A DNA stretch of 59,795 nt, taken from NCBI GenBank assembly GCA_003577105.1, contig QEUQ01000004.1, forward strand, positions 86,156 to 145,950, written 5' to 3'. Shown in pieces: positions 1 through 59,795 of the stretch. This stretch comes from Acidobacteriota bacterium. Its GTDB lineage: Bacteria > Actinomycetota > Acidimicrobiia > ATN3. Numbering within the stretch: the first letter of the stretch is position 1; each line of letters starts with the position of its first letter. Position numbers and translations under genes: made by a program. The notes under the pieces were generated by a model. The model had not been told where the DNA came from. It did not search any database and worked only from the letters and a program-made list of their open reading frames with translations.

Positions 1-227
1 TCGATCTTGATTCCAAGAGCGCGCGCTGCCTCAACTTCTGATCCACAGTGGAACGCAGGCATTGCGACTCGCTTCGGAACCCCGAGCGCCTTGAGGGCCA
101 GCCAGACTGCTCCCCTCCCCAGGTGAGTAAGTACGCAGCGCTCGTCGGTCATCGGGAATTCGAGCCGGTCCGGTTTGGCTCCGAAGAGAATTCCGCGCTC
201 GAGCGGTGGATAGACCGAGACGATCAT
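1..227 (-). CDS. DegT/DnrJ/EryC1-like aminotransferase, N-terminal part (runs off window)
   Basis: Partial gene: the first 75 codons are in the window and the frame stays open to base 1. The ATG (227-225) overlaps the murJ stop codon as ATGA, which implies translational coupling and supports the start. The encoded N-terminus includes LGRGAVWLALKALGV followed by MPAFHCGSEVEAARALGI. This resembles the opening segment of DegT/DnrJ/EryC1/StrS PLP-dependent sugar aminotransferases, where a small-residue helix precedes a PAYHCG-type strand turn. The catalytic lysine would lie beyond the edge and cannot be checked. Enzymes of this family make amino sugars for surface polysaccharides, so a cell-surface role beside a flippase is plausible but inferred. 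Confidence 0.6.
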   Translation of the reverse strand, partial: MIVSVYPPLERGILFGAKPDRLEFPMTDERCVLTHLGRGAVWLALKALGVPKRVAMPAFHCGSEVEAARALGIKI

Positions 228-1843
228 TCGCCAGCGCCACCGCCAAGGCCACCGCCACCGCGTAGGAGGCGCCTATAGACGGAAAGATCCTCGATTCGCA
301 TCGCCTTGGCGGCAGCGAAGAAGACTGCAGCGCCAACGACGAGACCCGCCACTACTTGGGCCGGCGCGCGCATCCATCCGGAGAAGCTGATCACAGAGGA
401 GATTCCCCACATAGCCAATCCCGCCGCCACGCTGGCGACAAAGACACGGAAGATCTGGGCCGTCGTGTGCCTGCCTCCAAGCCCTTTTGTTCTGCGAGAA
501 AGCGCGATGCCCGCGGCCACCGAGCCGATCACGTAGCCGCACGTGTGGGCCAGGGCGAGACCCTCGATCTTCCAGAGCCAAAAGAAGGGGATGTCGAGAA
601 CGATCGTCGTTCCCACCTCGATCAAGTTGAGCATGAACGGCGTGCGGGAATCCTGCATTGCGTAAAAGGCCCTCAGGAAAAGAACCCACGCTGCGAAGGG
701 CAGGATTCCGATGGCGAACATCTGGAGGACCCGAGCGACCAGCACGCTCGAGCTTGCCGACATCACACCCCTTTGAAGAAGGAACTCGATCCCGGGAAGC
801 GCGAGCACGATGGTCGCCGCGGTCATCGGCAAGAGGATGACCGCTGTCGCCCGCAAGCCACGGCCAACCCTGAGTGAGAAGGAGGCGAAGTCTTCATCGA
901 GAGAGAGGCGGGCAAGAGTAGGAACGAGTGCTGTCATGATCGAGACCGCGACTACGCCATAGGGAAGCTGGAAGAACGCGAACGCTACGAAGTAAGCGGT
1001 GGGGCCGCCTTGGACTCCGTTGGCGAGCACGAGAGCGACCCCAAAGCCGATCTGGTTGACCACGACATAGCCGATCGTCCAGCCCGAGAGGCGCGTGAGC
1101 TTTCGGACCGCCTCATGCTTGAAATCCACCACCCACTTGAGCTTGAGTGGGAGGCGCCTCACAAACGGCCAATGAATCGCGGCCATTGCTGCGACGCCGG
1201 CGGTCGTTCCGGCGCCTAGAAGCCACTTCGCTCCGCTGCTCAACGGAGTCTCGCCCTTGTACATCTGGCCAAAGGCAATGAAGATGCCAATGACAACGAC
1301 GTTGTTGAGGATCGGAGCAAACATCGGTAAGGCGAAGCGATCGTGCGCGTTGAGAAGCCCGTCGGCGATGGCTGAGTAGCCGTACAGGAAGATCTGCGCT
1401 GCAAAGACCCTGAAGAAGAAGGTCGCAAGCTCCTGCTGTGCCACACCGAGCTCTCCCCCGACGCGAAACGTGAAGAGCCTCATCAGCCACGGAGCGGCAA
1501 TAACTGCGAGCAGCGAAACCACGGCGAGCACAATCAGCGTCGCCATGACGAGTGCCGAGACATCGCGGGCCGCGTCCCCCTGCGACTTCGCACTCTTGAT
1601 TTGATCTACGACTACCGGTATGAAGACCGCCGTCAGCACTCCTCCGAGAACCAGCTCATAGATGACGTTTGGGAGAGTGTTGGCAATGTTGTAGGTGTCG
1701 GCTAGGCGCGACTCAGCTACTCCGATTGCATAAGCCATCGCCGCGATCCGGCCAAGGCCGGTGGCCCTCGACAGCACGGTGCCAATCGCCATGACGATGG
1801 CCGGCCTGGCCAGTGGCTTCGTCTCGGGTTGTTCCTGCATCAC
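224..1843 (-). CDS. murJ: MurJ/MviN-type lipid II flippase
   Basis: Integral membrane protein of the MOP superfamily, expected to move lipid-linked peptidoglycan precursor across the cytoplasmic membrane. The N-terminal pattern (IGTVLSRATGLGR, then NTLPNVIYELVLGGVLTAVFIPV) is the MviN/MurJ signature, and 539 residues with about 14 hydrophobic segments fits the family. The C-terminus ends in a short glycine-rich tail. A GTG (1843) and an ATG (1840) are adjacent start candidates. The stop overlaps the next gene's ATG by 4 nt. It lies far from the dcw cluster and beside an aminotransferase gene, so an exopolysaccharide-unit flippase of the same superfamily is the alternative; MurJ is preferred from the N-terminal motif. 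Confidence 0.88.
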   Translation of the reverse strand: MMQEQPETKPLARPAIVMAIGTVLSRATGLGRIAAMAYAIGVAESRLADTYNIANTLPNVIYELVLGGVLTAVFIPVVVDQIKSAKSQGDAARDVSALVMATLIVLAVVSLLAVIAAPWLMRLFTFRVGGELGVAQQELATFFFRVFAAQIFLYGYSAIADGLLNAHDRFALPMFAPILNNVVVIGIFIAFGQMYKGETPLSSGAKWLLGAGTTAGVAAMAAIHWPFVRRLPLKLKWVVDFKHEAVRKLTRLSGWTIGYVVVNQIGFGVALVLANGVQGGPTAYFVAFAFFQLPYGVVAVSIMTALVPTLARLSLDEDFASFSLRVGRGLRATAVILLPMTAATIVLALPGIEFLLQRGVMSASSSVLVARVLQMFAIGILPFAAWVLFLRAFYAMQDSRTPFMLNLIEVGTTIVLDIPFFWLWKIEGLALAHTCGYVIGSVAAGIALSRRTKGLGGRHTTAQIFRVFVASVAAGLAMWGISSVISFSGWMRAPAQVVAGLVVGAAVFFAAAKAMRIEDLSVYRRLLRGGGGLGGGAGE

Positions 1844-1911
1844 CGTGCTGAGGCTACCTGTCTAGCGAGCTGGGTGGGCGAATCTCGCGCCGAATCAAAG
1901 GGATCGGCAGC

Positions 1912-1959
1912 GGATTGATGGCAATCGGGGCGAGTCGGGAAGGATTGAAGACGGATTGA
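1912..1959 (+). repeat. three GGATTGA repeats in the murJ/thiolase-like intergenic region
   Basis: GGATTGA occurs at 1912-1918, 1942-1948 and 1953-1959 in the 178-bp divergent region between murJ and the thiolase-like gene. Spacings are 30 and 11 bases. They could be sites for a regulator of either gene, or chance; no convincing promoter pair was found around them. Confidence 0.3.
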
Positions 1960-2021
1960 ATAGAGAACGGGACTCTGGCGTATCGTTGCCATCCCGGAAG
2001 ACAACGGCATCGGAGGGATAG

Positions 2022-3497
2022 TTGGACCCGCGTCTACCCGTGATCATCGGGACCGGCCAAGTCACAAACCGCCCCAAGTCAGAAACGCGCCTGCGAGCGC
2101 CCGTCACGCTCATGGCTGAAGCGACAGAGCTCGCGCTCTCTGACGCAGGCGTGGTGGCCGCCAGTATCGACTCCGTCCAAGTTGTAAACACCATCTCATG
2201 GACCTATGCCGACCCGGCCGGTGAGCTTGCAGAGGCAATTGGCGCGTCACCTGCCGAATCCATCTACACGACGGTCGGCGGCAACACTCCTCAGTGGCTC
2301 GTCAACCGGGCTTGCGAGATGATCTCTAAGGGCGAGCGTGAGCTGGTATTGATCTCCGGGGCCGAGTCGTTTGCCTCCGCTACCGCCGCCCGCTCCATGG
2401 GGCGAAAGCTCGATCGAGGAAACCGCGGCGAGCAGCCCCAGGCGATTGGTGATGATCGTCCGGGTGCAGGCCCGGCCGAAATGCAGTCGGGCTTGATCGC
2501 CCCGGCCCAGATCTACCCGCTGATTGAGAACGCCTATCGCGCATCGAAGGGGCGGAGCGTTGCGGAGCATCAGGCCGTTCTTGGCAGTCTGTGTGAATCC
2601 TTCAACCGAGTAGCCGCAGAGAATCCACTCTCCTGGCTACCAGAGCGCCACACCGCTGAAGAGATCGTGACTCCGACCCCACTCAATCGAATGATCGGCT
2701 TCCCATATACCAAGTGGATGAACTCGATCATGAAGGTTGACCAGGGCGCCTCGCTGCTGATCGCATCAGCCGAGAAAGCAGAGGAACTCGGCGTCGAGCG
2801 CGACAAATGGGTCTTCCCGCAGGCAGGTACCGAATGCAACGATCCGTGGTTTGTCAGCCAGAGGCCTGATCTCGCCGAGTCGCCCGCAATTAGGGCCGCG
2901 GGGACCGCTTCACTCGAGGCGGCGGGGGTTGGCATCGACGACATCGAATTCATCGACCTTTACTCATGCTTCCCTTGCGCGGTGGAGCTCGGCGCCGACG
3001 CACTCGGACTCCCGGCAGATGGCTCTCGTCAGCTGACGGTGACCGGCGGACTCATGTACTTTGGCGGACCCGGAAACAACTACGCGACACATTCAATTGC
3101 CACAATGGTTGGCTTGCTGAGAGAGAGCCCTGAGAGCTACGGACTCTGCACTGCACTGGGCTGGTATGTGACCAAACACGCCGTTGGGGTTTACTCGGGC
3201 ACACCGCCCGCAGAGGGCTTCAAGCGCCCCGATATCTCTGCGCGTCAAGCTGAAATCGATTCTTCCGAACTAAGTTTGGGGCAGCCCGAATCCGGTGAGA
3301 CTGTAGAAATAGTCGCCTACACGGTCCTTTACGACAGAGAGGGCAAACCGATGTCGGCTCCGGCAGTCGTTGAGTGCAAGACGGGCCGGGCGATAGTGCA
3401 CTTGCCAGACGACTCCCCGACAGACGAGGAGCTCGTTGGGCGCAATGCGCGCATCCATGATGTCGATGGGCAGGTGCCCAAGGCAGAGCTGGTCTAG
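2022..3497 (+). CDS. thiolase-like (SCP-x/acetyl-CoA acetyltransferase family) protein
   Basis: A 491-residue protein of the thiolase superfamily, in the actinobacterial subgroup annotated as acetyl-CoA acetyltransferase or lipid-transfer protein. The TTG start at 2022 follows a strong GGAGGG site (2012-2017). Seen in sequence: the thiolase fold marker VLISGAESFAS, the segment DLYSCFPCAVELGADALG at the usual NEAF position, GGLMYFGGPGNNY at the GHP position and a C-terminal OB-like extension. By eye, the nucleophilic Cys position is occupied by Gly (VGGNTPQ) and the catalytic His of GHP by Gly. Ordinary thiolysis is therefore doubtful; a retro-aldolase or lyase role in lipid or sterol breakdown is possible. 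It is followed after 18 bases by an enoyl-CoA hydratase gene, suggesting a joint acyl-CoA pathway. Confidence 0.8.
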   Translation: MDPRLPVIIGTGQVTNRPKSETRLRAPVTLMAEATELALSDAGVVAASIDSVQVVNTISWTYADPAGELAEAIGASPAESIYTTVGGNTPQWLVNRACEMISKGERELVLISGAESFASATAARSMGRKLDRGNRGEQPQAIGDDRPGAGPAEMQSGLIAPAQIYPLIENAYRASKGRSVAEHQAVLGSLCESFNRVAAENPLSWLPERHTAEEIVTPTPLNRMIGFPYTKWMNSIMKVDQGASLLIASAEKAEELGVERDKWVFPQAGTECNDPWFVSQRPDLAESPAIRAAGTASLEAAGVGIDDIEFIDLYSCFPCAVELGADALGLPADGSRQLTVTGGLMYFGGPGNNYATHSIATMVGLLRESPESYGLCTALGWYVTKHAVGVYSGTPPAEGFKRPDISARQAEIDSSELSLGQPESGETVEIVAYTVLYDREGKPMSAPAVVECKTGRAIVHLPDDSPTDEELVGRNARIHDVDGQVPKAELV

Positions 3498-3515
3498 CTG
3501 AGGGAAGGAACGTCG

Positions 3516-4286
3516 ATGAGTTTCTGGACTGAAAAGCGCCTTGATGGCGGCGTCTGCGTGCTGGAGTTCGCAAACGAGCCGACCGGAGCAATGCCCGTCG
3601 CGGGAATGGCCGAGCTCCACAAGACCGTCGACTCCCTGGCCGGAGACTCTGACATCAAGGCACTGGTGATCACGGGGGCCCAAGACGGTATCTTCATCGC
3701 CCACGCCGACATCGGCGATCTCATCAAGATCGGACGGCGTGAGGAGACCGGAGCCGATCCGGCGTCTTGGTACATGGCAACGATCGGCCTCGCCGCGTTT
3801 CCTGCACCGACCATTGCGGCAATCAACGGCCAAGCTTGGGGCGGAGGACTCGAAGTGGCGCTCTGTGCAGACATTCGATTCGCCGCGAGATCGGCGAGCC
3901 TCGGCCAACCTGAAATTCGGGCCGGGATCATCCCCGGGGCGGGCGGCACACAGCGCCTCTCCAAACTGGTGGGAAAGGCCAAGGCAGCCGAGCTCATTTT
4001 CGAAGGGAGAGTGATTGACGCGGCCGAAGCGCTCTCAATCGGCTTGGTCAACCGGGTCTATGAGGATTCCTCGCTCATGGACGCGACGCTCGAGTATGCG
4101 TCGAATCTTGCCCGCTACTCAGCCGAGGCGCTCCGATCGGCAAAGACCGCGATTAGCTCGTCAGACGTGCAGATCGCCGAGGGGCTCTCGCTCGAATCGC
4201 GCCTCTTCTCAAAGCTGCTCCCAAGCGACGAAGCGCAGGAACTGCTCGCGGCGATCCTCGCCGATGGCGGGCAATTCGGAGACTGA
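3516..4286 (+). CDS. enoyl-CoA hydratase/isomerase (crotonase family)
   Basis: A 256-residue crotonase-fold protein, expected to hydrate or isomerise 2-enoyl-CoA thioesters in the cytoplasm. The oxyanion-hole segment AAINGQAWGGGLEVALCAD and the second motif SLGQPEIRAGIIPGAGGTQR are intact. Both catalytic glutamates of true hydratases align at E113 and E133. It begins with ATG 18 nt after the thiolase-like gene, with GGAAGGAA upstream, so the two are likely co-transcribed. It is convergent with the MarR gene; the stop codons are one base apart with no room for a classic terminator. Substrate chain length cannot be told from sequence. Confidence 0.9.
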   Translation: MSFWTEKRLDGGVCVLEFANEPTGAMPVAGMAELHKTVDSLAGDSDIKALVITGAQDGIFIAHADIGDLIKIGRREETGADPASWYMATIGLAAFPAPTIAAINGQAWGGGLEVALCADIRFAARSASLGQPEIRAGIIPGAGGTQRLSKLVGKAKAAELIFEGRVIDAAEALSIGLVNRVYEDSSLMDATLEYASNLARYSAEALRSAKTAISSSDVQIAEGLSLESRLFSKLLPSDEAQELLAAILADGGQFGD

Positions 4287-4287
4287 G

Positions 4288-4776
4288 TCAGACGCGAGTG
4301 ACTTGTGCCGCTTCGGCGGCCTCGACCGAACGCATTACCTTCGCGAGAAGATCACGCAGCTGCCGCTGCTCCTCACCAGTGAGTGAGTCAATCACGGGAG
4401 ACTGAGAAACATCGAGCTGTGCGCTCAGCTCATCATGAAGCCGACGACCCTCAGTTGTGAGGGCCAGCATCTTGCGCCGGCGGTCAGCAGGATCGGGCCG
4501 GCGCTCAATGAGTTCGCGCTCTTCTAGCTGATCAGCGATCCCGGTTATGTAGGAGGCGTCTAGCGCCAATGCCTCGGCGAGACCACCCATCGAGAGGGGC
4601 TCGTCTAATTGGAGCAGCGCCATAGCTTGGGGCGGCGCCAGCCCCACCTCGGTTACGCACGCGACGAAATGCATTCGCATTTGCGTGCCAATTGTCCGAA
4701 TCAAGTCGGCGATCTCGGTGCGGACGTCAGCAGGTTCGCCAAGAGCTGTCGAAACGGCGATTTCGTCTGTTGCCAA
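4288..4776 (-). CDS. MarR-family transcriptional regulator
   Basis: A 162-residue winged-helix regulator. The recognition region (LSMGGLAEALALDASYITGIADQLEERELIERR) and the wing (DPADRRRKMLALTTEGR) are typical of MarR proteins, with dimerisation helices at both ends. It is divergent from the adaptor/ABC operon beginning near 4862, and such regulators usually control the adjacent efflux genes and themselves. The TTG at 4776 is the proposed start. A promoter with a 10-bp palindrome over its -10 lies just upstream, consistent with autorepression. The ligand is unknown. Confidence 0.88.
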   Translation of the reverse strand: MATDEIAVSTALGEPADVRTEIADLIRTIGTQMRMHFVACVTEVGLAPPQAMALLQLDEPLSMGGLAEALALDASYITGIADQLEERELIERRPDPADRRRKMLALTTEGRRLHDELSAQLDVSQSPVIDSLTGEEQRQLRDLLAKVMRSVEAAEAAQVTRV

Positions 4777-4813
4777 CTGAACCCAGCCTGTTGCTCAGGA
4801 AGTAGTCATTTCG

Positions 4814-4842
4814 AGTCTAGACTTAATACTTGTGTCTATCAA
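4814..4842 (-). promoter_or_regulatory. predicted marR promoter with overlapping palindrome
   Basis: On the minus strand TTGATA (4842-4837) and TAGACT (4819-4814) are separated by exactly 17 bp, a good sigma-70-like pair placing transcription about 30 bases before the marR start. The perfect 10-bp palindrome AGTCTAGACT (4814-4823) covers the -10, and an imperfect repeat TTGCC-N5-GGTAA lies at 4846-4860. These are candidate MarR operators for both divergent transcripts. The -10 matches that of the cysH promoter in this window. Confidence 0.5.
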
Positions 4843-4861
4843 CTATTGCCGATAAGGTAAT

Positions 4862-5869
4862 TTGACACATTCAAGTTTCTCAGAGAAATACCAGGGTGCA
4901 AGGCAAGTGAGTGATTCGGGAGATGGAGCGGTCGCGTTTTCGGAGATTCCGGTAACACCGCCCAAGAAGAAACGTCGCGGTCTGATTATTGGGATCGTCG
5001 TCGCCGCTGCGGCAGTCGTATTGCTCCCGCTCCTATGCAGCCCACAAGGCAAGGACGACGCTAACAAACCGACCACGGCCGAGGTCACTCGCGCAACGAT
5101 TGAGAAGCGAATCGAGATCGACGGTCAGGTGGTTCCGGTCAGCTCCTACTCACTGGCCTTTCCCATTCCCGCTTCGGATGTGGTTGTGGGACCGAACATC
5201 GCATCTGTAAACGTCTCGGTTGGGGACGAAGTCGCCGCAGGGCACATCCTCGCCCAGCTAGAAGGGGACAACGTCGATTCTGCAAGGCTTCTGGCGCCGG
5301 TGGATGGGGTGATCACCGAAGTCAAGGGAGCGGCAGGAGCGCCGCCGCCGCCTGGCGCAACAATCCAGATGCGCACCAACTCACTTGAGGGCGAGTTCAA
5401 GATCGGCGAGACAGACCTATCAACAATTGAACCCGGCATCGAAGCGACGATAACGGTTCCGGTACTGACGAAGAGTGTGGCGGTGACCATCGGGCAGCTC
5501 CCCAAGGATCCCGTCGCCCAGACAGCCGCGGCGACCGTGGGCGGCACTCAGAGCGGCGGGGCCACGGCGGGGCAGGGAACGGCAAACTACTCGTTGACGA
5601 TTCCCATGCCGGCCACCGAAGGGCTCAAGCCGGGCCTGACTGCGCGGCTGCTGGTGATCCCGAAGAAGAAGGTTGACGTACTCGCCGTGCCTGCAGCCGC
5701 GGTCGTGGGAGAGGGCAAAGACGCAAAGGTCGAGGTTCTCGTGGACGGACGAAGTGAAATGCGTTCGGTTGAGATCGGAATTTCCGACGGGCGAAGTGCT
5801 GAGGTGCTGAGTGGCCTGGTCGTTGGTGATCAAGTCGTTCTCAATCCAGGGGGTGAGGTAGCGAGTTGA
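4862..5869 (+). CDS. periplasmic-adaptor-like (HlyD/MFP) protein without coiled-coil hairpin
   Basis: A 335-residue adaptor of a MacAB-like exporter. It has a cytoplasmic tail, one membrane anchor at about residues 40-57 (GLIIGIVVAAAAVVLLPLL), a lipoyl/barrel-sandwich core (SVNVSVGDEVAAGHILAQLEG joined directly to LLAPVDGVITEV) and a beta-barrel with the local motif LPKDP near residue 217. The two lipoyl halves are adjacent, so the helical hairpin of classical adaptors is absent. The start is uncertain: TTG 4862 lies in a TTGACA sequence that may be a -35 box, and GTG 4907 (residue 16) is the alternative. The stop overlaps the ATPase start as TTGA. First gene of a four-gene operon next to marR. 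Confidence 0.8.
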   Translation: MTHSSFSEKYQGARQVSDSGDGAVAFSEIPVTPPKKKRRGLIIGIVVAAAAVVLLPLLCSPQGKDDANKPTTAEVTRATIEKRIEIDGQVVPVSSYSLAFPIPASDVVVGPNIASVNVSVGDEVAAGHILAQLEGDNVDSARLLAPVDGVITEVKGAAGAPPPPGATIQMRTNSLEGEFKIGETDLSTIEPGIEATITVPVLTKSVAVTIGQLPKDPVAQTAAATVGGTQSGGATAGQGTANYSLTIPMPATEGLKPGLTARLLVIPKKKVDVLAVPAAAVVGEGKDAKVEVLVDGRSEMRSVEIGISDGRSAEVLSGLVVGDQVVLNPGGEVAS

Positions 5870-6600
5870 GCATCACTGTCACCACCGAAGAGGCGACGGA
5901 GATTGCTGAGCGCGACGACGCACCCGCGCTCGAGCTGAGGGGGATCCGCAAGATCTACAACAGCGGCTCGGTCGCTTTCGAAGCCGTTCGCGGAATCGAC
6001 CTGATAGTCAACAAGGGCGACTTCGTGGCGGTAACGGGGGCCTCTGGGTCCGGTAAGTCAACGCTCATGAACATGATCGGATGCCTCGATCGCCCGTCAT
6101 ATGGCCTCTACCGCATGGAGGGCGAGGAGATCTCGCACAAGACCGAAAATGAACTTGCCGAGATTCGCAATAGGCGCATCGGCTTTGTCTTTCAGAGCTA
6201 CAACTTGCTCGCACGAGCAACCGCTTTGGAGAACGTCGAAGTTCCCCTCTTCTATCGAGGACTGCCGCGAAGAAAGCGGGTCCCTTTGGCCAAGGCAATG
6301 CTCGAGCGGGTCGGGCTCGGAGCCCGAGGTGACCACACCCCCGCCCAGCTGTCCGGCGGAGAGCAGCAGAGGGTCGCAATTGCACGTGCCCTCGTCGGCG
6401 ACCCGACAATAGTTCTCGCCGACGAACCGACCGGAAACCTTGACACGTCGAGAACCGAAGAGATTCTTCAGCTCTTTGAGGCACTCCACGAAGAGGGGCG
6501 GACAATAGTCCTGATCACTCACGAAGATGAGGTTGCGTCGAGGGCCAAGCGCTCGGTTGTAATGCGCGACGGCTTGATCATCAGGGACGACGCCCAATGA
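5866..6600 (+). CDS. ABC transporter ATPase, MacB/LolD type
   Basis: A 244-residue nucleotide-binding subunit. All motifs are intact: Walker [11 protein letters not shown]-loop FQSYNLL, signature LSGGEQQR, Walker [13 protein letters not shown] and H-loop ITHE. The sequence around the signature and D-loop is typical of the MacB/LolD/FtsE group, which works with FtsX-fold permeases. It overlaps the upstream adaptor gene (TTGA) and the downstream permease gene (ATGA) by 4 nt each, indicating fixed stoichiometry. It would hydrolyse ATP in the cytoplasm to drive the permease encoded next. Confidence 0.95.
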
Positions 6601-7835
6601 AGACGCGCCAACTTCTCCCCCTCGCCATTGATTTCCTAAGACGAAACAAGGTCCGGGCGATGCTCACAGCGCTTGGCATCATCATTGGGATTTCATCGGT
6701 AGTCGCGCTTGTATCAGCTGGCGAGGCAGCTCAGAAGGACATCACGAGCCAAGTCAGCTCACTCGGCCCCAACCTTGCCTTCGTTCTTCCTCAAGCTCCG
6801 AGCGGCAAGACCCGCCTCGGCCAGCCGCCGCCAATTGCACGGGCAGGCTCCGTCGGAACGCTGACGCTCTCGGACGCAGACGCGATCCGCCAGAACGTCA
6901 AAGGCATTGATGGAGTCGCTCCCGAGCTGTACGCGACCACACCGGTGAGCGGAGGGGGGGTAGGCGTCAACGCCACCGTACTCGGCACGTCGGCGGACTA
7001 TGCTCCGGTGCGCAACGTTCAGATGGTCCAAGGCGGATTCTTCACACCGCGCCAGGAGGAACTTGGGCTCAATGTCGTAGTCGTCGGGCACGACATAGTC
7101 CAAGACCTCGGGCAGCGCGCCCGGGTCGGCAGCGAGATTTCGATCGGAAACCGCCCATTCACGGTGATTGGGGTCATGGATCGCCGGGGTACCGTCGGTG
7201 GGCGAAACATGGACAACTACGTGATCATTCCGGCGCAGGCGGCCAAGTCACTCCTCGTCGGGGATGAGCGGCTCGTCCTGATCGACATTTCTCTCGCCGA
7301 TGCAGCCGACAGCGCTCAGGGCAAGGCCACTCTCGCTGAGGTCACGGCCCTGCTTCGTGACCGCCATCGAACCCCACCAGGCACACTCGAGGACTTCAGC
7401 ATCTCGACTCAGGCAGACCTGCTCCAGACTCTTCAGGCAATTACCGGGGTGCTGACAATCTTGCTCGCTGCCATTGCCGGAATTTCGCTTCTTGTCGGAG
7501 GAATCGGCGTCATGAACATCATGCTGGTGTCGGTGCGTGAGCGGACCCGCGAGATTGGACTCCGCAAGGCGCTCGGCGCACGCAAGAGAGACATTCTTCT
7601 TCAGTTCCTGACTGAATCAGTGGTGCTGACGATTTTCGGCGGGATCATCGGCATAGTCATCGGCAGCTTGGGGGCGATCGGTATCACCGGCGCGATGGAG
7701 ATCAAGGGCGGTCCGTCAGTGACGGCAATCATTGTCGCGTTCGTGGTCTCAGCGGCTGTCGGGATCTTCTTTGGCGTCTATCCGGCACGGCGAGCTTCCG
7801 CTCTCGAACCAATTGAAGCCCTCAGGTATGAGTAG
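6597..7835 (+). CDS. MacB-like ABC permease (FtsX fold)
   Basis: A 412-residue permease with the MacB layout: an N-terminal membrane helix (about 20-42, after FLRRNKVRAMLTALG), a large extracytoplasmic domain (about 45-275) and three C-terminal helices. The conserved coupling segment VGGIGVMNIMLVSVRERTRE is followed by GLRKALGARKRDI, typical of MacB and FtsX permeases. In monoderm bacteria such systems act as mechanotransmitters or export peptides, lipids or macrolides; the substrate here is unknown. It is flanked on both sides by adaptor genes, which is less usual than one adaptor. Confidence 0.93.
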   Translation: MKTRQLLPLAIDFLRRNKVRAMLTALGIIIGISSVVALVSAGEAAQKDITSQVSSLGPNLAFVLPQAPSGKTRLGQPPPIARAGSVGTLTLSDADAIRQNVKGIDGVAPELYATTPVSGGGVGVNATVLGTSADYAPVRNVQMVQGGFFTPRQEELGLNVVVVGHDIVQDLGQRARVGSEISIGNRPFTVIGVMDRRGTVGGRNMDNYVIIPAQAAKSLLVGDERLVLIDISLADAADSAQGKATLAEVTALLRDRHRTPPGTLEDFSISTQADLLQTLQAITGVLTILLAAIAGISLLVGGIGVMNIMLVSVRERTREIGLRKALGARKRDILLQFLTESVVLTIFGGIIGIVIGSLGAIGITGAMEIKGGPSVTAIIVAFVVSAAVGIFFGVYPARRASALEPIEALRYE

Positions 7836-7844
7836 GAGCACTCA

Positions 7845-9212
7845 ATGCATCTGACACATACATCTCAGCCCAAGATCCAACGACTCGTCGCCGCGCTTGC
7901 GGTACTTGCGACGGTCATCTCACTTGGATTCGCATTGATGCCCGCTCCGGCAGTCGCCGGACCCCAGACCGCCACAGTAATCAGGAAGTCAATCGAATAC
8001 ACCACAGTCACCGGCGGTCAGGTGGTTCCTAAGCAGTCAACCGATGTGGCCTTTGCATCGGGGGCGGGGTTGTCCGCCTCAAGTGGATCCCGCAGGGTCA
8101 AGAGTGTCTTCGTCAAGGCGGGCGACGTGATCAGCGAGGGCGATGCTCTCGTCGAGCTAGATGGCGACGACGTCGAAGAGCGCCTAGACGCCGCTCGAAG
8201 CGGGCTTTCCGCGGCACAAGAATCACTGAAGCAGGCTCAAGAGATGGCACGACTTCAGGCAGCGCAGGCCGCAAAGCTCAGCTCGGCGGCTGCCGAAGCC
8301 TCGGCTGGCGCCGCTCAGGGCCAGGCCGATACCCAGGCCGCAATTTCGAGCTGTGCTGCAAAGATCAACGCTGTGGCGGCAACTGCCGCTGGTGAGACGG
8401 CTGCGGTTATGGCCTCGCCGCCAGCAGGTCTGCCTCCTGTTCCGACGTATCAGCAACTTCTTCCGTACTTGCCCAACACCCAGGCTGCCGTCGCTGCGGC
8501 TATCGCATGCCTCAGCTCAATCGCGTCGGCTTCTGGCCAGGCAGGCGCACAGAGCGCGACTGCGAAGCTTCTCGAGCAGCAAGCGGCTGGTCTGCGCAGC
8601 GGGGGAAGCGCAACGGCCGCAGCCTCTTCTCGCGTCGAAGCAGCCCGCAAACAGGTGAGGCAGGCGGAACGCTCAAAGAAGGCGCTGATGATTCACGCTC
8701 CCTACGACGCGGTGGTGACCTCGGTCAACGTTACCGAGGGAAGTCTCCTCCCTCAGGGCGTGGGCGCGGTGAGCATCAGAACCCGCAACCTCGAAGCACG
8801 AGCGGACTTGGTCGAGGGCGATCTGATTGCCGTCAAACCTGGTGCTCAAGCATCGGTCAGGGTGACCTCGGCAGCGATGGAGATCTCGACGACGGTGAGT
8901 TCTCTCCCGAAAGATCCGCTCAAGGCGATTGCGGGGCCTGCGATCTACCCCGTCTACCTGCCCCTGCCAGAGTCGAACTCACTCCGAGCAGGTCAGACTG
9001 TCAGGGTCAAGATCACCGTGCCAGGGAGGGACAACGTTCTGGTTGTTCCGACTTCTGCAATTGGCGGACGCGGTGCAGACACCTACGTGACAGTCATAAC
9101 CGAGAAGGGCGAGGAGAACCGCAAGGTGGTCCCTGGGATCATCAACGATGCTGAATCCGAGGTTGTCTCGGGCGTCAACGAGGGTGAGACGGTCAGGCGC
9201 ATCGCTCGCTGA
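7845..9212 (+). CDS. secreted adaptor (HlyD/MFP) with Ala-rich helical hairpin
   Basis: A 455-residue second adaptor of the same operon, starting 9 nt after the permease. It has a signal peptide or anchor (residues 11-38, ending APAVAG), a first lipoyl half (VKSVFVKAGDVISEGDALVELDG), a long Ala/Gln-rich helical hairpin (about 108-283) and a second lipoyl half (MIHAPYDAVVTSVNVTEGS). The beta-barrel carries the same LPKDP motif as the first adaptor, and a C-terminal domain follows. The hairpin turns at a Pro-rich segment (about 191-210) flanked by its two cysteines, C170 and C222, which could form a disulfide outside the cell. It probably bridges the permease to the cell wall or a partner; no TolC is expected in a monoderm. 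Confidence 0.85.
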   Translation: MHLTHTSQPKIQRLVAALAVLATVISLGFALMPAPAVAGPQTATVIRKSIEYTTVTGGQVVPKQSTDVAFASGAGLSASSGSRRVKSVFVKAGDVISEGDALVELDGDDVEERLDAARSGLSAAQESLKQAQEMARLQAAQAAKLSSAAAEASAGAAQGQADTQAAISSCAAKINAVAATAAGETAAVMASPPAGLPPVPTYQQLLPYLPNTQAAVAAAIACLSSIASASGQAGAQSATAKLLEQQAAGLRSGGSATAAASSRVEAARKQVRQAERSKKALMIHAPYDAVVTSVNVTEGSLLPQGVGAVSIRTRNLEARADLVEGDLIAVKPGAQASVRVTSAAMEISTTVSSLPKDPLKAIAGPAIYPVYLPLPESNSLRAGQTVRVKITVPGRDNVLVVPTSAIGGRGADTYVTVITEKGEENRKVVPGIINDAESEVVSGVNEGETVRRIAR

Positions 9213-9284
9213 TTTCGACTGCTCAAGGCGAAACCGCGGAACTGCCGATACCCGGGTCAAGAGAGAAGCCCTGGGAGAGCAGTC

Positions 9285-10175
9285 ATGTTACTGACCGATA
9301 CGCACGCCACGTCGAGCTGGAGTACGTCGGCTCCTCTGGACTGCCGTGGTGCGACCGTCCGTCCCGGCGCATCGGTGATCCCGTACCTCCCGCCACTGCT
9401 CGAGGGGGACTCGGCCCACTACCACCACCATGTTCAGCTGAGGCCCATCGAAGGCGCCTCAATGGCGAGTGTGACCTTCGATCGCTACGCGTGGGCCGCA
9501 GCTGAGCATGGTCCCGAGTGGCGGATGGTAGAACTCGATCCCCTCACGCTCACCTCGCACGTGCCAACACCGTTTCTAGTAACCGGGCCACTCAAGCTGA
9601 ATCCAGAATGCCCACAGGCATGGGTGATCCGCGAAGCAGTCTCTGCGTCGGTGGCAATCAGTGCCGTCCCCCGTCGTGCCGACCTTCCGACGCTCAGACT
9701 CTTCCCGGGGAGCACTCCGCTCGCCAGCGACAGCCCCCACACGCTGCTGCTTCCCCCCGGCGTCATGCTCCCCGATATCAGGCGGATCACCCCCTGTAGG
9801 CTCGAGGTGTTCCCGCTAACCCCAATGGCCTCCATTGCGGTTCGATTTCGAATCTACGATCACGGTGCGCCCGTGGGTGACACGCCATATTTGTTCCGCT
9901 CCGCGCTCTACTCGCCTCGTGCCTGGGAGATCCGCGACGGCCGCCGTGTACTCGAAGAGGACCCGAACACGGGTGAGTTAATCGAACTGGTCGAGGCGAC
10001 GCCAGCGAGTGGCGAGCTAGCACCCGTCGTCACGGTCTTCTCCGGCAAGGCCGTTGCCACCTTCTCGTGGAGGGTCAAACCCGGAGCATCGATTTTCTCG
10101 GTTGCCGGACTCGTGGCTCACGAAGGTGTTGAATACGAGCGTCCGGCCCAGAGCTACAGCCGCTACATGGCGTAG
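9285..10175 (+). CDS. conserved-looking protein of unknown function
   Basis: A 296-residue reading frame with ATG at 9285 and a plausible GGGAGAG site 7 nt upstream. I do not recognise a family. The protein is rich in Pro, Val and predicted beta strands, has no signal peptide or membrane segment, and has a His-rich stretch near residue 46 (HYHHH). The C-terminal half (about 175-290) reads like successive beta strands with alternating hydrophobic residues. It lies between the exporter operon and a thioesterase gene on the same strand. Base composition is like the neighbours, so no sign of recent transfer. The long open frame and ribosome site are the main support for it being real. Confidence 0.65.
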   Translation: MLLTDTHATSSWSTSAPLDCRGATVRPGASVIPYLPPLLEGDSAHYHHHVQLRPIEGASMASVTFDRYAWAAAEHGPEWRMVELDPLTLTSHVPTPFLVTGPLKLNPECPQAWVIREAVSASVAISAVPRRADLPTLRLFPGSTPLASDSPHTLLLPPGVMLPDIRRITPCRLEVFPLTPMASIAVRFRIYDHGAPVGDTPYLFRSALYSPRAWEIRDGRRVLEEDPNTGELIELVEATPASGELAPVVTVFSGKAVATFSWRVKPGASIFSVAGLVAHEGVEYERPAQSYSRYMA

Positions 10176-10198
10176 ACGCGAATCGACAATTCACCTCA

Positions 10199-10241
10199 GC
10201 AGTGATTTGATCGCCGTCTTGTTGCGCCGGCAGATCACTGC
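10199..10241 (+). promoter_or_regulatory. RNA hairpin abutting the thioesterase ribosome-binding site
   Basis: GCAGTGAT (10199-10206) is perfectly complementary to ATCACTGC (10234-10241). Pairing continues inward through one G-U and two more pairs, giving an 11-bp stem with a 21-nt loop. The stem ends directly before the GAAAGG ribosome site (10242-10247) of the next gene. It has no T-tract, so it is not a typical terminator; a role in translation or mRNA stability is inferred. Confidence 0.45.
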
Positions 10242-10256
10242 GAAAGGCTCACTTCG

Positions 10257-10697
10257 TTGATCGACCTCGAAACTGCGTACCCGACCCGGGTGCCGCTCCA
10301 AGTCCGGTTCTCCGATACCGACGCTTCCGGACATATCAACAACGTTTCGTACATCGCGTACTTTGAACTTGGAAGGACGCGGTATTTCTCTGACGTTCAC
10401 GGAGCGCTCAATACTTTCGGGCAGGGCTGGATTCTTGGCGAAGTCCAATGCAGATATCTGGCCCAAGGCTTCTTCGGTGATCCACTCGAAATCCGCTGCG
10501 GGACCAACGGCATTGGGCGAGCGTCGTTTAGAACCGCGTATGAAATCGCGAACGCTGAAACTGGCACGATTCTCGCCAAAGGAATGAGCATCACAGTCTG
10601 CTATGACTTCAAGGCGAAGAAGACCGTCAGGATCAGTGATGAATGGCGGCGAAAGGTTGCCGCTTTCGAAGGCTGGGACGAATCGGTCCTGCTATGA
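10257..10697 (+). CDS. 4HBT-family acyl-CoA thioesterase
   Basis: A 146-residue hotdog-fold protein. The motif RFSDTDASGHINNVSYIAYF near the N-terminus is the 4-hydroxybenzoyl-CoA thioesterase/YbgC/FadM signature with its catalytic aspartate, and length fits a single hotdog domain. It would hydrolyse an acyl-CoA in the cytoplasm; chain specificity is unknown. The TTG start (10257) is supported by GAAAGG 9 nt upstream and by the motif position. A stem-loop ends right at that ribosome site. It is convergent with dnaE, with three bases between stops. Confidence 0.88.
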   Translation: MIDLETAYPTRVPLQVRFSDTDASGHINNVSYIAYFELGRTRYFSDVHGALNTFGQGWILGEVQCRYLAQGFFGDPLEIRCGTNGIGRASFRTAYEIANAETGTILAKGMSITVCYDFKAKKTVRISDEWRRKVAAFEGWDESVLL

Positions 10698-10700
10698 GCT

Positions 10701-13700
10701 CTAGCTGAAGCTGAAGGCTGCATCTGCCCCGAGCACGGCAGCCAGCTCGGCATATAGACCCTGGCGGGTTTCCACCCGATAGCCGCTGCCAGCCTCGAGA
10801 ACGCTTACCACAGCGCCCTCGCGGACCTGGATGATGACAGGCGTCTCACCCGGGTGATTTCCAAGAACCGTGCGAACCGCGCGAAGGGTCTTTCCGACGT
10901 CACCGTCTCTGGAGCGATCCGGCTCAACATTGATAGTGAGGGCGTTGTTCCGCTCAGGTGGCGGCTTCGACAGGTCGGGTTTCCTGATCTCCTCCGCAAT
11001 CAGGGAAGGAGTGTCGTCGCGAGTGTCAACCTTGCCTTTGATGACTATGGTCTGATCCTCCACCAGCTTGTCGCCATGAATGTGCGCGACCTTAGGGAAA
11101 CAGACAACCTCGATCCCCCCGGTTAGGTCTTCGAGGATGAGCGTTGCCATGGGCTCCCCCCGCTTTGTGTAGCGGTGCTGGAGCGACGCGACTACGCCAG
11201 CCACCGTGTGCACCGCGCCGTCGGGGAGCTCCTTGAGCTGTTCTACGGTAGCGTCTGCGTAGGCGCGAAGGATCTCGCCAACCCCTAGCAAAGGGTGGTC
11301 GCTTACATAAAGGCCGAGCATCTCCTTCTCGAAGGCCAGCCGCTGCGACCGATCCCACTCCTGCGTGCCAATCTGGATCGATTCCCCGGGCACGTCGTCG
11401 GCGCCGCCATCGTCGAAGAGGCTGAATTGCCCTTCGTCTTCGCGTTTGCGTTTCTCGAGAACCTGCTCGATTATCAGCGGCTGCGAGTCGAAGAGTCCCT
11501 TCCTCGCGTAGCCGAGCGAATCAAATACGCCGGCCTTCACCGCCGACTCGATAACTCGCTTGTTAAGGACTCCGGTCCCTACGCGCTTTGCGAAATCGAC
11601 AAAGTCCGTGAATGCACCTTCCGAACGAGCTCTGAGGATCTCCCCCACGACGGCCTCGCCGATATTTCTCACAGCCGACAACCCGTAGACGATTTCGCCA
11701 TCGACGACTGTGAAATCCACCGCCGACGCGTTGATGTCAGGCTGTGCGACCGTCACTCCCATCGCCCGGCACTCGTTGAGATAGGTTGCCGTCTTCTCTT
11801 TGTCTTCCTTGACGGATGTGAGGAGCGCGGCCATGTATTCGGCCGGATAGTTCGCCTTCAGATATGCGGTCTGATACGAAATGTAGGCATATCCGTAAGC
11901 ATGAGCTTTGTTGAATCCGTAGTCGGCAAAAGGCTCAATGAGCGCGAACAAGTCCTCGGCGAAGCGCTTGTCGTATCCGTTGGATATGCAGCCCTCAATG
12001 AAACGAACCTCTTGCTCTTTGACCAGCTCTGGAATCTTCTTACCAACCGCCTTGCGGAAGTTGTCGGCCGAGGGCATGTCAAAGCCGGCAATGCGCGACG
12101 CTATCTCGAGGACACTCTCCTGATAGACCAATACCCCATACGTGTCCTTCAAGATCGGCTCGAGGTCGTCGTGAAGGTAAGTCACTGGCTCGCGCCCGTG
12201 CTTGCGATCTACGTAGTGAGGGATGTTCGCCATAGGCCCTGGCCGGTAAAGCGCTATGACCGCGGCAATGTCGTCGAGACTAGTTGGCTTCAAACCTCGC
12301 AGGAGCGACCGCATCTGGCTGCCTTCGAGCTGAAAGACACCAACGGTCTTGCCGTCGCGCAGCATTTCGAAGGTCTTCTCGTCGTCGAACTCTGAGCCGT
12401 CAACATCTATCTCTCGCCCCTGCTCCCTGAGGAGTTCAAGGGTTCGCTCGATGACCGACAAGTTCCGAAGTCCGAGAAAGTCCATCTTTAGAAGGCCCAG
12501 CTTCTCGACGGCACTCAGCTCAAACTGGGTGACGACCTCGGCATCGTCCCCCTTGCGCTGCACTGGAAGGTACTCGGTCAGCGGCTCGCGAGTAATCACG
12601 ACAGCCGCTGCATGGATTGAGTCCTGCCGACGGAGCTCTTCGAGCCCTAACGCGGTATCGACTACTCGCTTGACGTCAGGCTCGCTCTCGTAGGCCTGCC
12701 TCAAGTCCGAGGCAATCCTGAAGCTCTCCTCGTGCCCGGGCGTCTTCTCGAGGCAGGCCTTGAGAGGCGTAGAGCGCCCCATGACCAAGGGGGGCATCAT
12801 CTTTGCGATCTTGTCGCCGAGACCGTAGGGATATCCGAGCACCCGAGCCGAGTCCCTGACCGCTGCCCGTGCCTTGATTGTCGAGAACGTGATGATCTGC
12901 GCGACGTGATCCTCGCCATAGCGACGCGCCACATAGCGGATCATTTCGCCGCGGTAGCGCTCGTCGAAGTCCATGTCGATATCGGGCATCTGCTTGCGAC
13001 CCGGGTTGAGGAATCGCTCGAAGATCAGACCGTGTCTCAGCGGGTCGATGTCGGTAATTCCGAGGCAGTAAGAGACCGCGCATCCCCCGGCAGAACCGCG
13101 ACCCGGGCCAACCCTGATTCCGTTGCTCTTCGCGTAGCGGACGAGATCCCAGACCACCAGGAAGTAGCCGGGGAATCCCATTTCGTTGATTACCCTTAGC
13201 TCGTACTCAAGGCGCTCGACGGCATCGCGGCTGAGCTCGCTCCCCCAGCGTTCGTGCGCCCCCTCAAAGGTGATTTCCTTGAGATATGAGGCCTCGTCGT
13301 GCCCGTCTGGCACTGGAAAATACGGCAGCACAGGATTTCCGAACTCGATATCGACATTGCAGCGCTCGGCAACTGCCAGAGTGTTGTCGCACGCCTCTTC
13401 GAGTTCGCCAAAGAGGCTTCGCATTTCAGCGGCGCTCTTGATGTAGAAGTTGTCGTTTAGGCGGCCTGATTGGTCGTCGTAGTCGAACTTGAAACGGTCG
13501 GCTTCATCGATGGTTGCCCCGGTCTGCACGCACAGCAGAGCGTCGTGGTTGTGAGCATCTTCTTTGCATGTGTAGTGCGAATCATTGGTGGCAATCAAAG
13601 GCAGGTCGAGAGTCCTGGCTATTTCAAGGAGCCCGGCGTTGGCCTTGTGCTGCATTGCGAGATCGTGATCCATGAGTTCGGCGTAGAAGTTGCCGGGACC

Positions 13701-14204
13701 GAAGATGTCACGGTAATCGGCCGCCACAGAGACTGCATCATCGAATCGGCCGTCGAGTATCAGCTTGTTGACCTTGCCCGAGAGACATCCCGTGGTTCCG
13801 ATCAGCCCGCTCGAGAACTTCGAAAGCAACTCCCGGTCAATTCGTGGCTTGTACCAGTACCCCTCGAGAAACGCCTGACTCGAAAGCTTCATGAGGTTTC
13901 TGAATCCGGCTTCGTTTTCGGCCAGGAGGGTCATGTGGTAGTAGCGATCACCGCCACTTGGGGAGCGCTCCCTGTCGAATCGGGACTCGAGCGCCACATA
14001 GGCCTCCATGCCGAGGATCGGTTTGATACCTGCCGCGCGCGCCTGCTCGAAGAAATCGATAACCCCGTACATGACGCCGTGGTCGGTGATCGCGACCGCG
14101 GGCTGGCCGTCTTCAGCAGCGACTCGTACGACGTCTTTCACCCGTGCCGCCCCGTCGAGCATCGAGTACTCGGTATGCAAATGCAGATGTACGAATGAAT
14201 TCAC
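10701..14204 (-). CDS. dnaE: DNA polymerase III alpha subunit (DnaE1 type)
   Basis: A 1167-residue replicative polymerase. Order of domains: PHP domain with its first metal motif HLHLHTEYSMLDG at the N-terminus; palm with the catalytic aspartates in PDIDMDFDE (about 405-413); fingers and tandem HhH region; and a C-terminal OB fold (VHTVAGVVASLQHRYTKRG). Actinobacterial DnaE1 proteins use the PHP site for proofreading, and its key histidines are present here. Length is normal and no intein interrupts it. Start is GTG at 14204. It is convergent with the thioesterase gene and divergent from the histidine-kinase-like gene. Confidence 0.97.
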   Translation of the reverse strand: MNSFVHLHLHTEYSMLDGAARVKDVVRVAAEDGQPAVAITDHGVMYGVIDFFEQARAAGIKPILGMEAYVALESRFDRERSPSGGDRYYHMTLLAENEAGFRNLMKLSSQAFLEGYWYKPRIDRELLSKFSSGLIGTTGCLSGKVNKLILDGRFDDAVSVAADYRDIFGPGNFYAELMDHDLAMQHKANAGLLEIARTLDLPLIATNDSHYTCKEDAHNHDALLCVQTGATIDEADRFKFDYDDQSGRLNDNFYIKSAAEMRSLFGELEEACDNTLAVAERCNVDIEFGNPVLPYFPVPDGHDEASYLKEITFEGAHERWGSELSRDAVERLEYELRVINEMGFPGYFLVVWDLVRYAKSNGIRVGPGRGSAGGCAVSYCLGITDIDPLRHGLIFERFLNPGRKQMPDIDMDFDERYRGEMIRYVARRYGEDHVAQIITFSTIKARAAVRDSARVLGYPYGLGDKIAKMMPPLVMGRSTPLKACLEKTPGHEESFRIASDLRQAYESEPDVKRVVDTALGLEELRRQDSIHAAAVVITREPLTEYLPVQRKGDDAEVVTQFELSAVEKLGLLKMDFLGLRNLSVIERTLELLREQGREIDVDGSEFDDEKTFEMLRDGKTVGVFQLEGSQMRSLLRGLKPTSLDDIAAVIALYRPGPMANIPHYVDRKHGREPVTYLHDDLEPILKDTYGVLVYQESVLEIASRIAGFDMPSADNFRKAVGKKIPELVKEQEVRFIEGCISNGYDKRFAEDLFALIEPFADYGFNKAHAYGYAYISYQTAYLKANYPAEYMAALLTSVKEDKEKTATYLNECRAMGVTVAQPDINASAVDFTVVDGEIVYGLSAVRNIGEAVVGEILRARSEGAFTDFVDFAKRVGTGVLNKRVIESAVKAGVFDSLGYARKGLFDSQPLIIEQVLEKRKREDEGQFSLFDDGGADDVPGESIQIGTQEWDRSQRLAFEKEMLGLYVSDHPLLGVGEILRAYADATVEQLKELPDGAVHTVAGVVASLQHRYTKRGEPMATLILEDLTGGIEVVCFPKVAHIHGDKLVEDQTIVIKGKVDTRDDTPSLIAEEIRKPDLSKPPPERNNALTINVEPDRSRDGDVGKTLRAVRTVLGNHPGETPVIIQVREGAVVSVLEAGSGYRVETRQGLYAELAAVLGADAAFSFS

Positions 14205-14271
14205 GGCTATCTCTGTGCCCCTACCCCAGTGCTCCTATGCCCCAGCCCCGATCGACCACTATCCCAGAGTT

Positions 14272-14301
14272 TTGAACAGGTAAATCACAACCCTGTAACT
14301 T
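14272..14301 (+). promoter_or_regulatory. possible promoter for the histidine-kinase-like gene
   Basis: TTGAAC (14272-14277) and TAACTT (14296-14301) are separated by 18 bp in the 264-base divergent region between dnaE and the kinase-like gene. An 8-bp palindrome GTTATAAC follows at 14315-14322 and contains a TATAAC that could act as a -10 for dnaE on the other strand. Assignment rests on pattern only. Confidence 0.3.
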
Positions 14302-14468
14302 GCTCTTTGGCGATGTTATAACGCTCCGCCAGCAATTGCATGGGATCCGCTCTGAACTGCTACTTTGCAGAGTGAGACTGAAGAGGCTGGTATGGGTGTG
14401 TCCTACAGGCCATATGCTTGGCAGCCCATCGTGCCCACCTGCCGCCTAGAGGAGACGCACTGACCCAT

Positions 14469-15557
14469 ATGGCCGAGAACGGCGACCGGACCAAAGAAGT
14501 GCTCATGCACGCTCCCTTGGGGCTGCTGACTGGCCAGACGTCAGTAGAGGTCGCAACACGCCTGAAGGAAGCCGTCGAGGCAATAACCTCCGGTGACGTC
14601 ACGATTAGCCTGCGCGAAGGCGCTCGCCTTGTCACGGTCGCGCCGGCAGGAACGCAAGTGCCGGCAGAGCTTTATCGATCGGGGCCAACCCGCACCTACA
14701 TAAATCACGGCCTCGATAACGCCACGCTCGTCGCCTTCTTGGCGCAAGGTGAGCGTGTCGCCGGAAGACTCGTCGCTGTGTTGCCAGATCAGATATCAGA
14801 GGAAACGATCGAGGCGATCGAGGCGCTTGTTCAGGTTGCCACGGTGCGCATCCTCCAGCTTGAGGGGGATGCGCGCTTTGAGTCTCTTGTTGACCATGAG
14901 CGGGAGTTCCTCGACCGGTTTGCACACGACATGAAGACCCCCTTGACTGCGATTCTCGGCATGGCGCAGACCCTCCAGCGACAGGACCGCCTGACCCCCG
15001 AGCTGAGGGCCGAATTCCTCGAGAGAATCGAAGCGTCGTCACGGGATCTCGAGAAGATCCTCGAGGAAGGGAGGGCCAAGCTCAAAGCCAAGTCTGCTTC
15101 TCTCTCGGTACCGCTTGAAGAGTGCGACCTCCACGCAATGCTCGCCGAGGCGGTGCATCACGCCCGCGAAGGCATCACGGTGACAATAGAGAACTTCCCG
15201 GGAACACCGTGCGTCGCAGCGAATCCGGCAATCCTTGCAGACGTCTTGGAGAGAACGATCCTTCACTCCAGCACCCGGGCCGCTACAGGTATTCGAATTG
15301 AGATATCGCGAAGCGGTGAATGGGTCGAGATCAAGGTCGCCGACGACGGCCCCGAACCTGATTCAGGGACCTACAACGACGAGCTCTGGTTTCGCGGTCG
15401 CGTGGCAGTGATCGGTCAAGCGCCAGGTGATCCTTTGGAACTGGTCGCGCCCGCCCGTGATCTCCAGACGATGGGCGGAAAGATGGCATTTGAGACTGAT
15501 GGCGGCAAGCTGACGGTGATCTTGATTCTCCCCGTCGCGTCAGCCCAGCCGCTCTAG
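14469..15557 (+). CDS. soluble histidine-kinase-like protein with degenerate ATPase domain
   Basis: About 362 residues and no membrane segment. The N-terminal ~125 residues look like a GAF/PAS-type sensor, followed by a DHp helix with H-box FLDRFAHDMKTPLTAILG (His about 153). The C-terminal domain resembles HATPase_c but is eroded: the N-box Asn region reads VLERTILHSSTRA, a D-x-G element is present (VADDGPE), and the glycine-rich lid motif is not recognisable. It may be a pseudokinase, phosphotransfer protein or phosphatase. ATG 14469 is preferred because the only good site, GGAG at 14451-14454, lies after the earlier ATG at 14418; a CTG at 14460 has better spacing. No partner response regulator is adjacent; the chemoreceptor-like gene converges on it. 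Confidence 0.75.
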   Translation: MAENGDRTKEVLMHAPLGLLTGQTSVEVATRLKEAVEAITSGDVTISLREGARLVTVAPAGTQVPAELYRSGPTRTYINHGLDNATLVAFLAQGERVAGRLVAVLPDQISEETIEAIEALVQVATVRILQLEGDARFESLVDHEREFLDRFAHDMKTPLTAILGMAQTLQRQDRLTPELRAEFLERIEASSRDLEKILEEGRAKLKAKSASLSVPLEECDLHAMLAEAVHHAREGITVTIENFPGTPCVAANPAILADVLERTILHSSTRAATGIRIEISRSGEWVEIKVADDGPEPDSGTYNDELWFRGRVAVIGQAPGDPLELVAPARDLQTMGGKMAFETDGGKLTVILILPVASAQPL

Positions 15558-15560
15558 CGG

Positions 15561-17177
15561 TCAGTCTGCAATCTTGAAACGATCCACCTCGAGCATGAGG
15601 GTCTCGGCAAGCGTCGTGAGCCTCGCGGCCTCTTCTGCGGCCTGTTGCGAGCTGGCGAGGTACTGGCGACTAGTGTCCGCAATCTGTGCAATGGCAACAA
15701 CGACTTGATCGCTCGCGGAACGCTGCTGGGCGGTGGCGATTGAAATCTCCTTTGCGGCACCAGTTGTCTCCTCGGAGAACTGAGCAATTTGATCGAGCAT
15801 CTCGACCGCCTCGTTGGCGAGCTGAGAACCGGAGTTGACCTCACGGCTCCCCTCTTCGGTTACGAGGATCGTGCTGTTGGTCTCGGACTGGATCTCCGCA
15901 ATGAGCTCGCGTATGTCCTCTGTCGCTTCAACCGAGCGCTCAGCTAGCTTGCGAACCTCCTCGGCAACCACTGCGAATCCGCGTCCATGCTCACCCGCTC
16001 GAGCGGCCTCGATAGCCGCGTTGAGTGCGAGGAGATTCGTTTGGTCGGCTATGTCGTTGATCAGCTCGAGGATCGAGCCGATCTCTTGGGAAAGCTCGCC
16101 GAGGCGCAATGTCCTTGTGCCAATTGCCTCGACCCTCTCACGTATCCGCTCGATCGCTTCGTTTGAATTGTGGACCGCGCGCCGCCCCGTGACTGCGGAC
16201 TGAGCAGTCCGTTCAGCCAGGACGGCCACAGACTCGGTCGTCTCGGCAATCTGGCCGGCGGCAGCTGCCAATTCCTCAATGGTCGTGGAAGTCTCAACTG
16301 ACGCCGACGACTGTTCGGCCGAGAGCGATGCCTGCTCATCTGAGGCCGCCCTCAACTGCTGCGCTGAATCGGTTAACTGCTCGACTCCGTGACGCATCTT
16401 CCAAATGAGCGCACGGAGATTGGCCACAGCCTCTGCGAAGTCTGCATTTACCGATGCGAATACGCTCGACGCCTCGCCGAGTCCACTGATTAGCTCATCG
16501 GTTACGTCATCGGAGAGATCGCCATCTCGTAGACGGCTCAGCGCTTTGCCAAATCGCGCGACACGCTCGCTCTCTTCGGCATCGCCTGAGTCATCTTTCC
16601 GATCTAGGCTTGATGTGCCGGAGAGATAGCCGGCTACCACAATCCCGATTGCTGCAGGAAGCGCAGCCTTCCAGCTAACGTCACCCGCAAGGAGCCATCC
16701 GACGACAAATGTCACTGCCCCCGCCAGCCCTCCTGCTAGGCCCGCAGTCGCGCCAAGACTGATCCCGGCGAGGATCGCCTGAAGCGCCACCGGCACGAGT
16801 ACGACCGGACCGGCCCCGGTTATGGCCAATGCACCCAAGAGCCCGGCAATGGCGACCTGGAGAACGAGCGACGCCTCTCTGGAGCGAGCCAGAGATAGCG
16901 CAATGGCGCACGCACCAGCAATACCGAGAACCGCAATGCCGGCAATCATCTTGCCGCCCTTTGGGGTGTGCGTCGCGAAGACTACGGCTCCGATACCGAC
17001 CGCGACGGCCTCCATGACGAGACCGGTCTTCCAATGGCCAAGGGCACTGGCCTGAGGTGTTATTACGACTGGCGCGGACTCGCCCGCGGTAAGAATCTCG
17101 GCCTCTGATTCCGACTCCGTGACACTGACTTCACCCGGGTCGAACCACTCGGCGTCTTTATCGAACTCCTCGGGCAA
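15561..17177 (-). CDS. methyl-accepting chemotaxis protein-like membrane receptor
   Basis: 538 residues. An acidic N-terminal tail (1-45) is followed by about six closely packed membrane segments (about 48-195) with almost no extracytoplasmic loop, then a linker and a complete MCP signalling hairpin. The highly conserved tip is present around residues 375-420 ([20 protein letters not shown], then [19 protein letters not shown]). The long membrane block suggests sensing within or through the membrane rather than of a solute by a Cache domain. No cheA, cheW or cheY lies in the window. It converges with the kinase-like gene (stops three bases apart), so a functional link is possible but unproven. 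Confidence 0.88.
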
Positions 17178-17211
17178 TATCGCCTCCCCGACTCAGGCGG
17201 CTAAGTATGCC

Positions 17212-18771
17212 TTACTCCTCGGACGAGAACGGATCTGGAGGGGTCCATGGCGCCTCGCCTGCCCGAACATCAGCAGCGGCCGACCGGTCCTTCAGCTCAT
17301 CCCAATAGGAGGTGTCCTCGATAAGTGAGAGATCATCTGAGACCAGAAGCAGCTGCCCGGAATCGGCCACCAAGTCAGCCCACATGTGAATCTGCTCCTC
17401 GGTCAGCCGGGTGTCCGTCTTGCGAAGCATCACGCAATCCGGATCATTGACCCACAGCCGCCTGTGCATCGCGGCCCTGGCGCATGTGTTCCTGTAGGCA
17501 CTCTGAGTTGAAGGTAGTGACTCCGTGAGCCCCTCGACTTGCACTTCGGGCTCCCAATAGGGCGCGACGTCTTGGCCGATTCGCATCGCGTCGACCACTC
17601 CAATAGCGGGCCAGAGGGGCATGCCGCAGCCGAGAAGTATGGTCTCGTCGCCAGCCCCTCTTCTAATCGCTTCCAAGCCGAGTTTGAGCGCCTCGGCTTT
17701 GGTTGCCGGCCCAGACCGGACGCCCTCCATCGCGGCGGCATAGGTGAAATCCAGCTTGAGGTACCTGTAGCCCGACTCCACCAGCCCTCTGGCGGTCGCC
17801 TCTATCCAAGATTGAACTTCTGGCAAGGTCGTATCCAGCGCGTAGCCGAGCGCTCCCTCACCCCAATTCGGATTGACGACTGCCGGAATTCGCGAGCCGT
17901 CAGCCTGACGAGCGAGCCAATCCTCGTTGTAAGAGGAGGCGTCTGGAAAGAGGGCGAACGGTGCGTACCAGATGCCCGGAATCATGCCGGCGTCATCGAT
18001 CCGTCGGGCCAATGGTGCTATGCCTGAAGGGAACTTCTCGTTGGTCTCGATCCAATCACCAATCGCTCGCTGGTATCCATCGTCGAGTTGAAATAAGTCA
18101 AAGCCAAAGCGCTCAGCCGCGTCCGCGAGGTTTTGATCAAACGCTGCCTCGGTGATGTCATGGAAATAGTGATACCAAGAGCACCAACCTGAAATGTGGG
18201 GCATTGAGGCCCTGGCATCGCTTCCAGCTTCGACCATGAACGCGCCTAGAAGATCGCCGCTATCTTCGCTCGGTACTCGCCCGGCTACATAGAAGCTCTC
18301 TAGCTTGTCGCCCCGCGAAAAGCTGCCTCCCGACAAGTCGAGCACCGCCTCGAATCCGCTCGGCGTGATGTAGATGGTTCCGTTCGCCCGCCGGCAATGC
18401 GGAAAACCGGCCAATCCGGCTTCGTAATAGATGAACTGTGAGGACTCCCCGACTACCTCGATATCGTCTGGTGGGCGTCGAATCGAATGCTGCACATCGG
18501 CGAGAACCTCTACAGCCGAGCGCTCCACGGGGCCATTGGCGCGGTCCTCACCGGCAAAGCTCCAAGACTGGTAGCCATTCCTCAGATACCGCCCGCCTCT
18601 GCCGGGACCACCGACGAATGCGAGACCGATTGAGTCAAACATGCCGCCCGGATGCGTCCAGTCGAAGCGGGTCCAGATGCCGTCTTTGGTTTCGGAGACG
18701 ATTCCCTCTGCCGGCAGCCGCTCGACTCCCTCAGGTCCTCGAACTACAACGCTCTCGAGCTCAGCGGTCAA
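17212..18771 (-). CDS. alpha-galactosidase, glycoside hydrolase family 36
   Basis: About 519 residues, cytoplasmic, closely resembling the Thermotoga GalA type. Seen: GWCSWYHYFHDIT, FQLDDGYQRAIGDW, the nucleophile motif YRYLKLDFTYAA, the acid/base motif MRIGQDVAPYW and the late block RRLWVNDPDCVMLR. It should cleave terminal alpha-galactosides from oligosaccharides or glycolipids. The reading frame is open far into dxs, but similarity begins only at LTAELESVVV, so the TTG at 18771 is taken as start, overlapping the dxs stop by 11 nt. That overlap implies co-expression with dxs although the two pathways are unrelated. No sugar transporter is nearby. Confidence 0.9.
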   Translation of the reverse strand: MTAELESVVVRGPEGVERLPAEGIVSETKDGIWTRFDWTHPGGMFDSIGLAFVGGPGRGGRYLRNGYQSWSFAGEDRANGPVERSAVEVLADVQHSIRRPPDDIEVVGESSQFIYYEAGLAGFPHCRRANGTIYITPSGFEAVLDLSGGSFSRGDKLESFYVAGRVPSEDSGDLLGAFMVEAGSDARASMPHISGWCSWYHYFHDITEAAFDQNLADAAERFGFDLFQLDDGYQRAIGDWIETNEKFPSGIAPLARRIDDAGMIPGIWYAPFALFPDASSYNEDWLARQADGSRIPAVVNPNWGEGALGYALDTTLPEVQSWIEATARGLVESGYRYLKLDFTYAAAMEGVRSGPATKAEALKLGLEAIRRGAGDETILLGCGMPLWPAIGVVDAMRIGQDVAPYWEPEVQVEGLTESLPSTQSAYRNTCARAAMHRRLWVNDPDCVMLRKTDTRLTEEQIHMWADLVADSGQLLLVSDDLSLIEDTSYWDELKDRSAAADVRAGEAPWTPPDPFSSEE

Positions 18772-20593
18772 CGGCTTCTTGAACCTTCGAGGCGATTCCT
18801 TCGGCGTCCAGACCGAGGCGCTCAAACCAGATGTCCTGCGAGGCGTGCTCCAGGAAGCGGTCGGGAACACCGATGCGCAAGACAGGAACCGTGACCCCTG
18901 CGTCGCCAAGTACCTCGGCTACTCCCGATCCAAAACCACCGGTTAGGACGTTGTCTTCCGCTGTTACGACCAAGGTCGAGTCTGCGGCCCATTCGACCAG
19001 ACGCGGATCCATTGGCTTGACGTAGCGGCAGTTCACTACGGAAACCTCGATGCCATCTGCCGCTAGTTTCTCGGCCGCGTCGATGGAATTGGCGACCATC
19101 TTTCCGGTGGCCAGTATTAGGGCCTGCTGCCCTTCACGCAGGACTTCCCATTCACCGATTGGAACTTCTGAAGCCGGACGCTCGGGCGTGGCTGGGACTT
19201 GCCCTTTGGGAAAGCGAATCGCGAACGGACCATCGTGATTGACCGCTGTCATGAACAGGTCCCGGAGTTCCCACTCATCTCGTGGCGCGGCAATGACCAT
19301 GTTCGGCATTGCCCTCAGATAGGTCAGGTCGAAAATGCCGTGGTGCGACGGACCGTCGTCGCCTGTAATTCCGGCGCGATCGAGGACAAAAGTGACGGGC
19401 AGGCCGTGGAGGCACACATCCAAAAGGACCTGGTCGTATGCACGCTGCAGGAACGTCGAATAGACGGCCACGACTGGGTGAAGCCCACCCATTGCCAGAC
19501 CGGCTGCAAAGGTCGTTGCATACTGCTCGGCTATTCCGACGTCATAGGCACGGTCGGGGAGTTTTTCGCCGAACTTCCCGATTCCCGTTGGTGAGGCCAT
19601 CGCCGCCGTGATGCCGACGATTTCCTCATGCTCCTCGGCAGCATCGCAAAGAGCCTCGGTGAAGACAGCGGTCCAGGTACGGCCTGCCTGAGGAAGCTTC
19701 TTGCCGGTGGCAGGGTCGAACTTGCCCAGTGCGTGGTGCTTCTCGAGCTCGTCTTCGACAGCCGGCGTGTAGCCGTGGCCCTTCTCAGTGACCACATGCA
19801 ACAGCACCGGCCCCTCGATCTCAGCGGCAAGGCGAATGTCGCGCTCGAGTTCGGCGATGTCATGACCATCGATCGGCCCCGCGTAGTAGAAGCCGAGATC
19901 CTCGAAAAGCACTTGGGGTGCAACGAGCTGCTTCAGTCCCTGCTTGACTCGTTTCGCCTCGCGGGCAAGGGAGTCGCCGATCCGGGGAACTTCCTTGAGC
20001 CGGTTCTCGATGCGCGCCTTTGCCCTGCGGTATCTAGGGTCAAAACGAAGATGTGCGAGATGCGCCGATAGCCCCCCCACCGTCGGCTGGTAGCTACGGC
20101 CATTGTCATTGAGGATGACCAGGATGTCGTCTTCGGACTCACCGATGTTGTTGAGAGCCTCAAGGGCGACTCCGCCGGTAAGCGCGCCGTCCCCAATCAC
20201 CACTACAACCTTGCCTTCAGCCGTCTTTGCAAGACCGGCGGCATAGGCAAGTGACCCCGAAGCGTGGCTGTTCTCGATCAGATCATGTGGTGACTCTGCC
20301 CTGTTTGGATATCCTGACAAGCCCCCCGCTTGGCGCAGGGTGTCGAAGCGGCCTGCCCTGCCGGTGAGGATCTTGTGGACATACGCCTGGTGCCCGGTAT
20401 CCCAAATGATCGGGTCACGGGGACTGTCGAAAACCCGGTGGATAGCGATAGTCAGCTCGACTACCCCGAGATTTGGGCCCAAGTGACCACCGGTCTTCGA
20501 GACTGAGTCAATTAGGAAGAGCCGGATCTCGTGCGCGAGTAGATTCAGCGCGTTCTCGTCGAGCGCCTTGAGCTCATCCAAGCTCTCAATCAT
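18761..20593 (-). CDS. dxs: 1-deoxy-D-xylulose-5-phosphate synthase
   Basis: A 610-residue thiamine-diphosphate enzyme that condenses pyruvate with glyceraldehyde 3-phosphate, the first step of the MEP isoprenoid pathway, which also feeds the undecaprenyl carrier used by the wall genes here. Motifs: GGHLGPNLGVVELTIA and the TPP site GDGALTGGVALEALNN in the first domain; VGITAAMASPTG and the catalytic-region EQYATTFAAGLA in the second; and a transketolase C-terminal domain. Length is normal. It begins 15 nt after the P-type ATPase gene ends... on the minus strand it is followed by the overlapping GH36 gene. Confidence 0.97.
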   Translation of the reverse strand: MIESLDELKALDENALNLLAHEIRLFLIDSVSKTGGHLGPNLGVVELTIAIHRVFDSPRDPIIWDTGHQAYVHKILTGRAGRFDTLRQAGGLSGYPNRAESPHDLIENSHASGSLAYAAGLAKTAEGKVVVVIGDGALTGGVALEALNNIGESEDDILVILNDNGRSYQPTVGGLSAHLAHLRFDPRYRRAKARIENRLKEVPRIGDSLAREAKRVKQGLKQLVAPQVLFEDLGFYYAGPIDGHDIAELERDIRLAAEIEGPVLLHVVTEKGHGYTPAVEDELEKHHALGKFDPATGKKLPQAGRTWTAVFTEALCDAAEEHEEIVGITAAMASPTGIGKFGEKLPDRAYDVGIAEQYATTFAAGLAMGGLHPVVAVYSTFLQRAYDQVLLDVCLHGLPVTFVLDRAGITGDDGPSHHGIFDLTYLRAMPNMVIAAPRDEWELRDLFMTAVNHDGPFAIRFPKGQVPATPERPASEVPIGEWEVLREGQQALILATGKMVANSIDAAEKLAADGIEVSVVNCRYVKPMDPRLVEWAADSTLVVTAEDNVLTGGFGSGVAEVLGDAGVTVPVLRIGVPDRFLEHASQDIWFERLGLDAEGIASKVQEAVDR

Positions 20594-20608
20594 GTATGGC
20601 CTGCCATT

Positions 20609-22975
20609 TCAACTTGATCCGATCTTATCGCCCTTGCGCCTGGCCCCCGCGCTCTGAGCAAGACGCCACCCGATCTCGAGGAGGCTGCAAGCCACCGCCG
20701 CGACCACGGCTGTCTCCACTGCGATTTCGGGCGGAAGAAGTGTCAGGGCGTAGAAGCTCCTAATAGGTGGTACGACTAGAACCAAGAGAACTGTTCCCAC
20801 CATTGAGGCAATCAGCGCGATTTTCCAGGGCCTGAATGGGCGAGCGAGAAGACCGAGAATCCAGAGGCCGCAAGTCACGAGCGTCAGCGATGCGGCGGTC
20901 TGAGCGACTTCGAGCTCGGGGGGACCGGTCCAGCGCACGAGCCCGTACGCGACGAAGGTTGCGGCGGCTGCTACAAGTCCCGCTGGAACCGAAAACTGAA
21001 GAACCCGGCGCACGAAGCCGAGCCGCGCCCTGCGCGAATTCGGAGCGAGAGAGAGAAAGAATCCGGGGATTCCAATTGTCACCGCCCCCACAATGGTTAG
21101 GTGGCGAGGGAGAAACGGAAACGGCATCGCGAGCACCCCAACCGTCAGCGCGAGGAGCATCACATAGGTCGACTTGGTGAGAAACAAGTTGGCCGTCCGC
21201 TCGATGTTGGCAATCACTCGCCGGCCTTCAGCTACGACCCCTGGCATTGTTGCGAACTTCGAGTCCAGTAGGACCAGCTGCGCGACGGCGCGACTTGCCG
21301 CCGATCCGGAGCCCATTGCAATGCCGATGTCGGAGTCCTTGAGAGCCAGAGCATCGTTGACGCCATCGCCGGTCATCGCAACTGTGTGCCCCCGGCTCTG
21401 CAACGCGCTGACCATCGCACGTTTTTGATCGGGCGTTACTCGCCCAAAGACGCGCTGGGTCTCCATGACTTCGGCGAGGTCGTCAGGGTCGTCGGGAAGA
21501 TCACGCGCGTCAACCGGGCTTTCAGCGCCCTCAATTCCGAGGCGAGATGCGATCGCTCCCACTGTTCTTGGATTGTCCCCTGAGATGATGCGGAGGCTCA
21601 CACCTTGCTCAGAGAAGAACTCGAGAGTGTCCGGTGCATCAGCGCGAATCCGCTCAGCCAGCATCACCAATGCAACGGGGCGAAGCCCCTTTGGGAGCTT
21701 CGGCGGCTCTAGTTTCCCATCGCTGCGGGCCAGCGCGATGACCCGACTACCGGAGTCTGATATCCGATCAGCTTCAGCTCTTGCATCTGAATCCGGTGGC
21801 AGGACGATTTCCGGCGCTCCCATTACCCAGGTGCCGCGACCCTCAAAGGCGACACCGCTCCACTTGCGCGCTGAAGAAAACGGCGCGGTCTCGAGCACTT
21901 CGAACTTGCCAGCTGGAGGCTCGCCAAACTTCTCGATGATTGCCTGAAGCGAATTGTTCGGGTTCGGCTCAGCCTCGCCCATCGCGCCGAGCACTTCGCC
22001 GATCTCTGCCTCCGCATGCCTGCCACCGCCAAGTACGAGCATGCGTTCATACTCCGATCGGCCCTCTGTGAGGGTTCCGGTCTTGTCGAGGCAGACGACG
22101 TCGACACGTGCCAGTCCCTCAACGGCAGAAAGCTCCTGAACCAGTACTTGCCGCCGCCCGAGACGTAGCACCGCTAGCGCCATGGCCATGCTGGTCAGCA
22201 ATACGAGCCCCTCTGGAACCATGCCGACCACTCCCGCAACTGATCCGCTAACGGCTTCGCGCCAGTCCTCGTGCGCCCGCGACTGGCTAATGATCAACAG
22301 AATCCCTGTGGGCACCAGCGCCCACGTTATGTACTTGAGGATTTGGTCAATCCCCGACCGCAGTTCTGACTTGGTCAGAGCAAAGCGCTTGGCCTTAACC
22401 GCGAGATCCTGTGCGTACGAGTCGGCACCAACGGCGGTGGCTTCAATTAGGCCACTGCCCGCCACGACGAAACTGCCTGACATCACTGCATCGCCTGACT
22501 CCTTCGCGACCGAATCTGACTCGCCGGTCAGCAGAGATTCGTCGAGCTCGAGCCCGCGGGACTCGATCACCACGCCATCGACGGGAACCTGGTCGCCGGT
22601 GCCCAAATCGACCAGGTCGCCCAGGACCAAATCCTCGCTGAGAAGTTCGACTGTCTCGCCGTCGCGAATTGCCTGCACCTTCGGTGCTGCGAGAATTACC
22701 AGCTTGTCGAGGGTCCACTTCGCGCGGAGTTCCTGAATGATCCCTATCAGCGCGTTGGTGAAGAGCACGATTCCAAAGAGCGCGTCCTGAATTGGACCGA
22801 CGACAACAATCACGGCAAAGAGGGATCCGAGAATCGCATTGAAGCGAGTAAAGATGTTTCCCTTGAGGATCTGCGAGACCGAGCGGCTCGATTGCTGATC
22901 GACCCGGTTCACCTCGCCCCGGGCTATACGTTCGCTGACCTCTGCGGAGCTGAGCCCCGTGTACTTTGGCGCCAT
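20609..22975 (-). CDS. ctpE: cation-transporting P-type ATPase, CtpE-like
   Basis: 788 residues. Motifs: actuator LTGESDSV, membrane motif GMVPEGLVLLTSMAMA, phosphorylation site DKTGTLTEG and hinge MTGDGVNDALALKDSDIGIA. There is no N-terminal heavy-metal domain, and the PEGL motif in the fourth helix points away from copper or zinc exporters. It resembles mycobacterial CtpE, a calcium importer linked to envelope integrity; calcium as substrate is therefore an inference from family. About ten membrane helices are visible, with a six-helix C-terminal block. It lies upstream of dxs on the same strand. Confidence 0.88.
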   Translation of the reverse strand: MAPKYTGLSSAEVSERIARGEVNRVDQQSSRSVSQILKGNIFTRFNAILGSLFAVIVVVGPIQDALFGIVLFTNALIGIIQELRAKWTLDKLVILAAPKVQAIRDGETVELLSEDLVLGDLVDLGTGDQVPVDGVVIESRGLELDESLLTGESDSVAKESGDAVMSGSFVVAGSGLIEATAVGADSYAQDLAVKAKRFALTKSELRSGIDQILKYITWALVPTGILLIISQSRAHEDWREAVSGSVAGVVGMVPEGLVLLTSMAMALAVLRLGRRQVLVQELSAVEGLARVDVVCLDKTGTLTEGRSEYERMLVLGGGRHAEAEIGEVLGAMGEAEPNPNNSLQAIIEKFGEPPAGKFEVLETAPFSSARKWSGVAFEGRGTWVMGAPEIVLPPDSDARAEADRISDSGSRVIALARSDGKLEPPKLPKGLRPVALVMLAERIRADAPDTLEFFSEQGVSLRIISGDNPRTVGAIASRLGIEGAESPVDARDLPDDPDDLAEVMETQRVFGRVTPDQKRAMVSALQSRGHTVAMTGDGVNDALALKDSDIGIAMGSGSAASRAVAQLVLLDSKFATMPGVVAEGRRVIANIERTANLFLTKSTYVMLLALTVGVLAMPFPFLPRHLTIVGAVTIGIPGFFLSLAPNSRRARLGFVRRVLQFSVPAGLVAAAATFVAYGLVRWTGPPELEVAQTAASLTLVTCGLWILGLLARPFRPWKIALIASMVGTVLLVLVVPPIRSFYALTLLPPEIAVETAVVAAVACSLLEIGWRLAQSAGARRKGDKIGSS

Positions 22976-23033
22976 TGCGTTGACAGGGTACTAAGTGATC
23001 GCAGCCGTGGCGTCGCTATTGCCCCTTACTCGG

Positions 23034-24776
23034 CTAAGTTGCGCACTCTCCCCGGCCGAGCTTGACCTGGAACTGCTCGAGCTCATCCCAATCGACGTAG
23101 TCATCGGGTGCATCGGCGACCGATCGGATTCTCGCGATCTCCTCGAGCGACTCCGCGATTGATTTGGCACCGATTCGCTTGACCCACCCTTTGAAGTCCT
23201 CCCCGTCTTGCCGCTCGTCGAGATACTTCCTAACAAGCGCGGCCACGACCTCAGGGGCGCGCTTCGCGCCCACTCGCAGAGTGCGTTTTCCAAATTCGAC
23301 GTGCTCTTCACCGATGATCCCGCCACCAAGGAAGAGCTGATATCCAGGGGCCGAGTTGCCGTCGATGCGTCGTTCCAAGCCCATGAAACCGATGTCTGAA
23401 ATGTGATGCTGCCCGCAGGAATTTGAGCACCCTGAGATGTTTATGCTGATGCCGTCGACACCGCCCAAGCCCTCGGCATCGAGGTGATCTCCAACTGCTT
23501 TGGCAAGTCCGCGGCTCTGGGTCACAGCAAGATTGCAGGTATCGGCACCGGGGCACGAGACCACGTCGCGAATCCGACCGATGCGCGCCATTTTGTTGGA
23601 TTCGAGAATCTCATAAATTGCCGGCAGCTGACTCTCGGGAACGTCTCTGATGGCGAGGTTCTGTCGCTGAGTCAAGCGGATGTCGCCGCTTCCGTAGTTG
23701 CGCGCGATTCCGGCCACTGCTCTGAACTGCGAGGCCGTGAGGTCGCCGAGGCGCATCGTCGCGAACGCGACGTGCAGCCCGTCTTGACGCTGCGGGATCG
23801 TGTTGGACTGAAGCCAAGCCTCGTAGCCATCGCCGTCAACCCTCTTGGGAATCGAGGGGGCGGGAGTCTCTCGCTCACTATCACCGAAAGCATCAGGGTC
23901 CAAGCCCTTTGGAATTCCGTGAGGCGCGAGCGGGCCGACGACGGAACGCATCTTGTTTCGCTCCGTGAAGACCGCCTGGCGAAAGTCCTCAATCCCCATT
24001 GAGTCCACAACCCACTTCATGCGGGCCCGCAAGTGATTGGTTCGGATTCCGGTGCGGTCGAAGACTCTCAAGATCGACTCAATCGTGATAATCAGGTCTT
24101 CGAATGGAGTGAATGGCTCGAGCAACTGGGCTGGAAATGGGTTTGCGCCCAGTCCGCCACCGACTACGAGTTTGAATCCAAACTCTCCGTCTGGCGAGCG
24201 CGTCGCAATCGCGCCTATGTCGTTGATCATGCCCTGACCGCAATCATTCTCACAGCCAGAGAAATTGATCTTGAACTTCCGGGGAAGCCGCTGGCTAAGC
24301 GGATGGCGCAGCAAGAACTTGGTTGTCTCTCTCGCCCAGGCGGTGACGTCGAAGAGCTCGGTCCTGCAGACTCCTGCCAGCGGGCAACCGACGATGTTTC
24401 GGACCGTATCCCCGCAAGCCTCTCGAGTAGTCATTCCAACGCTGGCGATGAGGCGCATCGCGTCGGGAGTTCGTTCGAGTGGCACGAAATGCAGCTGCAC
24501 ATTTTGACGGGTCGTGATGTGTCCGAAGCCCCTGCCGTACTCCTCTGCTATATGCGCAAGCATGTCGAGCTGCTCAGCATTGACCCGACCGTGAGGGATC
24601 TTGACCCGGACCATCTGAAGGTTGTTCCCCTGACGGATCCCGTAGATCCCGTTTGTCAAGCGGATCGGCCGGAAGACCTCCTCGTCGAGCCGGCCCTCTA
24701 GGTAATCGGTTACCTGGCTCTCGAAGCGGTCGAGTTCGAGGGCAATCTCAGGGGCAAGCTCGACTGCGAGCGCCAT
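23034..24776 (-). CDS. sir: assimilatory sulfite (or nitrite) reductase, siroheme/4Fe-4S
   Basis: 580 residues with the duplicated ferredoxin-like/siroheme architecture of NirA/SirA enzymes. The cofactor ligands appear in the second half as SCPGADTCNLAV and SGCSNSCGQHHISD (C-x5-C ... C-x3-C). The first half keeps a parallel set, GCPLAGVC and SGCENDCGQG, as in other bacterial members. It would reduce sulfite to sulfide with electrons from ferredoxin. Sulfite rather than nitrite is favoured because it follows cysH and sat in the same operon, 2 nt after the sat stop. It is the last gene of the operon. Confidence 0.92.
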   Translation of the reverse strand: MALAVELAPEIALELDRFESQVTDYLEGRLDEEVFRPIRLTNGIYGIRQGNNLQMVRVKIPHGRVNAEQLDMLAHIAEEYGRGFGHITTRQNVQLHFVPLERTPDAMRLIASVGMTTREACGDTVRNIVGCPLAGVCRTELFDVTAWARETTKFLLRHPLSQRLPRKFKINFSGCENDCGQGMINDIGAIATRSPDGEFGFKLVVGGGLGANPFPAQLLEPFTPFEDLIITIESILRVFDRTGIRTNHLRARMKWVVDSMGIEDFRQAVFTERNKMRSVVGPLAPHGIPKGLDPDAFGDSERETPAPSIPKRVDGDGYEAWLQSNTIPQRQDGLHVAFATMRLGDLTASQFRAVAGIARNYGSGDIRLTQRQNLAIRDVPESQLPAIYEILESNKMARIGRIRDVVSCPGADTCNLAVTQSRGLAKAVGDHLDAEGLGGVDGISINISGCSNSCGQHHISDIGFMGLERRIDGNSAPGYQLFLGGGIIGEEHVEFGKRTLRVGAKRAPEVVAALVRKYLDERQDGEDFKGWVKRIGAKSIAESLEEIARIRSVADAPDDYVDWDELEQFQVKLGRGECAT

Positions 24777-24778
24777 GT

Positions 24779-25936
24779 TTACCTCCTCGCGTAGGCTTCG
24801 ACTAGTACCTCGGCCACCTCGGGACGGCTGAATTCGCCGGGCGGCGATTCGCCCTCCCCAAGCATTTCCCTCACCTTCGTGCCCGACAAGTGAACCCTCT
24901 CATCGGGTCCGTGCGGGCAGGTCTTGTCGGATCCCATCTGATTGCAGGCCCTGCAGAAGAAGGCATGCTCAAACATGAGCGGTGTGATACCGAGCTCCGC
25001 CGGGTCGAAATTGTCGAAGAACAACTGTGCTTCGTAGGTGCCGTAGTAGTCGCCGACTCCCGCATGGTCGCGCCCGACAATGAAATGCGTAGCTCCGTAG
25101 TTCCGCCTTATCAGAGCGTGATGTATTGCCTCTTTCGGCCCCGCGTAGCGCATGGGCGCCGGAAGGCAGGCGATTATCGCCCGGTCCTGAGGGAAGTACT
25201 TCTCGAAAAGGACCTCATAGCAGCGCATCCGTACGTCCGCGGGAATGTCGTCTTCCTTGGTTGCGCCAACCAGCGGGTGGAGCATCAGGCCGTCGACAAG
25301 TTCGAGGGCGCACTTGCAGAGGTACTCGTGGGCCCTATGAACCGGATTGCGCGTCTGGAAGGCGACGATCGTGCTCCAGTTCCTGCGCTCGAACTCGGCC
25401 CTTGTCTCAGTTGGTGTGTACGGAAACCCGGGGAATGGCGCAGCCGGCTCATCGAGCACCTGAAGCTCGCCGCCTATTCGGTATTCACCTGCCTCGAGCA
25501 CCACCTTCGCGCCGGGATGCGCGGGGTCAGCCGACTTGAAAACGGCCTCACACTCGGCGACGGGATCGACCTTGTAGACATCTTCGATTCGCATGATCGC
25601 GATCGCTCCGGCATCACCGTAAGTAAGCGCGATCTCCTCTTCGCCCGAAAGCCGGTTTGCCTCAGTTTCGGTAGCCGAGAGCGTGATCGGAAGCGTCCAA
25701 ATGAGGCCCGAGTCGAGGCGGTTACCGGCCAAGATCGAGTTGTAGTCACGCTCGGTGACAAATCCGCGCAGAGGGCTGTATGCGCCCGTTGCCAAGAGCC
25801 CGAGATCCCAGAATTCCCGTTCGTCGAGTTCTTTCGATTTCAGTCCAGACGCGAACTCAGCAAGAAGGTCGCGCTCCTTGTGAGGCACAACCAGATTGAC
25901 GAGTGTCCCTCCGTGAGGTGGCTCAAGAGTCGGCAT
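24779..25936 (-). CDS. sat: ATP sulfurylase (sulfate adenylyltransferase)
   Basis: A 385-residue enzyme that makes adenosine 5'-phosphosulfate (APS) from ATP and sulfate. Motifs: QTRNPVHRAHE and GRDHAGVGDYYG, both ATP/APS-binding, plus a C-terminal zinc-type site CRACNQMGSDKTC-PHG. It is the homo-oligomeric Sat type rather than CysD/CysN, and has no fused APS kinase domain. The ATG at 25936 is chosen because similarity starts there; it overlaps the cysH stop by 14 nt. Sat followed by an iron-sulfur APS reductase means the pathway can skip PAPS. Confidence 0.96.
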   Translation of the reverse strand: MPTLEPPHGGTLVNLVVPHKERDLLAEFASGLKSKELDEREFWDLGLLATGAYSPLRGFVTERDYNSILAGNRLDSGLIWTLPITLSATETEANRLSGEEEIALTYGDAGAIAIMRIEDVYKVDPVAECEAVFKSADPAHPGAKVVLEAGEYRIGGELQVLDEPAAPFPGFPYTPTETRAEFERRNWSTIVAFQTRNPVHRAHEYLCKCALELVDGLMLHPLVGATKEDDIPADVRMRCYEVLFEKYFPQDRAIIACLPAPMRYAGPKEAIHHALIRRNYGATHFIVGRDHAGVGDYYGTYEAQLFFDNFDPAELGITPLMFEHAFFCRACNQMGSDKTCPHGPDERVHLSGTKVREMLGEGESPPGEFSRPEVAEVLVEAYARR

Positions 25937-26615
25937 GCAGCCCGCACTCGGTCTTCTCGAACGCTGCCCACCGGCCCGAGCGTGGATCCTCACCAGGTGC
26001 TACTGCCTTGGTACAAGGGGCGCACCCGATTGACGGATAGCCCCTGTCGTGCAGCGGGTTGTAGATCACGTCGTTGGCCTGTATGTAGTCCCAAACTTCG
26101 TCCTCGGTCCAACGGACCAGCGGATTGAACTTGTAGAGGCCGAATCGCTCATCCCATGTGAAGTTTGGGGAATTGGCGCGAGTCGGGGCTTGGTCGCGGC
26201 GAATCCCCGTGATCCAAGCGTCGTACTTGGCAAGCGTCTGCTCCAGCGGAACCACCTTGTTTAGATTGCAGCAGGCCCCAGGATCAGAAAGGTAGAGCTG
26301 GCGCCCATGCTTCTCGGCCTGGGCCATGATGCTCAGCTCGGGGTGGACCACCTCAAAACTCAGGTTGTACCGATCGCTCAGCCTTCGCTGAGTCTCCTCT
26401 GTCTCCCAGAAAAGAAAACCTGTGTCCAGGGAGAAGACCTGTATTTCATCTGTGATTTTCGAGACCATATCGACTAGGGCAACGTCCTCGGCCCCAAACG
26501 AACAAGCAAGTGCGATCTTCGACGGCTCGAAGCGCCCGATGGCAAACTCGATGATTTCCTGAGGAGTTGCGTCCTCTAGCTTCTGGTCTTCCTCTTCGAC
26601 CGTGACAGTGCTCAA
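25923..26615 (-). CDS. cysH: APS reductase, assimilatory 4Fe-4S type
   Basis: A 230-residue reductase of the PAPS/APS family. It has the iron-sulfur cysteine pairs C115-C116 (DPGACCNLNK) and C198-C201 (GCAPCTKA), which mark APS rather than PAPS reductases, and the catalytic C-terminal motif KTECGLH (C224). The P-loop-like SFGAEDVAL and the DTGFLFWET motif are intact. It produces sulfite from APS using thioredoxin. The TTG start at 26615 is set by an excellent GGAGGGA site (26621-26627); longer frames would run into the divergent regulator's promoter. First gene of cysH-sat-sir. Confidence 0.94.
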   Translation of the reverse strand: MSTVTVEEEDQKLEDATPQEIIEFAIGRFEPSKIALACSFGAEDVALVDMVSKITDEIQVFSLDTGFLFWETEETQRRLSDRYNLSFEVVHPELSIMAQAEKHGRQLYLSDPGACCNLNKVVPLEQTLAKYDAWITGIRRDQAPTRANSPNFTWDERFGLYKFNPLVRWTEDEVWDYIQANDVIYNPLHDRGYPSIGCAPCTKAVAPGEDPRSGRWAAFEKTECGLHADS

Positions 26616-26670
26616 GATTCTCCCTCCTGGGGGGTGCTGTTCCGCTGGACGGACGTGCTCGCTGTCACCT

Positions 26671-26705
26671 AGTCTATAAATCCCGACTAAACTACTCAAC
26701 TTTAG
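26671..26705 (-). promoter_or_regulatory. predicted cysH promoter with inverted-repeat operator
   Basis: Minus-strand TTGAGT (26699-26694) and TAGACT (26676-26671) are spaced by 17 bp, giving a leader of about 50 nt before cysH. The inverted repeat CTAAA-N9-TTTAG (26687-26705) overlaps the -35. It lies between cysH and the divergent Rrf2 gene and is the natural candidate for Rrf2 binding. Confidence 0.5.
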
Positions 26706-26741
26706 ATACGCTGCGTACGTGAAAGCTGGTGGAATGCTGCC

Positions 26742-27209
26742 GTGACGATGAAGATCTCGACCAAGGGCGATTACGCGACGAGGGCCATGGTCGATCTCGC
26801 TATTCATCAGTTGGAGGGGCCGGCCTCGGTTCGCGATATCGCCGAACGGTCGGGCTTGCCTCAGGCATATCTCGAGCAAATCATGCTCGGCCTGAAATCT
26901 TCAGGCCTCGTCACTTCGCGTCGCGGGGTTCAGGGTGGCTACCTGCTTGCCCGCGATCCGAGCCTCATCACCCTCGATGAGATAGTCGAGGCAACCGAGG
27001 GACGGGTTGCTCCCTTGGGATGTGCCGAAACCGAGCCGGATCACTCCTGCACCGAGGAGGGGAGCTGCGCTCTCCAGCTCGTCTGGGTTCGAGTCCGCGG
27101 CGCCGTCTCCGACATTTTGAAGAGCGTTACTCTGGCAGACGTCGCAGGTCAGACATTGGACTTCCAGAAGCTTTCGGTTACTCCGAAACGCCAACGAGTA
27201 CCGGGATAA
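26742..27209 (+). CDS. Rrf2-family regulator with three clustered cysteines
   Basis: 155 residues. The winged-helix N-terminus (KISTKGDYATRAMVDLA, VRDIAERSGLPQAYLEQI, RGVQGGYLLAR) is diagnostic for Rrf2/IscR/CymR proteins. C94, C103 and C109 lie in the loop where IscR and NsrR hold an iron-sulfur cluster, although the spacing (x8, x5) differs from IscR. It is divergent from the cysH-sat-sir operon, whose two reductases need Fe-S clusters, so it probably senses Fe-S status or a sulfur metabolite. GTG 26742 is favoured by a GGTGGA site 7 nt upstream; ATG 26748 is possible. Its last 32 bases overlap the convergent gene. Confidence 0.9.
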   Translation: MTMKISTKGDYATRAMVDLAIHQLEGPASVRDIAERSGLPQAYLEQIMLGLKSSGLVTSRRGVQGGYLLARDPSLITLDEIVEATEGRVAPLGCAETEPDHSCTEEGSCALQLVWVRVRGAVSDILKSVTLADVAGQTLDFQKLSVTPKRQRVPG

Positions 27210-27933
27210 CCTCGGCGGGAGACTTCCCTTCGGCCGCAAGATCGACCAGCACCACCGACGGCTCTTGCTGAATAAGCGCAAGGTCGCGCACTGGTCCTCG
27301 AACAATCAACCCCTCAACCACTGAGCCGGCGCGAAGCCGGTCGAGTGAGACTTGTGCGCGTTCCTTTTCGGAGGTGAACCAATCGGCTGCATGCGTGGGC
27401 GACGGACTCGCCGCGAGCTGCTCATCAGCACCTCTGAACTGTGCTTCATAGACATTTAGCTGATTGGAGATCCACTTTCCGATCTCGCCCTCAGTGATGA
27501 TCTCGCCGTCGTCGCGGTTCACGCCCGCTATTACCCCCTCAATTGCCACCCCTTTTGGAATTGTGAATTCCGCCAACTCGGGCGCGGTCAGCCGCTTCGA
27601 GAAGGAGACAACGCCAACACGCTCTCCGCCAACTGCAGCAGCGTCGTCGAGAGCACGGCGACGCACGGCGATATACGGGTCGAGGTCCTGGCCGGGAGCT
27701 GGACCGACGACATCGACATCAAGGACGTCGCCTGGTCCCGGATCTCGCATGATCAGGAATGTCCCAATGCTCATGAGGAGAATCACGGCGAGGAAGATTG
27801 AAATCTCGACAACATGCCGACGAATCCAGCCTCCGATAGCGCCCGACGCGTCGAGTGGCACGGCATGTGTGGAGAGGTCACCCTCGTCGGCCAGATCTAC
27901 CTCTGGATCAGGGACCTCAACTCTTCTGGTCAT
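27178..27933 (-). CDS. single-pass membrane protein of unknown function
   Basis: A 251-residue protein with an acidic cytoplasmic tail (about 1-30), one membrane helix (about 42-62, VEISIFLAVILLMSIGTFLI) and an extracytoplasmic domain of about 185 residues with no cysteine and no recognised family. The exposed part has an alternating strand/helix pattern. Its ATG overlaps the rluD stop as ATGA, so it is the last gene of a run with lspA and rluD and likely translated with them. The 3' end overlaps the convergent Rrf2 gene by 32 bases. Real by coupling and topology; function unknown. Confidence 0.75.
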   Translation of the reverse strand: MTRRVEVPDPEVDLADEGDLSTHAVPLDASGAIGGWIRRHVVEISIFLAVILLMSIGTFLIMRDPGPGDVLDVDVVGPAPGQDLDPYIAVRRRALDDAAAVGGERVGVVSFSKRLTAPELAEFTIPKGVAIEGVIAGVNRDDGEIITEGEIGKWISNQLNVYEAQFRGADEQLAASPSPTHAADWFTSEKERAQVSLDRLRAGSVVEGLIVRGPVRDLALIQQEPSVVLVDLAAEGKSPAEVIPVLVGVSE

Positions 27934-28847
27934 CTTTCGTCTCCGGGCTCACCAAGTACAGCCAAGACACCCTCTAGGTCCGGGGGCAACGGCTCGGCGA
28001 TCTCTATACGTTCACCTGTCACCGGATGGTTGAAGGCTATCCGCGCCGAGTGAAGAAGCGGGCGATGCAAACCAAGCTTCTTTGACGCCCTCCCACCTCC
28101 GTATGTGTCGTCTCCGGCAATCGGATGACCGATTGCGGCCATGTGCACCCTGATTTGGTGGGTTCTCCCGGTCTCGAGCGCGACCTCGACCAGCGAGTAC
28201 CCGCCGGCGTAGTGAGCCGTAGCCCTGTAATGCGTGATCGCATGCCGGCCACCTTCAAGGACTGCCATGCGCTTCCGTCGCCGCGGATCCCTTCCGATCG
28301 GAGCATCGATCTTGCCAGTGGGAGGTTGGACGTCGCCTAGCACTAGCGCGACGTAATTCCGCTCCACCTCGTGAGCAGAAATCTGCTCAACGAGCGCCTC
28401 GTAGGCACGTTTCGACAACGCGACGAGCATGAGTCCAGATGTTCCCGCGTCTAGACGATGGACAATTCCTGGGCGTGTCGCCTCGCCGACATCTCGGATC
28501 CCGGGCCAACGCTCAATCAAGCCATTGGCAAGTGTGGACTCCCTGCGACCGGCTCCCGGGTGGACAGCGAGGCCTGCGGGTTTGACGATCACTGCGACAT
28601 CTGAGTCCTCGAATCGGACGTCGAAGTCGACTGGCTGCCCCTTGATCGCCGCCTGATCCTCCTCGGCCAGCTCGACTTCAACTCGCTGCCCCGTCTGCAA
28701 GCGAGTGCTATTGGACAATTCGCGGCCATCTACCAGCGCTTGAAGCGAAGCCGCCACCGACCGCGATACACCGAGCTGGCTCGCGATGGCCTTGTCGAGG
28801 CGCTCACCGGCCTCCTCGTCATCAACGACGAAACTGCGCCGGGTCAT
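27930..28847 (-). CDS. rluD: RluA-family 23S rRNA pseudouridine synthase (RluD-like)
   Basis: 305 residues: an N-terminal S4 RNA-binding domain (GERLDKAIASQLGVSRS) and a catalytic domain with HRLDAGTSGLMLVA, whose aspartate is the nucleophile, plus the late motifs ETGRTHQIRVHMA and GHPIAGDDTYGG. The S4 fusion and length fit RluD, which modifies helix 69 of 23S rRNA, though exact target sites are not certain in Actinomycetota. It overlaps lspA upstream and the unknown membrane gene downstream by 4 nt each. The lspA-rluD pair is a common bacterial arrangement. Confidence 0.93.
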   Translation of the reverse strand: MTRRSFVVDDEEAGERLDKAIASQLGVSRSVAASLQALVDGRELSNSTRLQTGQRVEVELAEEDQAAIKGQPVDFDVRFEDSDVAVIVKPAGLAVHPGAGRRESTLANGLIERWPGIRDVGEATRPGIVHRLDAGTSGLMLVALSKRAYEALVEQISAHEVERNYVALVLGDVQPPTGKIDAPIGRDPRRRKRMAVLEGGRHAITHYRATAHYAGGYSLVEVALETGRTHQIRVHMAAIGHPIAGDDTYGGGRASKKLGLHRPLLHSARIAFNHPVTGERIEIAEPLPPDLEGVLAVLGEPGDER

Positions 28848-29356
28848 GGTCCAGCTTCCGTCTCGGTTACGGGGACGGGATCTGTCCGCTCGACCGGGCG
28901 CCTCCAGATGATCAGAGCCACGAGAAACGAACCAACGACGATCCCGATGTCAGCAACGTTGAAAGATGGCCACCACCGAAAACGAATGAAATCTGTGACG
29001 AAGCCGCCATCTGCGAAGATCCGGTCGATCGCATTTCCAAGCGCTCCGCCGAGGAGTATCCCCAGGGCGAGTGCGGTGGAGCGCCTCTCGATGCGGCCCA
29101 TCGTGGCCAGCACACCGATGACCAAGACGCTCACTGCGGCGAGAAAGACGACTCTGCCGCCAGAAAACAAACCAAACGCACCGCCCGAATTCTCGCTGAG
29201 CTGCAGATCTAGCCATCCCGGCATGACGGCGATACCGCCAGAAGCAAGTGACGAGCGTGCAATTGCCTTGGTGATTTGATCTAGGCCCGCCACTGTCACC
29301 GCGGCAGCGAGGAGGGTGACCTTGATCAGTACCTTCGCTCTTCCTTCTGCTGACAT
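28844..29356 (-). CDS. lspA: lipoprotein signal peptidase (signal peptidase II)
   Basis: 170 residues with four membrane helices. The catalytic aspartates lie in FVTDFIRF and FNVADIGI, and the N-terminal helix carries the conserved aspartate of LDQITK. The enzyme removes signal peptides from prolipoproteins after lipidation. It overlaps rluD by 4 nt downstream. Its start overlaps the end of the DksA-like gene by 31 nt; a shorter start would cut into the first helix, so the ATG at 29356 is kept. The C-terminal ~17 residues are a soluble Pro/Glu tail. Confidence 0.95.
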   Translation of the reverse strand: MSAEGRAKVLIKVTLLAAAVTVAGLDQITKAIARSSLASGGIAVMPGWLDLQLSENSGGAFGLFSGGRVVFLAAVSVLVIGVLATMGRIERRSTALALGILLGGALGNAIDRIFADGGFVTDFIRFRWWPSFNVADIGIVVGSFLVALIIWRRPVERTDPVPVTETEAGP

Positions 29357-30072
29357 GTTATGCAGAGCTCCGCGTACGGGAGTGCTTCAAGTCTCGCCTT
29401 GGCGATCTTGTCGCCACATCGCCCACAGTAACCGTAAGTACCCTTCTTGACTCGCTCGAGCGCCGAATCGACCTTGTCGAGAAGTTCGAGAGCGTTCGCA
29501 GACAGAGAGAGGTCCTTCTCCTGCTCCATCGTCACGGTCGCGCCCTCCCCCGACTCTTCACTGAAGGAGTCGTCGGTGTCATCGCGATCTTCGGCAAGTA
29601 GACGTCTCTCCTCTTCGAGCTCCTCGAACTGTGCACTCAGTACAGCTCGCTCCTCCTCCAGCCTCTGCTTGAGCCGAGCCAAAGTCCGCTGGTCCACAGC
29701 GGGCGGACGCTTCTTGGCCGAGGCCGCTGTGGTCTTCTTGGGAGCTGCCGCAGCCTTCTTGGCGGTCACTTTCTTTGGCGTGCCCGGCTTCGGGGCTGCG
29801 GGGGGTTTCCTTGCCGCCGGTTTCTTGGCGGGAGCCGGTTTCTTGGCGGGAGCCTCCTTCTTGGCTGCCGCAGCTTTCTTGGCACCTGTTGCAGCCTTCT
29901 TTGCTCCCGGCTTCTGAGCAGCGGCGCTCTTGGCGGCTGGTTTGTTAGTTGCCGCAGCCTTCTTGGCGGGAGCTGGCTTCTTGGCTGCCGCAGCCTTCTT
30001 GGCAGCGGGTTTCGAAGACGCCGGCTTCTTTGGCCTGCTCGCCCCGCCGGAATTGGGTTTCTTTGCTGCCAC
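29326..30072 (-). CDS. DksA/TraR zinc-finger protein with histone-H1-like Lys/Ala/Pro tail
   Basis: About 248 residues in two parts. Residues 1-125 are almost only Lys, Ala and Pro in repeats such as AAKKPAPAKKA, like histone H1 and the tails of some actinobacterial nucleoid proteins. Residues 126-248 form a DksA/TraR module: a coiled coil, an acidic turn (DRDDTDDSFSEESGEG) and a C4 zinc finger CGRC...CITC (about C216, C219, C237, C240). DksA-type proteins enter the secondary channel of RNA polymerase; the tail should bind DNA or polyanions. The GTG at 30072 has a GAAGG site 9 nt upstream; TTG 30081 is an alternative. It lies just upstream of lspA, overlapping it by 31 nt. Confidence 0.85.
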   Translation of the reverse strand: MAAKKPNSGGASRPKKPASSKPAAKKAAAAKKPAPAKKAAATNKPAAKSAAAQKPGAKKAATGAKKAAAAKKEAPAKKPAPAKKPAARKPPAAPKPGTPKKVTAKKAAAAPKKTTAASAKKRPPAVDQRTLARLKQRLEEERAVLSAQFEELEEERRLLAEDRDDTDDSFSEESGEGATVTMEQEKDLSLSANALELLDKVDSALERVKKGTYGYCGRCGDKIAKARLEALPYAELCITCQQKEERRY

Positions 30073-30133
30073 CTGCTTCAACCTTCAAGCGTGTGTTACT
30101 GCCCTAATGAGGCCGAGACACTAGCACGGCAAG

Positions 30134-30517
30134 CTACCGCCGCCGACGCTTGTCACCGATCAGCACCCCGATCCGACGCTCTACCGTATCCATGTCATGC
30201 CCTTTGATCAGGACCTTCTTTTGGCGAGATGTCTCCCCCGACTTGAGAATCACATCACTCTTCTTCAGGTCAAAAGCATCAGCGAGAAAGGCGATCACCG
30301 CTTCATTTGCGCGGCCTCTCTCAGGTATCGCGGCCACCCTCAACTTGAGCGCATCCCCATGCCTTCCCGCTACCTGGGTGTCCCCCGCCCCCGGAGAAAC
30401 GTGCAGTTGCAGCAGTACGCCATCGGCCGTCTCTTCAACTAGGTCTTCATAGCCTGGCAAGGGCGCACTCCTTAGGACGCGAAGGCGTGATGCTAACAAG
30501 TCAAGTAAAGGACTCAC
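30134..30517 (-). CDS. YggU/DUF167 family protein
   Basis: 127 residues. The core LQLHVSPGAGDTQVAGRHG ... LKLRVAAIPERGRANEAVI ... KSGETSRQKKVLIKG is the DUF167 (YggU) fold, a small alpha/beta protein of unknown biochemical role that is often found near yggT/sepF. About 30 residues precede the domain and the C-terminus is very basic (DKRRRR). Start is GTG at 30517. It is divergent from ileS across about 75 bases. Confidence 0.88.
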   Translation of the reverse strand: MSPLLDLLASRLRVLRSAPLPGYEDLVEETADGVLLQLHVSPGAGDTQVAGRHGDALKLRVAAIPERGRANEAVIAFLADAFDLKKSDVILKSGETSRQKKVLIKGHDMDTVERRIGVLIGDKRRRR

Positions 30518-30592
30518 TGCAATTCAGGTGAGTGTTGTAGCCTCGCGAACTCCTCGTCAATGCAATCCGCCCCCAACTTCAGGAAGGAAACA

Positions 30593-33500
30593 TTGTTCAA
30601 GCAGGTCGAACCCGGGGTCTCATTCCCTGAAATCGAGAGCGAGATACTCGATTCCTGGAGTTCCGAGCAGGTATTTGAGAAGAGCCTCGAGCTGCGGGCG
30701 GACTCGCCGCGCTTTACCTTTTATGAAGGACCTCCCACTGCCAACAACAAACCCGGACTGCATCACGTCTGGGCACGCGTCTTCAAAGATGTCTTTTGCC
30801 GCTACAAGACGATGCGCGGCTTCAGCGTCCCTCGAAAAGGTGGATGGGATTGCCACGGCCTTCCCGTGGAAGTCGAAGTCGAAAAGTCGCTCGGAATCAC
30901 ATCCAAGCAGGAGATTGAGGAATTTGGCGTCGAGGAGTTCAATCGACGCTGCAGAGAGTCGGTCCGGCAATATGTGGTCGATTGGGAACGACTCACTGAG
31001 CGAATCGGCTTCTGGCTCGACACAGACAACGCCTACTGGACGATGTCCGACGAATACGTCGAATCCGTCTGGTGGCAGCTCGGGCAGATGTGGGATGCCG
31101 GCCTCCTATATGAAGACTTCAAGGTTGTCCCGTATTGCCCGAGATGCGGTACTGCCCTGAGCTCTGCCGAGGTCGCACAGGGCTACCAGGAGGTCGAGGA
31201 CCTATCGGCTTTCGTCAAGTTCCCTCTCGCCGCCGAGCCCGAGGTTTCCTTGATCGTATGGACCACAACTCCATGGACCCTCGTCTCAAATGTGGGAGTT
31301 GCCGTTCACCCCGACGAGACCTACCTAAAGGCGAGAGTCGACGGAGAGACTTACATCGTCGCCAAGGCCCTCGCTGAATCAGTACTGGGCGAAGACTTCG
31401 AAGCGCTCGATGAATTTCGGGGCGCGGACTTATCCGGAACCTACCTCAGACCGTTTGACTATCTGCCCAGTGAGAAGCCGCCGGCGTACTCGATAGTGCA
31501 CGCGAATTTCGTGACCATGGATGAAGGCACGGGACTCGTCCACTTGGCGCCTGCCTTCGGCGAAATCGACCGTGAAGTCGGGCGCGAATACGAGCTACCG
31601 TCGCCGAATCCCGTCGACGCTGAGGGCCGGTTCTCTCTTGGCCCGCACGCGGGCACCTTCGTCAGAGACGCCAACGAGGCGCTTGTCGCCGAACTCGAGA
31701 GTGCAGGGCGCCTTTTCAAGGCGCAGCGATATAGGCACTCCTATCCGCACTGCTGGCGCTGCGCGACTCCTCTCATCTATTGGGCCAAGTCGTCCTGGTA
31801 CATCAGAACCACAAGCCGCAAGGACCGCATGCTCGAGGAGAACCGCCAAATCGGATGGCACCCGCCGCATATCCGTGACGGCAGGTTCGGAGATTGGTTG
31901 GAGAACAACATCGACTGGTCCCTAAGCAGGGATCGCTACTGGGGCACGCCGCTGCCGATATGGCAATGCGCAAACGGCCACGCGACCTTTGTCAGGTCAC
32001 GCTCGGAGCTCTCGGAGCTTTCTGGACAAGACTGCTCAGCAATAGACCCGCATCGCCCCTACATAGACAAGGTCGAGATCTCATGCCCCGATTGCGACGG
32101 GGCCGCGTCCCGGGTCAGACCTGTCATCGACGCTTGGTTCGACTCAGGCTCGATGCCGGCCGCGCAGTGGGGCTACCCGGCCGTGGAATCTTCGGCAACG
32201 AACTTTGATGCTGCATTCCCCGCCGACTTCATTTGCGAGGCGATTGACCAGACGAGAGGGTGGTTCTACTCGCTCCTGGCAGTCTCAACCTTGGTCTTCG
32301 ATTCGGCCTCGTACCGCAATGTGTTGTGTCTGGGGCACATAGTTGATGCCGAGGGCAAGAAGATGTCCAAGAGCCTCGGTAACATCATCGACCCGTGGAC
32401 AATCCTCGACAGTCGCGGGGCAGATCCTCTTCGATGGTTCTTCTTCTCATCTGGATCGCCTTGGACTCCGAGTCGCGTCTCCACCGATGCGATCGACAAG
32501 TCCACGAGCAACTTCTTGCTGACGCTCTGGAATACCTACTCGTTCTTCGTCACGTACGCGCTTGCAGACGGATGGGAACCCGGGCAGTCCCAGCAAGTTG
32601 AAGACCGTCCATCGCTCGACGAGTGGATTCTCGCCAGACTGACCGCGACTCAGATAGCCGTATCTGACGCGATGGACGCATTTGATGCTCTCAACGCGAC
32701 CAAAGCCCTATCGTCTTTCGTTGGCGATCTTTCCAACTGGTACGTAAGGCGGAGCCGGCGGCGCTTCTGGTCTGCGCGGTCTCAGGAACCGGGTGACTCG
32801 CAGTCGAAAGAGTCTGCCTACCAGACGCTGCATCGCTGCCTGGTCGTGACAGCGCAGCTCCTGGCGCCTTATTGTCCGTTCGTTGCTGACGCGATCTGGC
32901 AGAACATCGCAGGGCCAGAGAGCGTCCATCTCTCGGACTGGCCAGATCCCGATCACCATCTCCGCAGACCCGCCCTAGAGACCGGAGTTGAAGTCGCTCG
33001 GAAAATCGTCGGGCTGGGCCGGGCAGCGCGAACGGAATCGAAAGTGCGAACACGCCAGCCACTCACAAGGGCCATCGTTGTTGCCCCCGAAGATGACCGC
33101 TCACACTTAGCTGACGAGCTGACGGCGACAATCATCGAAGAGCTCAACGTGGACCGGATCGAGTTCGCTACTTCGACGGCGCAACTCGTCGATGTTGAGG
33201 TGAAGCCGGACTTTCGTGCCCTCGGTCCTCGGCTCGGCAAGAAGGTTCAAGCACTCGCAGGAGTCCTGGCCAAATCAGACTCCCAATCACTCGCCGCTCA
33301 AGTTGAAGCCGGGCATCATGTGGTGGTCGAGGTCGAAGGTGAGACCGTCTCGCTTTCTCCCGAGGAACTCGAAGTCAGACGGGCCCCTAGAGAGGGGTTT
33401 GCAGTCGTCAGCGAGCAGGACTACTGCGTCGCGCTCGATCTGGAAATCGACGCCAACCTGAGAATGCGCGGTACGGAAAGAGAGCTGACACACGCAGTTC

Positions 33501-33730
33501 AAGGATTGCGCAAGTCTGCGGGGCTAGACGTCTCAGACCGGGTCCGCCTTTGGCTCAATGCGCCCGCTGGAAGCGAGGCCGAAAAGGTAATCGAGCAAGG
33601 CGCCGAAGAGATTGCTTCAGAGTTACTCGCTGTTGACCTTCAAGTAGGAGGTCCGCCCCCTGAATCGGTTCGCGATACCTTCGAGATCAACGGCGAGGTC
33701 ATTGAAGCTGGGTTGGTGAGAGCCGACTAG
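30593..33730 (+). CDS. ileS: isoleucyl-tRNA synthetase, type 2, with swapped GLHH motif
   Basis: About 1045 residues. It charges tRNA-Ile with isoleucine and has an editing domain. Domains: class I catalytic core, CP1 editing domain, KMSKS loop (EGKKMSKSLGN), anticodon-binding region and a C-terminal type 2 extension ending EVIEAGLV. At the HIGH position the sequence is GLHH (30755-30766), aligned by PPTANNKP before and RVFKD after. The first and third residues of HxGH are thus exchanged, as reported for mupirocin hyper-resistant type 2 enzymes. The TTG at 30593 follows AGGAAGGA at ideal spacing and is preferred to ATG 30560. No T-box leader is visible. Its stop overlaps the divIVA stop in one CTAG. 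Confidence 0.95.
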   Translation: MFKQVEPGVSFPEIESEILDSWSSEQVFEKSLELRADSPRFTFYEGPPTANNKPGLHHVWARVFKDVFCRYKTMRGFSVPRKGGWDCHGLPVEVEVEKSLGITSKQEIEEFGVEEFNRRCRESVRQYVVDWERLTERIGFWLDTDNAYWTMSDEYVESVWWQLGQMWDAGLLYEDFKVVPYCPRCGTALSSAEVAQGYQEVEDLSAFVKFPLAAEPEVSLIVWTTTPWTLVSNVGVAVHPDETYLKARVDGETYIVAKALAESVLGEDFEALDEFRGADLSGTYLRPFDYLPSEKPPAYSIVHANFVTMDEGTGLVHLAPAFGEIDREVGREYELPSPNPVDAEGRFSLGPHAGTFVRDANEALVAELESAGRLFKAQRYRHSYPHCWRCATPLIYWAKSSWYIRTTSRKDRMLEENRQIGWHPPHIRDGRFGDWLENNIDWSLSRDRYWGTPLPIWQCANGHATFVRSRSELSELSGQDCSAIDPHRPYIDKVEISCPDCDGAASRVRPVIDAWFDSGSMPAAQWGYPAVESSATNFDAAFPADFICEAIDQTRGWFYSLLAVSTLVFDSASYRNVLCLGHIVDAEGKKMSKSLGNIIDPWTILDSRGADPLRWFFFSSGSPWTPSRVSTDAIDKSTSNFLLTLWNTYSFFVTYALADGWEPGQSQQVEDRPSLDEWILARLTATQIAVSDAMDAFDALNATKALSSFVGDLSNWYVRRSRRRFWSARSQEPGDSQSKESAYQTLHRCLVVTAQLLAPYCPFVADAIWQNIAGPESVHLSDWPDPDHHLRRPALETGVEVARKIVGLGRAARTESKVRTRQPLTRAIVVAPEDDRSHLADELTATIIEELNVDRIEFATSTAQLVDVEVKPDFRALGPRLGKKVQALAGVLAKSDSQSLAAQVEAGHHVVVEVEGETVSLSPEELEVRRAPREGFAVVSEQDYCVALDLEIDANLRMRGTERELTHAVQGLRKSAGLDVSDRVRLWLNAPAGSEAEKVIEQGAEEIASELLAVDLQVGGPPPESVRDTFEINGEVIEAGLVRAD

Positions 33731-34578
33731 TCGGGCGCCGTCGCGGGGCGTGATGCCGGCGCTACTCCCGGGGCTGGAACAGGTGGCGGTGGCGCGCTTC
33801 GCTCTTCGCCTTCAGGCGCCGCGTGGCGGCCAGGTGTTGGTGGTGGCGGAGCTGTGCGCTGGGCGTCCGCTCCCGCAGGGCGAGGCGGCATCATGCGGGG
33901 CTCCTCTGGCGGAGCCGTAACTCCCGAATCGTCGGCTGTAACTGGCCCTGTAGCAGGAATAGCGTCCGGCGTCGCGGGGCGCGGCGCTGGCGGCGGTGCC
34001 GGCTCGGCCGCTCGCGGCTCAGGAGCCAAAGAAGCCGGTCTCTGCGCGGGCTTGACTGGGGCTTCGGCTCCACCCGGGAGGTCCGGCAGCTGCTCTGCAA
34101 GACGCCCCGTCTTGTGCAGCACATCGGCGTGTTCGCTGATCATCTGCTGTAGCGCCTGCCTGAAGTCTGCATGGAAGCGCTTGAGTGCCTCTATGTCCGC
34201 CTCGAACGCCTGGCGCTGGCGATGCATTCGCCCTTCCAGCTCGTTGGCTCTTGCTGTCGCCTGGGACTCAAGATCCCGGGCCTGGGCTTCCGCCGTGGCA
34301 ATCATTTCGCGCGCATGAGCCTGGGCTTCAGCGACTGCTTCGTCACTCGCTCGCTGGGCCACCAAGAGCGTCCGACGCATCATTTCCTCGGTCTCAGTTG
34401 CTTCCTGACTCTGGTTCTCCAGCTCACCAATACGGGCTCTCGCTTGGCGAAGCTGGTCCTCGAGACCACGAAGCGTGGCTGCAACGTTGTCGAGAAACCG
34501 GTCAACTTGATCCGGTTCATAGCCCTTCTTCGCAGTCGCGAAAGTTACGTTCTCGACATCACTGGCGGATATGTCCAT
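33727..34578 (-). CDS. divIVA: DivIVA (Wag31-like) polar growth protein
   Basis: 283 residues. The N-terminal lipid-binding domain (MDISASDVENVTFATAKKGY, then DQVDRFLDNV) is followed by a long coiled coil (about 35-165) and a Pro/Ala-rich disordered tail of about 115 residues. DivIVA binds curved membrane at poles and septum and recruits the wall-synthesis machinery in Actinomycetota. ATG 34578 with GGGAG 8 nt upstream is preferred over the TTG at 34593. It is transcribed in the same direction as yggT, sepF and ftsZ, 112 nt downstream of yggT. The proline-rich tail is longer than usual. Confidence 0.93.
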   Translation of the reverse strand: MDISASDVENVTFATAKKGYEPDQVDRFLDNVAATLRGLEDQLRQARARIGELENQSQEATETEEMMRRTLLVAQRASDEAVAEAQAHAREMIATAEAQARDLESQATARANELEGRMHRQRQAFEADIEALKRFHADFRQALQQMISEHADVLHKTGRLAEQLPDLPGGAEAPVKPAQRPASLAPEPRAAEPAPPPAPRPATPDAIPATGPVTADDSGVTAPPEEPRMMPPRPAGADAQRTAPPPPTPGRHAAPEGEERSAPPPPVPAPGVAPASRPATAPD

Positions 34579-34690
34579 GTGAATGGCTCCCAATACAAGA
34601 AGAGAGGCCTCCGCGCCGCCACCAAGAATATCCCGACCGGACGGCTGCTCGTTGGATTAGTCGGCGCGCGTAACCGCGAACGTCAGGGGC

Positions 34691-34972
34691 TCAGTACAGC
34701 CTGTAGCAATTGAGTATTCCGGGAATAATCGACCCGAAGAGCATGACGTAAAGAATCACGACGTAGTCGATTGTCACGCTGCCCATCGCAGCCGGCTTGA
34801 GGACCTTTCTTACTGGCACGACAATCGGATCCGTCAGCTTCGATGCGATGGTCACGCCACGGCGAAAGGGAGACTCGTCATCGGGCGGAAACCAGCTGAA
34901 GAAGATCACGGCTATGAAGACGAACGAATAGGTAAGGCTCGCCGTGCAGAGGGCGCGCTGTGCAATGGCCAT
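34691..34972 (-). CDS. yggT: YggT-family membrane protein
   Basis: 93 residues with two membrane helices (about 10-28 and 67-90) separated by the conserved YggT segment ending KLTDPIVVPVRKVLKP. Proteins of this family are encoded beside sepF in many bacteria and cyanobacteria and affect nucleoid or division-ring placement; biochemical function is unknown. The gene starts two bases after the sepF stop, so it is in the same transcript. Confidence 0.92.
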   Translation of the reverse strand: MAIAQRALCTASLTYSFVFIAVIFFSWFPPDDESPFRRGVTIASKLTDPIVVPVRKVLKPAAMGSVTIDYVVILYVMLFGSIIPGILNCYRLY

Positions 34973-34974
34973 TG

Positions 34975-35508
34975 CTAGCCGCTCATCAAGCCACGCCGGC
35001 GGAGTCGCTCCATTTCATCCGGTGAAACTTCGACATTGGCGGGTGTTACCAGAAACACCTGCTCGCCGACTTTCTGCATTGAACCTCGCAGCGCAAAGGT
35101 CAACCCGCTCGCGAAGTCAACAATCCGGCGCGCCGTGTCTCGGTCCACCTGCTGGAGGTTGATGATCACCGGCTGACCCGATCGAAACCGCTCACCGATC
35201 TTCTGAGCGTCGTTGAATCCAGTTGACTCGACAACGTACACAGGCTCTGAAGAAGCTGGAATTGTCCTGACGCCACCTTCACCCTCGGAATAGTCAGGGT
35301 TCTGGATCGTACGGACTGTTCCTCCGCCTCCATTGAACATCGACGGCCGCTCTTGCTGGGCTTCTATCTGCGGCGGCATTGCCACACTCTGCGCTTCAAC
35401 GACGCCCGAATGCATGGGCACTTCGGGTTCGGCCATGCCGATTCCCTCTTCGGCCGCCTCGTCTTCGAGGCCCAGCCAGACCATGCTCCTCTTCCAGAGC
35501 GACGACAT
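34975..35508 (-). CDS. sepF: SepF, FtsZ membrane anchor
   Basis: 177 residues. An N-terminal amphipathic helix (MSSLWKRSMVWLGL) binds membrane, a Gly/Glu-rich linker (about 17-85) follows, and the C-terminal ~90 residues form the SepF domain (DAQKIGERFRSGQPVIINLQ, then IVDFASGLTFALRG and VFLVTPANVEVS). In bacteria without FtsA, as here, SepF tethers FtsZ to the membrane. ATG 35508 is set by the GGAGG site and the amphipathic start. It lies between yggS and yggT, the usual order. Confidence 0.95.
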   Translation of the reverse strand: MSSLWKRSMVWLGLEDEAAEEGIGMAEPEVPMHSGVVEAQSVAMPPQIEAQQERPSMFNGGGGTVRTIQNPDYSEGEGGVRTIPASSEPVYVVESTGFNDAQKIGERFRSGQPVIINLQQVDRDTARRIVDFASGLTFALRGSMQKVGEQVFLVTPANVEVSPDEMERLRRRGLMSG

Positions 35509-35543
35509 CGCGCCTCCATTTCCCAAGAAAGTTGCCCTTGACC

Positions 35544-36293
35544 CTAACGCAGATGACGAAAGATCGCGCGTCCAATGCGCAGGATCGTCGCCCCTTCGGC
35601 TATGGCTGCCTCGAAATCATCTGTCATCCCCATTGACAGGGAAGCGAGGTCGAGGCTCGGGAATCTCTCCGACATATCGTGCCCCAACATCGCGAGCTCG
35701 GCAAAGACTCTCCGCGCCTCCTCAAATCCTGCACCCTTGGGGGCCATGCACATGAGTCCCGACGGTCGGAGCGGGAGATCTCCAATGAACTCCGCCAACT
35801 CGCCTGGATTCACGCCATACTTCTGAGCTTCGCGGGCGACATTTACCTCGACCAGGCACGCCGGCGGTTCAATTTCGGCGCCCGCCGAGCGCTTGATCAA
35901 CTCACGCGCCAAATCGCTCGAATCAAGGCTGTGGATGACCGTGGCGATTCCGATCACGTGGCGGGCCTTATTTCGCTGGAGATGCCCGATGAAATGCCAC
36001 TTGGGAGGCGGCACATCTGAGTGACCAAAGGCGGGCTCAAGAAGGGTGGCCTTCGTGGCAAGCTCGTCGGCACGATTCTCCCCAAGGATCTTGGCGCCGG
36101 CTAGCCATGCCGCAAGTGCCACGACCGGAGGCCTTCCTTTCGTGACAACTACTACCGAAATGGATCCAGGGTCCCTCCCAGCTGAAGTCGCGGCAGTCTC
36201 GACGCGCCCCAGCACTTCATCAAGGCCTTCCTTGACCAACGGAGCAATCTCACTCGCCTCTTCGATGAGCTGCTCAGTCACTTCACGATCCAT
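35544..36293 (-). CDS. yggS: YggS/PLPBP pyridoxal-phosphate homeostasis protein
   Basis: 249 residues, alanine-racemase-like TIM barrel of the PLPBP family. The PLP lysine motif is SVVVVTKG, and KWHFIGHLQRNKAR and LSMGMTDDFEAAI are characteristic. The protein binds PLP without known catalysis and balances vitamin B6 and amino-acid pools. ATG 36293 is chosen; it overlaps the pgeF stop by 16 nt. Located between pgeF and sepF as in most Gram-positive dcw regions. Confidence 0.95.
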   Translation of the reverse strand: MDREVTEQLIEEASEIAPLVKEGLDEVLGRVETAATSAGRDPGSISVVVVTKGRPPVVALAAWLAGAKILGENRADELATKATLLEPAFGHSDVPPPKWHFIGHLQRNKARHVIGIATVIHSLDSSDLARELIKRSAGAEIEPPACLVEVNVAREAQKYGVNPGELAEFIGDLPLRPSGLMCMAPKGAGFEEARRVFAELAMLGHDMSERFPSLDLASLSMGMTDDFEAAIAEGATILRIGRAIFRHLR

Positions 36294-36994
36294 CCGACCA
36301 ATGCCTGACGCCCTGTGACCGGTCCGTCTCTTCGGTAAGAGAAGAGCTCTGGCGAATGAGTGCACGGTCCCAGCGCGGTCACCGAACGGATTCCGCAGGT
36401 ATTGCTGAGAACCTCAACCGCGACGCCGTGGAGATCGAGAACCGGACCGGGGCCGATGACTCCTGTCCCGAATCGATTGCCGAAGCGCTCCGCCAACTCA
36501 TCGCTCACGCCATAGCAGCACGTCGAAATGGCCGGTCCAAGCACTGCCGAGGCGGCCGCATCTCCGAGCGCCTCAACCGCTGCCTCGATTACACCCGCTT
36601 CGAGCCCCCTCCACCCAGCGTGAACGACGGCCAGCTTGGTCTCAGAGATGATGAGCACTGGAACGCAATCTGCCGTGAAGATCGCTGCTGGCAGAGCCGG
36701 GCGAGTCAGAGTGATCGCGTCTGCCTCACCGCAATTGCCGGGCGCACCATCGACCACTCGCGCTCCGTGAACTTGGCTGACAACCGACCATTCGGTATCG
36801 ATTCCAAGCTCTTGGGAAAGGCCCACACGATTGGCGGCAACGGCCGCCGGGTCGTCACCTACGTGATCTGCGAGATTTGCCTCGGCGTACGCGCCCTGAG
36901 AAGCACCTCCACTGCGTCCGGTGAAGACAGCTCTACAGCTACCCACCTGAACCCTGTGAATTACCTCGGGTGTGAGCTTGGACCGGGAGATCAT
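36278..36994 (-). CDS. pgeF: PgeF/YfiH peptidoglycan editing factor (laccase-domain)
   Basis: 238 residues of the multicopper-oxidase-like YfiH/PgeF family. Motifs: SQVHGARV, FTADCVPVLI, VHAGWRGLEAG, LGPAISTCCYGV and FSYRRDG, providing the metal-binding His and Cys. In E. coli PgeF removes wrongly incorporated serine from UDP-MurNAc precursors; a purine-nucleoside phosphorylase activity is also known in the family. It starts 11 nt after ftsZ and overlaps yggS, in line with a wall quality-control role. Confidence 0.93.
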   Translation of the reverse strand: MISRSKLTPEVIHRVQVGSCRAVFTGRSGGASQGAYAEANLADHVGDDPAAVAANRVGLSQELGIDTEWSVVSQVHGARVVDGAPGNCGEADAITLTRPALPAAIFTADCVPVLIISETKLAVVHAGWRGLEAGVIEAAVEALGDAAASAVLGPAISTCCYGVSDELAERFGNRFGTGVIGPGPVLDLHGVAVEVLSNTCGIRSVTALGPCTHSPELFSYRRDGPVTGRQALVGWIVK

Positions 36995-37005
36995 CCCGAG
37001 TGCTC

Positions 37006-38106
37006 TTATTTCAGGAACGAAGGAATATCGAGATCGTCGTCACTCTCGTCATCGCCCTCGAAGAGGCCCGCAAACTCTGATTCGCGCTTGGGGGTTTCGG
37101 TCTTCGGCGCCGACGGAATCTCATCGCGATCCCTCGTGACCGAGCGGGAAGCCCCCTCGAAACGCTCGAATCCAGCCGCGATGACCGTGACTCTGATCTC
37201 GTCTCCGAGCGCATCATCGATGACAGCACCGAAAATGATGTTGGCATCAGGATGCGCAGTCGAGGCCACGATCTCCGCGGCTTCGTTGACCTCGAAGAGC
37301 CCCAGATCGGACCCACCCGAGATGTTGAGGAGAATCCCTCTGGCGCCTTCAATGGAAGATTCGAGTAGCGGCGAAGATATCGCGCCACGCGCTGCTGCTG
37401 CAGAGCGACCCTCTCCGCTTCCGTGACCAATACCCATCAAAGCCGAGCCCGCGTTGCTCATCACCATCTTCACGTCCGCGAAGTCGAGATTGATCAGGCC
37501 AGGGGTGGTAATCAAATCAGTAATGCCCTGCACGCCCTGGAGCAAGATCTCGTCAGCCATCTTGAAAGCAGAGAGCATCGAGGTCTTCTCATCGGCAACT
37601 TTGAGGAGCCTGTCGTTGGGGATCACGATTAGCGTGTCGACCTTCTCGGTGAGCCGCCCGATGCCCTGCTCAGCCTGGACCGAGCGCCGACGACCTTCAA
37701 ATGCGAATGGGCGAGTTACGACACCGATAGTCAGGGCGCCTTGCGCCTTTGCGATCTCTGCAACCACCGGGGCGCCACCGGTGCCGGTCCCGCCTCCCTT
37801 GCCGGCGGTAATGAAGACCATGTCAGCCCCCCGGAGGACCTCCTCGATCTCCTCTGTGTGATCTTCGGCCGCCTGACGCCCCACTTCGGGGTCGGATCCA
37901 GCCCCGAGTCCGCGAGTCAGCTCACGGCCGATGTCTAGTTTCACATCGGCGTCGGACATCAAGAGAGCCTGAGCGTCGGTATTGATGGCGACAAACTCCA
38001 CTCCACGCAGACCGGCATCGATCATTCGGTTGACGGCATTCACGCCGCCTCCGCCGATGCCGACCACCTTGATGACGGCGAGGTAGTTCTGTGGATTGGT
38101 GGACAT
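37006..38106 (-). CDS. ftsZ: FtsZ cell-division GTPase
   Basis: 366 residues. The nucleotide-binding loop [13 protein letters not shown], tubulin signature [11 protein letters not shown] and T7 loop [11 protein letters not shown] are intact. The C-terminal domain is followed by a short linker and the terminal peptide [10 protein letters not shown], the docking site for SepF and FtsW. It polymerises into the Z ring at midcell. ATG 38106 has a GAAAGGGA site. Unlike its overlapping neighbours it has its own 208-base upstream region with a predicted promoter and two inverted repeats. Confidence 0.98.
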
Positions 38107-38135
38107 GGGGAAGTCCCTTTCTGGGCGCTCTAGCT

Positions 38136-38155
38136 GCGTAAATTCTCAATTACGC
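38136..38155 (-). repeat. inverted repeat in ftsZ leader
   Basis: GCGTAA (38136-38141) and TTACGC (38150-38155) flank an 8-nt AT-rich spacer, about 30 nt before the ftsZ start. It could form a weak hairpin in the leader or act as a protein site in DNA. Confidence 0.4.
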
Positions 38156-38169
38156 CAGTCTTGGCAAGT

Positions 38170-38196
38170 CTCTAACCCTCAACTTGAGGGTTAGAG
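38170..38196 (-). promoter_or_regulatory. 27-bp perfect palindrome upstream of ftsZ
   Basis: Two perfectly complementary 13-nt arms (CTCTAACCCTCAA and TTGAGGGTTAGAG) surround a single central base. It lies 64 bp upstream of the ftsZ start and about 20 bp downstream of the predicted transcription start. There is no T-tract, so terminator function is unlikely. It could be an operator for a dimeric regulator or a stable leader hairpin. Confidence 0.7.
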
Positions 38197-38223
38197 TTAT
38201 GTAAACCTAAACTGTCGGTCGAG

Positions 38224-38252
38224 ACTTTAGAACAGGTTGAGGAATGAGTCAA
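38224..38252 (-). promoter_or_regulatory. predicted ftsZ promoter
   Basis: Minus-strand TTGACT (38252-38247) and TAAAGT (38229-38224) are spaced by 17 bp, one of the best sigma-70-like matches in the window. Initiation near 38217 gives a leader of about 110 nt containing both inverted repeats. It would allow ftsZ expression separate from the long dcw transcript. Confidence 0.5.
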
Positions 38253-38314
38253 GCACCTCTCACCTGCATGTTTGTAACTTTCTTCCGCCCATTTGCTTGA
38301 ATTGCTTCAAGAAC

Positions 38315-39103
38315 TCACTTCGACACCGCCGGATTCTCCGGAGTTGTCACGTCCACATACCGCAAATTCCAGCGCTCTGCCTCGGCTTTTGCCTGTACGG
38401 CCCTCAGGGCCCTCCCCTTCTCCTCGATGCGGTCCACGCTCCCGACGTAGACCATCACGCCGTCAGTCGTGACGAGGAAAATTCCTCGTTCGCCGTAGCC
38501 CGCAGACTGAAATGCATGCTTACTCCAGCGGGAGAACTCCTCTGCTGCCATGCCTGCCCAGCCTGCCTTCTCGTTGGTGTCACCGACCTTCTGCGGGCCA
38601 ATTGCGCCGGTCAGATAGAACATGGTCGCCGGGGCAGTTTCAGTCATGGCCACTCCCACGCCGTCACGGTCAACTAGCAGAAAACTCCCTGCTTGCTCGA
38701 CATACGCGATCGGAGTCCGCTCGACCACGTCAATCACGACAGTTCTCCGCAGGTAGTCGGCACGCACCCGCGCATCGAGAACCAGGGGCGACGACCTGAC
38801 TCTCGCTGCTACCTCCGGAGTGTCGACAAAGACAAGTGGGCGACCTTCGGCATCGGCGAGAGCGGCAATGTCGTCGGCCTCCACCATGGCTACGCCTTGA
38901 ACGCGCACCGAAGCCACCCGCAGCGGAGGAGAGAGCAACAGGGCGACGGTGCCTGCGAGTACAAGAACTGCTAGCACCACCCTCCTTATGGTTCTCCAGC
39001 GCATCTGACGGCGGCGACGCTCGACCGACGCCCTTCTTTCGGCAATCTTGGCGTCAGCCTTGGCGGGCCCGTCATCTCTCGGAGCCTTGCGACGCGTTTT
39101 CAC
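38315..39103 (-). CDS. ftsQ: FtsQ/DivIB divisome protein
   Basis: 262 residues: a strongly basic cytoplasmic tail (1-40, RRRRQMRWRTIRR), one membrane helix (about 41-60), a POTRA domain (LRVASVRVQGVAMVEADDI) and the FtsQ beta domain (VIDVVERTPIAYVEQ). It links FtsL/FtsB-type proteins to the septal synthase. GTG 39103 overlaps the murB stop as GTGA and is preferred to an upstream in-frame start. The last gene before the ftsZ promoter region. Confidence 0.93.
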   Translation of the reverse strand: MKTRRKAPRDDGPAKADAKIAERRASVERRRRQMRWRTIRRVVLAVLVLAGTVALLLSPPLRVASVRVQGVAMVEADDIAALADAEGRPLVFVDTPEVAARVRSSPLVLDARVRADYLRRTVVIDVVERTPIAYVEQAGSFLLVDRDGVGVAMTETAPATMFYLTGAIGPQKVGDTNEKAGWAGMAAEEFSRWSKHAFQSAGYGERGIFLVTTDGVMVYVGSVDRIEEKGRALRAVQAKAEAERWNLRYVDVTTPENPAVSK

Positions 39104-40044
39104 TCGGCACCGCCAATCGCGGGCCACTCGGCAAACTCGCCGACCAGGCGAATTTCGGGCTCGAGTACTACTCCGGATCGCTCATACACCTCAAGGCGGA
39201 CCTTGCCAATTAACGATGAAATGTCCTCAGCCGTTGCTCCTTCGTTGGCCAGGAAGAAGTTGGCGTGCTTCGTCGAAACCTCTGCTCCACCCACCCGCAA
39301 CCCCTTGAGGCCGGACTCATCAATAAGACGCCCTGCGGAATCCCCCTCCGGATTCTTGAAAATTGACCCTGCGTTTGCGGCTCCGCCCGGCTGGTGCTCG
39401 CGCCTCCAACGGGTGATCTCGGCAAGCTCCTGGCGTAGTTGCTCAGGGTCTCCGCCGCTCAAGTTGAAAGTCGCCGCAGTAACAATCGCAGAGTCGGGAA
39501 GAGCCGATCTTCGATACGAGAGGCCGATCTCGCTCAGCGCTAGCTCTGAATCGGCACCGCCGAGATCGACAACGCAGATACTGCGAACTACGTCCTTGAT
39601 TTCACGCCCGTGCCCGCCCGCGTTCATCCTCACCGCCCCGCCGACGGAACCGGGTATCCCGACTCCGAATTCGATTCCCGCGAGACCCTGATCTGCGCAC
39701 CATCTCGCGAAGATCGGCAGCGGAGTAGCAGCACCCGCGGCCGCCCCACCCTCGACCGCCTTTGTCCAATTGAATCCGGGCCCGAGATGAATCACCAGTC
39801 CCGGAAATCCTTCCTCCGAGACAAGGAGATTCGACCCGCGGCCCACCAATAGGAACGGAACCTCGATCCCTTCAAGTGCAGCCTTGAGAAGCACGAGATC
39901 GCGATCGTCCGTCGGCTCGACGAAAAGCGCCGCACTTCCTCCAAGGCGGTATGTCGTTAGCGGGGCAAGTGGGTGCCTAGCCTCGATCAAGCCTCGGAAT
40001 TGCCCGCCAAGGCGGACGCCGATGTCTTCGAGCATCTCAGTCAT
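39100..40044 (-). CDS. murB: UDP-N-acetylenolpyruvoylglucosamine reductase
   Basis: 314 residues. It reduces UDP-GlcNAc-enolpyruvate to UDP-MurNAc using FAD and NADPH. Motifs: TTYRLGG, the FAD loop VGRGSNLLVSEEG, GVGIPGSVGGAVRMNAG and GSIFKNPEGDSAGRLID with the catalytic serine; the conserved ARG/TYR region is SYRRSAL. ATG 40044 overlaps the murC stop by 8 nt (ATGACTGA). Order murC-murB-ftsQ is typical of Gram-positive dcw clusters. Confidence 0.96.
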   Translation of the reverse strand: MTEMLEDIGVRLGGQFRGLIEARHPLAPLTTYRLGGSAALFVEPTDDRDLVLLKAALEGIEVPFLLVGRGSNLLVSEEGFPGLVIHLGPGFNWTKAVEGGAAAGAATPLPIFARWCADQGLAGIEFGVGIPGSVGGAVRMNAGGHGREIKDVVRSICVVDLGGADSELALSEIGLSYRRSALPDSAIVTAATFNLSGGDPEQLRQELAEITRWRREHQPGGAANAGSIFKNPEGDSAGRLIDESGLKGLRVGGAEVSTKHANFFLANEGATAEDISSLIGKVRLEVYERSGVVLEPEIRLVGEFAEWPAIGGAE

Positions 40045-41503
40045 GGCACGACTCGCGGGATCTGAGCTGGAGAACAAGGTCGGGGGCAACGGACGTGATA
40101 TCGCCGGCGCCCATCGTCACCACGACATCTCCTGGCGCTGCCTCGTCGAGAACTGCATCGATGACTTCTCGCCGGCGAACCGTCAGAACCGTTGCTGCAT
40201 CTCGAGAAATCAAGTCTGTGATCATCTGCCCGGTAACACCCGGAACGGGATCCTCGCGCGCTCCGAATACATCTGTGACGATCACGACATCAGCACCAGC
40301 CAGTGCCTTTGCGAAATCACCGGCAAACGCTGCAGTCCTGCTATATAGGTGCGGCTGAAAGACCGCAACCACCCTGCCAGCTGCGATTTCTCTTGCCGCT
40401 CCAACCGTTGCCGCCACTTCAGCAGGCAAATGGGCGTAGTCGTCATAGACATTGACTCCGGCGCCCTCTCCCTTGAACTGAAACCGCCGAGCAACTCCAG
40501 AAAAGCGGCTGAGCGCTCGGGCGACCGCCCCGGGACCCGCCCCGGCAAGTGACGCGAGAGCAGCTGCTCCGGTGGCGTTGAGTGCGAAGTGTCGCCCGGG
40601 GAGAGGTAATGTGGTCTCGCAGAACAAATCGCCCTCGGCGTAGATCTCCATTTTGGTCCCCGAGTGGGCAACTTCTTTGACCGTCAGGCGAAAATCACAT
40701 CCTTCCGACTCGCCATATGTGACGGTCCTGCACTCCAGGCCCTTCAGTGCCCTGGCTAGACCCGGGTCATCGCCATTGACGACGAGCCACTCCCCCGTCT
40801 GCTCGGCGAAGCGGCGAAATCCCGCCTCGATCGCCTCCAGTGAATTGCCCCAGTTTTCAAGGTGATCCCCCTCTACTCCGGTTATCACCGCGCCCTCCGG
40901 CTCTAGGAGAAGAAACGTGCCATCACTCTCATCACCCTCCGCGACCACGAACTCGCCACTCCCCCAGTACGCATTGGTGCCGATTTCGTTCAGATCCCCG
41001 CCGATCAAGAAGCACGGATCCAAGCCGGCGGCGCGCAGCGACAACGCAAGCATCGAACTCGTCGAAGTCTTGCCGTGAGTTCCGGCGACAACCAGCGCAC
41101 GGCGAGAGGCTGAAATCGCCGCAAGTACGTGAGAACGGCGCCAGGTCGGGATTCCCAAGTCCTCGGCAGCCAGCATTTCTGCGTTGGATGCGCGCACTGC
41201 TGACGAATAGACGACCGCGTCGGCCCCCGCCACCTGGGCGGCGCGGTGACCGACGTCGCACCTGATACCGCCGGCTCGAAGCCTCGTCAAGGTCAGCGAA
41301 TCCTTCACATCTGAGCCGGAAATCTCGTGCCCCATGGCTTTGAGAACGATTGCAATTGCGCTCATCCCGGCACCTCCGAGGCCAATCAGATGAATTCGCC
41401 TTGGCGTCGCCAGCCACTCAGCTGAGAGTCGCCCCTCGTCACGCATGACGGGCAGGCTTTCCAGAATCTCGTCTGCCGACGGCGCGGGGCCTAGCTGAGG
41501 CAT
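40037..41503 (-). CDS. murC: UDP-N-acetylmuramate--L-alanine ligase
   Basis: 488 residues, three Mur-ligase domains: Rossmann-like N-terminus (IHLIGLGGAGMSAIAIVL), central ATPase (P-loop VVAGTHGKTSTSSML, then VVAEGDESDGTFL) and C-terminal domain (VYDDYAHLPAEVAAT). It adds L-Ala to UDP-MurNAc. The N-terminal 35 residues before the Rossmann motif are extra. ATG 41503 overlaps the murG stop by 13 nt. Confidence 0.97.
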   Translation of the reverse strand: MPQLGPAPSADEILESLPVMRDEGRLSAEWLATPRRIHLIGLGGAGMSAIAIVLKAMGHEISGSDVKDSLTLTRLRAGGIRCDVGHRAAQVAGADAVVYSSAVRASNAEMLAAEDLGIPTWRRSHVLAAISASRRALVVAGTHGKTSTSSMLALSLRAAGLDPCFLIGGDLNEIGTNAYWGSGEFVVAEGDESDGTFLLLEPEGAVITGVEGDHLENWGNSLEAIEAGFRRFAEQTGEWLVVNGDDPGLARALKGLECRTVTYGESEGCDFRLTVKEVAHSGTKMEIYAEGDLFCETTLPLPGRHFALNATGAAALASLAGAGPGAVARALSRFSGVARRFQFKGEGAGVNVYDDYAHLPAEVAATVGAAREIAAGRVVAVFQPHLYSRTAAFAGDFAKALAGADVVIVTDVFGAREDPVPGVTGQMITDLISRDAATVLTVRRREVIDAVLDEAAPGDVVVTMGAGDITSVAPDLVLQLRSRESCHD

Positions 41504-42615
41504 CCGACCTCCATCACGACATCTGCGAAATCGACATCAGCCGCGCACGCCCGCGGGCCGGCTGCACTCATTTCCTTGAGCCTCTCAGGTGACCCGATCA
41601 GCGAATCCAGCACATCTGGAACCCGCTCGCACTCCGAGTCGAGAACTACTTCGCACCCCCCTGCCAGCTCGAGGGCCCGCGCGTTGGGCTCCTGGTGGTT
41701 GGCGGTCACATAGGAACTCGGGATGACCACGGCCGGCGTCCCCGAAGCCGCCAGTTCTCCAACTGTCGTTGCACCGCCTCGAGTGACAGCAACGGTCGCT
41801 GCTTCGAGAAGGCGCTCGAAGTGCGGCTCAAATGCAATTAGCCGGTAGGCAAGTCCGCTCTCTGCGAGTTGGGTCTCGCCCAACTTGGCCTCACATTCCT
41901 CAAAGAACCGCTTGCCGCAGACATGAATGATTGCAAGGCCCTGACGGTCGGCCCAGCGTTTGGCTGTGGCAAACGCCGCATCGTTGATGGGACCCGCCCC
42001 GAGGCTGCCTCCCACAAAGAGCACAACCTCGGAATCTGCCGGCACACCGAGGGATTCTCTGGCGGTTCTCTTGTCGCGCACATCAGCAAGGCGAGAAATC
42101 GTGCTCCTCACCGCCGGGCGGACACGAACCCCTCGCCCCCCGAACATCTCGCGGGGAGCTGGAAATGCGACGGCGATCTTCCGGCACGTCCACGACGCAA
42201 TCCGGTTGGAGATCCCAAGGGTCGCGTCCTCCTGGAGAATCGTCCGGGGAGTTCCCAAGATCCAGGCAGCTATGAGAACCGGCAAGCTCGAATATCCCCC
42301 AAGCCCGACAACGAGTGATGGCGCTTCGCGCCTGACGAGCCGGAGCGATCGAGCGATGCCCGCAATGAATTCAGTTAGCACCTTGAAATTCGAGAGCGGC
42401 TTCGAGCGGCTCAGCCCCGAAACATGGAGCGGCACGAACCTATAGCCCGCGCTCTTGATAATCTCCGCACCGGTCCCCTTCTCCGTACCGGTGAAGACGA
42501 TCCTCTCTTTGGGATGACCGGCCTCGGCTAACCGCGCTGCCAACTCGAGCCCCGGAAAGACGTGACCTGCGGTCCCACCCCCCGCAAGCACGACGCCCGG
42601 TCGCGACGGCCTCAT
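41491..42615 (-). CDS. murG: MurG N-acetylglucosaminyltransferase
   Basis: 374 residues, GT28/GT-B fold. It transfers GlcNAc to lipid I at the inner membrane face, producing lipid II. Motifs: VVLAGGGTAGHVFPGLELA, VVGLGGYSSLPVLIAAW, LFVGGSLGAGPINDA and TRGGATTVGELAASGTPAVVIP. ATG 42615 overlaps the ftsW stop as ATGA. A longer open frame upstream lies within ftsW and has no similarity to MurG, so it was trimmed. Confidence 0.96.
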   Translation of the reverse strand: MRPSRPGVVLAGGGTAGHVFPGLELAARLAEAGHPKERIVFTGTEKGTGAEIIKSAGYRFVPLHVSGLSRSKPLSNFKVLTEFIAGIARSLRLVRREAPSLVVGLGGYSSLPVLIAAWILGTPRTILQEDATLGISNRIASWTCRKIAVAFPAPREMFGGRGVRVRPAVRSTISRLADVRDKRTARESLGVPADSEVVLFVGGSLGAGPINDAAFATAKRWADRQGLAIIHVCGKRFFEECEAKLGETQLAESGLAYRLIAFEPHFERLLEAATVAVTRGGATTVGELAASGTPAVVIPSSYVTANHQEPNARALELAGGCEVVLDSECERVPDVLDSLIGSPERLKEMSAAGPRACAADVDFADVVMEVGCLS

Positions 42616-44063
42616 TGACCGGCACGCTCCGAACTCCTGGCGATGCTGATGAGAATTCCCATGGCCGCGAGGCTGACGACAAGGGCCGACCCGCCGGCGC
42701 TCACGAGCGGCAGTGGTATTCCCGTCACAGGAAGGCGCCCTGTGGTCACGCCAATGTTCAGGAGCGCTTGTATACAGACCCAGCCCGTGATCCCTGCAGC
42801 AAGCAGGCGTCCGAACCGATCCGGAGCGTTGGCGGCGACTCTGAATCCCACATATCCGAAGAAGACGAAGAGAGCCATCACCGCGATGCAGCCCACAAAT
42901 CCAAGCTCCTCTCCGATCACCGCGAAGACGAAATCGGTGTGCGCATTTGGAAGGAATGTCCACTTCTGTCTGCCTGCGCCAAGGCCGAGGCCGGTCCATC
43001 CCCCTGATCCGATCGCAAGCAATGACTGCACGGAGTGATATCCAGCATCGCCTGCATCAGCCCATGGATCGATAAATGCCAGCATCCTTCTTCGGCGATA
43101 GTCCTCTGTCATTGAGAGGACGAAGGCACCGGCGGCCGCCACAAGAAGCAGTCCAAACCATGCCCGCTTGGGCAATCCCGCCACCCACAAGATGACAAAT
43201 AGGCCGATCCCCATGGAGAGGGTCGTCCCCATGTCGGGCTGAAGCATCACCAGCACAGCGAACACACCAACCACGGGCAAGGTGGGGAGTAGGTACTCCT
43301 TTGTGGTTTCAGGTTCGTGCCCGGGGCGTGTCAGTGCAAAAGCGCAGAAGACCAGCGTTGCGAGCTTCGCAAGTTCCGACGGCTGGAAGCCGACCGATCC
43401 CCAGCCGATCCAACGAGATGCGCCGCCTGCGCTCGCTCCGATTCCGGGGATCAGCACAAGTACCAATAATCCCACCGAGATGAACACAAGCGGACCCACC
43501 CACTTCTGCAGGCGGTGGTAGTCGTGGCGGGCTAGATAGATCATCGCGATGAAACCGAATCCCGCCATGATCAGCTGCCGCCAGAAGATGAAGAAGGCAC
43601 TGCCAGTCTTTTCGAGAGCTGCGACCGCGCTCGCGGACATCACCATCAGAAGACCGGCAAACGTCAAGGCGCCCACGCTCATCGCTATCAAGACTGCGAG
43701 GGTGGGCCCTCCGTGCCCCCCAGGCTCGTGATTGCCAATTGTCTTGCCCGGGCCAATTGCAACTCTTGCCCGGAACCCTGACATGAGGCCGGGTCCCCTG
43801 GGGCGAACGGGCTCTCGGTTGTCCGAGGACTTGCGGCGCGCCTTGCGATTGGAGCTTGACGAATCCATCTCAATCGATACTGCTCGCGCCGCCGGGTGGC
43901 GCCTAGCCGAACGAGTCCCCGAACGAGTTGTTGCCGCTGGCTTGCGAGTCGCACGCGACGGGCCCGGCTTGCTCGAGTCTCCTCCACGGCGTTTGGTCCC
44001 CGATTTCTCACCGCCACTACGCCCTGGAGGGCGCTTCTTTGAGGGACCTTCCCCGGGTGTCAA
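42612..44063 (-). CDS. ftsW: FtsW peptidoglycan polymerase (SEDS), with long basic N-terminus
   Basis: 483 residues: about 115 residues of Lys/Arg/Ser/Pro-rich cytoplasmic sequence, then about ten membrane helices. SEDS motifs: GASRWIGWGSVGFQPSELAK, VMLQPDMGTT, AHTDFVFAVIGEELGF and TGIPLPLVSAGGSALV. It polymerises lipid II at the septum with the transpeptidase FtsI. Start is uncertain: TTG 44063 keeps the whole tail, while internal ATGs (residues 66 and 94) would shorten it. The 159-base gap to murD contains a 13-bp palindrome (GGCGCA-A-TGCGCC, 44113-44125), and it is the only real gap between murE and murB. Confidence 0.92.
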   Translation of the reverse strand: MTPGEGPSKKRPPGRSGGEKSGTKRRGGDSSKPGPSRATRKPAATTRSGTRSARRHPAARAVSIEMDSSSSNRKARRKSSDNREPVRPRGPGLMSGFRARVAIGPGKTIGNHEPGGHGGPTLAVLIAMSVGALTFAGLLMVMSASAVAALEKTGSAFFIFWRQLIMAGFGFIAMIYLARHDYHRLQKWVGPLVFISVGLLVLVLIPGIGASAGGASRWIGWGSVGFQPSELAKLATLVFCAFALTRPGHEPETTKEYLLPTLPVVGVFAVLVMLQPDMGTTLSMGIGLFVILWVAGLPKRAWFGLLLVAAAGAFVLSMTEDYRRRRMLAFIDPWADAGDAGYHSVQSLLAIGSGGWTGLGLGAGRQKWTFLPNAHTDFVFAVIGEELGFVGCIAVMALFVFFGYVGFRVAANAPDRFGRLLAAGITGWVCIQALLNIGVTTGRLPVTGIPLPLVSAGGSALVVSLAAMGILISIARSSERAGQ

Positions 44064-44222
44064 CTTCCCACGCTTCCGTCGGGGCTCCAGTGTGGAACCA
44101 CTAACAAGATCAGGCGCAATGCGCCCTGCTGCTGTCCATGTGCCCCAAGCCCCGGAGCAGCGCAGAATGAACCTCTATGTTCTCTCATAATCGCAGCAAG
44201 ACAGTGGATTTCCACCCCAGAC

Positions 44223-45668
44223 TCACCCGGCCCCGCTGGGACTTCCAACTAGTCTTGTGACAGTCGCCTTGAAGTCGTCGCCTCGCTCGGCATAGTTGGG
44301 GTAGGCATCAAACGAAGCGCAGCCCGGGCTGAGCAGGACTACATCGCCTGGCGCGGCAAGTGCCGCTGCACGCTCAACCGCAGAAGCCATGTTCGCGGCT
44401 TCAAAGGTAGGAATGGCTGTCTCTCGAAATGCATCAACCACGGCTGCAGCTGCATCACCGATCGCTACCACCGCCTTGAGCCGTCCCAGAACAGACACGT
44501 CGCCATGTCCGTGGATCTCCTCGAGATCTAGCCCCTTGTTGTATCCCCCAGCTATCAATACGACCGAATCGAAGGATGCAATTGCGGACTTAGCGGCATG
44601 GGGGTTGGTCGCCTTGGAATCATCGACAAACTCAACGCCTCTTGCTGAGCCAACAGTCTCGATCCGGTGAGACGGAAACGAGAAGTCCTTCATTCCACGA
44701 GTTATCGCATCGCCAGGAATGCCTAGCGAGTAGGCAGCGGCGCACGTCGCGAGGGCGTTTTCGACCGTGGGCGCTTTGCAGTTAGGGAATGATTCGATCG
44801 ACATGATCGCTTCCCCCGCCGGTGACATCACCGTCGACCCATCTAAGCAAACAGCACCCTTTGCGACCTTCGAGGCAAGAAACGGAACTCGGGTGACATC
44901 GGGTGTCATCGACGCTTCGGCAATCCGAGAAGCCCCGCTGTCTCCCGCATTCCAGACCGCGTGGTCTCCCCTCGCCTGATTCAGATAGATCTTTCCCTTT
45001 GCTCTCGCGTATTCCTCCATATCGGCATGCCAATCCATGTGGTCAGGCGCGAAATTGAGAAGGACCGCCACGTTCGGCTTGAAGCGCTGAGTGAAGTGCA
45101 ACTGAAAGCTCGAGACCTCGGCCACGAATGTGGTGTCAGGGCCGGCAGTTGTCACGGCGTCGATTAGCGGGAATCCGATGTTGCCGCATGCGACGGCACT
45201 ACCTCCGGCAGCTGTGACAACTTCGGTGATCAACGAGACCACCGTGGTCTTTCCGTTGGTACCAGTCACGGCCACGAGCCTTGAGAGGTCATCCACCGGA
45301 GCCTCAGATCTCCAGATGCGATATGCGAGCTCGATCTCGCTCCACACCTCGACCTCGCCAGAGGATGCAGCCTGAAGAATCATCGAATGAGCAGATACCC
45401 CGGGGCTGGTGACTAGGAGCGAGCATCCGGAAACGGCCCCTATCCCCGAACCGGCGCCTGAGCCAGTCACTACTTCACATCCGGCGCTCTCGAGGCGCCG
45501 GCGCGCATCAGCCATCGTTTCAGGGCTAAAGAACTCCTCGATGACCTTCACCTCGACGCCGCGTTCGAGCAGTGCCCGCGAGACAGCCTCTCCGGTCTTT
45601 GACAGTCCTATGACTCCGACCGTGCCCGTCAAGCCCGTCAAGTCATCGCTGCCGGGCCTGTCGATCAC
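44223..45668 (-). CDS. murD: UDP-N-acetylmuramoylalanine--D-glutamate ligase
   Basis: 481 residues. It adds D-Glu to UDP-MurNAc-L-Ala. Motifs: GVIGLSKTGEAVSRAL, P-loop VAVTGTNGKTTVVSLI, ACGNIGFPLIDAV, EVSSFQLHF and FVDDSKATNPHAAKSAI. The GTG at 45668 overlaps the mraY stop (GTGA), which fixes the start; the longer open frame upstream is inside mraY. Confidence 0.96.
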   Translation of the reverse strand: MIDRPGSDDLTGLTGTVGVIGLSKTGEAVSRALLERGVEVKVIEEFFSPETMADARRRLESAGCEVVTGSGAGSGIGAVSGCSLLVTSPGVSAHSMILQAASSGEVEVWSEIELAYRIWRSEAPVDDLSRLVAVTGTNGKTTVVSLITEVVTAAGGSAVACGNIGFPLIDAVTTAGPDTTFVAEVSSFQLHFTQRFKPNVAVLLNFAPDHMDWHADMEEYARAKGKIYLNQARGDHAVWNAGDSGASRIAEASMTPDVTRVPFLASKVAKGAVCLDGSTVMSPAGEAIMSIESFPNCKAPTVENALATCAAAYSLGIPGDAITRGMKDFSFPSHRIETVGSARGVEFVDDSKATNPHAAKSAIASFDSVVLIAGGYNKGLDLEEIHGHGDVSVLGRLKAVVAIGDAAAAVVDAFRETAIPTFEAANMASAVERAAALAAPGDVVLLSPGCASFDAYPNYAERGDDFKATVTRLVGSPSGAG

Positions 45669-46708
45669 CCCGCCCCACCTCCCGCAAGGAAGTCCGCGTA
45701 GAAGACGGCGAGACCGGCACCCACAAAGAGACCGCTGATGATCCAGAAACGAACGATTACCGTGAACTCCGGCCAACCGAGCAGCTCGAAGTGATGGTGG
45801 ATCGGGGCCATGCGAAACACCCTGCGATGCCGAGTCTTGAAGACGGCGACCTGAATCATGACCGAGAGGGTTTCAACCACGAAAAGGCCGCCGATTATCA
45901 CCAGCAGCAGCGGGGTCTCAGTGAGCATCGCCAGGACGGCCATGCCACCACCCAGGGCAAGTGATCCAGTGTCCCCCATGAAGATCTTGGCCGGAGCCGC
46001 GTTCCACCAGAGGAACCCGAGGCAGGCTCCAACCATGCCTCCCGCAACGATCGCAATGTCGAGCTGACTATTCAGGGCCTCAGGTCCCGGATAGAGGCCG
46101 GTAGCTCGCTGACTGAACTGCCAAAACGAAATACCCATGAAGGCCGCGTAGACCAACCCTGATGAACCGGCTGCGAGGCCATCTAGGCCGTCGGTGAGAT
46201 TCACCCCGTTCGCAGTTGACGCGATCACCAGGAGTGCGAAAGGAATGAACAAATAGCCCAGGGGTATTCCGCCTCGTATGAAGGCTAGGGTTTGAGGCGC
46301 TCCAATCCGACGCGCGGCGAGCGCGAATCCAACAGCAATCACGATCTGGCCCAGAAATTTTGCTGATTTCGGGAGTCCGAGCGGCCGGATTTTGCGCACC
46401 TTCAAGTAGTCATCAACGAAGCCGAGGATTCCCATGAGGACGATGACGGCGATGCAAAGCAGTCCTGCCGCCGAGACGGGCACGGTGCGCCTGAACGGAA
46501 GATGCGCGACTCCGTAACCGCATAGAACGCCGATGATGATGATCGCACCACCCATCGTTGGGGTGCCGCGCTTTGCATGATGACCCTCGGGTCCGTCATC
46601 GCGTATTTCTTCGCCGATTCCTCGCTGCGTTAGCAGCCGGATCAGGATCGGCGTGCCCACGAGTACGCTCAAACCGGCAAAGGCAATTGACAGGGCAAGA
46701 CTGATCAA
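45665..46708 (-). CDS. mraY: MraY phospho-MurNAc-pentapeptide transferase
   Basis: 347 residues, ten membrane helices. It forms lipid I from UDP-MurNAc-pentapeptide and undecaprenyl phosphate. Motifs: HHAKRGTPTMGGAI near the N-terminus, GFVDDYLKV with the Mg-binding aspartates, NLTDGLDGLAAGSS, FMGDTGSLALGG and MAPIHHHFELLGWPE. The TTG start overlaps the murE stop (TTGA). It directly follows murE; murF, which normally sits between them, is absent. Confidence 0.97.
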   Translation of the reverse strand: MISLALSIAFAGLSVLVGTPILIRLLTQRGIGEEIRDDGPEGHHAKRGTPTMGGAIIIIGVLCGYGVAHLPFRRTVPVSAAGLLCIAVIVLMGILGFVDDYLKVRKIRPLGLPKSAKFLGQIVIAVGFALAARRIGAPQTLAFIRGGIPLGYLFIPFALLVIASTANGVNLTDGLDGLAAGSSGLVYAAFMGISFWQFSQRATGLYPGPEALNSQLDIAIVAGGMVGACLGFLWWNAAPAKIFMGDTGSLALGGGMAVLAMLTETPLLLVIIGGLFVVETLSVMIQVAVFKTRHRRVFRMAPIHHHFELLGWPEFTVIVRFWIISGLFVGAGLAVFYADFLAGGGAG

Positions 46709-48243
46709 TTTCCGACCTCGCAGTAACCGAGATGCTCGAGCTCTTCGCCGGCGACGACTCGATCGTCAAAAGGGATTGTCTCGCCACCGGCTGTCTGCCC
46801 GGATTCGTGCCCCTTTCCCGCGATGACGACAACGTCACCCGGGCGCGCACTTCGAATCGCCTCACCGATAGCGCCCCTGCGATCAACTTCGATTGCATAC
46901 GAATCGCCGTCATCGGGGCCCAGTCCCGTAAGCATCTCTTCGAGAATCTCTCGCGGATCCTCCGACCTCGGATTGTCCGAAGTCAGGTATGCCATGTCGC
47001 TGCCATCAACCGCCGCTCTTGCCATGAGGGGGCGTTTCGCTCGATCCCGGTCCCCCCCGCAACCGATAACGACGTGTAGTCGGCCGCCCTCGCTCACCCG
47101 GCTGCGCGCGGATGAAAGCACCGACGCGACTGCGTCAGGGGTGTGTGCATAGTCGACGACCACCAAGAAAGGCTGACCTCTCCTGACCGGCTCGAATCTT
47201 CCGGGAATCGACCGAATCGCCGACAGCCCGCCGGCGACGCTTGAGCCGTCGACACCGAGCGCTAACGCGACTCCGGCGGCCGCCAACGCATTTGAGATAG
47301 CGAATCGCGCGGGAATCGCCAACTTCACCGGCCAGCTTCCCATGGCTCCGTCGATGACGAACTCAGCGCCCTCACTGGAATAGGAAACGTCACGAGCCAC
47401 CAAGGACGCGTTTCTAGATGGCTCGAGCGAATAGGTAATTGCGTCGAGGCCGGGCAACTCCTCAGAAATTCGCACCGCCCACGGGTCATCAGCGTTGAGA
47501 ACTGCAGGACCTGCAAGCCCTCGCTCAAAGAGCTTCCGCTTTGAGCAGTAATAGTCCTCCATGGTCCTGTGGAAATCGAGATGGTCCTGGGACAAGTTGG
47601 TGAATACTGCAACCGCGAACTCGGTGCCGGCCGTTCGCTCCAGTTCAAGAGCGTGAGAGGAAACCTCGATCGCAACCGCCTCGACACCGGCCACGCTCAT
47701 TCTCCAGAACAATTCCTGAAGATCGGGTGATTCGGGCGTTGTGCGCCCAGCCGGTTCAACAACGCCTGCTATGCGAGTCTCGACCGTCCCGACTACTGCA
47801 GTCACGAACCCCGCGTGGCGAAGAATGCTCTCTGTCATGAACGCGGTGCTTGTCTTGCCGTTGGTCCCAGTAATACCAGCGACTTTCATGCTTCTTGATG
47901 GATGTCCGTAGTAGATGCACGCGAGATCTGCCATGGCGAGGCGGGGCGCGGGCGCCTTGATTTGAGGAAGTGCTGCAGCCGGCCCGCCGTCGATCCACCT
48001 CTCGACCAGAAGTGCCGCTGCGCCGGCGTTTGCCGCTTCCTGAGCAAAGTCGTGCCCGTCACTGCTGAGCCCCGGAATACAGCAAAACAGATCCCCTGCC
48101 GAGACCTGTCTCGAGTCGTACTCGACTCCCGAAATCACCGCGTCACGATCTCCACGAAGCTCCCAGTCAACGAGGGTCAACTGCGAAACAAGCCGATCGA
48201 CGACGATCGGCTCGTGATCATTGCGCGTCGTCAAATGGGTCAC
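46705..48243 (-). CDS. murE: MurE ligase, meso-diaminopimelate type
   Basis: 512 residues. It adds the third residue of the stem peptide. P-loop GITGTNGKTSTAFM, AIEVSSHALELER, VVVDYAHTPDAV and GKGHESGQ are in place. The specificity motif is TSDNPRSEDP: the DNPR element is the signature of enzymes using meso-diaminopimelate rather than lysine, so the wall is predicted to be A1-gamma type. GTG 48243 overlaps the ftsI stop. Only one Mur-ligase unit is present, so this is not a MurE-MurF fusion. Confidence 0.97.
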   Translation of the reverse strand: MTHLTTRNDHEPIVVDRLVSQLTLVDWELRGDRDAVISGVEYDSRQVSAGDLFCCIPGLSSDGHDFAQEAANAGAAALLVERWIDGGPAAALPQIKAPAPRLAMADLACIYYGHPSRSMKVAGITGTNGKTSTAFMTESILRHAGFVTAVVGTVETRIAGVVEPAGRTTPESPDLQELFWRMSVAGVEAVAIEVSSHALELERTAGTEFAVAVFTNLSQDHLDFHRTMEDYYCSKRKLFERGLAGPAVLNADDPWAVRISEELPGLDAITYSLEPSRNASLVARDVSYSSEGAEFVIDGAMGSWPVKLAIPARFAISNALAAAGVALALGVDGSSVAGGLSAIRSIPGRFEPVRRGQPFLVVVDYAHTPDAVASVLSSARSRVSEGGRLHVVIGCGGDRDRAKRPLMARAAVDGSDMAYLTSDNPRSEDPREILEEMLTGLGPDDGDSYAIEVDRRGAIGEAIRSARPGDVVVIAGKGHESGQTAGGETIPFDDRVVAGEELEHLGYCEVGN

Positions 48244-50210
48244 TCTCTGATTCCCGACAAGGCTCGTTTCGGTTTGGCCGCGGCACTCGGTTTTGGGGCG
48301 GCCTTGGCCTTGGGGCTGCCGCCTGTGGTGTCTTCGGCAACCACAGCGCGAACGGGTCCCTCGGCGAAAACGTTCTGCTCCCCAGAGGGTGGCACACCGA
48401 GATGAGGCAACACGAACGAGACCAAGCGGGACCAGGTAGGCGCGGCGCTGTGCCCCCCGAAATATGGAGTTGGTTCGTCGAGAATCACAGCCGCGGCGAT
48501 TCGCGGCGACTCAACTGGCGCGAACCCGATGAAGGACGCCACATAAGCATCTGTGTACCCTCCGGTCTCGCTCGGCTTGCGGGCGGTACCTGTCTTGCCG
48601 GCAACCTGATGCCCCGCAACTTGTGCGTTGCGACCTGTGCCTTCGGCGACAACTCCTGCGAGCATCTGCCGGATCGTCGAAGCCGTCTCAGCTGATGTGA
48701 CCCTTCGACCTATTGGCGCCGCATCTGCTTCTCGCCTGCCATCGGGACCTTCGCTCCCCGCAACGAGGCGGGGCGTGACGTATACGCCGTCATTGGCAAT
48801 GGTCGAGAACACCTGGGTCATTTGAAGCCCTGTCACAGCAATCCCCTGCCCGATCGGAACCGTTGCGATCGAAGTGCCCCACCACTTCTCAACCGGCAGC
48901 AGAAGCCCCGGGGACTCACCCGGGAATCCACTCTCGGTGGTCTGCCCGAATCCGAAGGCACGCATGTACTTGTCCACCGTCTCGGGCCCGAGCCTCTGAG
49001 CGATCCTGATGGTGCCGATGTTGGATGAGTGAACGATGATGTTCCGCAGATTCCAGGAGACCGCGGGGTGGTCCTCAGCATCTTTGAACTCGCTGTCTGC
49101 AACCTTGTACCGATTTGGAATCCCGATCTTCTCGTCAAGGCTCACCGCCCGCTCTTCAAGCGCTGCAGCAGCCGTTATCACCTTGTTTGTCGATCCCGGC
49201 TCAAATGCATCAGTTGCGATTCTGTTCTTTCTGGCCTCGGGATCTGCGTCCCAGTACCGATTTGGATCGAACGTCGGGTTGTTTGCCGCAGCAAGGATCT
49301 CGCCGGTCTTTACGTCGATGACGATTATCGCCCCACCCTTTGCCTTGTACTGATCGACTGCCTCGGCGAGGATCTTCTCGGCTCTGTACTGAATCTCCGA
49401 ATCAATCGTGAGATACACATCCCGCCCGGGAATCGGCGGTTCGTAGCGCTGCTCGGCCTGTGGAATTGGACGACCGGCCGGGTCTTGCTCGACGACAAAC
49501 GCTCCTGGAGTCCCGGCCAACGTCTGTTGAGCCTGCTGTTCGATTCCAGCCAAGCCCTCGTTGTCCGTGCCGACAAAGCCGAGCAGATTCGACGCAAACT
49601 GGCCTCCGGGATAGTGCCGCTTGGCTTCATCCACCAGCATGATCCCCTTGAGATCCAGCGCTGCCACCTTCGCGGCCTGCTCATCATCAATTCTGCGGAC
49701 GACGTATGAGAACCGGCCTTTGCCACTTACCTTTGGAAGGACTTCGCGCGGATCTACCCGCAGCGCTCCAGAGAGAAGATTGGCGGTCGTCTCCGGATCG
49801 GTGATGAGCGACGGGTCCGCAACGATCGTCTTGCGCTGCACGGAAATCGCCAGCGGCCTTCCGTCGCGGTCCAGAACGTCGCCGCGCGGAGTGGAGAGCT
49901 TCTCGGAACGAAGTCTCTGGTTCTGTGCCAGCTCTCTGTAGTGCCCACCCGAGAGACCTTGGAGCTGCACCAACCGGACCACTTCGAGGCCGAGGCCAAT
50001 GACAAAGACCATGAAGATGATCCCTATCCGGCGCCGCTCAAGCGCTCGCCGGTTGCCATGCTGCCTCCCGGCAGGATGCCGCCGTTGCTGTGAATGCGTT
50101 CGGGGCGGGGCCTTCGGCGCGTCACTCGAAGATCCCCGTCGCCTCGAATCGAGACTCGTCACATTGGCGCGATCCCGAAACCGCTGTGAAGGCCTGCGAA
50201 CGTCTGTCAT
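48240..50210 (-). CDS. ftsI: FtsI/PBP3-type class B penicillin-binding protein
   Basis: 656 residues. A basic cytoplasmic tail (1-60), a membrane helix (about 62-82), a dimerisation/pedestal domain (starting STPRGDVLDRDGRPLA) and a transpeptidase domain with SxxK as STNK (FEPGSTNK), SxN as SSN (VHSSNIG) and KTG (GKTGTAR). It cross-links septal peptidoglycan with FtsW. The C-terminal ~35 residues are a Lys/Ala/Pro-rich tail. It overlaps ftsL and murE by 4 nt each. Confidence 0.96.
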   Translation of the reverse strand: MTDVRRPSQRFRDRANVTSLDSRRRGSSSDAPKAPPRTHSQQRRHPAGRQHGNRRALERRRIGIIFMVFVIGLGLEVVRLVQLQGLSGGHYRELAQNQRLRSEKLSTPRGDVLDRDGRPLAISVQRKTIVADPSLITDPETTANLLSGALRVDPREVLPKVSGKGRFSYVVRRIDDEQAAKVAALDLKGIMLVDEAKRHYPGGQFASNLLGFVGTDNEGLAGIEQQAQQTLAGTPGAFVVEQDPAGRPIPQAEQRYEPPIPGRDVYLTIDSEIQYRAEKILAEAVDQYKAKGGAIIVIDVKTGEILAAANNPTFDPNRYWDADPEARKNRIATDAFEPGSTNKVITAAAALEERAVSLDEKIGIPNRYKVADSEFKDAEDHPAVSWNLRNIIVHSSNIGTIRIAQRLGPETVDKYMRAFGFGQTTESGFPGESPGLLLPVEKWWGTSIATVPIGQGIAVTGLQMTQVFSTIANDGVYVTPRLVAGSEGPDGRREADAAPIGRRVTSAETASTIRQMLAGVVAEGTGRNAQVAGHQVAGKTGTARKPSETGGYTDAYVASFIGFAPVESPRIAAAVILDEPTPYFGGHSAAPTWSRLVSFVLPHLGVPPSGEQNVFAEGPVRAVVAEDTTGGSPKAKAAPKPSAAAKPKRALSGIRE

Positions 50211-50689
50211 CGCCCCCCCTGCCGTGGCGAAGGTGCCGGCGAGGGCGAGCTTGACTCCGGCGGCGCTGGAGGGAGGGGGACTGGATTTGGCTCGGCTGGG
50301 CCCATCGCCAGGCGCTCAGCCTTCTCCTCGGTGACCATCTCGAGCTGGCGCTTCGCCCTGTCTTCAAGCAAAGTCGGGGACTCCGCCTCAGCCTTTTCCA
50401 GCCTGAGGCGCTCGTTCTCGGCCTGGGACTCGGCCAGCTCCCGCTTCGCCTCCGCCGTCCTAAATGTGGCCTGAGTGAGCAGCACTTGAGAGACAACCAT
50501 TACAACTAGAGCTACCCCAAAGGCGGCGACACCAATCCAGAAGTACGTGGCAAATGCGTGGGGCTTGCGCTCGCCTTCTTCGACCACCCGCAGGTGTGCC
50601 TTCTCGGCCTCTCTTTTCGAGGGATGCGCGCTCTCGATTTTCTTCCGGGCAGCCGGAGATCTGCGAGCAGTGGCGTTCGCGCTAGCCAT
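50207..50689 (-). CDS. ftsL: FtsL-like septum protein
   Basis: 160 residues: a basic cytoplasmic tail (1-45), one membrane helix (about 50-72), an Ala/Glu-rich coiled coil (about 75-125) and a Pro/Ser tail. Position between rsmH and ftsI and this topology identify FtsL/DivIC-type proteins even though sequences diverge strongly. It should activate FtsW-FtsI with FtsQ. Its stop overlaps the ftsI start by 4 nt, and its start overlaps rsmH by 8 nt. Confidence 0.82.
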   Translation of the reverse strand: MASANATARRSPAARKKIESAHPSKREAEKAHLRVVEEGERKPHAFATYFWIGVAAFGVALVVMVVSQVLLTQATFRTAEAKRELAESQAENERLRLEKAEAESPTLLEDRAKRQLEMVTEEKAERLAMGPAEPNPVPLPPAPPESSSPSPAPSPRQGGR

Positions 50690-51695
50690 CTGACGCCCCG
50701 TCTCTAGCCGGCGCGGCCGTACGCTCCGCGCACCGTAGGCGCGCCGATGCGGCCCTTCGATTGCTGCGGATCTCCCGGGCCGACGGGCGCATCGGCCGAC
50801 GTGTCACCGGCCGCATGAGTGGCTCGCGCCCGCACGCGCACGCGGGCAGTCGAGGGGGGCAGACACACCCCTTCGACATCGACGCAATGAACGCCTTGAC
50901 CACCCGGTCTTCAAGGGAGTGATAGCTAATAGCGACGATGCGACCACCGGGAGACTTGAGTACTCGCGCCGCCTGTGAGAGCGAGGACTCGAGGCGGTCG
51001 AGTTCCCCGTTGACCTCAATGCGGATAGCCTGAAAGGTCTTCCGAGCGGGGTGCCTGCCAGAGCGCCTCTTAGCTGCAGGGATTGCACGAGTCACCACTT
51101 CCGCTAGCTCGCCGGTCGTGGCGATCGGGCGGGATGCAACTATCTCCTTGGCAATTCGGCGGGCTGAGGTCTCATCGCCAAAGCGCGAAATTACCTTCTC
51201 GAGTTGGGCCTCTTCATATTCGTTTACGACCTCTCTTGCACTGATTCCCGGAGCTGACGCGTCCATTCGCATGTCGAGAGGTCCGCTTCGCTGATAGGAG
51301 AATCCCCTCTCGGCACGGTCCAGCTGAGGCGAGGACACTCCGAGGTCATAAAGAATCCCAGCGACATCCTGCTTCGACTTCTGTTGGAGAACGGCCTCAA
51401 GATCGTCGAAGTCTGCGTGCTCGAGATCCGCACGAGAACCGAATTGACTCAGCCTAGACTTGGCTCGGGCGATCGCCGCCTCATCCTTGTCGAGCCCAAT
51501 GAGATCGATGGGAGGTTCCAACTCATTCAAGAGCGCCTCCGCATGTCCGCCAGAGCCGAGTGTGCAGTCAACGATGAGCCCGCCTGATGCCGGCGCCATC
51601 AACTGGACGACTTCCGCGCACATGACAGGAAGGTGATCCGGCTCGGACGCCGAAGGCCGACTCCTCATTGAGTCGGCCTGTCGGTCCCGGCTCAT
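50682..51695 (-). CDS. rsmH: RsmH 16S rRNA m4C1402 methyltransferase
   Basis: 337 residues (formerly MraW). It methylates N4 of C1402 in 16S rRNA using SAM. Motifs: HLPVMCAEVV, VDCTLGSGGHAEALL, GILYDLGVSSPQLD, RGFSYQRSGPLDMRMD and ISYHSLEDRVVK, then a cysteine-rich loop (GCVCPPRLPACACG). ATG 51695 has a strong GGAGGG site at 51707-51702. That site and the start codon lie inside one arm of a perfect 15-bp inverted repeat, so translation may be controlled by RNA folding. Confidence 0.96.
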   Translation of the reverse strand: MSRDRQADSMRSRPSASEPDHLPVMCAEVVQLMAPASGGLIVDCTLGSGGHAEALLNELEPPIDLIGLDKDEAAIARAKSRLSQFGSRADLEHADFDDLEAVLQQKSKQDVAGILYDLGVSSPQLDRAERGFSYQRSGPLDMRMDASAPGISAREVVNEYEEAQLEKVISRFGDETSARRIAKEIVASRPIATTGELAEVVTRAIPAAKRRSGRHPARKTFQAIRIEVNGELDRLESSLSQAARVLKSPGGRIVAISYHSLEDRVVKAFIASMSKGCVCPPRLPACACGREPLMRPVTRRPMRPSAREIRSNRRAASARLRCAERTAAPARDGASDG

Positions 51696-51782
51696 CTCCG
51701 GCCCTCCGATGCTTCAACGGAAGCGGGCGGAGTTGGGGCCTTCCATCTACACACTGGAGGGCCGGAGATGCTCCGGGCATCT
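51693..51782 (-). promoter_or_regulatory. RNA element sequestering the rsmH ribosome site and start codon
   Basis: In mRNA sense the 5' arm CATCTCCGGCCCTCC (51770-51756) pairs perfectly over 15 bp with GGAGGGCCGGAGATG (51707-51693). The second arm contains the rsmH ribosome site and ATG; the loop is 48 nt. Two smaller hairpins compete for the 5' arm: CCGGAG-CAT-CTCCGG (51776-51762) and AGATGC-CCGGA-GCATCT (51782-51766). The element starts only 5 nt after the mraZ stop, so terminating ribosomes could influence which fold forms. Confidence 0.65.
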
Positions 51783-51786
51783 GTAT

Positions 51787-52236
51787 CTAGTTCTCTGAGA
51801 CCTGCCGCTGCATCTGCTGAGCGAGGGTCTCGGCTATTTCCGGAAATGCCCCGTCGGCTTCCCTTGATACCCGTTCCCATTCCCTCGCATCCCAGATCTC
51901 GATCCGGTCGTCCATTCCGGCAATCACCACTTCTCGGGACAGTCCCGCGTAGTCACGCAGGTGCTCCGGGAGCGTGATCCGGCCTTGCTTGTCCGGCTTG
52001 TCCTCGTGGGCCTGGCCAAATGCGGCTCGCGAATAGAGGCGCACTCGGCGGTCCATCTTGGGGAGCGTCCGGATCTGCTCGGCATAGGCATGCCAGCCCG
52101 CGTCGTCGTAAAGGGCGAGGCATCGATCCTCACTCTTTGTGACAACACATCCGGGTTCGAGGCGCTCTCTGAATTTTCGAGGGAGAATGATTCTCCCTTT
52201 GTCATCCAAGGAGTGCCTGTACTCGCCAAGAAACAA
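51787..52236 (-). CDS. mraZ: MraZ, dcw-cluster transcriptional regulator
   Basis: 149 residues with two AbrB-like halves, each with the MraZ signature (HSLDDKGRIILPRKFRERL and DKQGRITLPEHLRDY). MraZ forms a ring and binds repeated TGGGN boxes before its own operon, usually as a repressor. The TTG at 52236 is chosen because it yields the canonical MraZ start (L/MFLGEYRHSLD); the longer frame adds 20 unrelated residues. Three TGGNG boxes with 10-nt spacing lie 45-69 bases upstream. First gene of the dcw cluster. Confidence 0.94.
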   Translation of the reverse strand: MFLGEYRHSLDDKGRIILPRKFRERLEPGCVVTKSEDRCLALYDDAGWHAYAEQIRTLPKMDRRVRLYSRAAFGQAHEDKPDKQGRITLPEHLRDYAGLSREVVIAGMDDRIEIWDAREWERVSREADGAFPEIAETLAQQMQRQVSEN

Positions 52237-52280
52237 GTTCCAATCCGTCCGGTCCGGGCAGCGGCACGTTCCGAAGAATT

Positions 52281-52305
52281 CTCCATTTCGCTCCACTGCC
52301 CACCA
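52281..52305 (-). promoter_or_regulatory. three MraZ-type boxes before mraZ
   Basis: On the minus strand TGGTG (52305-52301), TGGAG (52295-52291) and TGGAG (52285-52281) are each separated by exactly 5 nt, giving a 10-nt period. This matches the TGGGN-N5 direct-repeat architecture known for MraZ-binding sites, with a changed fourth base. They lie just downstream of the predicted transcription start, where binding would repress. Confidence 0.6.
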
Positions 52306-52310
52306 ATGGA

Positions 52311-52334
52311 GTGCAAAACTACTCCCTTTTGCAC
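52311..52334. promoter_or_regulatory. 8-bp perfect inverted repeat overlapping the mraZ -10
   Basis: GTGCAAAA (52311-52318) and TTTTGCAC (52327-52334) are perfect complements around an 8-nt spacer. The repeat covers the -10 and half of the spacer of the predicted mraZ promoter, in the region shared with the divergent receiver gene. It looks like a binding site for a dimeric repressor other than MraZ. Confidence 0.55.
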
Positions 52335-52345
52335 CACCCTGTCAA
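52316..52345 (-). promoter_or_regulatory. predicted mraZ/dcw promoter
   Basis: A consensus TTGACA (52345-52340) is followed after 18 bp by TAGTTT (52321-52316); transcription would start near 52309. The divergent gene may use the near-consensus -10 CATAAT at 52364-52369 on the plus strand, with no clear -35. Confidence 0.55.
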
Positions 52346-52396
52346 GCATCTTGCTTTGTCCTGCATAATTTGGGTGCACGAACTACGGAGGATGCG

Positions 52397-53335
52397 GTGC
52401 CCTCTATCCTCGTAATCGAAGACGAGCCCGAAATCAGGGAACTCCTTCGCACTAATCTCGAGGTGCGCGGTTTCGGCGTCGATGAAGCGGCCGATGGTGC
52501 AGAGGCGATCGACAAGCTCTTCGATTCAAAGCCAGATGTCGTCCTGCTCGACTTGATGATGCCGGAGATCGATGGTTTTGACGTCCTCGAGTTCATACGA
52601 GGCAGGCCCGAGAGCCAGTACATCCCCGTCATCTTGCTGACGGCACTCTCGGAAGAGGCAGACAGGGTCAGGGGCCTTTCCCTTGGTGCTCAGGACTACG
52701 TCGTCAAGCCGTTCTCAATCGACGAGCTGATGTTGAGGGTCAAGACGCTCACTGAGAACCGCGATCGCGAGTCAAAGCTAATCGAGAAGTCCATAACAGA
52801 CCCGGTCACCGGTCTTTTCAACTCCAGGTACCTAAATATCCGGCTTCCCTCGGTCGTGCGCGACAGCCACGGCGAGATGAGCATCGCCTGGATCACCCTC
52901 GAAGGAGCCGAAAAAGCAATAAGTGAAAAGGGATATCGAATAGTCGCCAAACTGGTACAGGCGGCATCGGCCGTGATTCGAGGCGAACTCGGTCCTCACG
53001 AAGAAGGGTATGCGCTCGGTGGCGGGGTATTCGCGGTTATTTCGTACCGGACCGGAGCCGACGCCGCAGACTGGGAGGCCTCACTTGGGAAGATCTTGCG
53101 AGAGCACCTCAGGCCCCTGGAGACAGGGGTGGCAGTCAGCCCAAAGGTGACAGTTGCGAGCCCAAGGCTCAACGAAAGCTCGGACGAACTTCTAGACCGG
53201 GTTTCGAGCGGCGGACAGCAAACGAGCGGGAAGCTCTCGATCTCGGCAGAGACCAGCGCGTATCCACAGAAGAAGCGGTCCGTCGCGGAAATCATCGCCG
53301 AGCGCCACAGAAAACGCAGACACGGACTGGACTAG
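52397..53335 (+). CDS. response regulator with receiver and degenerate GGDEF-like domain
   Basis: 312 residues. The receiver is complete: E8/D9, phosphoacceptor D52 (VVLLDLMMPEIDG), T82 and K104 (VVKPFS). The second domain opens like a diguanylate cyclase (ITDPVTGLFNSRYL, about 133-146), but the GGDEF signature is replaced by GGGVF (208-212), so cyclic-di-GMP synthesis is not expected. GTG 52397 follows GGAGG at 5 nt spacing. It is divergent from mraZ and may be controlled by the same inverted repeat. A paralogue with an eroded receiver is at 55931. The output could be protein-protein signalling. Confidence 0.85.
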   Translation: MPSILVIEDEPEIRELLRTNLEVRGFGVDEAADGAEAIDKLFDSKPDVVLLDLMMPEIDGFDVLEFIRGRPESQYIPVILLTALSEEADRVRGLSLGAQDYVVKPFSIDELMLRVKTLTENRDRESKLIEKSITDPVTGLFNSRYLNIRLPSVVRDSHGEMSIAWITLEGAEKAISEKGYRIVAKLVQAASAVIRGELGPHEEGYALGGGVFAVISYRTGADAADWEASLGKILREHLRPLETGVAVSPKVTVASPRLNESSDELLDRVSSGGQQTSGKLSISAETSAYPQKKRSVAEIIAERHRKRRHGLD

Positions 53336-53366
53336 GGACGCTGCAGAATCAGCGCCTCGTGATCGA

Positions 53367-53395
53367 GTGAAGTAGCCGAATCAGGTGAAGTAGCC
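53367..53395. repeat. short direct repeat at the end of the M23 gene
   Basis: GTGAAGTAGCC occurs at 53367-53377 and 53385-53395, 18 bp apart. The second copy is the end of the M23 coding sequence (codons for GYFT) and the first lies just beyond its stop, as if an 18-bp unit had been duplicated at the 3' end. This falls in the 45-base gap between convergent genes; no terminator-like hairpin with a T-tract is seen there. Confidence 0.5.
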
Positions 53396-54622
53396 AAGCG
53401 GATCGACAGGTGAGGCGTTTACGCGGGTCTCGAAGTGAAGGTGGGGCCCAGATGAAAGGCCCGTAGAACCGACCGCCCCGATGTTCTGCTTCTGAGTCAC
53501 CTGCTGCCCCTTGGAGACACCGATTCGAGAGAGGTGGCAGTAGGCAGTAGCTAGGCCATCGCCATGATCAATGACAATCATGTTGCCGTAACCACCCGAG
53601 TATGAGGCTGACACCACGGTGCCCGAAGCAGATGCGATGACCGTGGAGCCGTATCCGGCTCCGATGTCCACTCCCGCGTGCAGACGTGCGTACCTGAGAA
53701 TCGGGTGTTGGCGCATACCAAAGCGGCTTGTCACCGGGCCGTCAGCCGGCCACACGAGCTTCCCGCTGCCTGAACCGCGCGACAGGTAGAGGCCGCCGAC
53801 TCGCCTGCTTTGCCCTTCAAGCTCGTCAAGGGCCGCCTCGTACTTGTTCTGTTCCTGCTCGATTGCCACAAGCAGCCGCTTGTGGTTCTCAATCTCCTTG
53901 GCGAGGGCGTCCCTTATCTTCTTCTGGTCAGCTAGAGATGCCTCGAGCGCCTTCTTCTCCGCCGCAAATGCATTGCGACGTTCCTCGACGGAAATCCGAG
54001 CAGTCTCCAGTTCGTGCCGCAGCTCGGTGACATCCTTGACGCTGGCGACCAGCGATTCGACAACCGCCTGATCCCTTCTCTGCAACCGGCGCTCATAGGC
54101 GAGGTTGATTTGAAGCTCATTGATCGACCCGGATTCAAGGAGCGCCGTGCTTTCGTCATTCTTTCCATTCTTGTATAGGTCCACGGCGCGTCTGTTGACG
54201 TGATCCTGTGCTGCTCTCAGGCTTGACTCAACTTCTGAGAGGCGGGCCTCAGCCGCTTTGACCTTGGCGGTCGCGATGTCGAGTTCCTTTTGCGTTTGCG
54301 CTACCCGCGCCCGCGCCTCGGCGACCTGTCCTTCAAGCTGCTGGATGAGCGCCTCGGCTTCATTGAGGCGGTTGTCCGAGGCCTCGATCTGCTCAAGCTC
54401 GGTCTTCTGGCGATCCGACGCCTCATCGATTTTGCGTCGCAGATCGTCGATCTTCTCGCTTCGCGTCTGAGCCGTCGCCGGGATCGGAGAAGCGCCCATG
54501 AATACCGCTGCGGCCGCGACTAGAAACGCGACAAGGAGTACGCTCAGCTCATAGGCGGCTGAACGCGCAACCGTCCGGTCTCGGAATCGCTCCGAAGTTC
54601 TGGGATGCGAGTTTGGCCTCAT
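53381..54622 (-). CDS. M23 (LytM/EnvC-like) peptidoglycan endopeptidase with coiled coil
   Basis: 413 residues. An N-terminal basic segment and signal peptide (about 25-51, ending ATAQT), a long coiled coil (about 52-275) rich in Glu/Ala/Leu, and a C-terminal M23 domain. Zinc and catalytic residues are visible: SRFGMRQHPI, RLHAGVDIGAGYG and the HxH in SGPHLHFETRV, so it may be an active enzyme rather than a pure activator. Such proteins split daughter cells, often under FtsEX control, but ftsEX is not in the window. It diverges from nagA across 42 bases. Confidence 0.92.
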   Translation of the reverse strand: MRPNSHPRTSERFRDRTVARSAAYELSVLLVAFLVAAAAVFMGASPIPATAQTRSEKIDDLRRKIDEASDRQKTELEQIEASDNRLNEAEALIQQLEGQVAEARARVAQTQKELDIATAKVKAAEARLSEVESSLRAAQDHVNRRAVDLYKNGKNDESTALLESGSINELQINLAYERRLQRRDQAVVESLVASVKDVTELRHELETARISVEERRNAFAAEKKALEASLADQKKIRDALAKEIENHKRLLVAIEQEQNKYEAALDELEGQSRRVGGLYLSRGSGSGKLVWPADGPVTSRFGMRQHPILRYARLHAGVDIGAGYGSTVIASASGTVVSASYSGGYGNMIVIDHGDGLATAYCHLSRIGVSKGQQVTQKQNIGAVGSTGLSSGPHLHFETRVNASPVDPLGYFT

Positions 54623-54664
54623 GCTCCGAATAAATCGCGGTGTACTCCGCCCGCGAAGGACTTA

Positions 54665-55831
54665 ATGGTAGCGAAGCAAGCAAAACCAACACAAGGGAAG
54701 TTTCCAGATCGACTGGATGCGATTGCTGGCGACGCCATAAGCGCTGGCGCTGAGCTGGGAACTATCACCGTCGAGATCGAAGCCGGACATATCGGGCAGA
54801 TTCATGAGGGAGTCCAAGAGGGTGCCTGGACAATCCCCAAGGGGTGGACACTCGCACCGGGACTGGTCGACCTTCAGGTAAACGGCCTTGCCGGAATTCA
54901 CCTGGCGTCGCGCCCCGATCGGATCGACGAGGTATCGCGCCTGCTGCCCCGGTCGGGAGTTACCGCGTTTCTGCCCACCCTTCCAAGTCCGAGCAAGACC
55001 GAAGTGCTCGGCCTAAGTGCTTCGCTGGAGGCGCTGGCGCGTACTGACATGCTGGCTGTCGGGGCGGAACCACTTGGAATCCACCTTGAGGGACCCGCAA
55101 TATCGCCAGCAAGGGCGGGTGCGCATCCTGAGGAAAGAATTTGTTCGCCAGCCGAGACCATCGATCTCCTGGATTCCGAGTTCGTCCGCCTCGTGACACT
55201 CGCTCCGGAGGTCGAGGGCGCAAGTTCCCTTATCAACGAAGCAGCTGGCCGAGGCATCACCTTGGCAGCCGGCCACAGCAACGGGACTTATGAAGACGGG
55301 CTGGATGCGATCGAATCCGGCGTTCGGCTGCTCACGCACACATTCAACGCCATGCGCCCTCTCGGTCACCGAGAGCCGGGACTCGTCGGTGCGTACCTCG
55401 AAGATCCGCGTACGACGATCTGCGTCATCGCCGACGGAGTTCACGTTGTGCCGGCGGTAGTTTCACTTCTGTGGAGACTGAAGGGCCCCCGGAGCATCGC
55501 GTTCGTGAGCGACGCGATTGCGTTGACTCAGGCGGAGCCAGACCGACCCGGAGCAAATGAGAGCGGGAGCAACCGGCCGGCGCCGACACTCCCGCTGATG
55601 GGTGGAGTTTGCGCGCTGGGCGAAGGCATCTCCGGACTCGCAGACTACGGATGCGCGCCGATAGCCGAGCTATGCGCGGCAGCTTCCGCGACACCGGCTG
55701 CTGCCCTCGGCATTGACGATCGCGGTTCCATCGGGATCGGCCAGGTCGCCGACCTCGTAGCAGTCGATTCCGCGGGGTTCCCCAGGGCGACGTGGTGCCG
55801 CGGCAAGCTCGCGTGGCCCGTCATCAGCTAA
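54665..55831 (+). CDS. nagA: N-acetylglucosamine-6-phosphate deacetylase
   Basis: 388 residues, amidohydrolase superfamily. It converts GlcNAc-6-P to GlcN-6-P, recycling wall amino sugars. Motifs: PGLVDLQVNG (the E. coli-like variant lacking the first HxH), GIHLEGPAISPARAGAHP with the metal-binding Glu, AAGHSNGTYEDGL, LTHTFNAMRPLGHREPG and the catalytic aspartate in FVSDAIALT. ATG 54665 follows GAAGGA at 4 nt. No nagB or sugar PTS is adjacent; the neighbour is a wall hydrolase, which fits recycling of its products. Confidence 0.94.
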   Translation: MVAKQAKPTQGKFPDRLDAIAGDAISAGAELGTITVEIEAGHIGQIHEGVQEGAWTIPKGWTLAPGLVDLQVNGLAGIHLASRPDRIDEVSRLLPRSGVTAFLPTLPSPSKTEVLGLSASLEALARTDMLAVGAEPLGIHLEGPAISPARAGAHPEERICSPAETIDLLDSEFVRLVTLAPEVEGASSLINEAAGRGITLAAGHSNGTYEDGLDAIESGVRLLTHTFNAMRPLGHREPGLVGAYLEDPRTTICVIADGVHVVPAVVSLLWRLKGPRSIAFVSDAIALTQAEPDRPGANESGSNRPAPTLPLMGGVCALGEGISGLADYGCAPIAELCAAASATPAAALGIDDRGSIGIGQVADLVAVDSAGFPRATWCRGKLAWPVIS

Positions 55832-55930
55832 AGAAATCGGAGGCAATTCGCCGATACCGACGAGTGAAGGATGGCACCAGGCGGCACCCAAGTGGGTTGT
55901 CTGCCGCGCACTCAATGGCGGTAATCCAAC

Positions 55931-56845
55931 GTGAGACCCCGACGTGTGCTTGTGGTGGCCGCCGATGCGGCCATCAGACGTCACATTCGTGACAATGTTT
56001 ACGTCTCCGGCTTCGCGACATTTGAGGCGGGCGATCGTCGAACTGCGCTCGGAGCAGTTGAGGACTTCTCACCGCACATCGTCATTGCTGACCTCAGACC
56101 AGGTGAAGAACGCGAGCAGCTTACCCCCGAGACGACCTCAGCAATCCTTCAGGCTGGCTCAACGAGACCCAGGATCATTGCATTGACAGGAGGGCCCGGC
56201 TCGCCTTCCCCAAGTCAAATAATGCAAACCGGGGCTGACGACTACCTTGTCAGTCCCTTCTGTATCGGTGAGTTGCTCGTGCGGGTGGACCGCCTCCTCG
56301 GCGTGGCGCTTCCTCCTCCCCGGAATGAAATCCGCCCGCGCGAGCAACCCCGGCTCTCCGACTTGTTGGAGGAGTCTGAGCACATGACACTCATCTGGGT
56401 GACGCTCGGCGGACTCGAACAGCTCGAGGGAGTCGGAATTGAGGGCCACAGGTGGGTTGGGGCGGCGCTCACCTCGGCGATTGAGGAAATCCTTCCAAAG
56501 TCCCAGATCTACTGGGCAGGAACCGAACGAATCGCCGCGATCGGGCCAGCGGTGGCGAGCGGTTCGGATCTCGCCGAGGAGCTGGCCGATGCATCCTCAA
56601 AGGCACTTGCCGAAATCTCGCTCCCAATTGAACTCAGGGTCAAGGTCCGTGCGGGCATTCGGGCCTGGGGGGAGGGCAAGGCTACGTTCATTGCCCGCGT
56701 CACGGGACGTCTCTCGCACGGAGCGCTTCCGACCGTCCCGATTGCGGACGGCAAGCCGGCCACCGCCACGGCCGAAGGTGCTCGCTCGCAGCTGGACCGC
56801 CGGCTGCTACTCCGCGAACTTGGCGGAATCGCTAGTCATCGCTGA
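55931..56845 (+). CDS. pseudo-receiver protein with degenerate GGDEF-like domain
   Basis: 304 residues, same plan as the product of 52397. In the receiver, D54 is kept (IVIADLRPG), but the acidic pair is reduced (VAADA) and the conserved Lys is Ser (S108, LVSPFC), so normal phosphorylation is doubtful. The second domain aligns with that of the paralogue (MTLIWVTLGGLEQLEGVGIE against MSIAWITLEGAEKAISEKGY) and lacks a GGDEF motif. GTG 55931 is the proposed start, with a weak ribosome site. It lies between nagA and an LCP gene on the same strand. Partner or ligand unknown. Confidence 0.72.
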   Translation: MRPRRVLVVAADAAIRRHIRDNVYVSGFATFEAGDRRTALGAVEDFSPHIVIADLRPGEEREQLTPETTSAILQAGSTRPRIIALTGGPGSPSPSQIMQTGADDYLVSPFCIGELLVRVDRLLGVALPPPRNEIRPREQPRLSDLLEESEHMTLIWVTLGGLEQLEGVGIEGHRWVGAALTSAIEEILPKSQIYWAGTERIAAIGPAVASGSDLAEELADASSKALAEISLPIELRVKVRAGIRAWGEGKATFIARVTGRLSHGALPTVPIADGKPATATAEGARSQLDRRLLLRELGGIASHR

Positions 56846-56921
56846 TGGACCGGGCGTGCGCCCTCATCCTTTACCGAATGTGCGCTTGGCGCGGCATCCG
56901 TCATTGGCGGCTGTAGGCTAA

Positions 56922-58127
56922 TTGGCTGTGGCCAGATCAAAGATTGTCGTTCCAGGCCCGGGAGACTCCAATTCCCCAGAGAGGGAAGCCTCTCGCGGCT
57001 CAAGAGGCAGGTCCGCTCGTCGTCCCGTAGTGGTGCCTGACCCCGGTGAAAGCGCTTCGCCTCCACCCAAGGTCTCGCGCCGCCACGCGAAATACGTTGT
57101 TGGCCCTGGAATGGCGCCGAAGTCCAAGGCGGCCGGCGGCGGGGCGAGTCGGGCTGCTCGCGGATCCGAGGCGCCAAGCAAGATCCGAGCTCCCCGGAAA
57201 CGAAGTCGGTCAAAGCGCATCGGTCTGATCATCTTGATCGCGGTGGTATTGACGGTCGGGTACTACTCGGCTGTTGCCTGGAGGACCAATTCGGCGGTCA
57301 AGCACACCGGCCCCGAGGTGCTAGCGGCGCTTTCAGCTGATCCTGGACCGATCAACATCTTGATGATCGGGAGCGATACGCGAGCAGGCGGCAATTCGAT
57401 CATTCCCGGAGAGTCGAAAGCCGGACTGGCAGATGTGATGATGATCATTCAGATCCGTGGCGGCTCCGCTCGAATCCTCTCAATCCCGCGAGATACACGC
57501 GTGAAACTCCCCGGATATGGGGATCAAAAAATCAACGCTTCAATGCCCTTGGGCGGCCCGGTCATGACGGTGAATGCCGTAAAAGCGCTCACCGGTTTGC
57601 CGATTCATCGATTCGCAATCATCGACTTCGAAGGCTTTATCGGCGTGACGGACTCAGTCGGCGGAGTGGAACTCTGCCTCGACAACGCCCAACGAGACTC
57701 AATGTCGGGGCTGAATCTAGCTGCTGGGTGCCAGATCGTGAATGGGGAGCAAGCCCTGGCGTTTGTTCGATCACGCCACACGCAGATACTCGTAAATGGC
57801 TCATGGACCACCGACGGCACCGGAGACATCGGGCGAATTCAGCGACAGCAGAAGTTCCTGGGAGCGCTGATGAACAAGCTCAGCACCCCAGCATCGATGA
57901 CCTACCGTGCATGGGATCTCGGACCTGCCCTTGGGGGGGCATTCACAACCGATCCGAAGTTCGGCGTCCTGACTTCAGCTCGAGCGGCCCGGGCGATGGT
58001 TGGTGGATCTGACTCGATGGAACTCATGGCGCTTCCGACGGTTCCAGCGACGATGAATGGCATTGCCTACCTCGACTTGAAGCAGCCAGACGCGCAACAA
58101 GTAATCAACAGCTTCAGGAAGCAGTGA
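56922..58127 (+). CDS. LytR-CpsA-Psr (LCP) family wall-polymer ligase
   Basis: 401 residues. A basic disordered cytoplasmic tail (1-97), a membrane helix (about 99-118) and an extracytoplasmic LCP domain. Motifs: NILMIGSDTR, DVMMIIQIRGG, LSIPRDTRVKLPGYG-QKINAS with the arginines that bind the lipid diphosphate, FVRSRH and GDIGRIQRQQKFL. LCP enzymes attach arabinogalactan, teichoic or other anionic polymers to peptidoglycan. No C-terminal LytR_C domain is present. TTG 56922 and GTG 56928 are both possible starts. Confidence 0.94.
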   Translation: MAVARSKIVVPGPGDSNSPEREASRGSRGRSARRPVVVPDPGESASPPPKVSRRHAKYVVGPGMAPKSKAAGGGASRAARGSEAPSKIRAPRKRSRSKRIGLIILIAVVLTVGYYSAVAWRTNSAVKHTGPEVLAALSADPGPINILMIGSDTRAGGNSIIPGESKAGLADVMMIIQIRGGSARILSIPRDTRVKLPGYGDQKINASMPLGGPVMTVNAVKALTGLPIHRFAIIDFEGFIGVTDSVGGVELCLDNAQRDSMSGLNLAAGCQIVNGEQALAFVRSRHTQILVNGSWTTDGTGDIGRIQRQQKFLGALMNKLSTPASMTYRAWDLGPALGGAFTTDPKFGVLTSARAARAMVGGSDSMELMALPTVPATMNGIAYLDLKQPDAQQVINSFRKQ

Positions 58128-58174
58128 TATATCCTTCTCACTGATCAGCGCACTCTCGAAAAACCGGGGCGAAA

Positions 58175-59131
58175 ATGATCAGCTGTCCTAATTGCGGCGG
58201 AACGAATCCGGCTGACGCGCGGTTCTGCAACCTCTGTCTCACGCCCTTCACTGGCTCAACACCGGCCCCCGACAACCAGTTTGCAGCCCCCCAACCACCT
58301 GCCGCTCCTCCCCCGCCAGGTGGTTTCGGTGGGGTACCTGCCACTCCTCCCCCGCCAGGTGGTTTCGGTGGGGTACCACCTGCAGCTCCCCCGCCAGGCG
58401 GATTTGGTGGAGTACCGGCTGCTCCTCCCCCGCCAGGCGGATTCGGTGGGGTACCGCCTGCGTCCCCATATGGCACGGCGCAGGCTCCCGGGGCGTGGGG
58501 TCCACCAGGGCGACCAGTCGCGCCCGCCAAGGATGATTCAAAACTTCCATCGTGGGCGGTCTTCCTTCTAATCGCGATCCCGGTGATCCTCATCGTCGCC
58601 GGTGTTGTCGTTGCCGTTAATCGTCCCGCTCCGGGGGGAACCGTGACCATGGGTGAACTTGCTCTCAGGTTCAAGCGGCCAGACGGCTGGAAGGACATCA
58701 CCAACGATAAGTCGGCACAGAAAAGCGCCGGCTTCGAGGTTGACGAGATTCGCGCTCTCGGCTTCACCCTCGACTCGCTACTGACCGGCAAGAATGAGCG
58801 ATTCATGCTGATCATGAGCACCGTTCCAGACGATGACATTTCAGTTGAGACCGCGGGTGAGGAACTCGCACACGGAATCCCGGGAACGAAAATCATCGAG
58901 CCACTCAGCCAAGTTCAAATGGGCAAGGGTTACGGATACAAAATCACGATTCAGGGCTCGGAGCGAACGGGCCTCTTTGGCAACGTAACTGACTACAAGG
59001 CCGTATTCGTAGTCTTCGAGTCAAACGGAAAGATCGGTTTCTGGATCGCCGGCGGACTCTCGTCGAAGTGGGACTCGATCGGACCTGAAATCGATTCCAT
59101 GATTAGTTCTGTCGAAACGACCGACTTCTAG
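58175..59131 (+). CDS. zinc-ribbon, proline-rich single-pass membrane protein
   Basis: 318 residues. An N-terminal zinc ribbon (CPNC-x12-CNLC), a Pro/Gly-rich stretch with four 13-residue repeats of the type AAPPPPGGFGGVP (43-94), a membrane helix (about 124-147) and an exposed C-terminal domain of about 170 residues beginning VTMGELALRFKRPDGWKD. The last resembles small secreted domains of actinobacterial lipoproteins, but I cannot assign a family. ATG 58175. The stop shares CTAG with the convergent kinase gene. Likely a membrane-associated scaffold; function unknown. Confidence 0.8.
   Translation: MISCPNCGGTNPADARFCNLCLTPFTGSTPAPDNQFAAPQPPAAPPPPGGFGGVPATPPPPGGFGGVPPAAPPPGGFGGVPAAPPPPGGFGGVPPASPYGTAQAPGAWGPPGRPVAPAKDDSKLPSWAVFLLIAIPVILIVAGVVVAVNRPAPGGTVTMGELALRFKRPDGWKDITNDKSAQKSAGFEVDEIRALGFTLDSLLTGKNERFMLIMSTVPDDDISVETAGEELAHGIPGTKIIEPLSQVQMGKGYGYKITIQGSERTGLFGNVTDYKAVFVVFESNGKIGFWIAGGLSSKWDSIGPEIDSMISSVETTDF
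58301..58456 (+). repeat. four 39-bp tandem repeats encoding a Pro/Gly repeat
   Basis: Units at 58301-58339, 58340-58378, 58379-58417 and 58418-58456, each encoding 13 residues with the shared core PPPGGFGGVP. Units 1 and 2 are nearly identical at DNA level, as are 3 and 4 in the GGCGGATT variant, which suggests a duplication of a pair or recent slippage. Copy number may vary between strains. Confidence 0.9.
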
Positions 59132-59795
59132 CCGTGTGGTGGCTGCGGGCCTGCTGACGACAAGGTATCGGGCGACTCGCTGAAGGCCGGGCCATCGACC
59201 GGGAGTCTCACGGTGAAGGTCGACCCCTGACCTATCTGGCTGTCAACGTCGAGCGTCCCCTCGTGCAGCTCGACTAGATACCTCGAAATGTACAAGCCAA
59301 GTCCAGTACCCGAAATGTGACGGTCTTTGGCGTCCCTGGTTCGGTGGAACTTCTCAAAAAGCCCATCCATCTCCTCGTGCGAAATGCCAATCCCGGTATC
59401 GGAGACCGATATCTCGGCGAATCCGTCAGCCTCCCGAGCGCTAACCGCGACATCGCCACCATCAGGCGAGTACTTGATTGCATTCCCGATCAGATTGGTC
59501 AGCACTTGGACTATGCGGTCGAAGTCTCCTCGCACTACACATGAGCAAACAGACTCAAGATGGATTCGGTCGATCTCGACGGCTGGAAAACTGGTGCGTG
59601 CAGCTTGGATCACATCGTCTATTGCCACATCCTCAAGAATCAGCTCGATGCGCCTGGCGTCGATTGCAGCTGCTGACAAGATGTCATCGATGAGATCCCC
59701 GAGTCGTTGCGAGGCCACACCGATTTGGTCGGCCGCAAGCTTGCGGTCCGCATCACTGAGATTCTCCTCGCTCAGCAACTCAGCAAAGCCCTGGA
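59128..59795 (-). CDS. sensor histidine kinase, C-terminal part (runs off window)
   Basis: The 3' 222 codons are in the window; the frame is open to the edge (QGFAELLSEE), so the H-box should lie just outside. The HATPase_c domain is complete: N-box QVLTNLIGNAIKYSPDGG, G1 VSDTGIGI, F-box FEKFHR and G2 SGTGLGLYIS, ending HEGTLDVDSQIGQGSTFTV. It is therefore an active-looking kinase, unlike the protein at 14469. The stop overlaps that of the zinc-ribbon gene in one CTAG. It may phosphorylate the intact receiver encoded at 52397, but this is only suggested by proximity. Confidence 0.93.
   Translation of the reverse strand, partial: QGFAELLSEENLSDADRKLAADQIGVASQRLGDLIDDILSAAAIDARRIELILEDVAIDDVIQAARTSFPAVEIDRIHLESVCSCVVRGDFDRIVQVLTNLIGNAIKYSPDGGDVAVSAREADGFAEISVSDTGIGISHEEMDGLFEKFHRTRDAKDRHISGTGLGLYISRYLVELHEGTLDVDSQIGQGSTFTVRLPVDGPAFSESPDTLSSAGPQPPHG

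Follow-up and report, generated by a model that had tools for sequence, protein, structure and literature searches.

A 27-bp perfect palindrome between ftsQ and ftsZ, in a deep-branching assembly of the class Acidimicrobiia, very probably serves as operator for FtsR, a regulator of the MerR family that acts as a dimer and, judging from sequence comparison, would control the transcription of ftsZ. What computation gives is a site that matches the published FtsR motif, occurs once in the genome, is conserved before ftsZ in other genomes and keeps a locked distance from an upstream promoter (P1), together with an ftsR gene; from this we infer that the genome's own FtsR binds the dyad. The operator is an unusually perfect copy of the known FtsR site. 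The features concerned all lie on the minus strand of the window (the whole stretch of DNA that was analysed, 59,795 nucleotides):

37006-38106, minus strand: ftsZ, 366 aa, the presumptive regulated gene (open reading frame and family match)
38136-38155, minus strand: second inverted repeat, 6-bp stem with 8-nt loop (sequence and fold)
38168-38198, minus strand: 31-bp FtsR-type operator, here called site B, AACTCTAACCCTCAAGTTGAGGGTTAGAGAC (weight matrix and profile from relatives, direct match to published sites)
38170-38196, minus strand: 27-bp perfect palindrome (13+1+13), the core of the operator (sequence and palindrome statistics)
38200-38205, minus strand: TTTACA, with one base between it and the 31-bp operator downstream (survey of relatives; putative role)
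38203-38227, minus strand: site A, a candidate weaker FtsR-like site, AAGTCTCGACCGACAGTTTAGGTTT (2 mismatches to the 25-bp consensus)
38224-38229, minus strand: -10 element of P1, TAAAGT (promoter scan; 25 nt before the 31-bp operator)
38247-38252, minus strand: -35 element of P1, TTGACT (promoter scan; geometry conserved in relatives)
38315-39127, minus strand: ftsQ, 270 aa, the upstream gene (open reading frame and family match)

The palindrome reads CTCTAACCCTCAA-c-TTGAGGGTTAGAG from 38170 to 38196, or CTCTAACCCTCAA-G-TTGAGGGTTAGAG when written on the minus strand from 38196 to 38170. As the initial annotation had described, its arms (38170-38182 and 38184-38196, 13 nt each) are separated by one central base; they are 100% complementary, and no other perfect palindrome of the window is as long, the runner-up having arms of 9 (AGGGAGAATGATTCTCCCT, 52180-52198). 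The same annotation had drawn attention to TTGACT-N17-TAAAGT (38252-38224), which is indeed the only promoter-like site that either strand of 38100-38330 contains (expected number 0.1), to a gap of 208 bases between ftsQ and ftsZ, which runs from 38107 to 38314, and to the overlap of the other genes of the cluster, which holds for the genes upstream of the gap. The palindrome lies within this intergenic region, the position required of an FtsR operator, downstream of TAAAGT (38229-38224) with 27 nt between the two (palindrome 38196-38170). The second inverted repeat that had been reported at 38136-38155 is present but unremarkable, and is probably incidental.

FtsR, a protein of the MerR family, was identified by DNA affinity with the promoter of ftsZ from Corynebacterium glutamicum, in which it activates this gene (PMC6683498, Kraxner et al. 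2019). Its site before C. glutamicum ftsZ (AACCCTAAAGTAAAGGTTGAGGGTA, established by ChAP-Seq and gel shift) is an imperfect 25-bp repeat whose position is -61 to -85 relative to the mapped start (PMC6683498). According to the same paper, the site of the Mycobacterium tuberculosis FtsR (Rv1828) before ftsZ (AACtCTAAgcctAtGGTTGAGGtTt) sits under the top Rv1828 ChIP-seq peak and falls between the -35 and -10 elements of the mapped ftsZ promoter (PMC6683498). When these two published sequences were scanned against the whole window on both strands, the best match to each was at 38198-38174, which shares 20 of 25 letters with the M. tuberculosis site (0.0015 expected per window) and 17 of 25 with the C. 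glutamicum site, for which the mirror register at 38192-38168 ties. The published 25-bp FtsR motif, with AACCCT-type half-sites 7 bp apart, fits site B in two registers that overlap. The resemblance to C. glutamicum extends to the gene controlled, the half-site WACCCTMRA, its 7-bp spacing and the location of ftsR beside garA/odhI (PMC6683498), but the window has a perfect dyad of 27 bp, or 31 bp with half-sites on both sides, and has it downstream of a recognisable P1. The runner-up among matches to the M. tuberculosis site, at 38227-38203 (17 of 25), is site A, which adjoins site B upstream and overlaps the -10 element of P1; it is weak in the profile search (E 0.9) and, judging from the consensus of the relatives, GTCTC.ACC ... 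AGGTTKACAT, may be conserved in part. The four half-sites at 6-bp steps, the weaker adjoining second site and the TTKACAT that abuts the operator are new details.

The FtsR ortholog of this genome is a protein of 241 aa (G000:C27, L006 1420-2145) that scores 233 bits against the NCBIfam model NF050798 (TF_FtsR_Actino, cut-off 150), and a PDB match to Rv1828 (5ydc, E 5e-8) covers its C-terminal half. The gene directly upstream has its best family match in OdhI, an FHA protein and homologue of GarA, with 152 bits against a model cut-off of 200, which it does not reach; ftsR is located downstream of a garA/odhI-like gene, the arrangement found in other actinobacteria. Pfam places two MerR_1 stretches in FtsR, one in the N-terminal and one in the C-terminal half, and these two halves could fit an operator with four half-sites. 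The gene 3' of ftsR (L006 2138-2776) resembles a phosphoribosyltransferase by eye; in other actinobacteria ftsR is followed by a bifunctional nuclease gene and then by a second MerR gene.

The initial annotation had proposed looking for the same palindrome elsewhere in the genome and before ftsZ of relatives: genome-wide, the core occurs just once even when 3 mismatches are allowed, whereas a palindrome-type site is conserved before ftsZ of relatives, including the only other genome of the same order in the comparison (L091). The nearest named ftsZ loci belong to the class Acidimicrobiia, and a search for relatives at the family and genus level returned the genome itself alone. The upstream regions of 80 named relatives, taken without reference to the motif, already show perfect palindromes that are built alike but spaced differently (for example, AACCCTCGACCTCAGGTCGAGGGTT in L041 and AACTCTCGACCTCGAGTCGAGGTCGAGAGTT in L013). 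Among 82 regions, with that of L091 read in the opposite orientation, pairs of WACCCTMRA half-sites occur at spacing 7 in 31 (1.8 in shuffled sequences), at spacing 13 in 21, and at the overlapping spacings 0 and 1 in 43 together; shuffled sequences give about 1 to 2. A 31-bp dyad whose half-sites recur every 6 bp, AACYCTMRACCTMRA-S-TYKAGGTYKAGRGTT, leaves just this signature of accumulation at 0-1, 7 and 13; the palindrome in the window is among the most symmetrical forms of the dyad.

A weight matrix built from 20 relatives, with its threshold at the 99% level of shuffled sequences, finds the motif before ftsZ in 58 of 82 Acidimicrobiia regions (the window included) and in 66 of 109 phylum-wide. 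Of 149 sampled genomes of the phylum, 139 have an FtsR that scores over the family cut-off. The motif is absent (0 of 4) from family f27, which lacks FtsR and in which all four scores fall between -13 and -17 bits, and the ratio of genomes with the motif to those without it is 65:34 where FtsR is present versus 1:7 where it is absent (Fisher P 0.005, uncorrected for kinship in a comparison confounded by clade). The matrix finds no site in 34 of 99 sampled FtsR-bearing genomes, among them families f4, f12, f23 and f29; there the motif has drifted, or else the targets of FtsR are different ones. The seed of the matrix was a consensus of the published motif and the window, a circularity that the shuffled sequences, the motif-free palindromes and the held-out genome search reduce as a concern but do not remove. 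In that search, a profile of 26 sites from which the window was left out picks one place in the whole 2.87-Mb genome, the palindrome, at 27 bits and E 1e-5, with the next match at E 4.3 and no other below E 4. Two other matches to the 25-bp motif with at most 2 mismatches, considered as further FtsR targets in the genome, were set aside: both are inside coding sequence, one in a sugar-epimerase-like gene (L092) and the other in a parA-like gene (L094).

The position of the operator relative to P1 is also conserved. Of 124 sites, 63 have a TTGAC/TANNNT promoter (spacer of 17 or 18) at a fixed distance upstream of the operator (0.6 expected from shuffled sequences), the gap being 20-28 nt and mostly 25 or 23; the spacer of 17 and gap of 25 in L091 are identical to those of the window. 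Across the same set of sites the distance from operator to start codon ranges from 21 to 235 nt. Fixed distance to the promoter together with varying distance to the start codon indicates that the site is tied to transcription initiation and not to an RNA leader. Furthermore, 41 of 124 sites have TTGACA with at most one mismatch (mostly TTKACA) placed so that a single base separates it from the operator downstream, versus at most 5 sites for any other position, and this placement, along with the fixed distance from P1, ties the element to the promoter. The genomes of family f31, judged to be mycobacterial, have TTGACAT abutting the site where the window has TTTACAT. TTTACA (38205-38200) is possibly the -35 element of a second, FtsR-dependent promoter, or else an outer half-site; no -10 element is conserved 3' of the operator in the survey of relatives, which makes the downstream promoter uncertain. 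A search of the open-access literature for mapped ftsZ starts found none.

In the mechanism that we propose, a dimer of FtsR would bind the 31-bp dyad just downstream of P1, a promoter of the housekeeping type. Our best guess at the sign of its effect, by analogy with C. glutamicum, is activation, and the activated start would be located just downstream of the operator, with TTTACA serving as its -35 element in an arrangement like that reported for M. tuberculosis. FtsR on the operator would cover the early transcribed region of P1 and may therefore also dampen P1, which is equally conceivable, so that FtsR would act as a switch between two ftsZ starts. As in the classical MerR spacer operators of MerR, CueR and SoxR (PMC9909328), a dyad is predicted to receive a MerR-type dimer, and TTTACA-N19-GAGGGT would make a long spacer of 19 bp, the classical dyad being placed between -35 and -10 elements 19-20 bp apart; unlike in those operators, the centre of the dyad is off the centre of the spacer, and the candidate -10 element, GAGGGT, is poor. 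More speculatively, and rather doubtfully, the region may represent an ancient actinobacterial composite in which P1, with a weak FtsR site across its -10 element and start, is followed by a strong dyad of four half-sites that has its own -35 element; FtsR, both halves of which are like a MerR DNA-binding domain, would switch between the two starts and read up to four half-sites 6 bp apart.

Alternatively, the effect of FtsR binding may be to repress P1, or to form a roadblock to it, instead of activating a second promoter, a possibility worth retaining although we think it unlikely: the operator is located downstream of the predicted P1 start at a fixed distance, the classic position for repression, and site A overlaps the -10 element, but FtsR activates ftsZ in C. 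glutamicum and the M. tuberculosis site is inside a mapped promoter.

That the dyad serves a different MerR-type regulator, or an unrelated one, is improbable. The genome encodes further MerR_1 proteins, and half-sites of MerR-family operators can resemble one another; nevertheless, the dyad matches a demonstrated FtsR site of this same gene, FtsR is near-universal in the phylum, as the spread of the motif requires, and the family that lacks FtsR also lacks the motif.

A role of the palindrome at the RNA level, as a hairpin that forms in the 5' leader of transcripts from P1 and affects stability, translation or attenuation, is highly improbable. P1 is conserved upstream, and a 12-bp stem would form in the transcript (-18.3 kcal/mol for the 27-mer alone), but mirrored positions are Watson-Crick in just 54% of cells among 102 sites of relatives, G-U mismatches show no excess over A-C (135 versus 114, P 0.20), as expected of a DNA operator, and the site keeps its distance from P1 while its distance from the start codon varies. 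There is no terminator-like run of T and no Rfam match, and no conserved paired RNA structure of the kind expected of an attenuator or riboswitch was found. Of the two functions for ftsZ between which the initial annotation had left the choice, the operator is therefore upheld by the published FtsR motif, the FtsR gene and the fixed promoter distance in relatives, whereas the hairpin is disfavoured by the lack of wobble bias, the often imperfect arms and the independence of the start codon. The 12-bp stem in the transcript of this particular genome may have side effects. Chance is a negligible explanation: although about 0.14 perfect palindromes with arms of at least 13 are expected in the whole genome, the expectation is 0.003 for the window and 1e-5 for the 208-nt gap, and conservation, with recovery of the palindrome by a profile made from other genomes, refutes it.

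The literature that was searched contains no description of an FtsR operator before ftsZ in Acidimicrobiia. Identification of the palindrome as the operator of FtsR would explain its presence before ftsZ, and would extend FtsR control of this gene from the class Actinomycetes, where it has been described, to Acidimicrobiia, with an operator that is locked to a conserved upstream promoter across the phylum. The geometry of P1 and operator offers a concrete and testable frame for the action of FtsR, which the work on C. glutamicum left open.
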